Source: Nothopassalora personata
Taxonomy: Eukaryota; Ascomycota; Dothideomycetes; Mycosphaerellales; Mycosphaerellaceae
Length of the DNA stretch: 64,000 nt
NCBI GenBank assembly: GCA_033816765.1
Contig: CM066293.1
Span: 3,658,001-3,722,000 of the forward strand
Direction of reading: 5' to 3'
Shown here: positions 1 through 64,000 of the stretch, one piece after another
Numbering within the stretch: position 1 is the stretch's first letter
How the letters are laid out: each line of letters begins with the position of its first letter
The notes under the pieces: generated by a model
Told to the model about the DNA's origin: nothing
What the model saw: only the letters and a program-made list of their open reading frames with translations
Databases searched by the model: none
Translations under genes and position numbers: made by a program

Positions 1-126
1 GCGGGCTACGAGGAAGATCAAGATGGCGGAGAAGACCTAATCCTACACTTCGATAACATAGCGTTTATCGAAAATGAAGAGGAGATTGACGACGAAGGAA
101 CGGGGGAGGAGACGACGCAGTTGTAA
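1..126 (+). CDS. C-terminal end of an acidic protein, cut by window start
   Basis: Frame 1 is open from the first base to a TAA at 124-126 and gives about 41 residues that are strongly acidic, with runs such as EEDQDGGEDL, ENEEEIDDEG and GEET. There is no ATG inside, so this would be the last part of a gene or exon that begins outside the window. A second open stretch in another frame around 217-306 also looks protein-like (QDEFINGRPQLRL) and could be a following exon, but I could not join the two convincingly. No family is recognisable. An open frame this short can arise by chance; the acidic bias is the only positive evidence. Confidence 0.3.
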   Translation, partial: AGYEEDQDGGEDLILHFDNIAFIENEEEIDDEGTGEETTQL

Positions 127-288
127 TCATCTGATCCGACGACGACGTCCACGCTACCACCATGAGCCACACTGCCGACCTCACTTGGGAGCACGTTTGC
201 CTCTAGTAGCGCGCACAGGACGAGTTCATAAATGGGCGCCCCCAATTGCGCCTAACTGCATCTGATCAAACGCCGAATTATCGGCCTT

Positions 289-1156
289 TTGTCTACGCTG
301 GAGACTAAGCACTCCCACGATAGCGTCGAAGCCATGTCTTGGCTTCTTACGATCAACGCTCGCTATTCTCATCCCATACGAATCTCATGCTACGCCGCGG
401 GATCACTGCCCCATCGAGCTTGGGCGCAACTCCACATCGGCCTCAGTCGTGCCATGCAAAAGCAGTTAGCCGACAGCGATCCTCTGCTGGACGGTCGAGG
501 CAGTCCATTCGAAGTTGTTCACCTTTCCGCCTTAGGCATGGCGACCCTACCATGCGGACCTGAGCCACATAGTTTCGATCTGGACCCTAGCCACTTCGCA
601 CAGGATGAGTACGAGTCAGCATTCGGCCTTGACGAAGTCTCCCTTCCGCAGATCGGTGAAGGGCTCACGTCTTTGCACATTCGCCCCTCTGTTTCGGACG
701 GAGACGGAACATCGGACGGACTTGTGCGCCCTCGTAGGCTCAGCAAAGAATGTCGTCGCGCTCCATGTGGAGTTCGAAGGTGGCGAGGTTCCGGAGATCA
801 GTTGGTCGATCTCCGAAAGTGTGGATACCACCCAGCTGTGGCCGGTGCGTCTCGAGCCAGTGGACTTCATCGACTGCGGCCCTTGTCGTGTGGAGGGCGT
901 CGGCCGCTTTCTGCTTTAGTGGACCACCAATATGCCGAACGTTCGATGTTTGAGCTTGACAGACCTGTGGCAGCCGTACACCTTTCATCCCGTTGGAGTC
1001 CTCTTCAATCTGGAGGAGCTGAAGGTCCACGAAGGTCGTGAGACCCCTCATGATCAGCTGTCCGCTCTCGCGAGCGGTGCCACTATGCAGGCAGCATGGC
1101 AGCTTTCCAGCATCGTGTCGTCCGAAACTAGACCCACATCGCTCGCGCGGAGCTGA
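289..1156 (+). pseudogene. Frameshifted coding remnant, possibly F-box/leucine-rich type
   Basis: Three protein-like pieces follow one another on the plus strand. Frame 1 covers 289 to about 715 and includes leucine-spaced text such as EGLTSLHIRPSV. Frame 2 continues from about 713 (DLCALVGSAKNVVALHVEF) to a TAG at 917-919, and the same frame carries on from 932 (MPNVRCLSLTDLWQPYTF, then FNLEELKVHEG) to 1156. Periodic L-x-x-L-x-L text and the order of pieces suggest one original reading frame broken by one single-base indel and one stop. Leucine-rich segments of this kind occur in fungal F-box proteins, but no F-box is visible and the family is a guess. A multi-exon live gene is less likely because no good splice pairs bridge the breaks. 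Confidence 0.35.
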
Positions 1157-1159
1157 TGG

Positions 1160-4100
1160 GCGATGTCCTGCTGTTGGACTGATAGGCGTGGCCCGGCCGT
1201 GTAGGCGTGGGTCGTACTCTAAAACACACTCAGCTTCCACCGAGGTGCACTTAACCGGTGCCCTTTGTTCGCTATCCGCCGATATATAGCATGAGAAAGA
1301 GTTCCACGAGTGCACTAAGCTATGTGTGTGCAAACCGTGGACGTGACTTTGAGTCGCGCGGACGGTGCGCATTGGCAACAGGCTCGCCTTTTCGCATCGG
1401 AGGCTCATGATCGATGCATGCGGTGGCTACCGCTGGTATCTGGTAACGACATTCTCAGCCAAAGCCGCGAGCATTAGGACGGTTATGATCCATGGGCGAA
1501 CAGAGCCTGCCTGCAGCAATTTTGATCTACAACGTCGAGCGAGCCCGAGAATGTTTCAGTCCATCGACCTTAGTGTAGCGATCAAAGCACCTGGATACAT
1601 TCCCCTCCATACTCGAACCTGTCAATTCGACCGCGTGCAGAGCGGACGCTGATCGGACGAGCGTGGAGCATTGGTCTAAACGCTATTGACCAGGTCTGTT
1701 AGGGCTGCTTTACCCGTGTGCCCGGCCTGGTGGCTGTCGCCACGGGCGCTGGATTACATCTGCTCGTCGTTCACTTCGCTGGAGTTCTTCTTTGCTTGTT
1801 GCCCGCTTCCCCTATCATGGTTGATTAGATTATTGACGGCTATCCACGATCTACCCATCTCCCGCTCCCGACCCTTTCTTCGATCTTGAAGCTCGCAGCA
1901 CCGTCGGGGCACGCGAGCGGGACTTTGCGGACCTCGTCGTACTACATCACAAGGTGTGGAGGAGCCACGGTAGGCCGCCCCGTTCCCGTCGCTGTACTCG
2001 GCGGTACTCTCTATGTCCGATGTGGCCGATGTGGTGACTCGCCGCGGTGAGGTCGGCTGATCGACCACCGGACAGACCGCAAGGGCACCATTTACTAACA
2101 TTGGTTAGATGGGTACTACCGACATGGCAATGCCGTCGGCGCTGCGCTTTGACGCCAATCTGAACACGGACGCACGGAAAAGGTCATCTGGGTTCGCACG
2201 TCGCTTATCGCAAGGCCACATTTGATCGCTGTCAGCTGTCGGCATATGTCCATGGCGACCACACCCATGCCAGGCGGACGTTTTCGCTCACGTAACTCCG
2301 CATTTTGAAGATTGTGCTCAGATCAATCAGACACTCGGCGCATTCGCCATGACTTGCGACCGGAAAATGCATCAAAGCTACGGACAGCCTCGCAGGCCTA
2401 CTATCTCCTACGCATCCCGTGACCACAAGCACCCCTCGGTCGGCCGACACGGCATGCACGCGCATCGAGAATCGCCAGGACAGTCTTCCTGGTCCGGCGC
2501 CGATTTCGTACAGGCATCGGTTCTATTGACGGTCACACGCTGAGTCGCGGCCTATGGTCCTGCAAGGTCTCCTCCGCCTGTATTCTCAGCCTGCTTCCGG
2601 ACTCGATCTGCACAACCCTTCTATTTGCCCCTGTCTCCCAGTATGAAAAGGGCATCCGCGTCTCCTTCAGCTCCGGCAAGCACCTTCTCACGCCCTTGCG
2701 TAGCTGTTGCAAGGCGTTCTTCGTCGTTTCCGGATGGAATCGATCTTCTCCTGCTCCAGTTGAGTCTTTCTTATGTCGCAGTCGGCGTAAGTGTCCGGCC
2801 CCGCCTCCGATAACATGACCCGCAGACCGATGGGGTCACAGCAACGAGGGTCTTGGTAATCCCGCCCACTGATGCCTCCTTACCCGCGCGTACGTCCTTC
2901 AGGAATCCCAGGCGTTGTGCTATCCACTCGTGACAGAGCCTTTGCGTGGCGTACAATTCCTTGTTCTCCAAGTCCGTTGAGATCCCTTACAGCCGTCCAT
3001 CGTCCCGTCCGTTGTCTTCTCGCTTCTCTACCACACCGATCATCACGGTCTCCATTATCCGCGTAACCATCTCCTCAACGAGTGCGGCTCCATAGCGAGC
3101 CACGGTCAAAGCGCACTTTCCACTCGGCGCTCAGCGTCGAGGGGAGTGAAATGTCTCGTGCGAACGTTGACAGTAGCAGCTTACAGCCAACAAACGCCGC
3201 CACTTCGATCTACGCGGCCGGGTGTTACGCCAGAGACTCATCGAACTCTTTCCGATGCACTCTCCCACATCCAAGTCCTTTGGCGTACGTGTTCGCGCAT
3301 AGCACCTTTGTGCTCCGCCCACACAACTCACTTGCACCAGTCTCTGGGTGACGAGCAACGCGGGCGCGACGTCCTTACCCTGCTGCACATGGGCCTCGTC
3401 CTGTTCCGGCTCGAGGATGGACAGCCTCTTTTTCCACACTTCGATCCACGGCACCGATAGCGCCTCTGTCCTCTTTGTGGCCCTCTAAACGCTCGATCCG
3501 GTCTGGAAGGGACCCTAAGAGACCAGGTTTCTCATCCAGTGCTGCAGTGTTGCACCTCGAACGTTCTGCATTAATAGGAACATCCGACCTTCCAGACGTC
3601 TGACGTTATTAGCTATCACCTTGATGTGGAGTTGCAGTGAGCTCGGGATACCGACTACAACGAGAAAGGACTGGCAACGGCAGCCGGCCATCTGAGATCA
3701 TCTTTGCAAATCTGAGCAAGCAGCCGGGCAAAGTGGCCAGATCCGAAATGGGAGAAGTCGCTGCTGGGTCTGTCGAGCATCGCTCTTAGCTCCAGGTACA
3801 AGCCCTGATCGACAGTTCAAGGCGTTCGTTGGCCTGAGTTTATCCTTGGATGTCGTCTCGTGACTGGAATGGAACACAGAACCGTGCTGAGTGGATAATC
3901 CAGCTTCTCCTTTGATTCTCCAGATTTCACCCTTGCCCACTGGCGGAGCTGTAAGAAGATCTGGACTATACCCGTTGATTTCGGTTCCCTTTCGCAAGAC
4001 GATCGGCACAATTGCACTATCGCGTGGTCTCAAGAGCGAACTGTGAGGACATCTAGCGCAACGCAGGATTAGCTGTGCGCAACATATGATCAGTTTAGCA

Positions 4101-6080
4101 CAATTCAATGTCACTTGGGGGGCAATGCCGAGTCAGTTCTGGCGTAATGCAAGGTTAGTCTAGCGAACCATAGCGTTAGTCTTGCGAGCTTGTGAAGGAG
4201 CTGCACGGCATCTTTCGAGGTTGGGTCTTTTCCGACGCGCTGGTGGGTGCCACTCGCTCGTTTCAGCACCTCGAACAAGTGATCTGTGCATGCAGCAAAA
4301 CAACCAAGTAGCACTCACGTCCTCGTCGTGTTAGCTAACAAATATAGCAGAACTCATGTCATGCGGCAGAGTAGTGAGGGAGGCATCATCCCAGTGGTAG
4401 ATCTAAGATCTTAGATTACACTTTCGGATCCCGGCTAAGGTCTGGACCCTTAAAGAGGGCTGCGCTAGCAAGGGTCTCCCTGCTCATCTACCGGAATTGC
4501 CCAGCGGGTCGTCGTTTATCGCAGATTCTAACTGCTTGACTGCGTCGCGACAGAAGTTGCCTGGCGCTGGGTCGACGCGAGTTTTGGCGTAATCTGTTCA
4601 TATCTCAGGCGAAGGGTAAAGACAGGCCAGGACGTGGGAAAGTCATGGGTACGAGCGGTGAGTATAAACGGCAAAGCACGATGAGCTTTTACAGGAAACA
4701 GGAAAAACCCGGCCGCGCCCACCGTCGAACTCAAATCAAACCCAGAATGTACTTCACCTCGTGCCTCGCAATGTAACCCCCATGATACAAGTATCGGTCA
4801 ATGTTCTTCAACAACATTACCTGTCCGAGAGGAGGTGATCGAAGGAACGCCTGCTCGAATGGTTGATCGCCATCAGATTGCGCCCGGGTGATGCAAATCG
4901 TGCGAAGTCTGGAGTTCTCCAGCATCATCGCGACAGGCATGGGCTGTATTCTCTAGCAATCTGAGTCTCTAGGTATGAAACAGTATGTGATCACTCGTGC
5001 ATCCATCTCTCGTGACTAATAAGTGCGCCGAAGACAACCATACAGCGCACACGGCTTCACCACGGGTCAAATCGGCGAGAACTTCAAGCTCGCAGGCCCT
5101 CAGGACTTACCAACAACAATCTCCGACGGCTGTACGGGCATTCCATGGTCTTAGAAGGCCAAATCCAGGCCTGATTTTCACGGTACGCAGCGCTTCTTAT
5201 GACGCTGCTCTGCCGCCTCAGCCGTGGTTCGTGTTTGCCTGATCTGGGCCGCACTACGCCCGGCAACCATTCGCTACGTACACTTTCTCGAACATGCCTG
5301 ACTCGAGGCTGTCAGTAGTCAGATGGTCCTGCCGATCGGTCCTTGAACTTGACCGAATGACTGATCTCACGTTCTCGTATTCTGACACTTCAGCCCCTGT
5401 ACCAACGTTCATATGGTCAATCCACTGGCGGTGTTGTGCGTGTTGGCACAGCCGCTGAGATCAAGCGACGACATTCGTCGTGGTAGCTTGAATCCCTTCG
5501 TTGCTCGTTGAAAGGCTTAGTCCTAGGGCCCAGCCCGAAAGCTGATGGAAAGCCTGGACAAGTACGAAAACATGTAAGGTGAGGCCCCTAAGCACGGTCA
5601 TTGTCGATGAAGAAAGCACTATTGGCGGATCAGTTGGCAGGCCTTGTCGAGAGGGGGGTCGAAGGTTGCATCTGCTGTCAACAATCGCAAGCCAGGCGCT
5701 CCTAGGAGATCAATCGGTCGAGCGGCAAAGTGAAATCGGCCTTAAATAGAGGCAGCAAAGTTGTTGTCGTATGAGGTAGGTCAGAGGTCTTCGAGCTGAC
5801 TCGCCATTCCTATGCTGGATTTATTCGGAGTAGCGCATTACGAAGCACGAAGATACAACATAGAGTACTACGACACAGTCAGACGACCAACAACGGGATA
5901 AGGCAGTTTACACAATGGCAATACAGTTTGGAGTAAAACGAGTGCACGGCACCTTAAAACAGGTGTAGCACGCTGCTGCGGCCGCTCAGATCTCGTAAGT
6001 CGACAGTCTCAATGGCTTATCCTAGTTATCCGTTGTTATACAGACCTAGCCCCAGGCAGTAACGCCAAGCCAAGCTCTCT
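1160..6080. other. Stretch without a supportable intact gene
   Basis: Only short overlapping frames on both strands are seen. Some minus-strand text between about 2600 and 3460 looks like an old coiled-coil protein spread over three frames (QLEQEKIDSI, EERLATATQGREKVL, WKKRLSILEPEQDEAHVQQ), and plus-strand text near 1880-2030 (DPFFDLEARSTVGARERDF) also looks coding. None can be assembled into a gene. A minus-strand 69-codon frame at 4731-4940 is protein-like but isolated. Confidence 0.4.
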
Positions 6081-6421
6081 CTCATGTCTTATTCAGGTCT
6101 CGCAACTCTCTCTCCCTCTCTCAAGCCTCTCGTAAGTCTCTCAGTCGCAGTACGAATACTTACTCTGTAGCTTCCAAAGCAACCTTGTTCCTCGTGATCG
6201 ACATCCATTTCCCTACTCCCGACCAAATACTTCCACACCTCGCTTAGATCGTCCTCAACCTCCTGGACTCTAAGAGCAGGCATGCTTTCACGGCACTGTC
6301 GACTATCTCGAACTGACGGTTTCAACTTCTTTGCCTCGCTCGGACTGCAGCTGAGAGAGGCGAAGGAGTGGAACCGCTCGGTTAGGGTAGGAATCTTGGA
6401 GAATGGGAGGATGGGGAAATG

Positions 6422-6961
6422 CTAGGCACGTTGCTTCTTGGGTGTGTATGCTGTGCATACGCTTCGAAGAGGGCGACAGGTGAGGAAGGAGTTGGTAGGT
6501 TCTGTGGTAGTTGGGGAAGGCTGCGAGTTGTGTTGTACTTTGTAGTTGGTGGCCTTGTTTTGCTTCTTCGCGGGTTTTCCTTTTTGGGCTGTATTGAGTA
6601 TTGGGAAGGTTGCTTTGAGTTTCTGGGCTGTATTGAGTACTGAGAAGGTTGCGTTTAGTTTCTGGGCTGTATTGAGTATTGGCAAGGTTGCTTTGAATTT
6701 CTGGGCTGTATGAGTATTGGGAAGGTTGCTTTGAATTTCTGGGCTGTATGAGTATTGCGAGTCGTGCTTGTTCCTCAGTGAAGCTGCACTTAGGTGAATT
6801 GGCCGAAATGAGGCCAGGTTAGCTATTGATGGTCTGGCGCGACACGGGCGTTGTGTTGGAGGAGATGTCTCATGCGCGTGCTGGAAACGTGTGATGTGGC
6901 TACTGCCGCCACTGTATTCCCCTGGCCGCCACCTTATCATGTCAAGATGTGTGTATCTCAA
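6422..6961 (-). CDS. Hypothetical repeat-bearing protein (179 aa), doubtful
   Basis: The frame reads across a tandem array (see 6580-6757), giving copies of a 13-residue unit of the type NTAQKLKATFPIL, followed by a lysine-rich segment (KGKPAKKQNKATNYK). No conserved domain, signal peptide or membrane segment is seen. The 39-bp units keep the frame, whereas the 38-bp units at the other end shift it, so purifying selection on this frame is not evident. A further minus-strand frame downstream at 6089-6325 (VQEVEDDLSEVWKYLVG) is protein-like and could be a 3' exon or a decayed end of the same gene. It may simply be a minisatellite with an open frame. Confidence 0.25.
   Translation of the reverse strand: MRYTHLDMIRWRPGEYSGGSSHITRFQHAHETSPPTQRPCRARPSIANLASFRPIHLSAASLRNKHDSQYSYSPEIQSNLPNTHTAQKFKATLPILNTAQKLNATFSVLNTAQKLKATFPILNTAQKGKPAKKQNKATNYKVQHNSQPSPTTTEPTNSFLTCRPLRSVCTAYTPKKQRA
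6580..6757. repeat. Tandem repeat, ~38-39 bp unit, about 4.5 copies
   Basis: Successive copies of a unit containing TTTCTGGGCTGTATTGAGTA followed by a TTGGGAAGGTTGCTTTGA-type half. Early units are about 39 bp and late ones 38 bp through loss of a base (GTATGAGT instead of GTATTGAGT). Copies differ by a few substitutions. Confidence 0.85.
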
Positions 6962-7191
6962 AAGTTCGCGTGGTGAAGTGCAATTTGTTCAAGAAACAGA
7001 AGCCGGTCTCATCCCGCTGCGAGACCCACGCGAAGCATCAATACCTTATGGGCGCAGACAGCGTGGCCTTCATCGGCCTCAGGACATGTCAGACATGTTT
7101 CATGTTCAACAATAAAAGGAAGACTGTTCGACCTGATCGAAGGGTCCAGAAGGGCGTACAGGCAGTAAAGACAAAGAAGCGTGCGGCGTGA
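6949..7191 (+). CDS. Possible exon of a small basic Cys-containing protein
   Basis: An 80-codon open frame ends in TGA at 7189-7191. It contains spaced cysteines and histidines (CETHAKHQYL, then RTCQTCFMF) followed by a strongly basic tail (NNKRKTVRPDRRVQKG, KTKKRAA) resembling a nuclear-localisation signal. The frame has no ATG, so it would have to be a 3' exon; an upstream ATG at 6947 is in another frame. The CxxC pair plus basic tail could be a zinc-binding nuclear protein, but this is inference and the segment may be non-coding. Confidence 0.25.
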   Translation: MCISKVRVVKCNLFKKQKPVSSRCETHAKHQYLMGADSVAFIGLRTCQTCFMFNNKRKTVRPDRRVQKGVQAVKTKKRAA

Positions 7192-7440
7192 GCAGCAAAT
7201 CAAGCCAGTAATCATGGCAATGTTGTCAACGACCTACTTATATCAAGTATCTGTATCCACGAGCAGATCCCATACACTCTCTTCGTACCCAAATCTTTAC
7301 TCGACCGCAGACTCAGCCGAGATCAGTCTCTACCGAAACACCTTGCCCATTTATTGCCAATTATCGTCATCAAGTACATTTCAACAAATATCCGACTGCT
7401 TGCTGAGCATTCAGACATCTTGCGCATCGATTGCAAGCCC

Positions 7441-7506
7441 GTGAGTCCTACCCTGCCCTATCAAGTATCCCAAATCTTCCTCATTACCATCGCTGACCCA
7501 GACCAG
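7441..7506 (+). other. Probable 5'-UTR intron
   Basis: Donor GTGAGT, branch-like CGCTGAC and acceptor CAG in ideal fungal spacing. It lies directly upstream of the ATG at 7522. Confidence 0.5.
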
Positions 7507-7521
7507 TCACATTCAGTTGGC

Positions 7522-7809
7522 ATGCCTCCAAGACGCCAGAAGCCTGCGACAGCAGCACCAGCACCAGCACCAGGATCCGCACCAACATCAGCAGCGGGGT
7601 CACTGGCGCATGCGCGAGTGATGGCACTTGGCAGCTATCGTTTGGCGACGGTGGAGGTGACGGTGATCAGGTTGATTGTGGTGATGCTGCTTCTTTGCGC
7701 GGGATGGTGGTGGATGGCACGCGACATGGAGTCGGAGTGCGCGCGTGGGCTGGCAGAGGCTTGGAATCGAGGTCGCCAGCAAGGATGGCAAGACCTGAGC
7801 GTGGATTGA
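7522..7809 (+). CDS. Small single-pass membrane protein (95 aa)
   Basis: Starts at the ATG of MPPRRQKPATAAPAPAPG and ends TGA at 7809. Residues about 1-30 are Ala/Pro-rich. Residues about 53-70 form one hydrophobic helix (VIRLIVVMLLLCAGWWWM) flanked by arginines, then a short acidic/basic tail. The 5' region contains a convincing intron, GTGAGT at 7441 to CAG at 7506 (66 nt) with a CGCTGAC branch site 11 nt before the acceptor, so the transcript probably begins before 7440 and the ATG is the first in exon 2. No family is recognised; the likely location is an endomembrane or the plasma membrane. Confidence 0.5.
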   Translation: MPPRRQKPATAAPAPAPGSAPTSAAGSLAHARVMALGSYRLATVEVTVIRLIVVMLLLCAGWWWMARDMESECARGLAEAWNRGRQQGWQDLSVD

Positions 7810-8455
7810 GTGTCTGAGATGATGGTCATGTAGTGGGTGATGTGATTGAAGCATGCATGAGGTCATCCGTACTGCACAGTTTTTGAGAAAAAGTGTTGCT
7901 GGTTACTGCTCCTCACACAGTGGCCCGATTCTGATGTAAAGTGGATGCATGATGTCGGATCAACCTGTAGATGATATTACTATACTATTGTATTGATTGG
8001 TGGAGGTGTGATAATGCTGGTGATGGCCTGTCTGGTCAGTGCGGTTCGAAGCTGAGGAGTAGGAGAGCCAGCGGACACTTGGCATTTTGAAGTGATTGCA
8101 GAAGGTGGTGGGTGGTGGCAGCAGCGCAAGTTTGCTCTGACCGGCGGCGAATAAACGTTTATTCATCAAGATGGTAGATGACCTCGTAGATACACACACA
8201 CCCTCGATGGGCCGTGCAGCTGACAGTAACATGGTTGCGGAGACCCACGTCAACCAGTCCTGGTATCGTAGTTATTCTTTACGACGATGCAGTAAATGTT
8301 CCCACGCTTCAAGAAACACATGCTGTTAACATTCATTTCTTGATCTCTACTCCTCAACCCTACGAAGAAGTGCACTCGGCACCCAACCCCAGTGTAGGAT
8401 CTTCTCCCCACCCATTCCTACTTTCCCGACCAGAGACATGCCTAAGTTGAACCAT

Positions 8456-9222
8456 TCAATTAGCTGAGTTCAGTTGCATTTCTATGCGTCAGTTGTGCGC
8501 TTGTCACATCTTGAACACTTACCTTTTCGAGTCTCCTGCACCCTGACTTTTTCTCCTCTCCCGACGGCGAGGCAGTAGATGTCTGCATCATTATCGACGA
8601 AAGATTGGCGGCATTCGTATAAAGGCAGGACGATTGAAGTCCGCTTTGTCACCGGTTGGACGGTTTCGTGAGATGGTCTGCCAGGAGCAGGAGGTAGTGA
8701 CGGATATAAAGCAAGGTGCTCATTATCGCGACATTCAGAAGAGGAGGACAGCGGACGAGTCTGTTGTAGATGCTGTGGATGACGACGCGGCGAATGCTGA
8801 CCCTGCCGCATATCTTGATATCCGTTCAACAAGGGCTGATTCTGCGCAGGCGGCAATATCAGGTTTCGTGTCGAAGGAGCAACGCCCCACACCCGTGATA
8901 TACCATTATTGAAGTATGCACCCAGCGAAGAGAGGAAAGACCGGGAAGGAGAGGATGCGGGAGGCATCCTTTCTCGTATGTATAGTGCATTCTCTCCAGG
9001 ATCGCAGATGAAGCCGACTACAAGCCGTGTAATGCTGGCCTGCTGGGCCTCAGGTAATGCGATGTATTCTGGGAAGGCTTGCAGAATGGCTTCGCGGAGG
9101 ACGCGAACCATGTGCGCACTGTTGGAGCGAGCGGCGTCGAGTCTTTGAAGGCCGTAAGAGCGGAACACGTCCTGTATACGGCGAGTTTGCTCGGGATTAA
9201 GAGGTGTGTAAGATGTGGCCAT
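8456..9222 (-). CDS. Hypothetical fungal protein, two exons (about 241 aa)
   Basis: The chosen start is the ATG at 9222-9220 (MATSYTPLNPEQTRRIQ). The frame is open upstream to 9351, but the earlier text is not protein-like. Residues about 1-75 look like a compact helical domain (RIQDVFRSYGLQRLDAARS, VLREAILQAFPEYIALPEA); the middle and end are Pro/Gln/Ser-rich and probably disordered. Near the end there is GTAAGT at 8522 and TAG at 8482 (41 nt) with CTGAC before the acceptor. Splicing it gives the ending KEMQLNSAN and a stop at 8456. Reading through instead gives a CSRC-containing tail ending at 8482. Both ends are possible. No known family. Confidence 0.55.
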
Positions 9223-9956
9223 CGTTACGAGGTGCCAGATGTCCTGCCCGCGGACTTGGAAATAACTGCAATTGACGTTATGAGTATTGGACTTTGAGAC
9301 AGAACGCTGACCAGCTGCCTTAGGATAGCAAGGAGGATTTGTTGGATACAAGTCGGGACGAGTGTCGCATTATGTTGCAGTCGCCGTAGAAATAAGACAA
9401 GGCAAACATGATGAGACCTTTTGACGACACATCCCTTTATGACACATAACGCTCAGGCTGAGTCAACGCCACGTTTTCCCCATGGTTGGAATATGCTCGC
9501 TGCCAACACATCCTTGAATCTCGCTCGCCGGCAGTTCCAGTGTGCTGCGAGGCGGCGGTGCCGCCCCTCGTATAGGTACGCTGAAGGCTTGCGAGCATCA
9601 ATGGATGTCCACATATTGGAACAGAGAGACAGTCAACATTGAGACGCTGCCGCTCAATGAGCCTCGTGGCAGCTCGCCTTCTGGAATCTTTGGGCTCGAC
9701 CACTCTGGAGTTGGTTCGTCTGTGGCCCGTAGTGGACTAAGGCCAACTGACCCAACGTCAACTAGTGGTGCGCCTGGTCCATCGGAGGTCAAGCCAACCA
9801 TGACAGCTGCAATGCCGGTAACGTCGTCGCGGAGCGTGGGCTATCTGAGCGAAGGCCTGCAGTGAGTGGGCTGCTAGTAGCTGGTTCTTGAAAGAGGTTC
9901 TGCATACGACGTGCAGTATCTCGATCTGGTTGCTCTTGGACAAACTTTAGCATGAG

Positions 9957-10384
9957 GTGGTTGTAGGCGGTGCAAGGTCATTCTCCTCAAGCATGAGACC
10001 GCTGATGTCCTGAACTCGGAGGGTAGCGACATAATATCGGCCTGTTGAACTCGAGTTGGTGGAGGTTGACAACCATCTCCTTACGAGTTATACCTTGAGA
10101 CTTGTGGACACTGAAGGCATAGGCAGCTGTTAGGGGAACTGCTGTTTCCAAGCACTGCGGCCTTGGACCCGGAAGCTGCGCTTGATACGGAGAACAAGAG
10201 GGATATGCTTGCCCTTCCACTTAAAAAGACACGGTGCATCGCTATGCTCGATGTAGTCAAAAGTGACAAGCAGGCAGTTAGGTGGCTCGTCCCGCGGGTT
10301 GGCAGTATCAGGCTTCCAGATCACATCGAAGAGAGTGCCACTCTGGCCATCAGTTGGGCCGCATTCAGTGCACAGTTTGCACAA
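9957..10384 (-). pseudogene. Remnant of a Pif1-type DNA helicase (Helitron or Pif1-like), C-terminal motifs
   Basis: Three successive minus-strand frames together read like the end of a Pif1-family helicase. From about 10336: GTLFDVIWKPDTANPRDEPP, then LLVTFDY, typical of the segment before the last motifs. After a 1-base excess in a CCCC run near 10132: PLTAAYAFSVHKSQGIT, the hallmark VHKSQG motif. After another shift near 10050: YYVATLRVQDISGLML, equivalent to the 'YVALSRV...GL' motif. A stop follows at 9957. Pif1 helicases unwind DNA and are encoded by Helitrons as well as by host and repetitive fungal gene families. No Walker A part is seen here. Two indels make it non-functional. Assignment to Helitron rather than a host Pif1 paralogue cannot be settled from this piece. 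Confidence 0.75.
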
Positions 10385-10399
10385 CAGTATAACGGGGGA

Positions 10400-12130
10400 C
10401 TCCCCCTTGAGTATACATCTGATTCAGCGGAATTCCGCAGATCCTCGGCCAACGCTGACCTTGTCCGAACGAGGAGATCAGATCCTCGTTGCTGGTAAAA
10501 CCCAGAGGATTCGTCTCGACCAAGAAACCAAGGCTGCAAGCAAAAAGGAAATAAAAACCTTTGGCCTTTTCGCAGCCGGCGGATTCTGTCGTTATGCAAC
10601 ACCTCAGAGACCTCAAGCCCCATCCATCTCCACACTCACACCCTTGCATTTTCTTCATAACCACCCCTCGGAAAAGCATCGCCTCCCGTGGACCCGATTC
10701 CTTATCCTGCATTCCCGTGCGGTGCAATCCCATTATCAACATCTAGAAATGGAGGAAGCTGGGGAAAGTAGAGTGAGTGGGGTGGAGAGAGGAAGCGACG
10801 TCTTTAGCGGCAATTGCCGCGAGTGCGACAGATCTGGTGCACTGGTAGAGTATCATTCCTCCGCCAGAGTAAGCCGTGGAGCCTCATCTTCCTTGCAGCT
10901 TCAGCTTTAGCTTTGGCGATTTCGGGAGAGGAAAACGTATCGGCTGAGATGGTCGTTACCCAGGGAAATGTGACTCGGAGTTCTTCTTGTGTACGTAGAG
11001 GCCAGATCTCATAGAGACGCCGAGCAAAGCGCAGAAGAGAGCGTGACAAGGTTACCCACAAGAACTCCAGTCACAACAAGTCTCGCTGTATCAACGTGTG
11101 CTGTATTCATAATGGTTAGGGGAGCCAGCGAAATACGCACTCCGTGGGAAGAGTTTCGGAAGGCTCCGGGGTTCACGTCATTTTGTTATTACTCGGCTTC
11201 ACGAAGTAGCTGTGCAGTCGCTAACATTTTCACTGAACTGCCTTTACATGCTTCTCGAAAGTGGTATATCTGCCGGCCAATTGTTCGTGGTTGCCGAAAT
11301 AATGTGCATGATGTCGTCCTGTGGACGCGATGATGGGTGAAGCTTGGCCAGCAACTTCTTCGCAACCCGGCCCGGATTCACAGGTCGCACCTGCATATCA
11401 AATGCTACGCATGCTCATTTGACACGTATATAGGATTATTGTAGTCGCACGTGCATAGCGACGTAAACTCCCGCAAGCTGCATTTGACACTATGCTCACA
11501 CGTCAACACTTACCTGTTAACAGCACAACGTGTTTTTACGCGATGACAGTAAGCAGAACACGCAAGCATAATACGCTAATAACGACGGGAAAAGAGTTAG
11601 AGCGATGTAAGCTGTGTGAATGGTGTTGCCATAACAATGTTGCCGGGATGCGAGGGATGCCGGGGTGCGGAGAAGTTCCTGGCGTCGACATGGCAAGACG
11701 GCTTGGGTACAAGATAATTTGGGAAGCAAGTTGGTCAGTAAATAGTGAGTCGTTACGCTAAGTCAATGGGCCAGTTTCTGAAATCCAACTCTGTACAATG
11801 TAGGATTGACCAACAATGCGCATTCTCCCCATCGATGTGATGCAGGCAAGGAGTGGTCCGATGAAGATATTGCAAGAGCAGATGCAGAAAGACTCGAGAG
11901 CGGAACAGTTGAAGTAAAAGTGTTGCCATTGCAAAGCAGTTGACGGCAGTACCAACATGCGGGGCCTCCTAAGAGCAGTAGCACAACGATGACGAGCACT
12001 TCAAACAGGATCTGTGGCGCACGAGTGTATTAGGCCATGTTCGACCTCCCTCCCCGTATCAGTTGCCCGACTCTCGCCGCAGAACCGCCAAATGTGCGAA
12101 AGTATCCAAACCCCATGAGGCGTTGCTCCA
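10400..12130. other. Stretch with no firm gene
   Basis: Short frames only. The most protein-like is minus-strand 10804-11061 (YEIWPLRTQEELRV, SPEIAKAKAEAARKMRLHG), which could be an exon or a remnant, but no gene can be built around it. Confidence 0.4.
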
Positions 12131-12136
12131 ACCCAC

Positions 12137-13546
12137 TCACACACCAATCCACTCCCTCCAGACAGGGCAATTCGCAATACGATTCTGCTCAATATCGAAC
12201 TCTTTCAGCGCCGTCTGACTCCCCTCACATTGCCAAGGCCATGACCATAACACAGGATCCGCTGCCTGCTTCCAAAGCAGCGCCAGTGGCTTAATGCTAT
12301 CTGGATCTGCAGCCGCCGTATCAACCCACTCCGGCTTGTTCTTCCAAAACGTGGAAAGCCACTCGATGACCGCCATCTTCCAAAGGGAGTTCGGTTCTGC
12401 CCCAGTGGGTCGAAGAAGCCAGGAGAATGCGTCCTGTAGGTCGTGAAACTTGGCGTGAAGCGGTTGGATGGTATCGTATTGGATCGGGGGGGTTCGCGTG
12501 TGCTCGAGGCTGGTCGCGCAAAGTTGGCGGAGATCTTGGAGGAGATCTTGGAGGCCAGTAAGACCTTCGCGCTGGTGCTTTGCGACGGCCAAAAGGCCAT
12601 GACGGTAGGCGGAGTGCAGGAGGGAGACAAGAAAGCGGGTGCGGTATCGTTGAATGTCGGCGCGGTGTTGTTGGACGTGTTGGTGAGATTCGTAGCTGTG
12701 GACGTACTCGATGGCCAGGTCGGCGATGTGAGACTGAAGCTCAGTGCGGTATGCTTCAAGCTCGTCGAGCTCGTAGCTGGCCATCTTGACGAACGCGGCG
12801 TTTGCCTGCACAGCAGCAGTGATATGGCTTTCGAAGGAGGCGAGGCGAATCGAGGTCTGCCGTAAGGTGTCAGTCGCCCTCATCGTGGCGAAACGTGGTG
12901 CGAAGGTTGCGAGGGTGGACTGCCAGACAGTCGCCAGGAGGGATCGGTCGCGTTCCTTCATGTCATGGCGCAGAACTTTCCACGCGGGCAGTACCCGAGT
13001 AGCCAAGATGCGTTGATCTCGCCGGGTCGCGGTCATAGCGCGTAGGACATCGTGGCGACGGTGGTAGGCTTCGGGTGTCTCGCTCTGATACAGAAGCGCA
13101 GCAGTCGAGTCATCTGGCGGCGGCTCGTCTTGATGCGTGGCGAAGAACAGGTCGGCCGCGGGAGAGAGCAAAGCAGCCACAAAGTCATCTCCAAAGGTCG
13201 CCCAGGCTGTTTCATCGCGGTAATAGTCGTGTTGAGCTTCGATGCTGCGGACGCTGGCGCGGAGCATGTCGGCCAACTCGACATCCAGTGTCCATGGGAG
13301 CGGATGGGTATGAGGGTGGACCGAGCCACAGTGGGGGGTGGTGATGGTGGGAGTGGGACAGTGGCAGCGAGCAAAAAGCCAGCTCCATACGTCGTCGTCG
13401 GCGCATCGTGGCAGGGCTACTGGTGATGTTGATGTCCATCCGACGTGGCCTGCCAGGATGAATGCAAGCATGAGCATTATGCTTATGGGCAGCCATCGGA
13501 CCTCGGCCCGCAACCAGTCCGGCAGACGCATCGTGATACTCCTCAA
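12137..13546 (-). CDS. Membrane-anchored helical protein (469 aa), unknown family
   Basis: One uninterrupted frame from ATG 13546 (MRSITMRLPDWLRAEVRW) to a stop at 12137; a second ATG five codons later is equally possible. Residues about 17-37 are a hydrophobic helix (WLPISIMLMLAFILAGHVG) preceded by basic residues, so a type II signal anchor is likely. The rest is long, mostly helical and polar, with heptad-like stretches (TDTLRQTSIRLASFESHITA, LEAYRTELQSHIADLAIEY) and a Trp/Pro-rich C-terminal region (WLLRPTGAEPNSLWKM, WSWPWQCEG). The gene is transcribed away from the gene at 14005, with 458 bp between the starts. Both have an N-terminal membrane helix and a long helical body, suggesting related or co-regulated genes. 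I recognise no catalytic motif. Confidence 0.75.
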   Translation of the reverse strand: MRSITMRLPDWLRAEVRWLPISIMLMLAFILAGHVGWTSTSPVALPRCADDDVWSWLFARCHCPTPTITTPHCGSVHPHTHPLPWTLDVELADMLRASVRSIEAQHDYYRDETAWATFGDDFVAALLSPAADLFFATHQDEPPPDDSTAALLYQSETPEAYHRRHDVLRAMTATRRDQRILATRVLPAWKVLRHDMKERDRSLLATVWQSTLATFAPRFATMRATDTLRQTSIRLASFESHITAAVQANAAFVKMASYELDELEAYRTELQSHIADLAIEYVHSYESHQHVQQHRADIQRYRTRFLVSLLHSAYRHGLLAVAKHQREGLTGLQDLLQDLRQLCATSLEHTRTPPIQYDTIQPLHAKFHDLQDAFSWLLRPTGAEPNSLWKMAVIEWLSTFWKNKPEWVDTAAADPDSIKPLALLWKQAADPVLWSWPWQCEGSQTALKEFDIEQNRIANCPVWREWIGV

Positions 13547-14004
13547 TACTCGTCGTCGGTAGTGAACATGCGACTTTGCAGGCTGATGCGCGATGCAAAC
13601 GATGATGATTCGGTTGATGTTAAAGACATGGCGCTCGCTGGTCGAAGACGCATCTTCTTTGTCTGTCGAACCGGCACCGCAGTTGGACTAGGCTCAAGAT
13701 TGACGACAATAGCAGCGCAATCTTTGTCTCACCACCTTGTGCGACATGCAACATGCAACATGCGACACGCGAGACATGGGCAAGACATGTTCTCTGCTCC
13801 GAAGCATACTATCTTCTTCCTGCAGGTGAGTCTCCATTTATTTGTTCCCTTGATATCTTCGCATTGCACTTTCGGGCGATTCCAAATTTCATACATCGTT
13901 GCTTTATACATCTTTGCTTTACACACCTTGCCCTTCCAGAACACACCTTGACGAGTGCGAGCCCTTTCATTCCTTCGCACCACCGACCCACATCCAGCAT
14001 CGCA
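13547..14004. promoter_or_regulatory. Shared region between two divergent starts
   Basis: 458 bp separate the two ATGs, and both promoters must lie here. It contains a clean donor CAG|GTGAGT at 13826 on the plus strand with candidate acceptors up to CCAG at 13997, so the plus gene may have a 5'-UTR intron. No clear TATA box is identified. Confidence 0.45.
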
Positions 14005-15345
14005 ATGCACACCATGAACGAGGACGAGGACGAGAACGACTGCACAATTCAGGCTCATATCCTAGACCACCACCTGATTGCCGCAGTCAACGAGCGGGCT
14101 GAGCAAGAGCTATGGCAGACTTTGCAAGACCTACACCGAAACTCATACCAGCGCTGCATTCGCTGCGTCACCGCTTGCATCCGCTTCATTTCGTGGCCCG
14201 GCTTCCTTGTCCCCGCTGCCATCGCCGTGCTTATCAGTTCGGCCATCCTCAGCTTCGGGCGGGTCTGTGACTATTACCCAGTCCGCGCGCTGTCCTTCGG
14301 CTGGGCCTGGTTGGTGGGAACAAGATCTTTCTGTCTCGACCTGAAGGAGGCCGACCTGCACAACTGGCCGACGCCAGGAGCCGGTGACGTGGCTGTTCCT
14401 GGCTCGAGCTTCATGTCCACGGAGTATTGCCAGAAAGATGGTTATCGGATGCATCTCTACGGAAGTGCTCGAACCATCAGCAACGCTGTAGCTCACATCG
14501 ACTCACACTCGCATTCTACTATGTTCAATTATGACAATATCAGCACCGGCGTCGCTCTGCTCGAAGGCAATCTAAACTCATTTCGCAACGACTTCGATTC
14601 CTTCCTTCCCAGGTTCGAGTCATACGTTACCTTTGGCCAACATCGCACCCGCTCTTTCCGTCGTCGAGCCAAAGGTATCGAGAAAGCTGCATCCGGATCT
14701 TGGACGTTGATATCTTTGCTGCGACGCAGCCCGGGACACCTTTACGACTTCACAGACGAGTCACGATTCGAGCGGCAGATTGTCCATTTCCTGAAAGACC
14801 TCGAAAGAAAGACGACGATCGAAGCCCAGGCGGCACGTCAGCTGGAGAGCGCAATGAACATGGTAGACAGGGCGATCAACGTGCAGAAGGTAGAGGTTCG
14901 CAAGGGTAGGCAGCAGTTCATTCGCCATTGCGCTGAGCAACCGGGCCCTGTTCCTGCCCCAGTGCGGTCGAAATGGCTCCTGATGCGCGTTTACAGACGC
15001 CTCTTTTCCGAACCGCAGCCTAGCCCGAGGTATGATGCACTAGATCTGAGGTGTACGCAGGATTTCGCGCATCACCTTACCGAGCTCGAGAAAGTGGAAA
15101 AGGCAATGGAGACTCTTCGCGGCTTCACGCGGCCACTAGGAGAGTTGTTGGCGACTGCGGTGGTGGCCAGGATGGCGGTTGTCAAGCTCAGTGTCGAGGA
15201 ATGTCGATCGAACTTCCCAGATAATGAGAAGGAACGAAGGGAGGCGAACTGGGTGGAGACGTTGGATTTGCAGATTCTTATCAATAACCTGGACTCGTTA
15301 GGAGTGATCTTCGAGATGAAGTGTCGTATAAGGACGAATGGGTAA
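14005..15345 (+). CDS. Membrane-anchored helical protein (446 aa), unknown family
   Basis: The frame is open from 13753, but the protein-like part starts at ATG 14005 (MHTMNEDEDENDC); a second ATG lies at 14014. An acidic N-terminus is followed by a hydrophobic segment at residues about 64-85 (FLVPAAIAVLISSAILSFG), then a long soluble part with coiled-coil text (ALLEGNLNSFRNDFDSFL, IEAQAARQLESAMNMVDRAI, HLTELEKVEKAMETLRGF). The stop is TAA at 15345. It pairs divergently with the gene ending at 12137, and the shared architecture (one N-terminal TM, long helical body of about 450 residues) suggests a common family. No enzymatic motif is visible; a structural or membrane-scaffold role is only a guess. 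Confidence 0.75.
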   Translation: MHTMNEDEDENDCTIQAHILDHHLIAAVNERAEQELWQTLQDLHRNSYQRCIRCVTACIRFISWPGFLVPAAIAVLISSAILSFGRVCDYYPVRALSFGWAWLVGTRSFCLDLKEADLHNWPTPGAGDVAVPGSSFMSTEYCQKDGYRMHLYGSARTISNAVAHIDSHSHSTMFNYDNISTGVALLEGNLNSFRNDFDSFLPRFESYVTFGQHRTRSFRRRAKGIEKAASGSWTLISLLRRSPGHLYDFTDESRFERQIVHFLKDLERKTTIEAQAARQLESAMNMVDRAINVQKVEVRKGRQQFIRHCAEQPGPVPAPVRSKWLLMRVYRRLFSEPQPSPRYDALDLRCTQDFAHHLTELEKVEKAMETLRGFTRPLGELLATAVVARMAVVKLSVEECRSNFPDNEKERREANWVETLDLQILINNLDSLGVIFEMKCRIRTNG

Positions 15346-15349
15346 CCAT

Positions 15350-16178
15350 TGGGGCGGATGGTCATGATCAGTCAGAGTCGCAGCACCAGAGAAGTCTTCC
15401 GCGGCGTTGTTGTGAACTTGCTCCAACATTTTTTTCACACCACTGGATTATTCTCACATGCTGAACAGTTGATACTCGGGATGGCGGCTGTGCTGTACTC
15501 TCGTTTCACCGTATTATAGTAATCCAAGCTCGGGATAACAAGAGCCGAAACAACCTCGACCCGAAGAGCGTGGCAGTGTACGCGACGCGACATCGCGGCC
15601 CACGCCAGTATTGATTCCAACATGCCATCATTCACATCGTCCTGCGCGCTCATCTGCTCCGACATGGAACGCACGCAAGACCAAGCAGTCCCACGCGAGC
15701 CTCACGCCAAAACCAGACGAGCGCTGGCAATGTTGAACCTTCGCTCCTCGATTATCAGCTCACTAAACAATCATGTACATCGCCTCAACACGCTGACCAC
15801 ATACAATCACGAGATGTCTACAGCTAGCACGAGTCAACCACTTAACAATTATTGATGGGTTTGAACTAATGGACCTCAAGCTCTCCACGGAAGCCAGAAT
15901 CGACACACCAATCCTCACCGAGCAAACTCGTCAGACGCAGCACCAGCGTAGGTAAACGCAAAATCCTTTTCGCACCAAACGCTGCGATCTCAAATGATAT
16001 ACGATCTCGAGCGATGCGCGATATGGTCCGATATACGATCTCGACTATTACACCTGGTTATTAGAGCAGACATTTCAGCGCCGCAAGCTCTCGAGAAAGG
16101 ACAAAGGTAACAAAGGTAACAATGAGGCAGATCTACGGCAATAGGAGGCATCGGTGGGGCACTGTGACAGCGCTGGAT
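15350..16178. other. Intergenic stretch with two weak divergent small frames
   Basis: Minus 15435-15674 (MRSMSEQMSAQDDVNDGML) and plus 15622-15855 (MERTQDQAVPREPHAKTRRA) are protein-like over 60-80 codons, but no homology or splice signals support them. Confidence 0.3.
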
Positions 16179-16263
16179 CGGCGGAGGGAATAGCACGGCG
16201 GAGGGCATACCACGGCGGAGGGCATACCACGGCGGAGGGCATACCACGGCGGAGGGCATACCA
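16179..16263. repeat. 17-bp minisatellite, five units
   Basis: Unit CGGCGGAGGGCATACCA occurs four times exactly at 16196-16263, preceded by one diverged unit at 16179-16195 (GAATAGCA in place of GCATACCA). The perfect identity of four units indicates recent expansion. Confidence 0.95.
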
Positions 16264-17029
16264 CGGCGCAGCGCAGAAGCCGGATACTTCTCTGTTCGCG
16301 CAAGCATCGATTCTCGTGCGAGGAAGTCGTCGCAGGCCAACATCCTCTCCCTTCTCAGCGCGGATTACCATTTAAGATGAATTTGGATCATTTCCTCCAG
16401 CTGTTTTCGGGTCGCTGGAGTTCTGCAGTGTACGAGGTGGAGGCACCGCCCGCGCTTGAGCAAAGTGTATCACAGATTCCATGTGTGTACCTAGCCGGAG
16501 CTCAAGATCAAAAGTGGTAGACTGAGGTCATTCCCATCCTCTTGACCAGTCCTCTACACGCCAACTCCTGTCCAAAACATGAACATAAGAGGATCGAAGC
16601 AGAACACCGACTGAATAAGGCCCGTACTACATCATTCAGTCGACTGTTTGCCGGGTCTCTACGCATTTTCGATCACGCCGATTGCTTGCACAGTACGTTA
16701 CAGCTACAGCATGCAAGCGCACGAATCAGCCTTGTGAGTACAAACGTATTGGCACCGACGTCAATGTGCTAAAAGGAGAGAAACTTGACTGTACACCCTG
16801 AGCACCGACGTATATCGCGGAATTCAACAGCAGGCAGGTGGAGGATGGCAGATATATGTCTGTGTTTGGGAGGAATGGATCATGGGAGAATCTCCCCAGC
16901 TCAAATTTCGGTCGATTAGAGTGCTGTTAGTGACGATCGTACGGTGCCTTGCCGTGCCGAATGCCAGGATGGTTGCAGCGTGGCATACGTACTGCCAAAA
17001 GCCGACAGCTTCCTTGGACTCATCTGCCT

Positions 17030-17205
17030 TAGACTCAGCTCCGTCGAATACGCCTCCCTTGGATTCGCCTCCCTTGGATCTGCCTCCCTTGGATTCGCCT
17101 CCCTTGGACTCGCCTCCCTTGGACTCACCTCCCTCAGACTTGGACTCACCTTTCCCGGACTCAACCCCCTCGGATTCATCTCCCTTTAACTGCTCTCCCT
17201 TGGAT
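17030..17205. repeat. 15-bp tandem repeat open in three or more frames
   Basis: About eleven diverged copies of a GACTCGCCTCCCTTG-type unit. Because the unit is a multiple of three, long frames cross it on both strands: minus 16824-17231 gives ESKGG pentapeptides, plus 16882-17244 gives LDSPP, another plus frame gives SLGFA. Which, if any, is translated cannot be told; the minus frame starts with a reasonable ATG (MCKAIVFHASKGEQLKGDES). Confidence 0.85.
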
Positions 17206-17420
17206 GCATGGAACACGATTGCTTTGCACATACGTCATGTTTAAGCTCTTACTAACGCAACCATGTCTCTCCAATGCTTTCATCGGCGATACTGGCACCT
17301 CGTGTTGGTCAGTCTGGGGAATAGGCCGTTTGTATTTTCCATGTCGAGCGACATCCAAGCTGGGAGTGATCTGAAGGTCGGACCAAGCAGCGCAACTAAG
17401 AATGCTAACGACTGGACAGT

Positions 17421-17610
17421 TTTGAGCACAGACGGGAGATCTTCTACGCAGACGAACGCTGCGTGCCGCAGGACCACGACGATTCCAACCACAAGCTCGT
17501 CAAGACGATCTGCTCGACAATGTCTTGCATCAACTCGGCCAGCCAAAAGTGTACGCCATTAAACGACCAATCTCGCGGACCCGCAGGAAGTAGCCGAGCA
17601 GTATTAGCTA
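17421..17610 (+). pseudogene. 6-phosphogluconolactonase remnant
   Basis: Three consecutive plus-strand frames reproduce the central part of 6-phosphogluconolactonase (hydrolysis of 6-phosphoglucono-lactone, oxidative pentose phosphate pathway, cytosol). From 17421: FEHRREIFYADERCVPQDHD then DSNHKLVK, matching the family's F-ADER-VP-DH-DSN-KLV signature. From about 17504 in the next frame: DDLLDNVLHQLGQPKVYAI, matching the following helix and 'VYxI' strand. From 17569 in the third frame: NLADPQEVAEQY, matching the 'DPEEVAxxY' helix, then TAG. The order and spacing are those of the real enzyme, but two indels and stops have destroyed it. Neither the N-terminal SGG motif nor the C-terminal GMGPDGH motif is found. 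It is most likely a decayed duplicate. Confidence 0.7.
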
Positions 17611-18090
17611 CAGCGCTACCGAAGCTTCCTGCTTGTCGTGCAAGACAGTCTTATTCCCATTATCGACACTAAAGCTGCACAGCATTGAAGCAGGCAGGCT
17701 GCCTGGCGACTGGAGGCGTACTTGAGATCGCTCACAATCATGCTGCGTTGCCGGTCTGCTGTCAGGTCCTCAGAAGCCGACTGGATGATAAAGGCGGCAA
17801 TCCATTGGACACGGAGCAGAGGCTCAGGACGAAGTTTCCGCAGTTGGGTCCCCACAACTACTCTCCCACAGACCACTATCACCCTAGCAACCTTGACATG
17901 ATGAGTCCTCTACCCGTACGCGTCATCCAAAGCTCAAGATACATGAACTCCCACACGCGCGAGATGGAAATGCTCGCACAGAATTGCGTCCGGCTGGAAA
18001 AGCAGGCTTGGCATTGAGCGACCAAACTACGAAAACCACTGCCGCCTAATCGTCAGGCTGTCTCTTCCGTCACCGCCTCGCTGCGATTCG

Positions 18091-18321
18091 ATGGTCATGG
18101 ATAAGATAAGCCACCACTTTCATGACAGCACGAAGTCTACCACGAAGCCAATTCGTGAAGTGCTTGGCTCGTACCAGGACAGCGAAGTGCAGAAGTACGC
18201 ATCATGCGCCGTCTCGACTTTCTTGCCACCATCGAAGCTCTTCGCGGGACTTGGCACTGTTGCTCCTTTTGTGAGCACGGCGGCTGCCATCCTTTTCGTG
18301 CTCTACAACGCCCTAGTATGA
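18091..18321 (+). CDS. Short frame with hydrophobic C-terminus, doubtful
   Basis: A 76-codon frame (MVMDKISHHFHDSTKS) ends with a hydrophobic tail (GTVAPFVSTAAAILFVLYN), as in tail-anchored proteins. It has no homology, no supporting neighbour gene and no splice evidence, and could be chance. Confidence 0.2.
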   Translation: MVMDKISHHFHDSTKSTTKPIREVLGSYQDSEVQKYASCAVSTFLPPSKLFAGLGTVAPFVSTAAAILFVLYNALV

Positions 18322-18502
18322 TAGATCCAAATCGTGACATTGCAAGAAAGACGTGATCAAATGAGGGTCGAGAGTTGTAGAGTTGCTTATTGATTAAGGG
18401 CCTGTCAGCACGGTTTAGTGAATGTTGGTCTTAACGAGTTCCAGAACCAACTCGGTTGCATATCGTAGCATCCACTTCCCATCGGTGGCCGACTCACCCA
18501 CC

Positions 18503-18682
18503 CATCGTCTCCATAGCCAAGGCCGCACACAGCCAACAGCATCCAGGAGATGAGAAGGTCCTGCTGCGAGCAACTTCTACGTCCCACTGATCGCCTATGC
18601 ACACACCGTCTCCGCAGCCAAGGTTGCACACCAGGCCAATAACGTCCAGGAGATAGCATGTTCTGCTTCGAGCAGCTTTGAT
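18503..18682. repeat. ~101-bp imperfect tandem duplication
   Basis: The segment from CATCGTCTCC at 18503 (AGCCAAGG, CATCCAGGAGAT, TGCGAGCAACT) recurs from CACCGTCTCC at 18604 (AGCCAAGG, CGTCCAGGAGAT, TTCGAGCAGCT) with scattered substitutions. It lies within a minus-strand frame (18405-18899) whose N-terminal half (FDFGEVYYMAEWLMEQRS) looks protein-like. Confidence 0.75.
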
Positions 18683-19299
18683 GGCTCTCATACTCACAAA
18701 GACGCAGTCTTTGCATCCATGAGACACACCTTGCTGATTCGGCTTTCCCTTTCTTCGCCATCACTTTGCCGCGCAAGCTCTTCGCTGACATACTGAGCAC
18801 CGCAGACCGTTGTTCCATTAACCATTCTGCCATATAGTAGACCTCTCCAAAGTCGAAAGGCTCTGCCGACCTGAATGACAGCGGAACCGCTCGATACATT
18901 CAGTATATGCCGATCACATCTTCTGTGTACTCACTGATCTTGCCTCACAGAACATCGCAGTCCAATAGGCAGTGACAAGGGAAGATGTAAAGCTTTAGTA
19001 AAGACGTTACACCGGGCGCTGGGGGATTATCTAGCAGCACTTCGTCTTGTCAACCTCATCAACTCTAAGCGCAATGGAGCGATAAACGAGAGCTGCGATG
19101 TTGCTCTTCTCCTTTCCGATGCTAACAACTTGAATCTTCTCTAATAATACTATAGCCGGTGTATGTTCACTAGAATGATGCAGATCTTAACAATGCGACT
19201 TCGATCTTGGACTTTAGGGCGATCAACAGAATCGGGGTCGATGCATTATAGGAAGTCGCCGGGAAGAACATAGCAGACAGGCTGAAGTATCGAAGCCTC

Positions 19300-19640
19300 T
19301 GACCACCACACTTGTAGAGCTACCGACCCATTACATCGGCGCCACACTGCTACGAAGACGGAAAAGGCTTTTGTGCGAGTACGAGTTACACAGGAGAGCT
19401 TCACCCCTACTGAGCATAACGCCTACCGGTGTCAAGAGTCGACAAACTCCTTTAACCGAGCTGCGTTATGCCAGAATGGATAGTGAAGTTAGCTATAAGC
19501 CGCACAAGCGCTTGGTGAAGCAGCCCGTGCAACCCGTCCTCAGTCTCCATGCAGTTCGATGAGCTTGGTATCGATACGTCACTCGTGGGATCCCCGCCAG
19601 AAGCCCGTCGTTACAACAGTATTTCCAGGGCTGCAGCGAC
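19300..19640 (+). pseudogene. Non-LTR retrotransposon (LINE) reverse-transcriptase remnant
   Basis: Spaced motifs of a Tad-like LINE reverse transcriptase are readable: SYRPIT at 19318 (family 'YRPI' motif), MPEWIVKLA at 19468 in the same frame, and RGIPARSPS at 19584 in a shifted frame, standing for 'GIPQGSPLSP'. The roughly 39-residue spacing between MPEW and GIP is that expected for these enzymes. The frame is interrupted by several stops and at least one shift, so it is inactive. The individual motifs are short; the ordered combination is the evidence. Confidence 0.5.
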
Positions 19641-20232
19641 TTCCGTCTCGAGTGAACTGTACATAAGCTTGGGGCAGTCCGATAAATCACTTTGATACAT
19701 CAGTCTAACCCTAAGCATCGGGGTTGACGGACCTCGCACAAGCTTGACTTTAGCGCCTTTTGCATCAATTTGGCGCATTGTGGACCTCACGTCCGGTATA
19801 CAAAGGCGGGACAATCCAGGATGCTGGAAAAGCGGTTTGTAATGCCTGACATTGGCCAGATCCGGAGCCTCGAGATGTCATTCCTGACAAGTCGCTACTG
19901 GGATGGACAGTAATCTGGAGAATGAAGCGATGCCGTTTGGTGGACCCTAACAGCGCCTTCCACGCAAGGTACTGAGAGTCTGAGACTCTTTATCTCTTCG
20001 ACAACACCTGCAGACCCTACACCGATAGCAGAACACCCTGGAGCTCCCGCCAGCCGTGTCAACCTACCCATCCCTGAGCCCTCCTCACAGATCACTGCAT
20101 GCTATGTTAGCAAGACCACAACCTGCAGTCGGCGGTCCTGCTGCGCCATTTACGCCATTTCCATATCACGGATATAACGTCATCCATGAGTAGCTTAATG
20201 CGACTCAAGCGTCCTCTCCCGCGGCACTGACC

Positions 20233-20529
20233 CTAGCGATAACGATTTACAGGCTGTTTTCTCCACAACTCGAAGTCGACAAACTCGTCCTCTGCACAGT
20301 TGAAGCTCGAATTATGGCTGTCTTCCACGTCGAACCTTCTCACTGCAGTGTTTGTCCAATTATTAACTGTAGCCTCAGCCTTCTCGATGTAATCCTTGTG
20401 ACTATCGTAATCGTCATCCATGAAGTCGTCGACGTCCATGCTATCATCTACTTTAGGGCTGTCGAAGGACGTGTGTAATGCAATGATGGAAAAGGCTGCA
20501 ATGAGTAAAAATTCACGACTTTCGTACAT
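20233..20529 (-). CDS. Small acidic protein with hydrophobic N-terminus (98 aa), weak
   Basis: ATG at 20529 (MYESREFLLIAAFSIIALHTS) gives a signal-peptide-like or anchor segment, followed by an acidic tract (DDSMDVDDFMDDDYDSHKDY) and a soluble end to TAG/TGA-type termination at 20233. Two cysteines only. It could be a small secreted protein or a fragment. No homology is recognised. Confidence 0.3.
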   Translation of the reverse strand: MYESREFLLIAAFSIIALHTSFDSPKVDDSMDVDDFMDDDYDSHKDYIEKAEATVNNWTNTAVRRFDVEDSHNSSFNCAEDEFVDFELWRKQPVNRYR

Positions 20530-20539
20530 AGTGTCCTTA

Positions 20540-23380
20540 CATCGCCTTTAGGGCTGCTATGGTCTCTTGATAGATAAAGCAGCACTCTTAATGCTAGGAA
20601 GGTTGTTGGCAGGAGCGACTACTGCACAGCCAATGACGTACGGACAGTAGAGGGTGTTTCTAGTTCTTCCTCGTTATAGCCAGGATACTGATATTTCATT
20701 GCTTCGAGTACATTAATGAGACAATATCGATCTCTGGAGGTGCTGCTCCTTCTCACTGTCCGACGATGCAAGATTGCAACATCCTCTGAAATATCGAATC
20801 TAGACCTTCTGGTCCTACGGTAAAACTCAAAGCTGACGCTCCATCACCCACGACACTATTACCATAGTCTCTTCCAAGGCCTTCTCATCTGGCGCTTGCA
20901 TGACCATTCCACTTCATTGGCAATAAGATGTTACAAAGGTCAGTCGGATCCCACATGCGGGCTTTGTCTAAACTCTCGCCGCTGCTGCTGGCTACGAAAT
21001 GCCACTTTGCGCAAGATGGGAAAGGCACACAGCGGATCCAGAAGAATGGGGAGCTTGATTATGAACGACTAGAAATCGTCCCTGGATACCCCTTTGCTTT
21101 AGTATTCACCTCCGCAGACAGTTCTCGCGGCGACCTTGGCATCGTCTATCTATCTTGCTGCTCTACTATGATGGCAAAGACTGGTCGATTATGAAAGCTC
21201 GATCAGGCAGTTATCTTGACTCTTTTGCAGCTGATAGACTTTCACACCGCGCGGGAGATGATGCCTTCTTCTTTAGATAGCTTCCTGGCGGAAGAATACT
21301 GCATTAAAGGTTCTGTGATTGGCTTGGCGGAGCACGGTTACAGCATGCGGGATGTTCTGCGTTAATTGAGAGCCATGGAAGAAGAACCTAATGCACGGCC
21401 GAGCTGTACAGTATCGAATAACACTTTGGACGTCGAATAGAGCCCTCCCAGCACTCATCTGAGCTGCCTCTAGGGCGTGCATTCAAGTCTCAGTGCATCA
21501 TTGCTCCGCAGTCCCAAATCCAGCATCACGCCGCCAGCATCAAGCCGCGGAGTCGGTGCTCAAGTGCATGTACGTAATGTGGATGACCTCTTTTGACGAG
21601 GATCCTACGAATCAGACTTCGAGACCAAGGTTTTACGAAGCCAGATTATGAGCCGAGGGCGGCATATCTGGCTGAACACTCCTTTGTTGTATGACAGTCC
21701 CAACAGACAAAAGGGATACTGCCAAGTTTGAGGTCATGTGGTGGTTCATCAATCAGCGTCACGAAACTAGGCGGCTTTGAACAACGATAAACATCTGCAT
21801 CGGGTCGGGAGAGCCGTTTCCCTCGTCCTTCAGAGGTCCCAAGCTACGCGTCCAGGACGACCGCAAGAGGCCTAACAACCGCCTTCGAAACGATATCGTC
21901 CCGCGCGCCCAGCGCGACCTTAAAGTCAACGGCCACATTTCGCCCTCCCATGGCGGTCGCCCCCAACGCTCCGCCGGTGACACACCAACACTTTCCATAG
22001 CAGTACCAACCTAGCATCTCCCACTAGATCCGCAAAAACGCTCTGCAGTAGCACAAGTCAGCCCGCCTTGCTGCATGTTCACCCGTCGTCAATGCCAACG
22101 ACGACCAGCTGTCTCCGGCTATGTACACGGACCTTGTCGAGGACGGTTCTCAGTAGAAGTTTCGTTTCAGTAGCATCGAGTAGAAGCAATCATCGTTACT
22201 CCGCGAGTGAGTAGGCAATATGATAAGGACATGGTCGAGGGCAGTTCCAAGAGGTCGCGATGCGCTATCGTGATCCAGAGAGACGTGTTGGAAGTATGAG
22301 CCGAGCGTAATGGACGGTGGAGCGCTTTCTCCCGTCTACGACGAGTGCTGTACGCGTTGCAATCAGTGGAGGATGTTTTGCGCCACGTGCGTAGTGTGCG
22401 CTCGTTGTGATTGTAGGAAGCGATGTTGGTGTTCGATCCCCCAAGGTGTGGACAGCAAGACTGCAACTGGCCCTCACTGCCGATCCCTCCGCAGCCTCGT
22501 TGCAATCTCGTTTCTTCGTAGACGGATCGCGTACGTACGAACAAATAAATCGTTGCGTAGATTTCCTGCCCGCTCGTTATGAAGCAGCGATCGCGAATCG
22601 CGGGCAAAAAACGCAATACTAAAGTGTTGCGATCGTGCTATGTCTCCAAAATTTCAGTTGCAGTGCTTGACAGAACCCCGAATATCGGCCGGGCGACTTG
22701 GGCTCAACGCCGTAGCCATATGCAATTCATAATGCTAACAAGCTTGTACTCGTCAATTCTTTGCTATAACAGATGCGACCCAAAGCGAAGGTCACGAAGT
22801 GTGTCGGCAGCGCAGAAGGGTTGATGGCTTGCAACAGGTACACGATTGTGGAACATCTTCTTTATTGGCGTGCCGCTCGCAGATACGCGTTGACGCATCT
22901 TCGTCATGTTACCTAGCATATCCTCGAGCGACAACAGCACGCGCCATTGCAGCACTCGAAAGGTCCGACCCTGATCTCCATGTGCGTCGCGCGAGTGCCG
23001 GTGCGTTTGTCCCATCTCCTTGACGCAAGAGCCTGCACCGACCTACAGCACTCTCCTTCGATGCATCCAGCAGTACTGCACGAAGTTCGCGCAATCTAGC
23101 CGGAACACACAACGTTTTAAAGATCTACGGGGGCTCTGCAGAGCGCTCATATGTAGCAACAAGCTCGCAACGGTGGCAACAATGACTACGGGATCACGAA
23201 GCGGCTGAGAGGGCTGTCAGGGATGGGAGTAGCAGCGCGTGCGAATACTGGCGAGAAGATGTAAGGGCAAGCACTGGGGACCAGCTGAATGGACTATACA
23301 GCGTCGCACAAGCATGCTGTTTGAGCCTAAGTAGCGCGATCTACCGCTTGTGCGTGTGCTGGTGCTGATTGGTACATTCT
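20540..23380. other. Stretch with no supportable gene
   Basis: Only short, mutually overlapping frames on both strands. No recognisable domain, repeat array or RNA gene seen. Confidence 0.4.
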
Positions 23381-23389
23381 AGGCATCAT

Positions 23390-23645
23390 AATGAAGAGAC
23401 GTCATAATGAAGAGACGTCACGGTGAACAGACATCAGACTTTACGGTGAACAACAGCTTGACATGGAACTGACTAGAACAGACGTCACGGTGAACAGCAG
23501 GATCCAAAGAAGACGTCATGGTGAACAGATGTCACAATCAACAGCATGAACTAACATCGATGTTACGGTGAATCGATGTTACGGTGAATCGATGTCACGG
23601 TGAACTGACATCACGGTCGATTGACATCACGGTAGACTGACATTA
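23390..23645. repeat. Degenerate ~16-bp minisatellite with TGACGTCA-like core
   Basis: About fourteen diverged units of GACGTCACGGTGAACA type: ACGTCATAATGAAGAG twice, GACGTCACGGTGAAC, GATGTTACGGTGAATC repeated, GACATCACGGT near the end. Several units create the ATF/CREB-like core TGACGTCA or close variants. Confidence 0.85.
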
Positions 23646-24219
23646 CACCTGGTAGTAGAATGACAGGATGTGCTCGTGCACGCGCCTCGGCGTCAAGGAT
23701 CCAGCATTTGTGGAAGGAGAGACGGAAAGTGCTGAAACTGGAAAAGCCGTATGAAAACGGAGCACGAGAATGAAACTATGAACTACGGGAATGTGCCTGT
23801 TGTACGTGAAGGCAGGAATTTGGTGGAGAGGGGGAAAACAGCGACGAGCACCATTAGCAGAGCAGCTACGTGCATTCACATGGATGTACCACCTGCACCC
23901 GTAGAGCATACATGTCGTACAGCACCCGTGGGGCCTTCGCCTGCCTCCAGCTCCTGTACCCGGGAGCTCCTTCTTGACCCAGCTCATATTGTGGAAGGCG
24001 CGCCCGGGTCTCGCGCATCCAGACGGTGCACGGGGTCTGCTAACGCGGCCTGTGCACCCAGCTGCACTTAAAAGGCGGCTTCTCTCTTCGCTCTCGACCT
24101 CCCTTCCCCTTCTTTCCCATGCTTGGTGAGAGTTGCCTTCACTCGTGGGATTGGTCTTCAGGTGCCTGGCCAGCATCGGTCGAACATGATTGTCGAGCCC
24201 GCTTCTCTCGTCCTGCATC

Positions 24220-26580
24220 TATCGCCGTCTTCTGCGACGTTAACAATTGAACACTTTATTCAGGTCCCTGGGGTCACGACATTACGCGGTTGGCTCCCCT
24301 TACGTTAGGGCAAGACGGTGTCTTATAGACGTTAAACCACCGTCACCGGACGTTAAACACTTGCCGTTAGGCCCCTCGACTTGCACCTGACCTGTCTAGA
24401 AAGCACCGAGTCTCACACATACAGAGGCGTTATGATGGAGCTGCCTGGGGTCGCATGTAAGAGCGAGGGCATCAAGCTCAAGGCTTCGCACTCATCGCGA
24501 GCCCGGTCTTGGAGCCCTTGAAGGCCGATTCTTGCTCGGAAGGAAGTCAATGCATGTCAACCTATCGACCCATTAGATTGGACCCTCAACTGTCACTCCT
24601 GTCCCGCAGTTGAGAACACCAACGGTATTATCGGCCTTGCACCTTCTGCCCGGACATACGACGGCCACCACCATACATCATAATTCTTCGCCACCTTCCT
24701 TGATGAACGACAGGCCATTAGAGGTCCCTTGGCACACTCCCGAGTGCTATTCAAAGCTCGACGCTCAACGACTGGCCGGCAGCAGAGGTTTGTCACAAGC
24801 AGGAGCTGAATCCAAGAATGGAGTCTACGTTCATGACTGGACATGGCGTTGGCTGATCACATACCCTCGTACCTATCATTGTCACACGCGAACGTGCCAG
24901 TGTGTTGAAACACGCCTGCATTCCGGCACAGCTTCGCCCTCAAGCTTTCGGGCCATCGACTGATGACCAGCTGCCAGGTGATTCCAGATGCTCGCGCCTG
25001 CCAACACTGTCCCCTCTGTCTATGCTAGGAAGTGGCCATCGTGAATACCGCTACCAACAACACCACATTTGCAGGACCTCCGCAATACTGTCGATCGACG
25101 ATTTTAACGACGCGCACTCCTCAGCCCCACCACGGACACGTACAGCCGCTAATGTGCTCGATATGATGAGCAATTACAAGTGCGAACGCAACACCAACCT
25201 CGGTTGGGACGCCGAGGACTACCCAGCGCTTCAGCGTTCTGGCCTAGATGGAGGGAGTTCCTATCGGCAGTCCGATCACATCTCCAATAGCATCTCTGCT
25301 CCATCGCCCTGCCCTCCACAGCTCTCGAGCTTGGTCTCCTTCGACCTCTTGAGCTCGCCACGTTTCGACTCAGATCTTCTTCTCAACCGTTGTCCTGACC
25401 TTGACCTTAATGAAGTAACAGCTGAGTGTACAACTACGAACTCCATAATCGCCAAGTCGGTCTTCCACTTTTAGCCCGGTGATGAAATTGGGGGCGTGCT
25501 CGCCCAGCACTGTGGTCGCCATGGTTGCTTTGGATTCCATTCCTCCAAGGAGGTACCGGGTGAAGTAGTGATAAACGATGGCGGTGTGCTCGGGTGTCAT
25601 GCCGGGAACAGTACTCGCTTCTCATGCAGGCCATTGGTGGTCGTCATAACCAGTCTGGCTGGTCATACCTAGTACCTCGACAGACTTAGGAAGCAGCTAT
25701 AAAGCACTCCAGAGCGTACCTTGTTCACGGCTACTATCTCATTCTTCTTCCTCTTGTGGGTATCTGCTGAAAGAATCTCACCGTACGCAGCAAACGCATC
25801 TTCGGCGAGTTCAAGCATTGCCTCCTACAGCTAAGTGTTCGTGTGGGCATTCTGCTAAACCTACAACTTAGCTTCCTAATATGCTTTCTAAACAATCTTA
25901 GCCTCAATCCAATCCCCATTCAGTTCAACCTCAATATTCCAGTAACATAGGCTGAGTCTCACAAGACTGGGACCATTCTAATGGCACGTGAATCACGCGG
26001 GTGCTGTTCTAGTTTTAGGACAGCTTGTCTGCCTCTGAGGCACACTAAGACTTAAGCTGTAAAGGAGCATAATATATAGTATATTTGGCATGGGGCGGTG
26101 TTGGCTTTTCGTGAACTCGTAGACCAGAAGCAGCGACGTCAATCCGAGGTGGGAGCGATATGTAGCAGAAGTTGTAGCGTTTGTCTGTCTGGAGCACAAC
26201 CTTGTCCGAAGGTAACAAGATTTCGATTGACAGATGGTTCACATTCTCGCGGAAGCATTGACTCTTGCCGTCATTGATCACTCCAGAATCCCATCCACAC
26301 GGAAGAAATGCCATTACGAAGTTTCAGCAGTTTAGGCCCGCCGACTGACTGAAGTTGGCGCTGGGGCCGAATGGTCAGCTGGGAACTTGCGGCTAACTGA
26401 GGTTGAGGTTGAGGCTGAAGCTGAGTCTTCGCATCGAGATTTCCGCTTCCGAAAGTGTCGGCGGGAGTCAGCCTATATGTGGCGCCTTTATCTTAGGCTC
26501 CGACTCGATAAGCTCGACGGAAGATGTTCAATGTAGGTGCATAGGTGTGGGTGATGCAGTTCCTCGCATTGCTTCCCGTT
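24220..26580. other. Stretch without a firm gene
   Basis: The longest frame is plus 24902-25474 (190 codons, Ser/Pro-rich end such as ISNSISAPSPCPPQL). Minus 26045-26314 (MAFLPCGWDSGVINDGKSQ) is protein-like over 89 codons. Neither shows a domain, signal or intron that would support it. Confidence 0.35.
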
Positions 26581-26586
26581 TCCCAC

Positions 26587-27360
26587 TCAGTTCGTCCACG
26601 TCTGCGTTTCCAGTGCCGTCTGGGCTCGCAAGATGGACCGCTGGACACGTACTGGGTCTGGCGGAGGAGCCCCGTGTCTTCTATGCAGGGGCATTGCTTG
26701 GGGAAAAGAATCATAGACATCTTTCGATACTTGACTGCGATACCTCTCTACAGTGTGGGCGAATACTGTTTCCGCAGTTTCTCTCACGCTCTCACGCCTG
26801 TCGCTGTCGGCCAGTGCCGCTGCAATGCTCCTCTCCGTGATCCTCACGTAGCGGCTGATCAAAGCGGATGTAGTGTCCCATTCTACCTTGCTTCTCTTCT
26901 CGTTGTCCGCCCGTGCTGCGGCAGTAGCGCCTTGTCTCTATTTTCTTGTCGTTGCCGACCCGCTCTGCCGCAATATGCCTCTCTCCATTGCTGCTGCCAT
27001 TAACGTCCTGTGCGGCGATCATGCATCCTGTGAGTTTCGATGGATAGCATGCTGCGCGTCACGCGTCGAGGCGATATTGAGGCGGGAGTCACTGGCGTGC
27101 CGGGGCTGCTGGTTACTATCAGCGGTCTGTGTATTATCTCTTCCGAGAGATGAAGCCGCACGGGCATGAGACATAACATGAGGTACGTGTACTGGCATGG
27201 GCGTTCCTGTTGGTGTCAGCATTGCGAAAGTGTCAAGACTTACTGGTCCCGCAGCTGCGAATGCTGCGGCCGGCGACATGTGCTCACGCAGAATAGCTGC
27301 AATGGCGTTGGGCATGTTGTAACCACATGGACTGGCGTCGGACAGACGACCCTCGTGAGA
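26587..27360 (-). CDS. Candidate multi-exon or decayed gene, helical
   Basis: Three minus-strand pieces in order look coding: MTESHEGRLSDASPCGYN from about 27360 with NAIAAILREHMSPAAAFA; then DVNGSSNGERHIAAERVGND near 27000; then ADNEKRSKVEWDTTSALISR to VRETAETVFAHTVERYRSQV, ending 26587. The last piece is an amphipathic helix. Possible donors (GTAACC, GTGACT near 27080) and acceptors (CACAG near 27025) exist, but I could not derive one consistent spliced frame. The locus is either a gene with two or more introns or a frameshifted remnant. Confidence 0.3.
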
Positions 27361-29475
27361 CTCGGTCATCAAGAGCATTCACCTTGGTCACTGGCTGCAT
27401 TCATGTCTACTGCTCGCATGAGGTGAGATGAGGCTAGGTGAGGACCTACATTGTTGGGTCGAGGCGAGTCCCGTCAAGACAACGATCCGGACAGAGGTGG
27501 TGCGAGGGCTCCTGACAAAAGAGGTGGCCGCTCCGTTCTGAACGCGACAGCGATATCAAGCTGCGTAGAGTGCCTGCGACGTAGCCGAGGTAACGAGTGT
27601 GGTTGAACTTACCCCCCTAGTAAGCTCGGCTCGGCACGCTTTAGTCTATCCTCACGTCGCAACAATCCACTCTTCAATGCCTCGCCGACTCTAACTTCCT
27701 TGTGATACAGCTGTAGCGCCACCTTACAGACTTGTTCGAGCCTCCGCCACGTCAGATGAAAAGCCAGACACCAGGGGTATGGTATAGCTGGAGGTGCGAG
27801 TGTTACTGGACACATTCATCCTCTTCAGAGTCGAATGCTGCGGCACGAGTATGACCACCGTTTCCGGATACCTTCTTTAAGGCACGGACAGTCAGAAGGC
27901 GCTGGGCGAGGGCCGGTTACGACCTTTACATAGTCGAAAGGAGTGCACCGTTTACAGCTGCGCTTGTCACATTTCCTGTATGAATGAAAGATCAAGTTGC
28001 GCGTGACCTAATCTTGGCCGGCTCTGGCCATCTGCGACATTGTAAGCGGAGGTATTGCTATATTTCTTGGCCGGTCGATGCTCCACCGGCTCGCCAACAC
28101 TGCAGGCGTTGTGGTCTCAAAGTGGTTTGATCGTACGCTTCCAACATACCTTCTTATTGCCTTTTCCCGGGTCATGGCATTGATGTGCTTGCGAATGCGT
28201 GCATTAGAACCCTTTACCCGAAAGTCAAGACCGGGATACGTCGTACATCACCCACGAACCACAATCTGCCACGCCCATCTATAGAGCTTTCGTAAATTGC
28301 AGCTGGAATGCGGTAGGTGCGACTCGTCCGCCGGATAATAAGTTGGAGAATGGAAGCTAACTCGACTGCAGTGTCGACAGTACAGGACGCCTCAAAATAA
28401 GTGGCCGCTGGGGGTTCTCAACACGAAAGATGGGTGGCCGAATCATTTTACAAGCAGTGTGGTCGCGGACAAGGCAGAAGCTATTTGCAACTGTGTTATA
28501 ACCCAAGTGACTACGTCTGTATCATGGCACATAGTCGCTCCAACAACTGAAGTATGTCGAAGGCCGATGGAAATGAGCTACTACGAAGCACGAAGCGAAG
28601 AACAGAATGGTAACGCCGATGAAGTTTCTACACGAACCCACGAACTAACATTGGCCGACCTGTCTTGCAAAGCTTGCACCGCGCAGCAGTACATAGCGCT
28701 GAACTGCTACAACCGACTGTCCGAAGGCGTCGAGAACTTGGTACTAGTTATGTGTTGGGCGAGGCTTGGCCAGCTGGTCCAGATCGTCTCGGAAGATTGT
28801 CCATATGCATGTCGTTGCCTGCACGCGACACCTCTGAGCCCGCCGTCTGCTTGCTTGCGTGCAGCACCTGTGGAGATCCTGTAAAGTTGTGCCGTTGAAT
28901 GTGGGAGAGACTCTCACGATTAACACGATATACCCACAATTTGTACCGACGGGCTCCACTCCTCTGCATGCTAACTCACAGGGCGCAGATGCTTGCTCAA
29001 AGCACTCATCCTAGCAAGCAGCTCCAATTGCGCGGATTTGCGTTGCTACTCCATGTGTCAGCTGTCGCTTAATCGCAGAGTGCATGCGGTTGTGTGAGGC
29101 ATTCAGTCCCATAAAAAGCAGGCGAAGTATTCTATCTATGCTCTAGTCCCGGCGAAGCATTAAGGTTCAGAGACAGAGGTATTTCGACGTGACAACAGTC
29201 GGCCTCGTCGAGGGCTCGACCGATCGAGCCGATGCAGATGAATCAACCTACAGCAGGCTTGATGAGGGCGTGTCTGGGCGACTGATACCGTGGGGCGCCG
29301 TCCTGCTGGTTATCACGATTTAGGGTACGGCCGTCTACTGAGCGCCGCACGTTGCGACGCTCGCTAGAGCTCGGCACCATGAGAAAGACGAATTACTGCT
29401 ACACTCTCTACTGGCCGTCGTCCGTGGCGTGAGAGACCTAGGCGCTGGGCAACAAAGGCTGGACACCATTAGAGC

Positions 29476-29965
29476 ATGATGGCGCACGAAGAACATGGGA
29501 CATACTATACCGTCGGCACCGCCGCAGCTTTGTGGGACGAGTTACACGCATTGCACTGTCAGGTGGCCGACGGCTACGGATCGCACGACTACCACCAAGC
29601 TCTGGTGGATGCCGTCTTGCTCAAAGTCGACGTGACCATTCGAAGGCCTCCGAGCTCCAGATTCCGACCTACTACTGTTCACCTGCCTCACTATAGTACT
29701 CTTTGAGTCAACGCTATGCCGAGATAGAGGAACAGCAGTCCACGATACTGGATCTCTGGCAGCAAATCAACGCAGATTTTGTGCCGAGGGTGCGGAATCG
29801 TGTGCTTTGCGCTTGGGCTTGGGCTTTAGGCGCGCATCGTCTTCGCGGGCATGCCAAGTTGTACCTGCAGTGCGGGCTGCGGCCAATCTCGATGACACCC
29901 TGGTCCTCATCAAGCCCGGCCATAGCCCAAGTGTCACGGCCGGTCCCGTGAGGCTGATCCAATGA
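29476..29965 (+). CDS. Small hypothetical protein, three exons (117 aa)
   Basis: Exon 1 29476-29631 starts MMAHEEHGTYYTVGTAAALW. Intron 1 29632-29696 (GTGACC to TAG, 65 nt) restores phase 0 into exon 2 29697-29799 (YSLSQRYAEIEEQQSTILDL then WQQINADFVPRVRN). Intron 2 29800-29870 (GTGTGC to CTGCAG, 71 nt, phase 1) leads into exon 3 29871-29965 (RAAANLDDTLVLIKPGHSPS) ending TGA. Each junction joins two protein-like segments in the right phase, which is good evidence even though neither frame alone is long. Without intron 2 the protein ends at 29951 with a Trp-rich tail, which is less natural. Upstream, another frame (KDELLLHSLLAVVRGVRDLG) runs into ATGA overlapping the start, so an extra 5' exon or a frameshift is possible. 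Function unknown. Confidence 0.45.
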
Positions 29966-30047
29966 TGACCTAAGGCTGACCCAAGGCTGACCCAAGGCTG
30001 ACCCAAGGCTGACACAAGGCCGATCCAAGGCTGACCCAAGGCTGACC
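29952..30047. repeat. 11-bp minisatellite, about 8.7 units
   Basis: Unit GGCTGACCCAA, five copies exact and the others with one to three changes. It begins inside the last codons of the gene model ending at 29965 and continues into the 3' flank. The 11-bp unit shifts frame each copy, arguing against translation. Confidence 0.95.
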
Positions 30048-30777
30048 GCTGTAAATCATCCGTGGTAGCGGCGAGCGTCTGGAGACCACCTGCAATATCA
30101 ACGAAAGAATGACGCCAATCAAGGTGCGGCCATCCCAGCAGCCAGTCGTGCCGACAAGCGATTCAGACACTTACAACGCACAGCTATTAGAGAGGGATGT
30201 GTGAGTACGATTAAGCGATGCACTCAACAACCACAACTGTTATTGGCGTATCCATTTAATGCAAGATGGTTGCAATGATACATAAAGCAAGCTCCAGGTA
30301 CAATATGTGCAGTCGGCTTGTTATGCGGTTTGCGAAGGTCACGAAGCTCAGACACGTGCGGGTCAAAAGATGGAGGATTCTCGGCTGTTAGGCCGAGAGC
30401 GCTCTGGATCGCGAAACATGTCGATGAACGAACGACACCTTTAGATGCTTAGACATGAAGTCGTCTACTTTCAAGTGTGCTGCTATCATTGTCATCACTA
30501 TGAACGCCGCCGTCATTGGCACAACCTACACAGCTATGACCGCTTGGAACTAAGACAGCAGCCGCCAGGACTTCCTCCCAGCACTCGGCGGCAATCGCCC
30601 CCCGTCCCTCTCCCGCTCGCATCACCTCGGCTGTTGCTGGAACATTACAGCAAAAGAAGAAGGGAAAGAAGAAGAGCAAGTAGCTCGCGAAGCGTCTGAA
30701 GCGTGAGCGGTTCTCCATAGCACCTCCTGCCGCTATACATATCCTCTCTTCCGTCGTCGCCGTCTTCGCCATCGCTG

Positions 30778-31302
30778 ATATAGTCGGGCAGCGCTCACCT
30801 CTAGTGCTCACGACCGACTTACGACCCTCTATGCCCGCCTTGCTCTGCCATATCCTCGCTATACGATCATCGAGCAGCGTCGCTATCGTGCTAACCTCCG
30901 CGACGAGCTCGCTCTCCCTGGCCTCACAGCCAACGCGAACAGTAACAAAGAAGTCGTACAGGTGGGGTGGAGTGGCACGAGCGATGGTGGCGAGGATGCT
31001 GCGTGGTCGGTGACGAGTCAAGCTGCCATGGAAGACGCTGCTAGGGAGGCGTGCAAAAGCCTTGAGGTACAGATAGCTCAGAGCTTGACGAGCGGTGAGG
31101 CTGGTGTAGGTGCCGATACTGCTGCCGGCTCACAGGGTCGGCATACAGCTAAGAGCGAGGCTCTCCACAATCTACACTAAGGGGGGGATGGCGCTAAACT
31201 TAGAGGTGAATATGGAGATAGAGATGGAGGTCGGGAGCTCGTGGACTTACATCTAAGCGATTGCGACTTCGATGACTATGGCTTTGAGGTGGATTTTACT
31301 TA
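30778..31302 (+). pseudogene. Long plus-strand coding-like frame with one internal stop
   Basis: One frame is protein-like from about 30780 (DRLTTLYARLALPYPRYTII, EQRRYRANLRDELALPGLTA, then SQAAMEDAAREACKSLEVQI) to TAA at 31180, and continues in the same frame (LRGEYGDRDGGRELVDLHLS, DCDFDDYGFEVDF) to 31302. There is no ATG at the start. It could be a 3' exon with a late stop or a decayed gene. A minus-strand 190-codon frame overlaps (30449-31021) but includes implausible poly-Phe text. No family is recognised. Confidence 0.3.
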
Positions 31303-31309
31303 ACAAACA

Positions 31310-34300
31310 GCACTTGGATACATGCATGTATCCAAGTCTTGACAGCCATAAAAGGAGCGATGATGGAGTCGGTCAGACTAACGAGGACGTCCCTTTCAAG
31401 AGCCTCTGGAGAGAGGTGCTGAGGGCGGGCTGGCAGGTTCACATCCGGACCAAATCACTTTTAAGATAGCTGCCTCCAATCCCACGACGTCCACTTTAAG
31501 CATGCACGCAGTGCAATAGACTTGGCTCGATGAGCCTCGTGGTCCTTGATCAAGGACTGTCTTGTCTGCTGCAGCTGTTGTAATTGACATGTCGGGCCAC
31601 AGCATCTTCCTGATCCATCTGCAGTTTCCGGTGATAACATTTCATGTCCGGGATTTGTAGAGGCCTCTTCCGAGCTGTTCTTCTAGTCCTCGGAGTATGT
31701 TGGCATGTCTGAGATCATGCATGATAACTTGTATCAAGTCATACATCTATCTCGCTTAAAAGCACGAAGAAATATAGAGTACGGTAGTAGTGCGCTGTAG
31801 GCCAATTCGTCTCAGAATAAAGCACGGGTACCTAGAATGTAGTATGAAATTAGCGAAATGCACTGCCTCAGCTTGGCCTGCGCCTACTCGAGCGTAGCAA
31901 CCACGAAAGGGAGGAAGAGCTATATAACGGGCTGCGGCCGAAGGGCCTCTCCCTACACTTGCACTTTAACACGACTCTAAGTTTCGATTGGCAAAAACGT
32001 CCAAGATGGAAGTAGAACACAGGTTAGAGAATAACTCTAGTCCAGAAGCAGCTGTAATAAAGAGAAAGAGAACATAGAGCCGTGTTGCCGTATTACAGTT
32101 TCTGTCCTAAACTGCGAGGAGTTAAGTCAATACTGCCCGGATAACCTTTGGAATCTACCATTAGTTACCGGAGGGAGAGGAAACATTGAGACTATCCTCA
32201 GGCTTTCCTGACAACATAACACGATGTATGGCATTGGCTCGGTAAGAAAGATCACAACGCATCCGAAGCAAGAAATATGTCCTATTTGCCCTGGCCAGTC
32301 TGCGGCGGATGAGTGTGAATACTGACGAGCCCTCTATCCTGGATGCTTGCGAAGTCGCGCGGCTTCAGGCACAGATCATGTGGCGATGATGTCGCAGCAC
32401 CGCGGGCCAGCGTCACAAGGAGTGCTGTTTGACTGTGTAATGCTTTGCAAGGTGGAGAACCTCGTCATCACTACGGGACTGGCGTTTACTGCGTTGCGCC
32501 TGTCTTGCACCCGGTCATGCTGGTCATCACCGCCGAGACCCGTCTTATGTTAAAAGTCGACAGACGTTTTCGCACGCTCACTGACGCCAACAATGCTAGA
32601 TTTAGCTAAAGAGCTTCACGGGCGTCTGTAGGAGGAGGGAAGATCGGGTCCTATAGGGTACCCTGTCGTGCTTTTGATGGAGATAGCTTGGTCGGTGCTC
32701 ACATCCAGCAAGCGCCGGCGGTTGATTCCTTGGCCTTTTGCTTCCTTTCTAAAGAAGTATCCGGACCATCTGCGTCTAAACTTGGTCATTACACTGTGAC
32801 ATCGGTGCTGTCGTTGACATAATATCATTATCCCTAAAAGGTTCGTACTTATCTGAGTTAGTAGATCAGCCCTTGCACCGCCTTCTCCGCGCAAGATCTG
32901 TTGGTCAGACCACGCTTGTGACAATTGACTGCTGGACTGATAGATCCGTCTTCGCTATCTCTGTGCGAAAGATGTCTACCATCTGCATGGGCGTAAGAAG
33001 GGTCGTCGATCAAATCGTCGAGCATGTGGTATCCGGGAAGCCACTGGGATCCTTCGAAGGACTGAGTTCCGTGTGATCGAGAGAATGGCCTAGTGCTACG
33101 GTAGCGATTCGGCGACGTACTCGGCGGCATTCTTGAGACGCCCTGGGTGCTGACTCTCTGGTTTCTCAAAAGCGGCGCTTTCTGGTCCACAGTATCCCGC
33201 TGCGTTGCCGTAATTAAGGCCTGAGGAGCAAGGGCGAGCTAGAAGTCGTACCAGAAACGACATATCGTGCCCATGCCGCCATCATTTTCGGTGAGCTGTA
33301 TATCGGAGATTCCTTTCATTGCAGCTATGGAATCTCTCGCTGCTGGCATCGACTGTGGATTGACTGAGAACATCTTCACATGCTCCGCCTGGAGACGTCA
33401 TTTCGAGCAGGTGCATCTACAAGACCGTCTATGCCTTCTGCGACGTCCAGATCCCTTATGTCGCAGGCGGCGGTTACGATAGTGTTGGCCAATAAGGGGA
33501 AGGAGCGCTTGCCAAGGAGTTTGCTTGAAAGGTTCTTCGAGGTAGATCCATTATCGTCCGGAGAGAGCTTGATAAGGCGGCATAGTAAAGCTTGATCTGC
33601 TGCTTTGACGAAATAGTAACTACTCCCTGTGAGATCAGTTACGCTGTCCCATCTTATGGACGACACATCGGCCGATTCGCTTATACGTAATCGGAAATTC
33701 TGCTAAGAAAGATACTTCCGGTGACGGTAGCAGGTACGATGAAGTTGCCGTAGTTCCGCAAGCAGACAACGGTTGCGTTACCTGACGGTGCCGGCTGACG
33801 AGAATATTGTGCTCGAGTCTACTGTGCTTTCAACATTGGAGTCCGTTGCGCGTCTTTGCGAAAGGTGTATTGATTGGAAAGGAGACAAAAACTAGTCTTG
33901 AATGATGATGACCCCCGATCATGTCGTAGGCATCCAAGCCAGTGGAATCGACTGCAAAATATAGTCTGCAAATTGATAGAGCTTGTCGAGGCAAGGGCTC
34001 TTGACCAAAGTCCCCAGCCAGACTGGGCTCCCTATTAGGTGCTTGAGCAAAAGTATGACATGCCTTGCAATCGCAGAACCCTCGATCAAACATCCTTGTT
34101 GAGGGATAAGTGCAGTGTAGTGTACCCAAGACTTTCCCTGTGTTCTGCTGGTGCGAGGATGGCTTGAAGTGTGCTGACCAATGAACAGCAAGAGCCGACA
34201 TGGTTGACGACGAGGTGAGTGACGACGTGTTCCATACAAATGGCCCTAGTGCTTTCCTCGATCTCCTACTAATGACTGCTTGAAGTGCTGGTGGGTATCT

Positions 34301-35360
34301 TCGTATGTATTCAATGCGGGCTCTGTTTTGTGATGTCGATAGTCCTTGCACTTGAGCGACGGTTCTAGCGCGGCATAAGTGGCGACCCGACTGCGGCCTC
34401 CCGTTGTAAATGTGGTAGCAATCTGCCTCTCAGGCTCGATCGACTCACGACAGCGTTACGCCTGTGGATGATTGAGCTGCTGAAAGCCATAGTAGCTTTC
34501 TTTAGTGGCGTAGACATTGCCACCGAGCTTGTCGTAGACTCTGGAGATGAGCAGGATTTCAGCGGTCGGCGTGTCGTGGCTACGACGGCTGCTGTTGGAG
34601 TCTTGCCGTAGAGACATATCGAAAGCTCTATGATCGAGTTGAACACGATGGATGCGGTGCTTCCATCCGTATATTGGCCTCGTGGCATGAGAGCTGCACA
34701 ACACCAGCTGCGTCAAAATCGAAGTCAAAGTCTGTAGATAGGGTGCGAGACTCTGCTGTCTGTCATCAAGAGCTCTGGGACTTCGTCGAACAAGTCTGGA
34801 TGACAATGCATCGATCAAGCTCGGAGAGGACCGGCTTACAGGCAAGCAGGCTGGCTGGCTCGCAGTACGGGTAGCTGAGCACTAGGGTGCACCTGGGTCA
34901 AGAATTCGCTGAGCTGATTGCTTGCTTGAAGGGATGGTGTCGCAAGCGTGCTGGTAGTGGAATGGAGGATAGTTCGGTCTCCAAGGCGCGAGGGGCAGTT
35001 GCTTTTCGCTTTGCAAGAGTCCAGGAGTCTGAATCATACAGAGAAGCACTGCATGAAGCGGGCACCAGAGGGGAGAATGGAGAGGCGATGACCTGAGCAG
35101 CTGTAAGTGGGGCAAGACATGTGTATCAGCAATAGGACGTGTTCTGTGATGAATGAGCTCGTCAACATGTATGAGAAATACTGCCGGGGAAAGTCGGTCC
35201 TGCCCCCCGTGCATAACACCGTTCCATTGCCATGATATACCAACGCCATGACCTACCAACCAATCTGTCTCTCCAGCATCGTCTCTGCGGACATATTCAT
35301 TCCCCCTTTCAACATCAGTGACTCCCTTCCGCCCTCAGTAGCAAGCCAGACACACAGACC
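31310..35360. other. Stretch with no firm gene
   Basis: Weak frames only. A plus fragment at 31360-31467 contains KSLWREVLRAGWQVHIRTK, a W-L-GW pattern of unknown meaning. Minus 33376-33666 (KLLGKRSFPLLANTIVTAAC) and minus 33830-34351 (173 codons) are open without domains or signals. I see no RNA gene or repeat array. Confidence 0.35.
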
Positions 35361-35369
35361 AAATCCAAT

Positions 35370-37992
35370 TCAACGCAAGCTGGCATCCTCGAACGCATTG
35401 GAAAGATCGTCGAAGGGGTTCTATGCGTAAGTGCAGAGTCAGTCGATGAGGGTCGAGACGAATGAAGGCAACTCACCCGATTCTGTACAGCTTTCTGGGT
35501 TTCTCGTTGGCGGGCCGTCGGTTCCTGTCGATATGGTGGCTTTTGGAGCTGCTGCATTGGCTGTGACGGCTGATGCTGGGTAGAGGATTGTCGTGGCAGC
35601 GATGCTCGGGGCTGTTGGCGGTACGGAGATGTGGAAGAATATGTGTAGGGTACACCCTGAGAAGGTGCTGATGCAGGCTGAAACGAGGAGACGTTGTGAG
35701 GCGCCGAAGACGGCGTCGAAGGCATTTGTTGATATGAGGCCTGGTCTGGTTTGACGTTAGAGTGTGATGGTAAGTGTGAGACCGGCTGGCCATGGGCGGA
35801 TGTGAGTTGTGGATGTGACAACCGAGTCGACTGGAAGTGGCCTTGAGGGAATGCGGATGCAACCTGTGGAGTGAATATTTTGGTCTGCGTTGGAGCCTGA
35901 GCGGGCTTTGATGATGCCAAAGGTCCGGGCTGATGATGACGTTGACTGCTGTGCGACAAGACGACCGGGTTCTGCTTCGGGACCTGATGGGGTTGCTGCG
36001 ACCAAGGTGTTGGCTGCTCGTGACCACGACCCTGAGCGTGAATCGATGACACTCGTTGCGAGTAGACGGGACCCTGCAAGGGAGCGGTGTGATTGTGTGG
36101 CGCGCGTTGATAAGAGCCGACAAGCTGTTGAGGAACTTGAGTTGCTGGTGGCGCTGGTGGTCCGGCAGAAGACTGCTGGTCATGATTGTGTCCAAGTTCT
36201 TGAGATGGAGTATGAGCTGGCCAGCTGTGATCCGTTGCCAGTTGATCCGATGCCAGTCGTTGTCCAGCAGGTTGTTGAAAGTTCTGAGCTGGCAACGGCG
36301 TTGATTGTTCGTATAGAGCGGACTGACCATAGTCTTGAGCAGCTTTCGATATGACCTGCGGCGAGGAGACTGGGTTCTGAGGTGATCGCGATGCCCGACC
36401 GGACTGAGGCTGAGATAGTAACGGAGCTGATCGTGTGTCCGAAGTTTGCAGGCCATGGTCTGGACCGCGCCCTGGCGTATCCCATGAATGATCCTCTGTC
36501 GACTTCCCTGTTTGGCGAGACTGATAGGCCGGAGTGGACAACCTTGGCTCTTTTTGATTGGAGGTAGACTGAGTGGCTGTTTGTTGGTGGTTGTATTCTT
36601 GCATTGATGGCTCGTATGTGGGCCACTGGCCATGGTCTAGAGCAACAAATTGATTTTGTGTTTGCTTCGATGCCTGAACAGAAGGCTGGCCGAATGGGTG
36701 ATCGATTTGCCGCTCCGAGAGACCGGGCGGAGGAGACGGTCCTGGCCACTGTCCTTGAACTTGCGAACGGGTTTCTCGATCAGTTTGAGTACGGGTCTGT
36801 TGGGGTGGTTGCTGCCCAGTCTTGGTGCCAGGAGCTTGGACAACCACTGGTGGGGCACCAGGAGCTTGACTTCCTGAAGTTGTGGCCGACTGGCGAAAAA
36901 TCGCGGCGCTTTGTAATGAGTGAGGATGGGCCCTAGGCGGTTGCTGGAGGGTCGGAATAGGCTGATGATGCGGCACCGGTGGAAAGCTGTACTGCTGGGC
37001 CGTGTGTCGTTGACGTTCGTCGGTCGCCTCAACATTGTGCTGATAACTGGGCTCAGGCTGACGCTCCATCTCGTCAGGTACTTGAACCGACGGCGGCGTG
37101 TATGCGGATGAAGCATCCTGACGGAAGTGCGATTGCTTGGAGGCGGGTTGCACAACGTCAACAATCGACAGCTGGCCGTTGTGCTGATGAGACGAGTAGT
37201 TGGGATGCGCAGTCGTGGTTGGAGGCGGCTGATGTGCTGGTGAAGCATCTCGGGGGAGAGGACCAGGCGCGTTGGGAGAGCCTGCGGTGCTTGATTGACC
37301 GGGCAGTAGCTCTGCGATGGGCGCGTGACGACGGATCTGTTCTGGGTCGCGATAGATCAACGTGTCCGGGTTGTGGACTCCCTCAACGACCTGCGACGCA
37401 AAGCTTGCGGCGGTGTTTCTTGCCCAACGCTGCAGGGTATCGGCCATCAAAGCACTGTCTTTCTCGTCGCGTGCGAGGTCCTTTGACCATGGCCATACAT
37501 GATCAAGCAGAGATGGATCGGAAGCGCCGTCACCCGAGAGAAGTTGTTCGTAATTGAGCTGATCTGGCGCGTTGCCGTGTGTTCGCGTGAAGTAGTCGAG
37601 GACGCGGAATTGCTGCCATCGAAAGAGGAACATGGTTCCGTCGCCGGGCTCGGTGACGAAGGCTTTCAGGTTCTTCTGGTTGTCGTCGGTCGATTTCGGA
37701 CCATACCACTGCAGATCAGATCGAATCAGCCAACGAGCAACACGGCAGACACGAGAGCCGTTGACAAAATACCTTTTGGCCGGTGTTGTAGTAATGCTGC
37801 TCGGCGAGACTGAGGCCCGGCATGGCTGTCAGCAGGAGGGCGTGCTGTAATCTCTGTGGATGGGTGAGCAAGGAGCAAGGCCGGATGTATGTACTGAAGA
37901 AAGGTGAAGACGACGCTGCCAAGTGAAAGCGGAAGTGCGCGAACAGCGACTCTACCTGCCAAGGGGCTCTGGATCGCGGATTGCGGTGCCAT
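35370..37992 (-). CDS. Q/P-rich prion-like protein, four exons (about 790 aa)
   Basis: Model on the minus strand: exon 1 37992-37956 (MAPQSAIQSPLA), intron 37955-37826 (GTAGAG to CTGACAG), exon 2 37825-37773 (MPGLSLAEQHYYNTGQK), intron 37772-37709 (GTATTT to CTGCAG, 64 nt, CTGAT branch), exon 3 37708-35477, intron 35476-35421 (GTGAGT to ATAG, 56 nt), exon 4 35420-35370 (NPFDDLSNAFEDASLR). All phases agree. The first ~150 residues are globular (WYGPKSTDDNQKNLKAFVTE, MFLFRWQQFRVLDYFTRTHG, DHVWPWSKDLARDEKDSALM). The remaining ~600 are Gln/Pro/Ser/His-rich and disordered, like aggregation-prone assembly proteins. No RNA-binding or catalytic motif is visible. Large antisense frames across exon 3 (for example 35473-36633) are shadows of the biased codons. 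Confidence 0.75.
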
Positions 37993-39201
37993 GACCGTGA
38001 AAGCGTCCGTGTTGCAGCTACAGCTCCAGGCGGACGTGGGCGGTCAGCAGCTATCCGCCAGCTGCGTTGGCGCGCCGAGATGAGGGTGGATGGAGGTCAC
38101 CGCCGCAGGTGCGCAACATCTTGCTCGCGTTCGGCTTGTTGGCAATAGGATGGTTCATTGTGTGACACGGGAGTCGCATCCTGCTTGAATGATCCGCTTT
38201 GTGACACTGGTAGAGATGGCCAAGTGGTTGCGGTGACGGTCTTTCCGGACATGACATGAGGTGTAGAATGTGACGAGGAGGAGGTGGAGGATGGAGAGAC
38301 GGCTGTTCCCGAGAGCCGGTCTGTGTTTCGGAGTCAACGCCGATTCTCGCCTGCAAGTGCTGCTGAGGTCCCCAGGCACGAATAACTTCACACGGTGTTT
38401 GTTCAACACGAACAACCGCCAACATCTCATCATTCTCATCATTCCCATCTCCGTGCAATGACTACAGTCACTTCATACCGGACCCGCACCATACTGTCGA
38501 CTCCGCTGCCGCCAGTTCCGCGACGCCCTCATTCGCCAGTCTCACGCTGACGCTGCTAATACCCGCAGGGCAGCTGCCTACAATCATGCGCGTGCGGCAC
38601 GCCAGCATTCACTCAGGAGGCGCGACTGCGACTGCGTAATCTCTCTCAAACGGACAGGTCCTCATCCCTCAACGACCAATATTGCGAGCTTCTTTGAGGA
38701 ACGCAGAAGTCCAATTCCCCATGGATTCGCCCAGACTTCTTGTTTTGCATTACACACCACGTTGACGGCCAAGCTCGTACGTCGGTGACAGATTTCTGCA
38801 GTGTTTGACGAGTCTCCGAAGTGATCCAGAACGTCCTGTGGCGGGAACATTGAGGTAGGCTGCGGCGAGACTGGGTTCAATCCATTGCGGTGTTGTGCAG
38901 CTACGGGACGCACCCTTTTGGGCTGGAAGTGGGTCAGCCCACGTCCTGCGGCCGATGATATACAGAACGTCTTCTTCCTCGTCTTTCGCACTTTTCTCCT
39001 GTCCCTTTTCTCTGTGCTTTCCAGATACGTTCTCACAGCACACCTCGTGTTGGCAGTTATACTTCAGGTAACAGCTCTCAGCTTCGCTGGTCAAACTACG
39101 CCGGTGTGGCAGACGTGACTAACTCACTCGACTATCAGGAAACAATCAGCGAGCACATTGCTTGGACGCCAGTCACCCTCTTGCAGACGAAAACTGTCAA
39201 C
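37993..39201. other. Intergenic region between divergent genes, weak minus-strand frames
   Basis: About 1.2 kb between the starts of the genes at 37992 (minus) and 39202 (plus). Minus frames 38662-39036 (MFPPQDVLDHFGDSSNTAEI) and 38051-38458 (MHGDGNDENDEMLAVVRVEQ) are protein-like and may represent a small gene, but no reliable model results. Confidence 0.35.
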
Positions 39202-40388
39202 ATGCCGAGGGCTAGTAGCTCAGCTGCCAACACACCCGACGACGACCCATACCTCTCCAGCGAGCCGGATGACTCTGATCCCGAAGACTACGTCGTCGGC
39301 TTCGGTGGAATGACCAAAGGCAAGTCCGAAGATACCTCTTAACACACCACACAAGCACTTCTGACACCTTCCTGCAGGCTCCAAGAAGGTCGACCTCGAC
39401 TTGAACACTAAGACGATCATCTTCAAACACGCCATCGACCAAGGCTACTGCTCAAAGCAACCTCCTACCTGCGAACAGTTCCTTGACCTGGTTCGTGTCG
39501 TCCAAATGCCTAAGCACGGCCTTCGGCTTTCCAAGAAACTCCTCAAGGCTCTGGGCTCTTGGATCAGCAACAACGTCTCCTCACGCAACTTGGCTGGCCT
39601 GATGGTAGATGTTCCGGTCTCCAAGTGGGGCACTGCCATTGTCTACGAGGTTCACATCGCGCAAGCCTTGGTCGAGGCAGTCACACAGCCAACCTTCTCG
39701 TACACGGACATCTTGACTTTGCAGGATCCTCAAAATCTTATCCGCCAGGCTCATGCCCGCCTCCTCGGTGCTATGCAGACGTTCGGGAAGAATGGCAACG
39801 TCCTGAGCATGGGCAAGGTCATCAAGGACGCCATGAGCCAACTTACAGCCTCTGGCCAGATTTTGCCCTTGATGCGATCAACCACTCGCGGTGGCTACAC
39901 AGCGCTTCCAGCTCAACCATCGTTCCATCCTCTGTACACCCAGCAGCAACCCTTTGCTGGCGCTGCTCCATCCCGGTACGGTCCATCCGGTCCCATCCCA
40001 GCTTACCCCGCGCCGGGTCCCTCGTACGGTTTGGGTGGTCCTTCGCAATTCGTTCACTCATCTGCCACGTTCCCAGGCTACGGTCCTCCAACCCCTCTGT
40101 TCGAAGCCGATAAAGTACGCGCCGAGCAAAACTACGAGGCATACAAGCAATGGTATCAGCATGTGGCTTCGGGCTCTCGACAAGCGCAGGCAACTGGTCA
40201 GCCTTTCTCGCAGGATCTGCAGGAAGACTACGTCTTCAACAATCTTCGCAAGGACTTCGTCCCGGAGAACGATTACATTGGTTGGTGAGTCTCCTTATCT
40301 GAGAGATTTTCTGCGTTTGCTTGCTGACATACTAATCGGGCCAAACAGGTTGATCGAGCACCTCAACAAGACTCAATCTGCTCAATGA
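39202..40388 (+). CDS. Hypothetical protein, three exons, GC-AG first intron (354 aa)
   Basis: Exon 1 39202-39319 (MPRASSSAANTPDDDPYLSS, acidic). Intron 1 39320-39377 uses GCAAGT and CTGCAG, a GC-AG intron of 58 nt. Exon 2 39378-40284. Intron 2 40285-40348 is GTGAGT to AACAG with a perfect TACTAAT branch. Exon 3 40349-40388 ends LIEHLNKTQSAQ. Without removing intron 1 the frame stops at 39342. Residues about 40-185 look like a folded all-helical domain (KTIIFKHAIDQGYCSKQPPT, MPKHGLRLSKKLLKALGSWI, VSKWGTAIVYEVHIAQALVE). Residues 200-280 are Pro/Gly/Tyr-rich (GPSGPIPAYPAPGPSYGLGG), and the C-terminus is helical again. No known family; an assembly or nucleic-acid-associated role would be inference only. 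Confidence 0.8.
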
Positions 40389-41324
40389 TTGACCACGTTG
40401 CCGTGTTGTCATGTTGCGATGCTTGTTTCGTACTCGATGGTCATCATCATCGATACGGTGGTTGAGTTCACTAACCGAACATCATTTCATATTCTTCATG
40501 GCCAAGAGTGCATCCATACCAAGGAGTGTGACCGCTTTACTGAATTACTGGTAGACTCCGAAACGCAGAAATCATCAAGCTTGGCTTAACTCTTTGTTGG
40601 GTGAAAGCTGGAGTCTGGCACATTACGCGTTCTGAACTTTTTGTTGGTGGAGTCTGGAGTCTGGCACATTACGCATACGCTGTCTTCGCATTGCATCAAG
40701 GTTGGGTCAGGACGATGTGCCCACATACCGTAGCTTGGCTCGTACATCGGCCCATACACATGGTATAGTCCGCTGTTTGCGAGTCGACCCTTACAATTCA
40801 TCATGTCCACTTCATGTTGGAATGATGAAATCCATGGGTGCTGGGTCGTGATGTTCTAACGAAAGACCCGAAGATTGGTAGCATCTCCAAGAGTCCAAAA
40901 TGCCCTTTGCTGGCTGGACATCTATTTGCTGGCAGCACATGCCGAATCCACCCATATATCGACGTATACACGGATGGTGATGATCCAAGAATTGCAACGT
41001 TAGCCAAGCCGCTGCTTAGCTTATACACTGCGTCTATCTATCGTACGACTGTTTCACCGACATGCATGTTTCAAGAAAACAACTTACGTTCCTTGAGGTT
41101 TGCGCCGCCAGACATCATATGTGCAATGTAATCTGTTTATTCATTGCCAGGGACAGGCGCAGACACCCTCTGTCTTGAAATTGGAAGAGCTGCATCGACC
41201 TACCCTCGTGCTCTCACGTTATCACGTAGTACTAAAATGCGACAGACGGTCCTGGGATAAGCACTTCTACAACGCCCAAACCGAAACCTCCCCTCGAAAC
41301 ACACACACACTACAGCCAACGATC

Positions 41325-41837
41325 ATGACATCTCAAGATCCCGCCTATGATCCCAACAAGTCCCCACCCCTATCCCCATTCTCTCCGAACCCCAACACCA
41401 ATCCTTCACCGCCACCAATCTTCCCTCGCCTCCCTACCCACAACATCGCCCTCTTACAAACCTACTGCTCTGACCTCCTTACCGAGCTCCACACAACCCA
41501 AGAAGCTCTCACAGCTCTCCAAACCACAACCCTCCAACTCCGACAGGAAAACACCGCACTTCGCCACCGCAGCAGAGTCGTAGAACGACATATCGAGGAT
41601 GCGTATGAGGCGCTTGCGGAGTGTGAGAGAGTGGTGGTAAGGGAAAGGGGAAACGGTGAGAGGGAGGGAAAGAGGCTAAGGGGGGAGTTGGAGGAGATGA
41701 GGGAGATGGGGAGGAGAAGACAGGAGGTTTTGGAGGAGAGGGAGAAGGAGGTGAGAAGACTAAGGAGAGTGGTCGTGGGGATTTTGGGGGAGCGGGTTAG
41801 GGAAGAGGAGCAGAGGGTAGGGGGGAAGGAGGAGTAG
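41325..41837 (+). CDS. Small coiled-coil protein (170 aa)
   Basis: ATG at 41325 (MTSQDPAYDPNKSPPLSPFS) within a frame open from 41100; the AT-poor, CA-rich leader just upstream fits a fungal 5' UTR. Residues 1-40 are Pro/Ser-rich. From about 45 to the end the protein is one continuous charged helix with heptads (LQTYCSDLLTELHTTQEALT, LQLRQENTALRHRSRVVERH, EEREKEVRRLRRVVVGILGE), ending at TAG 41837. Such short proteins usually act as dimerising adaptors; no DNA-binding basic region of a bZIP is clearly present. The purine-rich 3' half gives the strong codon bias. Followed immediately by a GGGATA microsatellite. Confidence 0.6.
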   Translation: MTSQDPAYDPNKSPPLSPFSPNPNTNPSPPPIFPRLPTHNIALLQTYCSDLLTELHTTQEALTALQTTTLQLRQENTALRHRSRVVERHIEDAYEALAECERVVVRERGNGEREGKRLRGELEEMREMGRRRQEVLEEREKEVRRLRRVVVGILGERVREEEQRVGGKEE

Positions 41838-41880
41838 GGATAGGAATAGGAATAGGGATAGGGATAGGGATAGGAGTTAG
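41838..41880. repeat. GGGATA/GGAATA microsatellite
   Basis: About seven hexamers (GGGATA, GGAATA) directly after the stop codon of the coiled-coil gene. It differs from the fungal telomere unit TTAGGG. Confidence 0.9.
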
Positions 41881-41889
41881 GAACAGTAC

Positions 41890-44800
41890 ACAGAGGTAAT
41901 GTTGTAAATAATATTAGGAGTGTTGTGTGTGCTTCGAAGGGAAGTTCTGGCCTTGGGAAATAGGCCTCAAGATTGAATTATACGATTCAACGATAGATGG
42001 AGAGTTTGCGAGCCAGTACACTTGAGTCTGGCTTTGGACACGCCCAGCCATCCTCGCCGTCTTCATATTAGCTACCAAAATACATGGTGCGGGAATTCTC
42101 TCAGAAGCGGTCGTGGTAGAAGCAGTCATAGGAGAAACCTTTCCGTAGAAAAGGGTCGGTAGAACGTTTCATGAAGGAAGACTTTGTGCCTTGGACTTTG
42201 TAGTCGGGCCTTTGTTGTGGAGCCCTTGTTGCAGGGCCTTTGTTTATACTCTATCCTTTGACACAAGAATGCTCATATAGGGAGCTTGGTAGTATAGGCC
42301 TCGGATAAGAACTATCTTCTCCTGACCGATGCAGTGCAGTATGAAAGAAACAACGAGGGCAAGCTTGGCTTCGAGGAGACATTCGTGAAGGGACAGCAAG
42401 CCACAGCATCGAACCTAAGACCTCCGTGGGACGTAGCTACACTCATCAATACGTCGCGAATCCGTCTGTGGACCCGCCGTCCATTCCCTACTGACCTGAC
42501 CTGGACAATCCCAACCGCCTGAAAGTGTTCCATTCCCGTTGACGACCGAAAGCACGACGAACCCCAGTAAGCTGAATGAAAGGAAGGTCGGGTAGCCATG
42601 CCCTGCCGTCGGGACATAAAACCTCACAGAGCATAGAGCCTCCTCACTGCCGAAAGTGTAGAGATACTTCAAACTAGTACACCGAAACTCTTTCTCCCAG
42701 TGGACTGTTCAAGCCAATCAGTGACCATAGAAGACCTATCGGCATAGATGTCTTTAGCTCGATACATAGGAGGCTCGAATGTGCGACTTTACTCATCGAG
42801 ATTATCGCTCTGCTACTGTGTTTGCTTTGAGGTTCAGGTTGGTGCCGTATACTGGCCAGGTCAGGTGGCTCGCCACTCATGATAAACATGCGAGAGATAC
42901 GAACCATGGACCATGGAACAGTAGCTCATATTGACGATGGATGGGATTCAAGTCGTCAATGTAGCTCCCCTGATATCTTGTCCAGTAGTAAGCCTTGGAA
43001 GGAAAAGATGCCCTACCGCCAGCTTCTGTTTGACACCCTTGTAATGGACTAGCACGGCTCGGAAGCAGCCTTGCTTGGAAGCCATAGAGGCTTCATAGTA
43101 CTTTGTACAGTAAGCAAGAGGTCCTCGAACAGGTCCACCACGCTTACGCGCGACTCGAGCAATATGTTACCGCTCTTGCCCTTGACACGGTAATGAAGGG
43201 TTGTTACAGTAAGGTGCATGGCCTCACTGGCTGGGCATGCCGTGCTCGGTGTTCATAGTCGAAAAAGGCGATGCTGCATTGCTTTCGGAACTTCCAGTGC
43301 TAGGAGCCTTATCATGTGAAGAGGGTGGTTGGAAGGTCTTGGATAGGCGCTCAGCTTTGTCGGCGGGAATTACGGTATGGCCGTATTTGCTTCTGCAAAC
43401 AAGGTTCGGACTGTAGCTGCGCTTCCGAAGGTGCTCCAGTCTTGCTGGTCTTTCGACTCCCTAACATCTCGTATCGTTGTTTGCGTCCACTCCCGTAGCC
43501 TCTTCTTCTCAGGAGCTGCCCGTCCCAACATGAGCGAGCTAACAACGTGTCCGATCAATCACGCTCTAGAAATTCACTCTCAGACCTACCAGGCAAAGAA
43601 GACACCAGAGTTTTGAAAAAGGAAAAGACCGTATAAGTGAAGGACACTCCTGGTACAAAGAACCTTGGTCGAAGTATCGTCTTTGTGGTCGTCATTTATC
43701 TGAGACCACTTCGATATCTATACTCACACGCAAAAGAATCGTTCCAGTCCGTAAAGTAAAGTTTCCCAGCGTCGTTTTGGCGTAGAAAGATGACGGTGGT
43801 CAAAAACTTTCTCGAACAAGACCTTTCCAGGACCTATAATCATAGCCAAGAAGTTCGTTCCAGTCTGCATCATCTTACATGGCAGCGAACTACAGAGACA
43901 AACTGCCGATAGTTTTCAATGTTGTAATCGATACCGGACCCAACAACGATGCCGTCTGGTGAACTGCAAGACTAGCAAGCCGAGCGATAAGCTGTAGGCA
44001 GTGCGTGTTCTTGGATGCTGACTTTGAGGAATGCTGCCCAAGGAATGGCACCGTGCGCAGTCGTAGTACTATCGCGAGACCGTATCTGTAGCCTTCAGGA
44101 TTACCCTGCCGCCGCATCCCAACGTGATCTGCATCATCCATGTCAGCATCAAGATCAACATTGTATGGTCATTGTGCATTGTAAAGCTCTTTGATACGCA
44201 CGATCAGCATCAGTCGCAGCAGTAACTTCCCAGCTGCTCGAACGCCTAGACTTGAGACGGTACATTCTTCCAATCTCCGGCCGGATGAAAGCGGTGTACA
44301 ACACATGTATCAATACCGACAGCGAATTGCTCTCTTACCGATGCGCCTACCCATCTCCGTCGTATCCTGGACACGACCGGGAAGGATTTTCGAGTAAAGG
44401 AAACTGTAAAGTACCAACTTGTCGCGAGAATGAATTCTGGAGAACCCGATTCCTTGTTCTACGACCAAGGTCGCGAGCTTCCTCGAGCAATGTCATGTCT
44501 ATGCAGTGTTGTCAATAAGGCCACATACCTGATCTTACATTATAGCGCAGCTGCGCCGTTCACTGGGCGCTCCCCGTTTCGCGGCTATATCACTTGCTTT
44601 GGCAGCACTTGATTCAGGCAGGTATTTGTAGATAGATTTCCTCGCCGACGATCTATGCGTTGGCGCCGACTGCATCATCTTAACCTTAGGACACGTACTC
44701 CTGAATGCCCGTATGTCCATAGAATGAGGAAAGGGCGGCGTATCCTGCTGTCGTTTTCTCGGGATCGTGATCGTAGGCGTAAAGTAACTAACAGTTCGAA

Positions 44801-45160
44801 GGCTGTGGTCACTATAGCGGAGTCTGTCCTGCGTACGCCGAAATCGAGTATACATATCTATCGTGGGTCAGGAACGAGCCGCTCGCTCCTGTGTCTTGGG
44901 CTTCGGTCTCGCAATACATAGTGCCTCGAGCGTGTAGCCACGACATCGCGTAGGAGAGCTCAAGGAGCACAGCACGGATGGAGATCTGTAGCGTGTTTCG
45001 TATGTATAGACCGAGGCCTATACAGTAGGTGCCATAACAGAGCTGGTCTTCAAAACATCATTCGAAGCACGATCGTCGAGTTGGAACAGTAATTAGCTCG
45101 GATAAGGAATGTGTCGTGCAGGTAGGTAGTGTTACCTGGTGGTCGAGAATATATATCCTC
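41890..45160. other. Stretch with no firm gene
   Basis: Only short frames. Minus 42415-42672 contains a hydrophobic run (YPTFLSFSLLGFVVLSVVNG) and minus 44535-44855 ends in CAIM, a CaaX-like tetrapeptide, but neither has further support. Confidence 0.35.
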
Positions 45161-45169
45161 CACTTGGAA

Positions 45170-45260
45170 ACGGTTGTGACTTCCATCTCGGAACTCGGGA
45201 ATAGCTGTCTATCCCCCAATTCGAAAGCCGGGTGTCTATACTCTACTTCACAAGTCCCGT
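45170..45260. repeat. Minisatellite of the 33-bp family, about 2.5 units
   Basis: Units of the type CGGGAATAGCTGTCTATCCCC followed by a TTCGAAAGC-like end. The same family, in clearer form, is at 57165-57290 and in inverted orientation at 55180-55340. Confidence 0.65.
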
Positions 45261-45337
45261 GGGGAATACCATCGCAATGAACAGGGAATCGTATTTGTCT
45301 TGTCAGGTCAGTGTGCTCACCAAAAACTATCCTCGTC

Positions 45338-45643
45338 ATGTCCAAAGTCAACATTCACCACCCGCCTGCTTCCCATCCCCAGCGACAGCAGGCTTGCAAC
45401 ACGCTGCCGCGTCTCAGGCAGTGCCGGCGGGTAGCGACTGCGATGAGCAGCAGCACGCGCCCAGAGGCCTCGTCTAACAAGTCCACGTCACGCTCATCCA
45501 ACACTCAAAATCGATACGTCCAAGACGTGCCATGCCAGAAGTTGGACCGACAGCTTAGCGCCTATTTCGATCACCTGCTCTCGATTCAGCTATTCCCAGA
45601 CCCAACGACTGTGCGTACGATTTCCGACGCCTACGCAAAGTAA
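45338..45643 (+). CDS. Hypothetical Ser/Thr-rich frame (101 aa), possibly a 5' exon
   Basis: ATG 45338 (MSKVNIHHPPASHPQRQQAC) to TAA 45643. The N-terminal two thirds are Ser/Arg/Gln-rich, and the last third (KLDRQLSAYFDHLLSIQLFP, DPTTVRTISDAYAK) is amphipathic and protein-like. The stop lies at the edge of a tandem array. It may be a short gene, a first exon or a truncated remnant. No homology is recognised. Confidence 0.3.
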   Translation: MSKVNIHHPPASHPQRQQACNTLPRLRQCRRVATAMSSSTRPEASSNKSTSRSSNTQNRYVQDVPCQKLDRQLSAYFDHLLSIQLFPDPTTVRTISDAYAK

Positions 45644-45644
45644 T

Positions 45645-45775
45645 TCAGAAGAGGTAGGATGGATACCGGCCTTGGAGGCGCAAAGAAGTTCAGAAGAGGT
45701 GGGATTTCCGGGGCTGGCGGCGCGCAAAGAGGGCAGAAGAGGTGGAATTACCAGGGCTGGCGGCGCAAAGAGAGC
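45645..45775. repeat. ~41-bp tandem repeat, three diverged units
   Basis: Units share TTCAGAAGAGGTGGGATT, a short CCGGGGCTGG core and GGCGCAAAGA; units two and three are the clearest. It adjoins the stop of the frame at 45338-45643. Confidence 0.8.
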
Positions 45776-46691
45776 AGGACAGCAGGCAGGCAAGTTGACA
45801 CTGGATCGAGAGCTTGTATGCCTCGGTTGCATTACGCAACGTGACGCGAAACAAGATTCGCTTGCTTATAGGATATCCTATCAATGAAATGAGAACGATC
45901 CACCCTCGCTCGCTCGTACGACTTCCGATGCTGTATACACCTCCATCTTATATTTTGAGCTCTCCCTTTTTCTCTCTCGGCCTGCCTCTCTCGCTCTGGG
46001 TCCAGAGATGGAGACTCTCACTTGTACTCAATGCTTTCTTCCTGACAGTTTGAAATATCCAAACACTATCCTCCCTACTTCTATTCAAGTGATTTTTCTT
46101 TCTTCGCCCACTCACCCTCTCACCTACTGCAGATTGTGGGAAATGTAGCGTTGCGTTGCGTTGCGACGATTTTACTTGCTTCGAGACGAATGCGGTGAGA
46201 AATGTTTTTGCCTGCTTGCCGCTTGTCGCCTGCTGCTTGCTGCTTGCTTCACGGGTGATGATGGGATGAGGAGAAGCCCTGGAGAAAGTGAAGAGCGGGG
46301 ACGGTAATTGAGTGAGACCTCGGTAACTGTGGCATCCTGAAGGTGAAGGCTGGTGTTGGTACGGCAATTTCTGTATGAGCGATCTCTTCACTAAAGCATA
46401 TCACGACTCAGACAGCCAAGTAAGCGCAGCGAGTGATTGAGCAGATGGATGTCCTAATATTGTACAAAGATCGCCTGCCGTTCCCAAGCCCTTTTTTGTA
46501 TGGTTTCAATGGACGACCCAGGTCCCTTTGACTTATGCCGTGCTGTCATTCATCATCAATCGCCAAAGCTGTACTGTGCGCGCCTTTTTTTGCTTTGTCT
46601 GATTGCATGCTTCTTCTTTCCATACCTCCACCACAACCACCACCACTTAGTGAATCCTCAGCTCTCCTTCATTGCCACGGATTCATGACCA

Positions 46692-47707
46692 CTACCCGTC
46701 CAGATCGCCACCACCCAGCACACTCTTCTTCCTGCCCTTGCCCTTCTTCCTCGCCGGCTGCGCCATGCCGATGGCTACGCCCGCGTGATCCAACGTCGTG
46801 CTCGGCCCATACATGGCCGCATGGCCGCGCGGCGTCGGCGGAGGTCCGACGAACAGCGCGTCGTCATCTGAGGCGTCCTCTTGGAAGGGCGGGAGATGGC
46901 GGACGGGCATGGCGCGGCGGACGGGCTGTGGATGGTGTGGACTCGGGGAGAAAGCCGGTTGCGCTGGGTGGTAGGTGTAGGGTTGAGAGAGCGCTGGGGG
47001 AGGTGTGGCGTGGTGAGGGTTGAAGGGGTTGTAGAAGTGGGAGGGGGGTGGTGGTGGGCCGGGTGGGCCGGGTGGTGGTGGGAGAGTGAATGATGGTGTC
47101 ACATCATGCTGCCGGGCCGGGGGCGGAGGAAGTGGATGTGAGTGATGAGCTGGTGGACGCTGCTGTGTTGTGAACAAAGGCGTTGGCGTTGATGTTGGCT
47201 GTGCGGCGGCTTGCGGATTCGCGAAAGCAGCAGTCGCGTTGCCGAGGCCGTGGAGGTAGTGCGAAAAGTCGAGCTCCATCTCATCTTCCCACTGCAGCTG
47301 CAAGTAGACGTCTTCCTTGCCCGGCGTGTCGCTCGTTGGAGGATCGCCACGCGATTGCTGGACACATATCTCCCCGTCAGCCGGATGATCTGAGGTGAAG
47401 ACATGAGCGACTACGACTCGCGGCTGACCTCAATCTTCGTCTCCCATTTGATGTGCACCTGCAAGCCTTGGAACTTGACCGCCGCACGCTGCTCACGCTG
47501 CTGCATCTCCCACGACGGCGGATGCTGATATGTGATACGATGCTGCACACGGCGACTCTGCACCTCGTTCCACCCGCTGCCCGTGCTGCTGGTGGTCGTC
47601 GAGTGCGGAACGGGCGTGCAGTCGGTCTCGACGGTGCGCTTGTGGTGCACGCTCTTGTCGGCGCCCGTGTACCACTCGTTGGTGCTGGAACTGGGCCGCG
47701 TGGCCAT
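46692..47707 (-). CDS. Proline-rich hypothetical protein, two exons (314 aa)
   Basis: ATG at 47707 (MATRPSSSTNEWYTGADKSV). Exon 1 47707-47429 ends in LQVHIKWETKIE. Intron 47428-47358 (GTCAGC to CCAG, 71 nt, CTGAC branch) returns in phase 0 to exon 2 (QSRGDPPTSDTPGKEDVYLQ) and a stop at 46692. Residues about 60-140 form the only ordered part (VQHRITYQHPPSWEMQQREQ, VYLQLQWEDEMELDFSHYLH). The next ~150 are Pro/His/Thr-rich with PPPPGPPGPPPPP, then an acidic patch (FQEDASDDDALFV) and a basic end (ARKKGKGRKKSVLGG) that could be a nuclear signal. Divergent from the gene at 48005. No family recognised; antisense frames here are shadows. Confidence 0.75.
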
Positions 47708-48004
47708 GTCGTAGGCTGATCGTGGGTGGGGAGGGAGGAAGACGAAGAAGAAGCACACGAAGAAACTGAATAAGAGATGGTCTGCTGATGACGATCAGAT
47801 ATACCGCTCGGAGGAGAGGCAACGAGAGAGTTGAGAGACATCCTGAAGCATCCCGCCTGCGAGGACAAAGCATGGCTACCTGCATCATGGCACGAAGGCC
47901 GCCGCCGCCAAGCCTGGAATCGCCGACCATCATCATCATCATCATTATTATCATCATCTATATGTCGCGGCGGAATAGCACGGGTTATCTGGATACAACA
48001 CAAC
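47708..48004. promoter_or_regulatory. Bidirectional promoter region with a CAT/ATT microsatellite
   Basis: 297 bp between two divergent starts. A trinucleotide run (CATCATCATCATCATTATTA then TCATCATC) lies at 47929-47957. No consensus TATA box is obvious on either strand. Confidence 0.5.
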
Positions 48005-49759
48005 ATGCCCCGATTCCGCACCCGCACCCGCACCAATCTTGACTTCTCATCTACGGTCAAGACAATGGTCTTGCGCGCAGCAGTATCGAACGTCTTCTCT
48101 TCCAAGAACCTCCCCTCGGTGCCCGTGCTGCTGCATCTTCTCTTCGCCATCTGGCCGGACACCCTTCATCACACTCTCAACCTCGCCAGACTTCACCTTG
48201 AAAGCCTGCTGGACTATATCATCGCCAACATCACCTACACCGAAACAGCCGGTCTAGTGATGGAGCTTTGGGTTGGGAAGCTAGGCCGGAAGAACATCTA
48301 CAGGATCAATATATCAATAGCCCTCTTCACTATCGTGGAGATCCCGGGCAGCTCCTACTCTCACATCTTGGCCGCAGCAGCTGCGGAGCATGCGCGCTTG
48401 GGGTACCATTTTGTGCACGCTGAACAACGGTCGGTGATGGGGAGGCGGGAGCTGATTGCCTGGGTCATAGAGGAGCTAAGAAGGGGGGTTGCGAGCTCAG
48501 CAGCGTTGAAGAATGCAGCGCAGGAGGGACTGGGAAGCTGGCAGTCGATGGTAATGGGCTGTATGCCGTTGAGTCAGCACCTCACACTCACACAGTAGCA
48601 GGCGTATCTTATGCGAACGATGGCAAATCCCGTAAACGAACCAACCCGTGGCGCAGCATTAGCACACTCAGAAGAAGACCGACATGGGCTGCAACAGCGA
48701 GAACCACCATTCATCCCGGGCTTGCTGAATACTACCCTTCCATATCTGCGCTCGCAGTCACCGCCAGTCTCGAAACCCTCCATACTTGGCCAACGACATC
48801 GAGACACATCATCAAATGAAACGACCCCTACGTTCTCTGAACCAGGCTTATCGACTCCAAGCAATCGGAACCGCCCTCGTTTGCTAGGATCACGTCCTCC
48901 AAGATCTTTCGCAGTTGGAAACCTTCCACAATCGCCGCTTCAGCATATACAGCACAATATGTTCTCACACCCAAGCGGCCGGACGTCAAGCCATCAAGAC
49001 AGTCCTTGCCGGCACATACTACACGGCTCGAGATCCTCTACGTCCGGCGATGGGACATGCCATCATAGCTTCATCTCACCAAGCCAAACGCTATACCGAC
49101 AAACAATTCCAAGCTTCTCCAACCCAGGTTACTCAACCTCAGCTCACCAGAGTAGCCCTCCTCACTCACAAGCGCCGCAAGCCGCGCAACAGGACCTGGA
49201 CGACATGTTGTCCCTTCCCCACTCCTCGACCTCCCCCTATCAAGTTAGTCCTTCTTTACAATCATGGCAGGCCCCAATGTCAACCATCCTCGTCGCAACT
49301 CTTCACTCGGTTCCTCAACAACAACGACCAGCCCACCGCACGCTCGATCCACGTGAGAATATTAGTCCAACAGCGTCTCACGGCACTACCTTCTCTCGCG
49401 ATCTCAACCTCCTCCGACCCTGGTCTACTCCATCCACTCTGACGAACCGCTCATTCTCTATCCCGTCCCTTGTCTCATCCGGATATGAGCTTCACAGCCA
49501 AGAACAGCAGGGCCAACAATCCCAAGAAGCTGCCGCTGCCGCTGCCACGGCTCCAGAGCTCGCCACTCAGCGCGAGGCATATCTGCTGATTTTGAGGCAC
49601 TTCAATGGTTTATTGAAAACAGCGGAGAGAGTGGGAAAGCCGTTCCCAGAGTCGTTCTTCGGCTTCTTAGAGTGGAATGCTGGTGGATTGGAATTTGTGC
49701 TTGATGATGGAAGGGCGCGCAGGGACTATTGCGTTTGGCTTGAAAGGTTGGGTCTGTGA
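48005..49759 (+). CDS. Hypothetical protein, probably two exons (about 568 aa)
   Basis: ATG 48005 (MPRFRTRTRTNLDFSSTVKT). The first frame stops at 48598, and a second 382-codon frame starts at 48611. A likely intron from GTAATG at 48551 to TAG at 48598 (48 nt) or CAG at 48601 joins them in phase 0 (SWQSM to QAYLMRTMANP). Exon 1 encodes a helical domain (VPVLLHLLFAIWPDTLHHTL, LNLARLHLESLLDYIIANIT, RRELIAWVIEELRRGVASSA). Exon 2 is a long Ser/Pro/Gln-rich disordered region ending in a compact helical segment (EAYLLILRHFNGLLKTAERV, LDDGRARRDYCVWLERLGL). Alternatively these are two genes 12 nt apart, which is unusual in fungi. Function unknown. Confidence 0.65.
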
Positions 49760-49957
49760 CTGGGCGTGAAGACGCCGCTGAGGTAAGAAGGGGTGATGAG
49801 CAAGAGGATGGGATAGGGATAAGATAATCAGAATGGACGCTGACTAGGATAAGTATGCTGCCGCAGAGCGACATTCATTCATGAATCAGGGACAGCATCA
49901 ACTCATTCCTCACGATCCACGTGCCGCATTCCAAGCGGCGCCACGAAACCTTGTATG

Positions 49958-50285
49958 CTTGCAACACTTCGAGCAGGATCAGAACTGGCACTCACCAACC
50001 GGAGATCTTGCAAGATTTCGAGCAGAGTCAGAACCGCCACTCACCGACCAGGAATGTTGCAACATTTGGGACATTTTGAGCAGGAACAATACACACTCAG
50101 AATCCTGCAACAATTCGAGCAGAATCGTCACTTGCCGACCTGGAATCTTGCAGCATTTCGAGCAGAATCACTTCGAGCAGAATCACTTCAATCAGAATCG
50201 ACAGCGACCAGGAAACTTGCAATTCAAGCAGAATTAACACCGAGCAGCAATCTTGCAACATTTCGGGCAGAATCAACAGTCTTCA
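49958..50285. repeat. Degenerate ~40-50-bp tandem repeat, about seven units
   Basis: Units contain CTTGCAACATTTCGAGCAGA followed by ATCA, CACTCACCGACCAGGAAT. Spacing varies from about 35 to 70 bp, and one unit has short internal duplications of CGAGCAGAATCACTT. Frames crossing it give LQHFEQNHF-type peptides. A further isolated copy lies at 53448-53515. Confidence 0.8.
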
Positions 50286-50835
50286 AAATGGTAGCTCCCG
50301 TTGCCGATCGTTGAATCAGAATTCCAACAACCAGCCGTCACTATACGGACCAGAATCACCATGTCTCGACAGATCCGCGAGACCATCTTCAAGGCCCCAG
50401 CGGACGCAAGCTCGCAGGGCTCGCAAGAGCTAGTCGGCCACAGATTCGCCCAACCCTTCCAGTCACTAGGCCCACCTGGCGAGGTCCTCGGAATTCGGCG
50501 ACAGGCGGCAAGCTGAAGGACTTCCGCTGTAAAATGACCTGTTTACCCTGCGTCATCTGCACAGCATATCTGCCGCGCGCAATCCTTTGTTTACCTTCAG
50601 TCTGGTGTTGAGAGCAGGAGCGTAGCATCTTGCGGAAAGTGTGCATTGCGGATCGAACATAAGCAATTTGCAATGCACGCAACGCGCACCCGCTCAGCGA
50701 GTTACCCTACTCTCACAAACGTGCACAGTCAGCTCTTACTTACCTTTGAGGACGGCCACGGAAATCGGGCCTCTTATTATCCTGGGTCGAGCACGCATAC
50801 TTGGAGCCGCAGGAAACGAAAGCCCAACTGTCAAC

Positions 50836-51811
50836 ATGGCCGAGAGCGCTCATGAGGAGATCGAGGAGATCGCAAGATCCCCCAAGCATATTCACCTCCA
50901 TCTCCACGACCCGTCAAGGGCAAGTCTAGACTTGCGAGGTATGTCTCAGGCCTCAACCCGATGGCCTGTTCTTCACAGAGACCTCGAGCTCGCAGTCACC
51001 TCAGTGCATGGGTCATTTCCCTGCTCGAGAAGCCACAGCCCATCTGACGAAGTCTCAACCCGGGACACCAGCCAGACAGGGAAGCTGGGGAAGATCCGCG
51101 CTGGCGACAGGGTCGTTCTCGCCAAGAGTATCAAAGAGACAGGTCAAAAGATAGCCAAGCTTCGTGAAGAGAAGGATCGCGAGATTGCCGCCTGCAGAGC
51201 GCGACGCTCGTACACTCTGCCATGAACAGGAGAAGTCCAAGACCCTAGAGTCTGCTTACCTGCTCACCCACTCGCGTAAGGACAGCCGATTCGTTGAGGA
51301 AATAGCGGTGATCGACGCAGTGCCTGAACTTAGGGCAATACCGGCGGAGTTCAGAGAGAGCATGAACACTATAGTCGAAACGGTCAAGAACGTAGCAGAT
51401 GCTCGGTCCGATCGTCAATGTGATCGACGCAGCCAGCCAGGCCCAGCGACGAGCTACACGCGGCCGGTACTCGGAACATACGACCAGGTCGACCCAGCCA
51501 CAGCTGGATGCTGATCGTATACACCGCGACCAATGCCGCCGCCACAATCCTACCAGCCAGGACCAACCGACGTAGCTGGAATGCGGACCGGAGGACCCAG
51601 CCTCGGTGCACCACTGACCAACCCGACGAAGTTCATTGCCGGATCGGCAGGTCCAGCACGCACTCTGAAGTACACCAATGGTCCAGACTACGCGATCGAC
51701 GCAGCCTTGCCATATCAAGGCACCATGGTAAGCGCGAACCACTATACGGCAGCACGTCAGGAACACTTCAAGCCGGATTCTCGTAGGTTCTTCGACCCAT
51801 CTAGTACATAA
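50836..51811 (+). pseudogene. Frameshifted coiled-coil coding unit
   Basis: From ATG 50836 (MAESAHEEIEEIARSPKHIH) the frame is protein-like to about 51195 (SIKETGQKIAKLREEKDREI). One base must be skipped near 51196 to continue as AERDARTLCHEQEKSKTLES, FVEEIAVIDAVPELRAIPAE, MNTIVETVKNVADARSDRQ to TGA 51512-51514. The same frame goes on after that stop (PPPQSYQPGPTDVAGMRTGG, KYTNGPDYAIDAALPYQGTM) to TAA 51811. An intron ending CCAG near 51555 could remove the stop, but the first break has no splice signals, so a decayed gene is likelier. The layout (coiled coil, Pro-rich linker, C-terminal domain) recalls gag-like or structural proteins, without proof. Confidence 0.4.
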
Positions 51812-52033
51812 ATCACATTGCGACTTTCACTAACAAGCTGGAAGTGGCGCTGCAAACCGATCAGTACAGCGTAGAGACCCTGCGTCGAGGCATCCCTCAA
51901 TGCCCTAAATGCACTGCTACAGAATGGTTCGATCTGGCAAGACCGCGTAACAGCCGCACCCTGCTAATAGTGGATTCGGCATTAACATGTACCTCGCTTG
52001 AGCGCCTACATAATCGCTTCGAGATAAACATCA

Positions 52034-52125
52034 CTACTCGTGTTGCAAGCAATGATCCAATAGTCACGCCGAAGGCGCGGGCGTGATAAACCGAAGGTGG
52101 ATCATTGCCAATAGCAACACGAGTA
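52034..52125. repeat. Nested inverted repeat (~92 bp)
   Basis: CTACTCGTGTTGC and AATGATCC at 52034-52058 are mirrored by GGATCATT and GCAACACGAGTAG at 52099-52125. An inner pair TCACGCC / GGCGTGA lies between. Short unpaired insertions separate the arms. Confidence 0.85.
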
Positions 52126-52831
52126 GCGCTTTCAAGTTGCTCGGTCAAGAGGAGAACAGAGGCATCAATATCTATGGACGCCGACAGCCATCGGAATACG
52201 TTCTTGTTGTTAGTCGTCTGAGTGTTCAAGCAGGCTCACACCCCGAGCGCGCCATGTTTTGAATGTTACACAATTGCTGGAACAGCACCGAGCCGGCGCT
52301 CCGCATCCACGTGCCGCGTCCGACTGCCACTACGACGTTGCATGCATTTATCGAGGCCATGGAGGAAGTCTGCGCGCCATGAGAGGACATTTTCTAGCTC
52401 ACGCGAAACGGGCAACTTCTCAACAAGGCCATAGGTAGGCCACAACCAACTACTTAGCAGAACACGGTCAGCAACTCCATCCCCGGTCGGTGTGCCCGCA
52501 TAGCCTCGAGTTCGTACTCGAGAGCACGCGAGGCGGTGTTGTAGCAAACGAGGGGGGTCGTGGACGCGGCCCTCGAAGTTTTGGGACTTACATCAACTTA
52601 TGGTCACAGCAGAAGAACAAGGCAGGTCGAGGATCCCGAAATCCCTTCCAGAGCCAGAACGACGCCTTCGCAAACGTAAGAGATTTGACGGCCGCCAGTC
52701 GCTTCTAACTACGTGGTTGATGCTGAAAACGGAGATTCTCATAGCGGTGCATACTTCACCGGCGGCATGACTGAAGAGCAGGTTTGATATCATCACGAGT
52801 GCCACGGGGCAAATAGTGCCGACTAGAGTGG

Positions 52832-53343
52832 CGACGCATCTACGAATTCGCAAGAGCATGGCACAACCTCATCGACGCAGGATCCCACGACCACGCGAAC
52901 TTCCTACCAAACACAGACATCCATAGTTTGTATGATACATTATCTGCTACATATTACATCAACCATACTCCGAAAGCGCTTCCCTTCCTCAATGACCGGA
53001 GCAACGGAAGCAACTCCCAGAACGCCTCGAAGCAGGGTACCCAGAACAGCCAAGGACAGCCCGATGAATGTCGGATGTGTTATAAGATATTTGCATCGGG
53101 CGACCAGAGAGCAGAACACGTCGAGCTTCGTCATGCGCGAGACATCAATGGTCAGCGTGCTACGACTCCACTGACAGACGATGAGCCGAAAGCACGATGT
53201 TCATCCGAGATCCAATCTTCCACGAGCTCCGCCATGAGCTCATTGCTGCTCAGAAGGTCCGGCTTGAGGCCACGTCGATCGAGTCGTACGACATCCCTCC
53301 CAGAACATGCGAACTCATACGTGCTATAATGAAACCACCTTAA
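52832..53343 (+). pseudogene. Remnant of a C2H2 zinc-finger protein, 3' part
   Basis: An open frame after a TAG (possible intron acceptor) at 52831 reads CRLEWRRIYEFARAWHNLID, HDHANFLPNTDIHSLYDTLS, then a single finger ECRMCYKIFASGDQRAEHVE-LRH with C-x2-C-x12-H-x4-H spacing. The protein-like text then switches frame near 53190 and continues as FIRDPIFHELRHELIAAQKV, SIESYDIPPRTCELIRAIMK to TAA 53343. The switch implies a 1-base indel or an intron I cannot define. The finger suggests nucleic-acid binding. It may be the 3' end of the unit beginning at 50836, since both lie between two copies of the same repeat. Confidence 0.5.
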
Positions 53344-53447
53344 GAAACTACTAGCAGCCACGAGATTACACCCAGCCAGTCTTCATGTACTCGCAGTGGC
53401 GGAGGAGTGATTGACACTGTGGTCGACGCAGCCTGCCTGGCAGTACA

Positions 53448-53515
53448 AGCCGACCGGGAATCTTGTAACATTTCGAGTAGAATCATCACTCCCCGACCAG
53501 GAGTCTCGACCTGGG
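53448..53515. repeat. Isolated copy of the ~50-bp repeat
   Basis: GAATCTTGTAACATTTCGAG then TAGAATCATCACTCCCCGACC matches the unit of the array at 49958-50285, in the same orientation and about 3.3 kb downstream. Confidence 0.8.
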
Positions 53516-53899
53516 ATCGAGGAGTAGACGTCGAAGGCACAAGATCCGAATGGAGAGAACCACTTTATGTGGCCCTTGCCTCTGTAAAATGGAGGCTGTC
53601 GTGTGTAAAGCTCTCTCCCCAAGTCTACACGGCCGGCGATGGTTGATTATCCGAGACAAATACTGTCTTGATGATCACGATGCTGCTCTCGGCTTATGTC
53701 TTATCAGACGTGTCGGTAAGAAAGCAGAATGGCCGGCTGGGGCTCTAGGGCTATCGTTGTCGCTATCGAGGAGGAGGAGGAGGACCTCGGAAGAGTTGCC
53801 GCCGCCACACCGCGGTGCACTGCCGAGTCTCCCATCACCACGAAACCGCGCTCCTATAAGCAAGGATTTATTGGGTGTTATCGATATCTTTGATACTAT

Positions 53900-55140
53900 T
53901 TGATACTAATAGATATAATCCTCTATTGATGTGCACTAACGCAGGCCTAGGTATGTGTTTCAAGACTGCACTTTCAGCGATGATCTACCAGACTTGTTCC
54001 TAGTTCTGAATTCTTCGAAGAAATCAAGCTTGATGTAAAGCTCCAACACCGCATTACTGTACCCGTGGCGCCGATCCTAACTTATCACTTTACTGCGCGG
54101 TGCTCCTTGTCGAATCTCAGTACTGACTGTATTAGAGAGATGAAGCGACACTGCTTACTTCATTAACCTGCAAGGCCCTTCTATCTCGCTCGGCCGGCGA
54201 CACCCGTAATTGGTGAAGGAGAGGGATGAAGAAGAAGCATCGAGAAGTTCTTGACCGAGCTGCCACGGTAGATGATTGCGGCGCCATTTTACAGGTCGGC
54301 GATGCCTTCAAACAGTAGCTATGGATCGACGATAATGGCGATAGACAGGAAGGGCCCGGCTGTGTGTCATTTCTTGTCAAGCAAGCGCGAGCAGAGCTTC
54401 ATATGAGGCGACAAAAACTTGACGCAGACCACAGTACGCTGCGGCGGTCTTGTCTGTAGTATAGAGAAGAGCATTCTTGCTGCGCTCTTGCCGCAAATCC
54501 CACAGGGATATGACATCGAATATGCAACTGCTTTTCGTAGCAGAGCCTTTGGCTCGGTTCTGATTGTGGAACAGCTTGTGTAAGCCCCTAAAAACACACG
54601 AGAGACGGACTTAGCTACGTACAAGAAGGGTGTTGAGATTGGATAATCCGCAAAGCGCTTTGGACGACATCGGCGAGGTCGCATTGGAATTCTGGCAACC
54701 TGGCAACAAGAAGCCTTCCTTAGTACCCTACTAGCAAGTTGCTTTGTCGTTACTAAGATCTAGCTGTCCAGGGCAAACTTCGAGCCGCCGCACGAGACCG
54801 CATCCAAGGTCGTATCTAGGATCTCAACAGCAAGCTTTCGGAACAGGAGCGGCTGATTCAGGAGGTAGGAATTGGTGCCACCCTAATAACGGCTTGTATA
54901 CAGTCATTTGACGCAGGGAGAAGAGGACAGGAAAAGCGTCACCTGCGCTCTCTTTCCAAGATTGCACAAGCAAGTCTGCGGTCTCAAAGACTTTATGCAA
55001 CACCTCTAAATCGTAGAAGTGGCTTGGGGGGCTGAGCAAGTAGGAAATCAGTACGCCGTACGTTCCCTATGTTCGAGGAGGCGTAGGTAATTCGTTGGTA
55101 ACCAGCTCCGCCAAATCGAGACTATAATTCAAAGTAGAAC
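53900..55140. other. Stretch with no supportable gene
   Basis: Short frames only; a GAG/GGA microsatellite lies just before it at about 53768-53784. Nothing recognisable. Confidence 0.4.
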
Positions 55141-55179
55141 GTGGTAGCAACGATCGTCTTGTCAGGTAGGGTCCGCTGG

Positions 55180-55340
55180 ACAGACAGGCTATTTTCGGCT
55201 TACGAACTAGAGGATAGACGACTATGCCCGACTTGTAACGTGGAGCATAGACGACTATTCTTTGGTTTTAGGGTAATACTTTGGAGCTGGAAAGTAGGGA
55301 ACAGACGGCTTTCCGGCCGACAAAGTGGAGGAAAGAGCAT
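55180..55340. repeat. 33-bp minisatellite family, inverted orientation, about 4 diverged units
   Basis: Units such as GAACTAGAGGATAGACGACT and GTGGAGCATAGACGACTATT are reverse complements of the TCGTCTATCCTCCAGTTC-type unit at 57165-57290 and 45170-45260. Confidence 0.75.
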
Positions 55341-55677
55341 GCAGAAACAACCATCGCATACAGGGACAAGTCAGGAACTGGATTTTGAAGACCTCCAGCG
55401 CAATAATCTGTCCAAGGGGCCGGCTCTTGGTCGCTCGTCTACTAGAAGCCTCGGTCGTGTACATATTGGTTTGCACCTATATATCAGAAGGCTGGAACGC
55501 GACAGACATCGTTTCCGTGGCCGCGGAGGAGCTCATTTTGTAGAAGCTTTCCACTTTGCTTTGCGCAGAAACCAAGTCACACCGTTCTTCGTCTTCAATA
55601 ATTGACGATTCTCAAGAGGGAGTCTGCACAGCAGACAGGCCTGTTCTGCGTGTGGTACTGCTAAGCCAGGCGAGCGA

Positions 55678-56044
55678 AATGGAGCTCTTGGGCAAACGGC
55701 GCGGATGTGCCGAGGAAGGAAGCTTCTCGAAGGCAGCAAAAGAACACCCACTTCCCTCCCTGCCCACCCGCTCGAATACACCGTTGCTGCAACAGCGCGG
55801 CTCACACTTCGTGGTCTGCCCCGAGTATATGGACAACTCAACAGCAATGCTCGCATCACGTCGACACCAACAAGACCAAGTCACTGAACACTCAGCCCCA
55901 GGCACAAGCCTCAACTCTTCGAGATATCCGACGTACTACATCGTCAGCAGATACAGGGCGAAGACGAAGTGCAACATCCGACTCATGATTCAGCCACATC
56001 GACCATGGCGGATTATGCAGCAAGACGGCAGCGGCGTGGGCTGA
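55678..56044 (+). CDS. Hypothetical frame (about 121 aa), weak
   Basis: ATG 55679 (MELLGKRRGCAEEGSFSKAA) within a longer open frame. The text is mixed and basic, ending MIQPHRPWRIMQQDGSGVG at TGA 56044. A minus-strand frame overlaps most of it. There is no domain, signal peptide or splice support. Confidence 0.2.
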
Positions 56045-56227
56045 GGCTCGATTTCCTTGTCCGGCGGTAGTGATGGCGATGTCATGTGATGGAGTGGATG
56101 TGTTCAATGGTGGTAGGAGGTAAGAGAGACGTTGATGACGATGAAGGAGAGATAGAGCATATCATAATATGCCGGAATCCAGAATTTCTTCACCGTCTTG
56201 ATCCCGTTAATCTCACGACTCGCCAAC

Positions 56228-56962
56228 ATGTCTAATCCATACTCATCAGACGCCTTTTCACGGCTCAACAGTATCCTCCAACGCCTCGGCCACGCTCCTG
56301 CCCAATTCCACCTCAGCTCCACCACTATTTACCACGCCGCTGTCCACCTCGATCCGCGCACACAAGCTCTCCTCGCCGACACCTCCGTCTACCTGAAATC
56401 GAAACTGCGTCAAGGCAGGAAGGCCGCCTCGAAGCACGTCGCCAAACACTCGCTCGCTAAGGATTTGGCTGATTCTCTGGAATTGGTTGTTGCGGCGGCG
56501 GCGGGTGGTGGTCAGCAGCACGAGAAGAAGAAGACGGCGTTACCACCACCACCACTGCCGAGAGCGGCAGCACACACTCCTGTCCGGGCTGCGCCGGCGA
56601 AGAAGACGAAGAAGACGAAGAAGAAGGCAAAGGCGCAGAATGCCAAAAGAACGGATCACCATGAGAGCAACATCCAGACCAATGACGGCGGAGGCACTGG
56701 TCAAGCGCAAGAGCAGCACCACCTTGCACCACCCTCCGTCCCTGCCATGATGATGGTACCGCCAGTGACCTCTTTGAAGCGGAAGGGAGCGGAAGCCCCA
56801 CACACACAAGGCGGCAACAGCGCTGGTGCCGGTGCCGTCTACACTCGCAGCGTAGGAAATCTTGTGGCAGATGGACAAGGACGAGGAGGAAGCGCCGACC
56901 CGGACGATGTCGCTGCTGCGAGAGCTGCCAAGAGGATGCGACTGGCCTCTGGACTGGTGTAG
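56228..56962 (+). CDS. Lysine-rich, probably nuclear protein (244 aa)
   Basis: ATG 56228 (MSNPYSSDAFSRLNSILQRL), preceded by CCAAC, a good fungal start context. Residues about 1-85 are an ordered helical domain (IYHAAVHLDPRTQALLADTS, VYLKSKLRQGRKAASKHVAK, HSLAKDLADSLELVVAAAAG). Residues 95-145 are Pro/Ala then strongly basic (AAPAKKTKKTKKKAKAQNAK), a nuclear-localisation or DNA-binding tail. The rest is Gly/Ala-rich with a second basic patch at the end (DVAAARAAKRMRLASGLV). No histone fold or HMG box is seen. GAA-rich text in the middle generates large antisense and alternate frames, which are shadows. Function unknown; chromatin association is inference. Confidence 0.7.
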   Translation: MSNPYSSDAFSRLNSILQRLGHAPAQFHLSSTTIYHAAVHLDPRTQALLADTSVYLKSKLRQGRKAASKHVAKHSLAKDLADSLELVVAAAAGGGQQHEKKKTALPPPPLPRAAAHTPVRAAPAKKTKKTKKKAKAQNAKRTDHHESNIQTNDGGGTGQAQEQHHLAPPSVPAMMMVPPVTSLKRKGAEAPHTQGGNSAGAGAVYTRSVGNLVADGQGRGGSADPDDVAAARAAKRMRLASGLV

Positions 56963-57164
56963 GCTTGAGTGGGAGTGTGAGGGTGGGATAGGATGTGGTG
57001 TGGAAAGCGTGCAGCCGGACATATGACATCAACCTTGAGGCAGGAGAGCAGCATCGCAAGGTGGAAGGACGACACTCGCAAGCATGGTCTGGGACTCGGA
57101 GAAGCAACAGGCGCGCTCGAGAAAGGCACAATACTATTAGACTGTGGGAATGGTGTTAACAGGT

Positions 57165-57290
57165 TGGGAATGGCTGTCCATCCTCCAGTTCGCAAGCCGG
57201 GAACAGTCGTCCATCCTCCAGTTCGGTCGTCTATCCTACACTTCGCAAGCCTCGGATAGCCGTCTTTCCTCCACATTGTAAGCACGGCAT
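57165..57290. repeat. 33-bp minisatellite, four units
   Basis: Unit CGGGAACAGTCGTCCATCC followed by TCCAGTTCGCAAGC. Copies at about 57167, 57199, 57225 (truncated) and 57256 show 2-6 changes each. The best-preserved member of the family also found at 45170 and 55180. Confidence 0.85.
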
Positions 57291-57299
57291 ACCAAGCCG

Positions 57300-58855
57300 A
57301 TCACAAATTGTATGTTCCTACGAGACAACGGCACGGGATCACGAGATTATGATGATTGGTGCACCGGACAGGGCGTCAGGACAGAGCAAAGATATGGTAG
57401 TACAACATGGCACAATGTCAATTGGTCGATGAAAACCCCTTCGCTCCCGTCGTCGATGAGAACAGCCTTGCTACATTAGGCAAGGATGAGGAGACACTTC
57501 ATCCTAGAGGTTTGTCAATCGGAAAGGCTTCCCTTCCTCCACAGTAGCGCTTCTCGTTGACTCTACTTTGTTCGTTAGGCTTCGACAAAATTAAGGCAAG
57601 GTACAAGATCTTATCGCCGCCTTGACTGGACACGACCCTCGTGGAGCTCAATGCACTCCTTAAGACCAGACCATACCACACCATGCCATATTAGACCGTG
57701 AGAGATGTGATAAGTATGTCATGTCTCAATCGTCGATAATCAAACAACGCAACGCCCCTCCCAAGCTCAGTCCGCTGAAAGTTTATCTTTCATGCCTTGT
57801 GTACTACGGATATTGCGAGAGCTTCTGTTCGCGCCACTCCTATCCTAGTTGTCGAGAGTGGTCACGCAGATTAGGCAGACAGAACGTGGACTGAGGTTCG
57901 CTTACTTGGTTCAGGTTGCCATGCATTTCGAATGCGACCACTTTGGGGGCAGGGGGTAATATGTGCACGATCTGCCGGGACCATGGAAAGGGGAGGCCTG
58001 ACTCTCCGAACTAGATTTGGAGTTGGACACCGGCGTCTAAGCTGTAGCGACTTGTTAGCTGGATGGATTGATAAATGGCTCATCGGCTTCACGATCGTGG
58101 ACGGGAATGAGGCGTGCAAGTAAGTAAGTCAGTATCGGGAGCGGCAAGGAATAACTTACCGACTTTGGGATGTATTCGATAAGAACGTCGAAGACAACGA
58201 CTACGCAACAAATGCGTCTGCCGTTCTGCCTCTCGAGTCAGCTACGTGCGATCTATGCCAAGGCATCGGTGGATCTTATGAACTCGAATGTCACTGATTT
58301 CGACATTGACTCTTTATCAAAAGATACTCATTCCCGGTCGATAGAACTATTCACCACAGCTCTGAGCCGCGGATTAGCCAGTCGAATCTGGAAATCCTTC
58401 CAACACAGCGCGAAACAGGCCATCGCCCACCAACAAAGCTTCCGGTGTGGTTGGGGGTCATTCATTCGCAACCACCAGTTGGCGTACGGCCATTTTTGAT
58501 CCATTTCCCCACCCCTTGGGCTTATAACGATACAACTAGGAATTCGCACAAAGAGCCTTAGCCAGCGGTAGTGCCTGCTCTGGGGGGACTTTGTGCGTTA
58601 AGCTTCTCTAGACGACATTCTCGCACATGGAGGAGACCGAACACTTCTAACATGCTCTGCTTTACCGAGTCATGACGAATACGATGCCATGAGATCCTGC
58701 TAAGTAAGTTGGATGCTCTTGGAACCTCATGCCGTGTTTGGCGATCACACCAGTACAATTGTTAGTATATACTATAATTGCATCAACCGTAACAAGATCA
58801 AAGATATAACCATTAACTCGGTGAAGCTTGCTAACTGAACAATCAAAGCGTCGTA
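57300..58855. other. Stretch with no firm gene
   Basis: A plus frame at 58170-58499 and fragments in other frames near it (ATCDLCQGIGGSYELEC) are faintly protein-like, but nothing can be assembled. Confidence 0.35.
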
Positions 58856-58856
58856 A

Positions 58857-59035
58857 AGTAGGAAGATCAATAAGCTGCTTATCTCTACGGCGAAGGGGAA
58901 GAAGATCGATCAACACAAATGTTCGACATGCCAGCAAGAAATCCCCTATAGATCGGCACTGCGGAAATTACCTGTAGCCAGCCCTTTTGAAAGTCTCTGG
59001 ACCGATCCCGCAACATCCGATGCCAAGTTTGAGAG
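58857..59035 (+). pseudogene. Ty1/copia GAG-pre-integrase remnant
   Basis: One plus frame reads RKINKLLISTAKGKKIDQHK then CSTCQQEIPYRSALRKLPVA and SPFESLWTD. The CxxC followed by a basic stretch and L-W/H-TD is the pattern of the zinc-binding pre-integrase segment just before the integrase core of Ty1/copia polyproteins. Stops lie upstream and the integrase DDE residues are not readable, so it is a fragment. The assignment is pattern-based; only the CxxC and L-TD are really diagnostic. Confidence 0.45.
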
Positions 59036-59220
59036 TATCAGCCAAACGATTCGCGTTGCAGACACAAGCAGGAGCGCAACCTCTTTTTCCCTTTCCTGGG
59101 TTTCGACAATGAAAAGAAGAGAGACCCATTTGCACACAGTAGAGAACAGCGCAGCCGCGTCGCAGACATTGTCGTCATGATACACTTACATGTAGAGACA
59201 CTCCAAGCAGGCAGCAACAT

Positions 59221-59480
59221 CTAACCACACTTCTTGTTCTTACGGCGGCAGGCACCGCAAGCAGCAGACCACACAGTACCGGCAGTAGCAGCACCCATTC
59301 GCGGGTACTGGCGACACTCTTTCTCATACGGCGTCTTGCCGCGGCACGAACGACAGACTTGCGGTCTTGGCTTACTAATACCAGGCGATGGGTTATATTG
59401 CCGGCAAGCGTCCACTTCATCAGCCGGTCAGAAGACTGGCCACCTTCACCGGCAGCCACGCGCGCGAAAGGTCGTCCCAT
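59221..59480 (-). CDS. Cys-rich C-terminal segment with paired CxxC motifs
   Basis: A minus-strand frame ending TAG at 59221 reads DACRQYNPSPGISKPRPQ, then VCRSCRGKTPYEKECRQYP and SAACGACRRKNKKC near the end: eight cysteines in a C-x2-C / C / C-x2-C pattern with a basic tail, typical of a small zinc-binding module. Upstream, an ATG at 59480 (MGRPFARVAAGEGGQ) follows a strong acceptor (GCTAACG then TTATACAG), so this is probably a 3' exon of a spliced transcript. It lies directly downstream of the H3-tail-like frame on the same strand and could be its last exon. I could not find a junction that keeps every segment in frame. Confidence 0.4.
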
Positions 59481-59527
59481 TCCTGTATAAACGTTAGCTA
59501 CAATCAAAGAGTGCGTATTTTCGCAAG

Positions 59528-60061
59528 TCAAGAGCTCGAGTCGAGCTGAGCTGAGCTCAATTCCACATAACTCAAGGACAGAGGACTGAAGAAATACACA
59601 ATCAGGCCGTCCTCATGTGGCGCGAAGGCCAGAGCGGACTGCTCTCGAGCAGCGTCTTCTGGCTGTTGTTGCTGTTGCTGCTGTTGCCGGGCAGGCGCGG
59701 CAGTCGATAGTATGGACTTACGGGCTTCCTTAAAGGCGAGCTGCTTACGTAGAGCCTTGCCACCGGTGGTCTTGCGAGCGGCCTTGGGGGTGTGCTTGCT
59801 ACAGATAGGTCAACTTACCGCAACCAGCGATCAGGATTTGAACAGTGTTTACTGGGCGGCGCGATCGTGGTAGAGAGACTGGCGTCTATAATGGTATCAG
59901 CTTGCTGCTGTGCCGGAGCGGCAGAGCTGTGCCGGAGGGGCAGACTGGAGCAACACGCTTGAGCCTGGAGAAGAGGACTCAAGCTAAGAGACATACGCTA
60001 TGAGGGAGTAAAGGGATGCTGGTGAGGCGCCAGGCGCACCGAGCACAAAGAGACGACCCAT
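59528..60061 (-). CDS. Histone H3 N-terminal-tail-like protein without histone fold
   Basis: Model: exon 1 60061-59997 (MGRLFVLGAPGASPASLYSL), intron 59996-59799 (GTATGT to CTGTAG, 198 nt, TTGAC near the acceptor), exon 2 59798-59528, stop TGA; about 111 aa, phases agree. Exon 2 begins KHTPKAARK then TTGGKALRKQLAFKEARKS, which aligns with H3 residues 4-28. Equivalents of K4, K9, K14, K18, K23 and K27 and both ARK(S/T) cores are kept, with a three-residue insertion before A7. After STAAPAR come seven glutamines and a tail of ~45 residues (EDAAREQSALAFAPHEDGLI) unrelated to the H3 core. The frame lacks its own ATG, so it needs an upstream exon. A TATATAA box at 60232-60226 precedes the start by about 165 nt. 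A decayed H3 copy is the alternative. Confidence 0.55.
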
Positions 60062-60188
60062 TTCGTTTGTGTCGGTACTGTGGTCCTTGTGTTTGCAGTA
60101 ATTTTGTGGTTGGTTGTGAAAGGGTGTGCGTGTGATGTATAAGTATCGAAGGAAGGAAAAGAGTGCTCCGAGAAGTCTCACTTGAAGC

Positions 60189-60276
60189 GAATGGGGTCAT
60201 AGGTCGGTGCCCGTGCACAAGCTGGTTATATAGCGGCCTTTCTTCCTCCGTGGACCTCACACAGTCAAGACACATG
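60189..60276. repeat. Direct repeat copy 1 (~88 bp)
   Basis: About 80% identical, in the same orientation, to 60943-61035; shares CCCGTGCACAAGC, ATATAGCGGCCTTTCTTCC and TCAAGACACATG. The two copies bracket the copia gag fragment. Confidence 0.85.
60226..60232 (-). promoter_or_regulatory. TATA box for the H3-tail-like gene
   Basis: TATATAA on the minus strand inside a GC-balanced context (CGCTATATAACC). It implies transcription starting near 60200 and a leader of about 135 nt ahead of the ATG at 60061. A diverged copy (GCTATATCACC) lies in the duplicate at 60943-61035. Confidence 0.45.
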
Positions 60277-60439
60277 CACCACACAGTGAGTGGGAATACG
60301 TCTTCACGCAATTCTACACGACCTCCCTCATAACCTCACTGTCGCTACAAACACCCAACAGCTGAAAAGCAGGGGGTGAGCGACACATGCACAAACATCA
60401 CCAGATCGAACACGCGACGCGACTCGAGACCCAGCAAAC

Positions 60440-60688
60440 ATGGCCATCGCCAACACGAGCTACACCATGAACAAGTTGAAGGCGGATGACAACAACTATG
60501 AGACCTGGAGCGTCGACATTGAGGCAGTCTTGCGACGCAACAAGCTACTGCGATACACACAGGTCAAGAAAGAAGAGGACCCGAGTCTAAAGGACACCTA
60601 CGACGAGAAAGTAGCTAATGCTGCCATTCACATCACCCTTACCACAGCGGACGACATCGCGATTACCAAGGCCTTCACCAGTTCGTAA
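60440..60688 (+). pseudogene. Ty1/copia Gag N-terminal fragment (82 codons)
   Basis: ATG 60440 then MNKLKADDNNYETWSVDIEA and VLRRNKLLRYTQVKKEEDPS. The 'L-x-x-x-NY-x-x-W-x-x-x-(I/M)-x-x-x-L' pattern is the standard start of copia Gag (capsid) proteins, and the following helix (YDEKVANAAIHITLTTADDI) fits the next segment of that domain. A stop at 60686-60688 and non-coding sequence after it remove the rest, including zinc knuckle, protease, integrase and RT. It lies 379 bp from, and divergent to, the H3-tail-like gene, between two copies of an ~90-bp repeat. Confidence 0.65.
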
Positions 60689-60942
60689 GGCTACGACAAT
60701 GACGACTGGCAACTCTGAATGCACCCACACCCACACCCACACCTATATCTGAAGACCGACAACGCCTGAGAAGCAGGGTTGATAAATGAACTGCAATCAA
60801 CGCCACCTGCAAAAAGCAGGGGTTGCGGCAGCCGAACTGAATGAATGAATACTGCATTGGGCTACAACGTGGATAGATCGAATAAGGATACATACTCACC
60901 TACGTGCGACAGCGTGTGTCAGGCACGAGGTGTGTATTGCAG

Positions 60943-61035
60943 TGAATGGGTCGGGTCATAGGTCCCTGCCCGTGCACAAGCCGGTGATATAGCGGCCTTT
61001 CTTCCTTAGTAGACCTTGTGTAATCAAGACACATG
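60943..61035. repeat. Direct repeat copy 2 (~93 bp)
   Basis: Counterpart of 60189-60276. Downstream and upstream flanks of the two copies are unrelated, so the repeat is about 90 bp long. Confidence 0.85.
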
Positions 61036-61039
61036 TGTT

Positions 61040-62020
61040 GTCGCCAGTTCGCCAAACCGCGTATTTGATCAAATAGGCCCTATTGTGTCACACAACGCTT
61101 CTGTATATGATATATCGCGTGAGTAGGTGTATTTCATCCAAACGTGTCGCATGCGTGTCGTGTTACTATCACTATTGCTATCGTTCTGGACCCCTTACCC
61201 TCACTGCCCTCAAGCTCGGTGGTGACGCGCATACACCGAGAGTCGTTGCAACACAACTAGTCGCTTAATCAACACGATGTGCGGCTTAAAATGCTCCGAT
61301 TGATTATGCGAAGACAGAATAATTATGTTTGAGGTGTTGCGGTCGCTGTATTGTGGAGATGCAGCGAGGTGAAGGTGTAGTGTCGCATTGCGACAGAGGG
61401 CTTAGCGGGCTTCGGGCTTCGGCCGAAGCTTCCGAGATTTCCGAGCTGTGACGTGCTGGTAAGCTGCAATACAATGTGTTTCGAACGGACGACACTACAC
61501 TACAACGACACTTTCCTGATGTATGGTAGCATCGAATAATGGTTATCCGAGAGTGCTATAGCCATGGTGTAGTGTATAGGTAGTGCCATAAAGAGATTTC
61601 GAGCTGAAGCCGACATTGCGATTTGAGACCTCTAGAGATTCGCCGTGCGCGCCTACACCTCGTACCGGTGTTATGTATAGCGCTATATGTGATCAAAGAC
61701 GCGCTATTTAATAACGATAAGCAATATATCTTATGTTAAGCGATAGGTGAAAGGATCAGATGTAATAGGCGCTATTTGGTCAAATACGGACTTTGATGAA
61801 CAGGCGAATACACATGCAACATCCGTCAAGTGTCTCGCGGTTTTCCAATGCCTGTCCTCCATTGTCCTGAATCATACTGCTGTCGCTGCGTGACGTCTTG
61901 ATTGTATGCTATTGTAACCTATTGTCCAGCTATTGTCCTTGAATATGCGGTTCCCAGTCCTATAGGTTGTTGGAGGATGCGATCCTGAGGCACGCCACCC
62001 TATGAACACGTCGTCTCTTA
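61040..62020. other. Gene-less stretch with short palindromes
   Basis: Contains the perfect 14-bp palindrome TATTTGATCAAATA at 61062-61075, a one-mismatch relative TATTTGGTCAAATA at 61783-61796, and GCTTCGGCCGAAGC near 61424. No coding frame is supportable. Confidence 0.6.
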
Positions 62021-62026
62021 GCAAGT

Positions 62027-62347
62027 TTGGTGAGCAGGTTGATGCGATACTGTATTGACAGCATCAAAGTGTGCCGAGCGGCGTCTTCGCGGAGGCGAGG
62101 GATGTCGGTCAGTGAATGCCAAGAATCCGTCAAGCCGTCCATAGATGTACGAAGAAGAATATTTATACCTCGTCATTGGTATAGAGCACTGACTCGCAAG
62201 GGTGCAGTAGCAGGCCCTATGAACAAAAAAGTGCTCTTTGTACAGAAAGGGGCACAGCTCGTTCCTAAAAGTGAGCTAAAGCCGACTGAAAAACTCATGA
62301 CCCGAATCAATAAGCAGACCCCAAAGGCAGGAACGACACAGCCTTAA
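62027..62347 (+). CDS. Basic hypothetical frame (106 aa), weak
   Basis: The frame (MVSRLMRYCIDSIKVCRAAS) ends in a lysine-rich part (MNKKVLFVQKGAQLVPKSEL, KPTEKLMTRINKQTPKAG) and stops at 62347. No known domain; an overlapping minus frame exists at the 5' end. Confidence 0.25.
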   Translation: MVSRLMRYCIDSIKVCRAASSRRRGMSVSECQESVKPSIDVRRRIFIPRHWYRALTRKGAVAGPMNKKVLFVQKGAQLVPKSELKPTEKLMTRINKQTPKAGTTQP

Positions 62348-62698
62348 TAATTTGCTAGGTCGTCCAATTGGTTTCATGTCATTTTGTTGTGTCTATCTCA
62401 CTATCTGGATGCAAGAAGCTGAAGGTACACCTGCTGGTTCCCGTGACAACCTCCCCCCGGCCCAAGAAAGATGACTGCCCCAGTGGAAAGAAACAAGCTA
62501 TAAGAAGCAGTAAGTACGTAGTCCATCGACGTGTTTCAACCCAGTGCCGTCCCCGCACCGTTCCAAACACGTCTTGCCATTCAGACCACCAGCAAGACCG
62601 CCTGTCCACGCGACCTTCGAGTCCACGCAACCGTCTATCGTAATCTTCCGTCCCTTGAGAGGTCTGCTCAGATCCTAGGTCGGTTGCCATCGACCTGG

Positions 62699-63113
62699 TT
62701 ACCAACCCTGCTTTTCTTGTGCTACGGCTTCCATAATGGCCTCGACTTCGTCTTCTGAGCTACAGACTTCCTCTGATGTCCACGCGCGAGAGTCAAGGTT
62801 CTCGATGGCCGTCTCACGAGTGACCGGGAACGACATAGTTTCGACGTCCTCTGCCGCTGGCAGGGTCGAGTCCTGAGCTTGTGCTGCGCCAGAGCTACTG
62901 CCGGCTTGGTCCTGTTGGTTGATGGCGTTGTCCGTCTCGATCAGGGCCCATTGACACATTCCGAGTGTCCTCCGACAGGTCGCTTTCCATGCACTGGTCG
63001 TCGAGCTCGACGATACTGCCCTTCAGCACCGTAGATACAGCGTTAATCTCGTGCCAGTTGGCGACGTATGAGGGGATGATCCACGAAAGCTCCCTCTCGT
63101 CGGCGACCTTCAT
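62699..63113 (-). pseudogene. Acidic protein frame with one frameshift
   Basis: From ATG 63113: MKVADERELSWIIPSYVANW, ISTVLKG-type text and SIVELDDQCMESDLSEDTR. A 1-base change of frame near 62955 continues as ALIETDNAINQQDQAGSSSG, TAIENLDSRAWTSEEVCSSE and DEVEAIMEAVAQEKQGW to a stop at 62699. Both halves are acidic and compositionally alike, suggesting one original gene. The second half also has its own ATG at 62959. Function unknown. Confidence 0.3.
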
Positions 63114-63457
63114 AAGGCGTACGTTACCCGGTGATATCCTGCGTACTTGCGCGTGTGCCTTGCGCTTCTATCAATAGTTCTGCCGACAAGATGTAAAGAT
63201 ATCGACAAGAAGCTCAAAGGTCTGATCCTGAGATCTCGTGCTATGTGCTCTCAACGACTGGAAGAGAGAGCATACATATATCAGTGCACTTACTTGTAAA
63301 GGCATTTGACTTGTCAGATCAGTCTCGAAATATAGAATACGCCATATGCTATTAGCTACTTTGACATAATGAAAGATCTAAGCACTTCCTCGTAGCGCCG
63401 AGCGTTGTGGACCTAAAAGGAAGTGCATCAAGCGGGTCAGCATTACTGCATATCCTT

Positions 63458-63727
63458 TCAACTTGGAGGCCTCCTTGGGGACGCCGTCTTCGCGGCAGCA
63501 GCAGTGACTTGATGAGCTCTGGACATACCAGCAGGCCGCCGTGTTGATACATTACTTGTCGATGGCGCTGCCGCGTTCCCCGGAGCATCATTGTCTTGGA
63601 CCGTATTGTCTTGATCTATAGGTTCTTGATCACGAGGTTTTTGAACCGCAGGCTTTTCCGCCACATTCCCATGAATGGCTGTTCTTGTAGCGATGGTGTA
63701 GGCCTCTGACACCAGTGTTGCAGCCAT
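63458..63727 (-). CDS. Hypothetical low-complexity protein frame (89 aa)
   Basis: ATG 63727 (MAATLVSEAYTIATRTAIHG), then QKPRDQEPIDQDNTVQDNDA and a basic end (AAAAKTASPRRPPS). It overlaps by two bases, head to head, with the start of the plus-strand frame at 63726, so at most one of the two ATGs is likely to be a real start. No domain seen. Confidence 0.3.
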   Translation of the reverse strand: MAATLVSEAYTIATRTAIHGNVAEKPAVQKPRDQEPIDQDNTVQDNDAPGNAAAPSTSNVSTRRPAGMSRAHQVTAAAAKTASPRRPPS

Positions 63728-63809
63728 GATTGCCGTGCGAAATACTGATAGCTTTAACTACGTGGCTATGATTGCCGTGCGAAATACTGATAGCTTTAAC
63801 TACGTGGCT
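63726..63809. repeat. Perfect 42-bp tandem duplication
   Basis: ATGATTGCCGTGCGAAATAC and the following 22 bases at 63726-63767 are repeated without change at 63768-63809. 42 is a multiple of three, so the reading frame is kept. Exact identity means a recent event, or a sequencing/assembly artefact. Confidence 0.95.
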
Positions 63810-64000
63810 GACTGTTTTGACTTCCCCATTGAGGTTCTTGCTGACATTCTGGTTGTGAAGGCTCGGGCATTCCTTTCTGATAAGCTTAAACTAGCGTACC
63901 TGTCGAAGGGGAGACATGGTACTCGGCTCAACACATTGTTTGACTGTAGCTTGTGCGGCGTGCCTGTTAGTAAATTGAACATGATTCTTGGCTCAAAATG
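63726..64000 (+). CDS. N-terminal part of an unknown protein, cut by window end
   Basis: From ATG 63726 the frame stays open to the last base, 91 codons: MIAVRNTDSFNYVA repeated once, then DCFDFPIEVLADILVVKARA, FLSDKLKLAYLSKGRHGTRL and NTLFDCSLCGVPVSKLNMIL. The context GCAGCCATG is good for initiation; the second copy at 63768 may have been the original start. The text is helical with a CxxC. No family is recognised from the visible part. The gene or exon continues beyond the window. Confidence 0.45.
   Translation, partial: MIAVRNTDSFNYVAMIAVRNTDSFNYVADCFDFPIEVLADILVVKARAFLSDKLKLAYLSKGRHGTRLNTLFDCSLCGVPVSKLNMILGSK

Follow-up and report, generated by a model that had tools for sequence, protein, structure and literature searches.

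Histone H3 sequences carried by fungal DNA transposons have been described in hAT elements. Six Mycosphaerellaceae genomes, with Pseudocercospora, Cercospora and Sphaerulina represented, contain hAT elements with transduplicated H3; in the consulted sections of that report, the elements are characterized by a hAT domain, an 8-bp target site duplication (TSD) and a near full-length H3, 94% of the copies matching only exon 3, which encodes the histone fold (PMC6710886). The accessible portion of a second paper describes a hAT element of Pyrenophora tritici-repentis whose H3L gene includes the globular domain, is represented by ESTs and occurs in nearly identical copies, and asks whether selection keeps such captured genes (PMC3538342). 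Among integrase-type transposons, Ginger2 elements have 4-5 bp TSDs according to the excerpts consulted (PMC2836005, PMC10045372), while among non-histone proteins the mammalian EZHIP is presented, in the part of the account used here, as an H3 K27M-like inhibitor of PRC2 (PMC6513997).

The locus analysed here lies in a stretch of 64,000 nucleotides (C7:3658001-3722000 of a 54.5-Mb assembly; hereafter the window) and is, with little room for doubt, a decayed relic of an accessory gene that belongs to a family of DNA transposons. Judged by its introns, its gene content and its RIP-like damage, the host is probably a filamentous ascomycete. In common with the hAT-H3 elements, as far as they are covered by the consulted sections, the family consists of DNA transposons with terminal inverted repeats (TIRs) in which H3 was captured and amplified, with RIP-hit copies and an intact original H3; it differs from them in its integrase-like transposase, its 5-bp TSD, the restriction of the H3 sequence to the tail, the multi-exon chimeric gene that holds it and the RING-like neighbour of that gene (PMC6710886). 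The Pyrenophora element, in the accessible portion of its description, likewise has an H3-like ORF between TIRs beside an ORF of unknown function, whereas the tail gene described here is devoid of a globular domain and most of its copies are damaged (PMC3538342). An integrase-type DDE transposase, TIRs and a 4-5 bp TSD are features shared with Ginger2/TDD and other integrase-type transposons; the termini (CCTCG../..GGCC) are unlike the TG..CA-type ends of Ginger1 and IS481EU, in a comparison that rests on the excerpts consulted and on features rather than on a phylogeny (PMC2836005, PMC10045372).

An initial annotation had pointed to a look-alike of the H3 tail on the minus strand, and our searches bear this out. 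The stretch concerned, SKHTPKAARKTTGGKALRKQLAFKEARKSILST, belongs to a 93-aa stop-to-stop frame (59809-59528, minus strand) and matches H3 with 70% identity over 30 aa (tblastn in the window, E 4.5e-7). A phmmer search of PDB sequences with this frame returned 128 matches, the best at 6e-5, and the 60 best were H3 or CENP-A/Cse4 entries. The best H3 score was 39.7 bits as opposed to a maximum of 26.9 bits across 30 shuffled versions of the window (2-base blocks); these shuffled windows and the existence of a copy family rule out a chance match as the source of the H3 likeness. The core of the tail, KTTGGKALRKQLAFKEARKS (59714-59773, minus strand), comprises 20 codons equivalent to H3 K9-S28, of which 16 of 20 residues and 52 of 60 bases are as in the host H3 gene. 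Exon 2 of the gene (59528-59798, minus strand), in which the tail segment is followed by polyQ and a linker, is part of the frame, for which Pfam gave nothing at E values of up to 1. In agreement with the original claim that no fold follows the tail, none was detected between window positions 56501 and 62500, nor, with E allowed up to 0.1, in 19 element loci of 8 kb each; among the 23 loci searched, the same query found a fold at the host H3 locus only (E 1e-55). In each of the three lineages that were compared (the window copy and lineages A and B), identity to H3 has ended by S28-P30, lineage A having P at the S28 position.

Equivalents of K9, K14, K18, K23 and K27 are present in register in the window and in L011, the least damaged copy of the gene, located on C5. 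The same five lysines are found in host H3 and in both units of the lineage-B copy L024 and, as read by eye from the alignments, at 18 of the 19 loci, the exception being the lineage-A copy L013, which has lost K14. The statement that all classically modified lysines are kept thus holds for these five positions and fails for K4: the tail segment is internal to the protein and lacks both K4 and the ARTKQT N-terminus. The residues preceding K9 in related copies read SKAARK, identical to the segment before K27, and since they resemble a partial second K9-R26 unit, the lysine of the KHT motif seems to belong to a repeat unit and is not H3 K4. One 18-aa H3 unit (K9-R26) and a portion of another seem to make up the array; that of lineage B has two full 18-aa units and part of a third. 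The survival of lysines in damaged copies says little, because AAG lysine codons are poor targets of RIP.

The structure of the gene is best seen in L011, in which four open exons with consistent phases join to 248 aa, or to 258 aa if exon 3 begins at an upstream TATAG acceptor. The three predicted introns (L011 positions 3727-3876, 4102-4421 or 4102-4451, and 4642-4709) have GTATGT or GTAAGT donors and TAG or CAG acceptors, and carry CTAAT/CTAAC-like sequences that fit the branch-site consensus. The predicted product starts with MGRFFALGAPGASPASLYSLA-, followed by the H3-like KHTSKAARKSTGGKAPRKKLASKAARKPAP, a Pro/Ser/Gln linker, a basic segment and a Cys-rich end (CRSCRGK...CGACRRKNKKC). This C-terminus scores 17.4 bits against DUF3716, under the Pfam cut-off of 22, and is hence referred to as DUF3716-like; DUF3716 has no match in the window frame. 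Exon 1 of the window copy (MGRLFVLGAPGASPASLYSLI plus 2 nt; 59997-60061, minus strand) is 89% identical to that of L011 at the nucleotide level, versus 66% for the intron. Intron 1 (59799-59996, minus strand; 198 nt, GTATGT..TGTAG) aligns with a 150-nt intron of L011, its conserved GTATGT donor and its TAG acceptor occupying matching positions, and the splicing considered plausible in the initial annotation remains plausible. The last exon (59209-59511, minus strand), encoding the Cys-rich DUF3716-like C-terminus, retains 84-87% nucleotide identity with L011 and is frameshifted relative to it, its product being split over two frames with 57% and 81% amino acid identity. Exon 3 was not found at the window copy. 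Searching a protein database with the 258-aa L011 product, among the 7989 candidates sharing most words with it, gave two matches, both to proteins with histone-fold Pfam domains. Residues 1-53 had 251 matches at E up to 1 among 400 proteins of 142-451 aa, the best 120 of which included no recognisable relative, and residues 168-258 had no match among 39 word-sharing candidates of 142-451 aa.

A genome search with the 93-aa frame located the tail at no fewer than 19 loci, namely the window, 11 loci of lineage A and seven of lineage B. Its 29 rows were grouped by hand into these loci, six second units of lineage B, one host H3 gene and three rows set aside because they did not resemble the element (C12:587397, C1:3440070, C8:753685); copy numbers are lower bounds, given that genome searches score the best candidates only, and the evidence on the family comes from one genome. 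A search with the last exon gave 17 rows: L011, 10 other A loci, two rows in the window, one weak B-type row and three further A-type loci with a last exon and no tail row (C2:123142, C8:2369490 and C6:1029676). Host H3 is encoded by one intron-bearing gene (C7:1538975-1539414), and a second, partial match to H3 at C6:2966300 is probably CENP-A.

RIP-like stops interrupt the H3-tail gene at 17 of the 19 loci, stops being found in the last exon of the 10 other tail-bearing A loci and in exon 2 of seven B rows. RIP-like TA/AT values reach 1.7-3.3 per kb in the L019 copy, compared with 0.46-0.86 in an adjoining stretch without a match to the C5 copy. Values are 1.2-1.95 per kb in the C5 copy and 0.30-0.69 in its outer flanks, suggesting that even this copy is probably somewhat affected by RIP. 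For the window copy the RIP index is low (TA/AT 0.46-1.05 per kb).

Comparison of the copies revealed a repeat with terminal inverted repeats. The C5 element (loci L032 and L011) measures about 8.4 kb, its ends being matched at C5:4795176 and C5:4803585, and paired TIRs 7.9-9.3 kb apart are present at four A copies, those other than the C5 element lying at C12 2470160-2478420, C3 4180116-4188058 and C7 3973979-3983302. Both copies whose two outer flanks were read are bordered by 5-bp target duplications (CCCAG and CCTAT). The element ends read CCTCGTAG...CGGCC, the outer GGC being common to nine of 10 right ends; the tenth, at L026, was matched only from inside the repeat. We note that ends of the element also face each other at distances of 46, 55 and 91 kb (C5:3432159-3477979, C2:69147-123989 and C8:2279547-2370324), for which heavily nested or very large elements are a suggested reading.

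In the transposase region of the C5 element (7071-9170 of the joined L032 and L011 sequence), translated pieces have matches of 46-87% in lineage B. Six of seven such pieces are collinear with a C8 locus that holds a stop and matches the rva_4 integrase core with 63.8 bits; direct matches of the element to rva_4 lie below the cut-off of 26, at 22.2 bits in one ORF and 17.8-21.6 bits in two A and three B copies. Judged by these similarities, the putative transposase resembles integrase-core (rva_4) enzymes and not those of hAT elements, a likeness to which we attach no superfamily name. The DUF659 model (PF04937) matched neither here nor in controls and is uninformative. Between the transposase and the H3-tail gene lies a RING-like gene, so called because a stop splits the RING motif of L011, whose best half scores 24.2 bits against a Pfam cut-off of 27; the ORF just upstream of this motif is 37-41% identical between lineages A and B. 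A second family of rva_4 integrase-core transposons, over the cut-off, was seen at C8:2114221 and eight other loci, each of the nine with at least one stop.

The window copy is very probably dead. Its transposase is missing, the homology breaking off at 6826 of the joined C5 sequence and continuing at 9082, and no TIR is recognisable at this copy (best fit, 14 mismatches in 32). Part of a decayed RING-like gene (63836-64000, minus strand), 70% identical to the C5 copy over 462 aligned nucleotide positions, runs past the window end; its translated matches contain stops and gaps, and more pieces lie at C7:3722316-3722598. Element sequence is again recognisable upstream of the H3-tail gene (61832-62084, minus strand; 79% nucleotide identity with L011), beyond a block of foreign DNA with approximate ends (60156-61818), the element homology extending to about 60155 and resuming at about 61819-61832. 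This block begins upstream of the H3-tail gene, about 95 bp from its ATG. The TATA motif at 60233, which had been put forward as a TATA box, lies within the block and is therefore not the gene's own. The motif (TATATA) forms part of the first copy of an 83-bp repeat (60194-60276, plus strand) that is 84% identical to a second (60953-61035, plus strand); the two direct repeats, perhaps LTR remnants, flank a Copia-Gag-like ORF (60401-60688, plus strand; DUF4219, 22.9 bits, under the cut-off of 27). The divergent Copia Gag neighbour noticed at the outset is thus real as a Gag-like ORF, albeit as a later insertion rather than an original neighbour of the gene, and the suspected link to a transposon exists in another form: the gene sits inside a multicopy DNA transposon instead of free-standing beside one. 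The remainder of the foreign block includes a MITE-like insert of 785 bp (61032-61816) with 53-nt inverted arms that are 79% complementary. Minisatellite-like tandem repeats are present elsewhere in the window at 6576-6749 (39 bp), 16162-16292 (17 bp), 29940-30060 (11 bp) and 63723-63806 (42 bp).

Comparing the window with L011, nucleotide identity is 89% in exon 1, 81% in the tail, 87% in the last exon, 66% in the intron and 62% in the linker. The ratio dN/dS (NG86, with bootstrap intervals that rest on few sites) is 0.28 (0.14-0.55) over all 121 codons taken together, indicating constraint on the gene as a whole during the divergence of the lineages; it is 0.14 (0.04-0.40) for the 70 codons of the last exon and 0.51 (0-2.3) for exon 1. 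Treated separately, as the initial annotation had proposed for a comparison among strains, the tail has a value of 0.51 (0.17-2.02), which is not distinguishable from neutral. The tail is less conserved between window and L011 than exons 1 and 4. Core comparisons, which are small samples and involve A and B copies carrying RIP changes, gave a dS of 0.22 and dN of 0.05 for host H3 versus L011, 0.32 and 0.10 for host H3 versus the window, 0.87 and 0.12 for L011 versus the first B unit of L024, and 0.38 and 0.25 for the window versus the second B unit. The evidence on the tail is accordingly mixed, in that it was kept better than neutral parts of this gene and has no significant constraint of its own.

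The explanation that we propose builds on the element and its copies, the open and phase-consistent L011 model, the absence of a fold and the constraint on the whole gene, all of which were observed. The tail was in all likelihood derived from H3 by capture, an ancestor of the family having presumably acquired about 60 bp of the H3 gene, codons K9-S28, from within one host exon. The captured piece would then have been repeated, partly or fully, in 54-bp units and become part of exon 2 of the four-exon gene predicted by the splicing model, whose product would begin with a conserved N-terminus, carry the H3-like tail internally and, after a low-complexity linker, end in a Cys-rich domain. Such a protein might be nuclear and serve as a chromatin bait, with K9-K27 modules that would be bound or modified by host H3K9/K27 methyltransferases, HP1 and acetyltransferases, and the most likely outcome would be weaker silencing of the element or tethering of its proteins. 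The RIP-like damage seen in the host indicates that its repeats are under pressure to escape such defence; RIP acts on DNA, and a chromatin bait need not touch it. A model for bait action may be found in EZHIP, as portrayed in the part of its description used here, which is similarly a non-histone protein with an H3-tail-like peptide; no common descent is suggested, position 27 is a lysine in the present case, and inhibition would be hypothetical (PMC6513997). Taken together, we lean towards a relic of a transposon gene for which the chromatin-bait mechanism is a lead rather than an established part. That the tail had a selected role as bait in the intact element is conceivable and, on the sequence evidence, somewhat doubtful. 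We regard as unlikely the more elaborate proposal that the transposon evolved a dedicated H3-tail mimic, in which repeated K9-K27 modules joined to a Cys-rich, probably zinc-binding domain would attract host enzymes of silencing or acetylation to the element or divert them from it, while a RING-like E3 ligase of the same element would act alongside. If true, this would represent transposon counter-defence by histone mimicry; such mimicry is known mainly from viruses and EZHIP.

Other readings differ in how much of the above they accommodate. The H3 piece may have been captured by chance through transduplication and carried along, as a basic disordered linker, in a gene selected for its other domains; to this we give close to an even chance, the last exon being clearly constrained and the tail alone not, and three A-type loci having a last exon and no tail row. 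The fate of H3 copies borne by Mycosphaerellaceae hAT elements, all of which except the original are RIP-inactivated according to the consulted sections, points the same way (PMC6710886). A mere passenger would nevertheless not be expected to be better preserved (81%) than the intron and linker of the same gene (62-66%), to be retained in three lineages and repeated in units in lineage B, or to be better kept between A and B than exon 3, as is the case between L011 and the first B unit, where 15 of the 20 core residues are identical as opposed to 42% of exon 3.

The low RIP index of the window copy, its open exon-2 frame and its standing as the sole member of its lineage found in the searches would suit a free-standing host gene for an H3-tail mimic from which the transposon copy originated. 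This is very improbable given the decayed element sequence, including the RING-like gene, that adjoins the copy, the frameshift in the last exon, the failure to find exon 3 and the proximity of foreign DNA to the ATG. Nor does the open frame require selection, since in a neutral simulation a 93-codon frame stayed open with a chance of 0.44 after 20 changes, 0.21 after 40 and 0.10 after 60. An eroded 5' part of a full-length H3 copy or retrocopy, the alternative that the initial annotation had itself named, could explain the bases shared with the host H3 core and is yet more remote: fold debris is absent from the window stretch and from the 18 other loci, in searches that detected host H3 at once, and the end of identity by S28-P30 in all three lineages is difficult to reconcile with erosion. 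We give equally little credence to membership in the published Dothideomycetes hAT-H3 transposons. The event is similar, in that a fungal DNA transposon damaged by RIP has H3 sequence between its TIRs; the TSD is of 5 rather than 8 bp, however, the captured part is the tail instead of the fold, the transposase is integrase-like, and none of the eight genome matches to the hAT dimerization domain (PF05699) falls at a tail locus.

A literature search, with thin coverage of subscription journals, found no transposon gene with an H3 tail only; whole-H3 capture by fungal hAT elements is published, and the tail-only, chimeric capture on an integrase-type element seems to be new. Repeated tail modules in a constrained transposon gene cannot, without a fold, serve as a nucleosome component, which isolates the tail as a potentially useful unit and makes the question of its usefulness testable with peptides and sister genomes.

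DUF3716 exceeds the cut-off at C13:778985 and C13:782846, in long open frames of 215 and 399 aa, and 12 further matches in frames of 51-67 aa perhaps represent another repeat family. Several other proteins among the listed matches to residues 1-53 look like errors in H3 gene models. Near-perfect H3 tails were also seen among these matches in proteins with no histone-fold annotation, for example at the C-terminus of P0087, internally in P0090 and after ankyrin repeats in P0073. These are possibly independent H3-tail mimics, with no visible kinship to the transposon gene, and their sequences suggest that H3 tails may have been grafted onto other proteins more than once.
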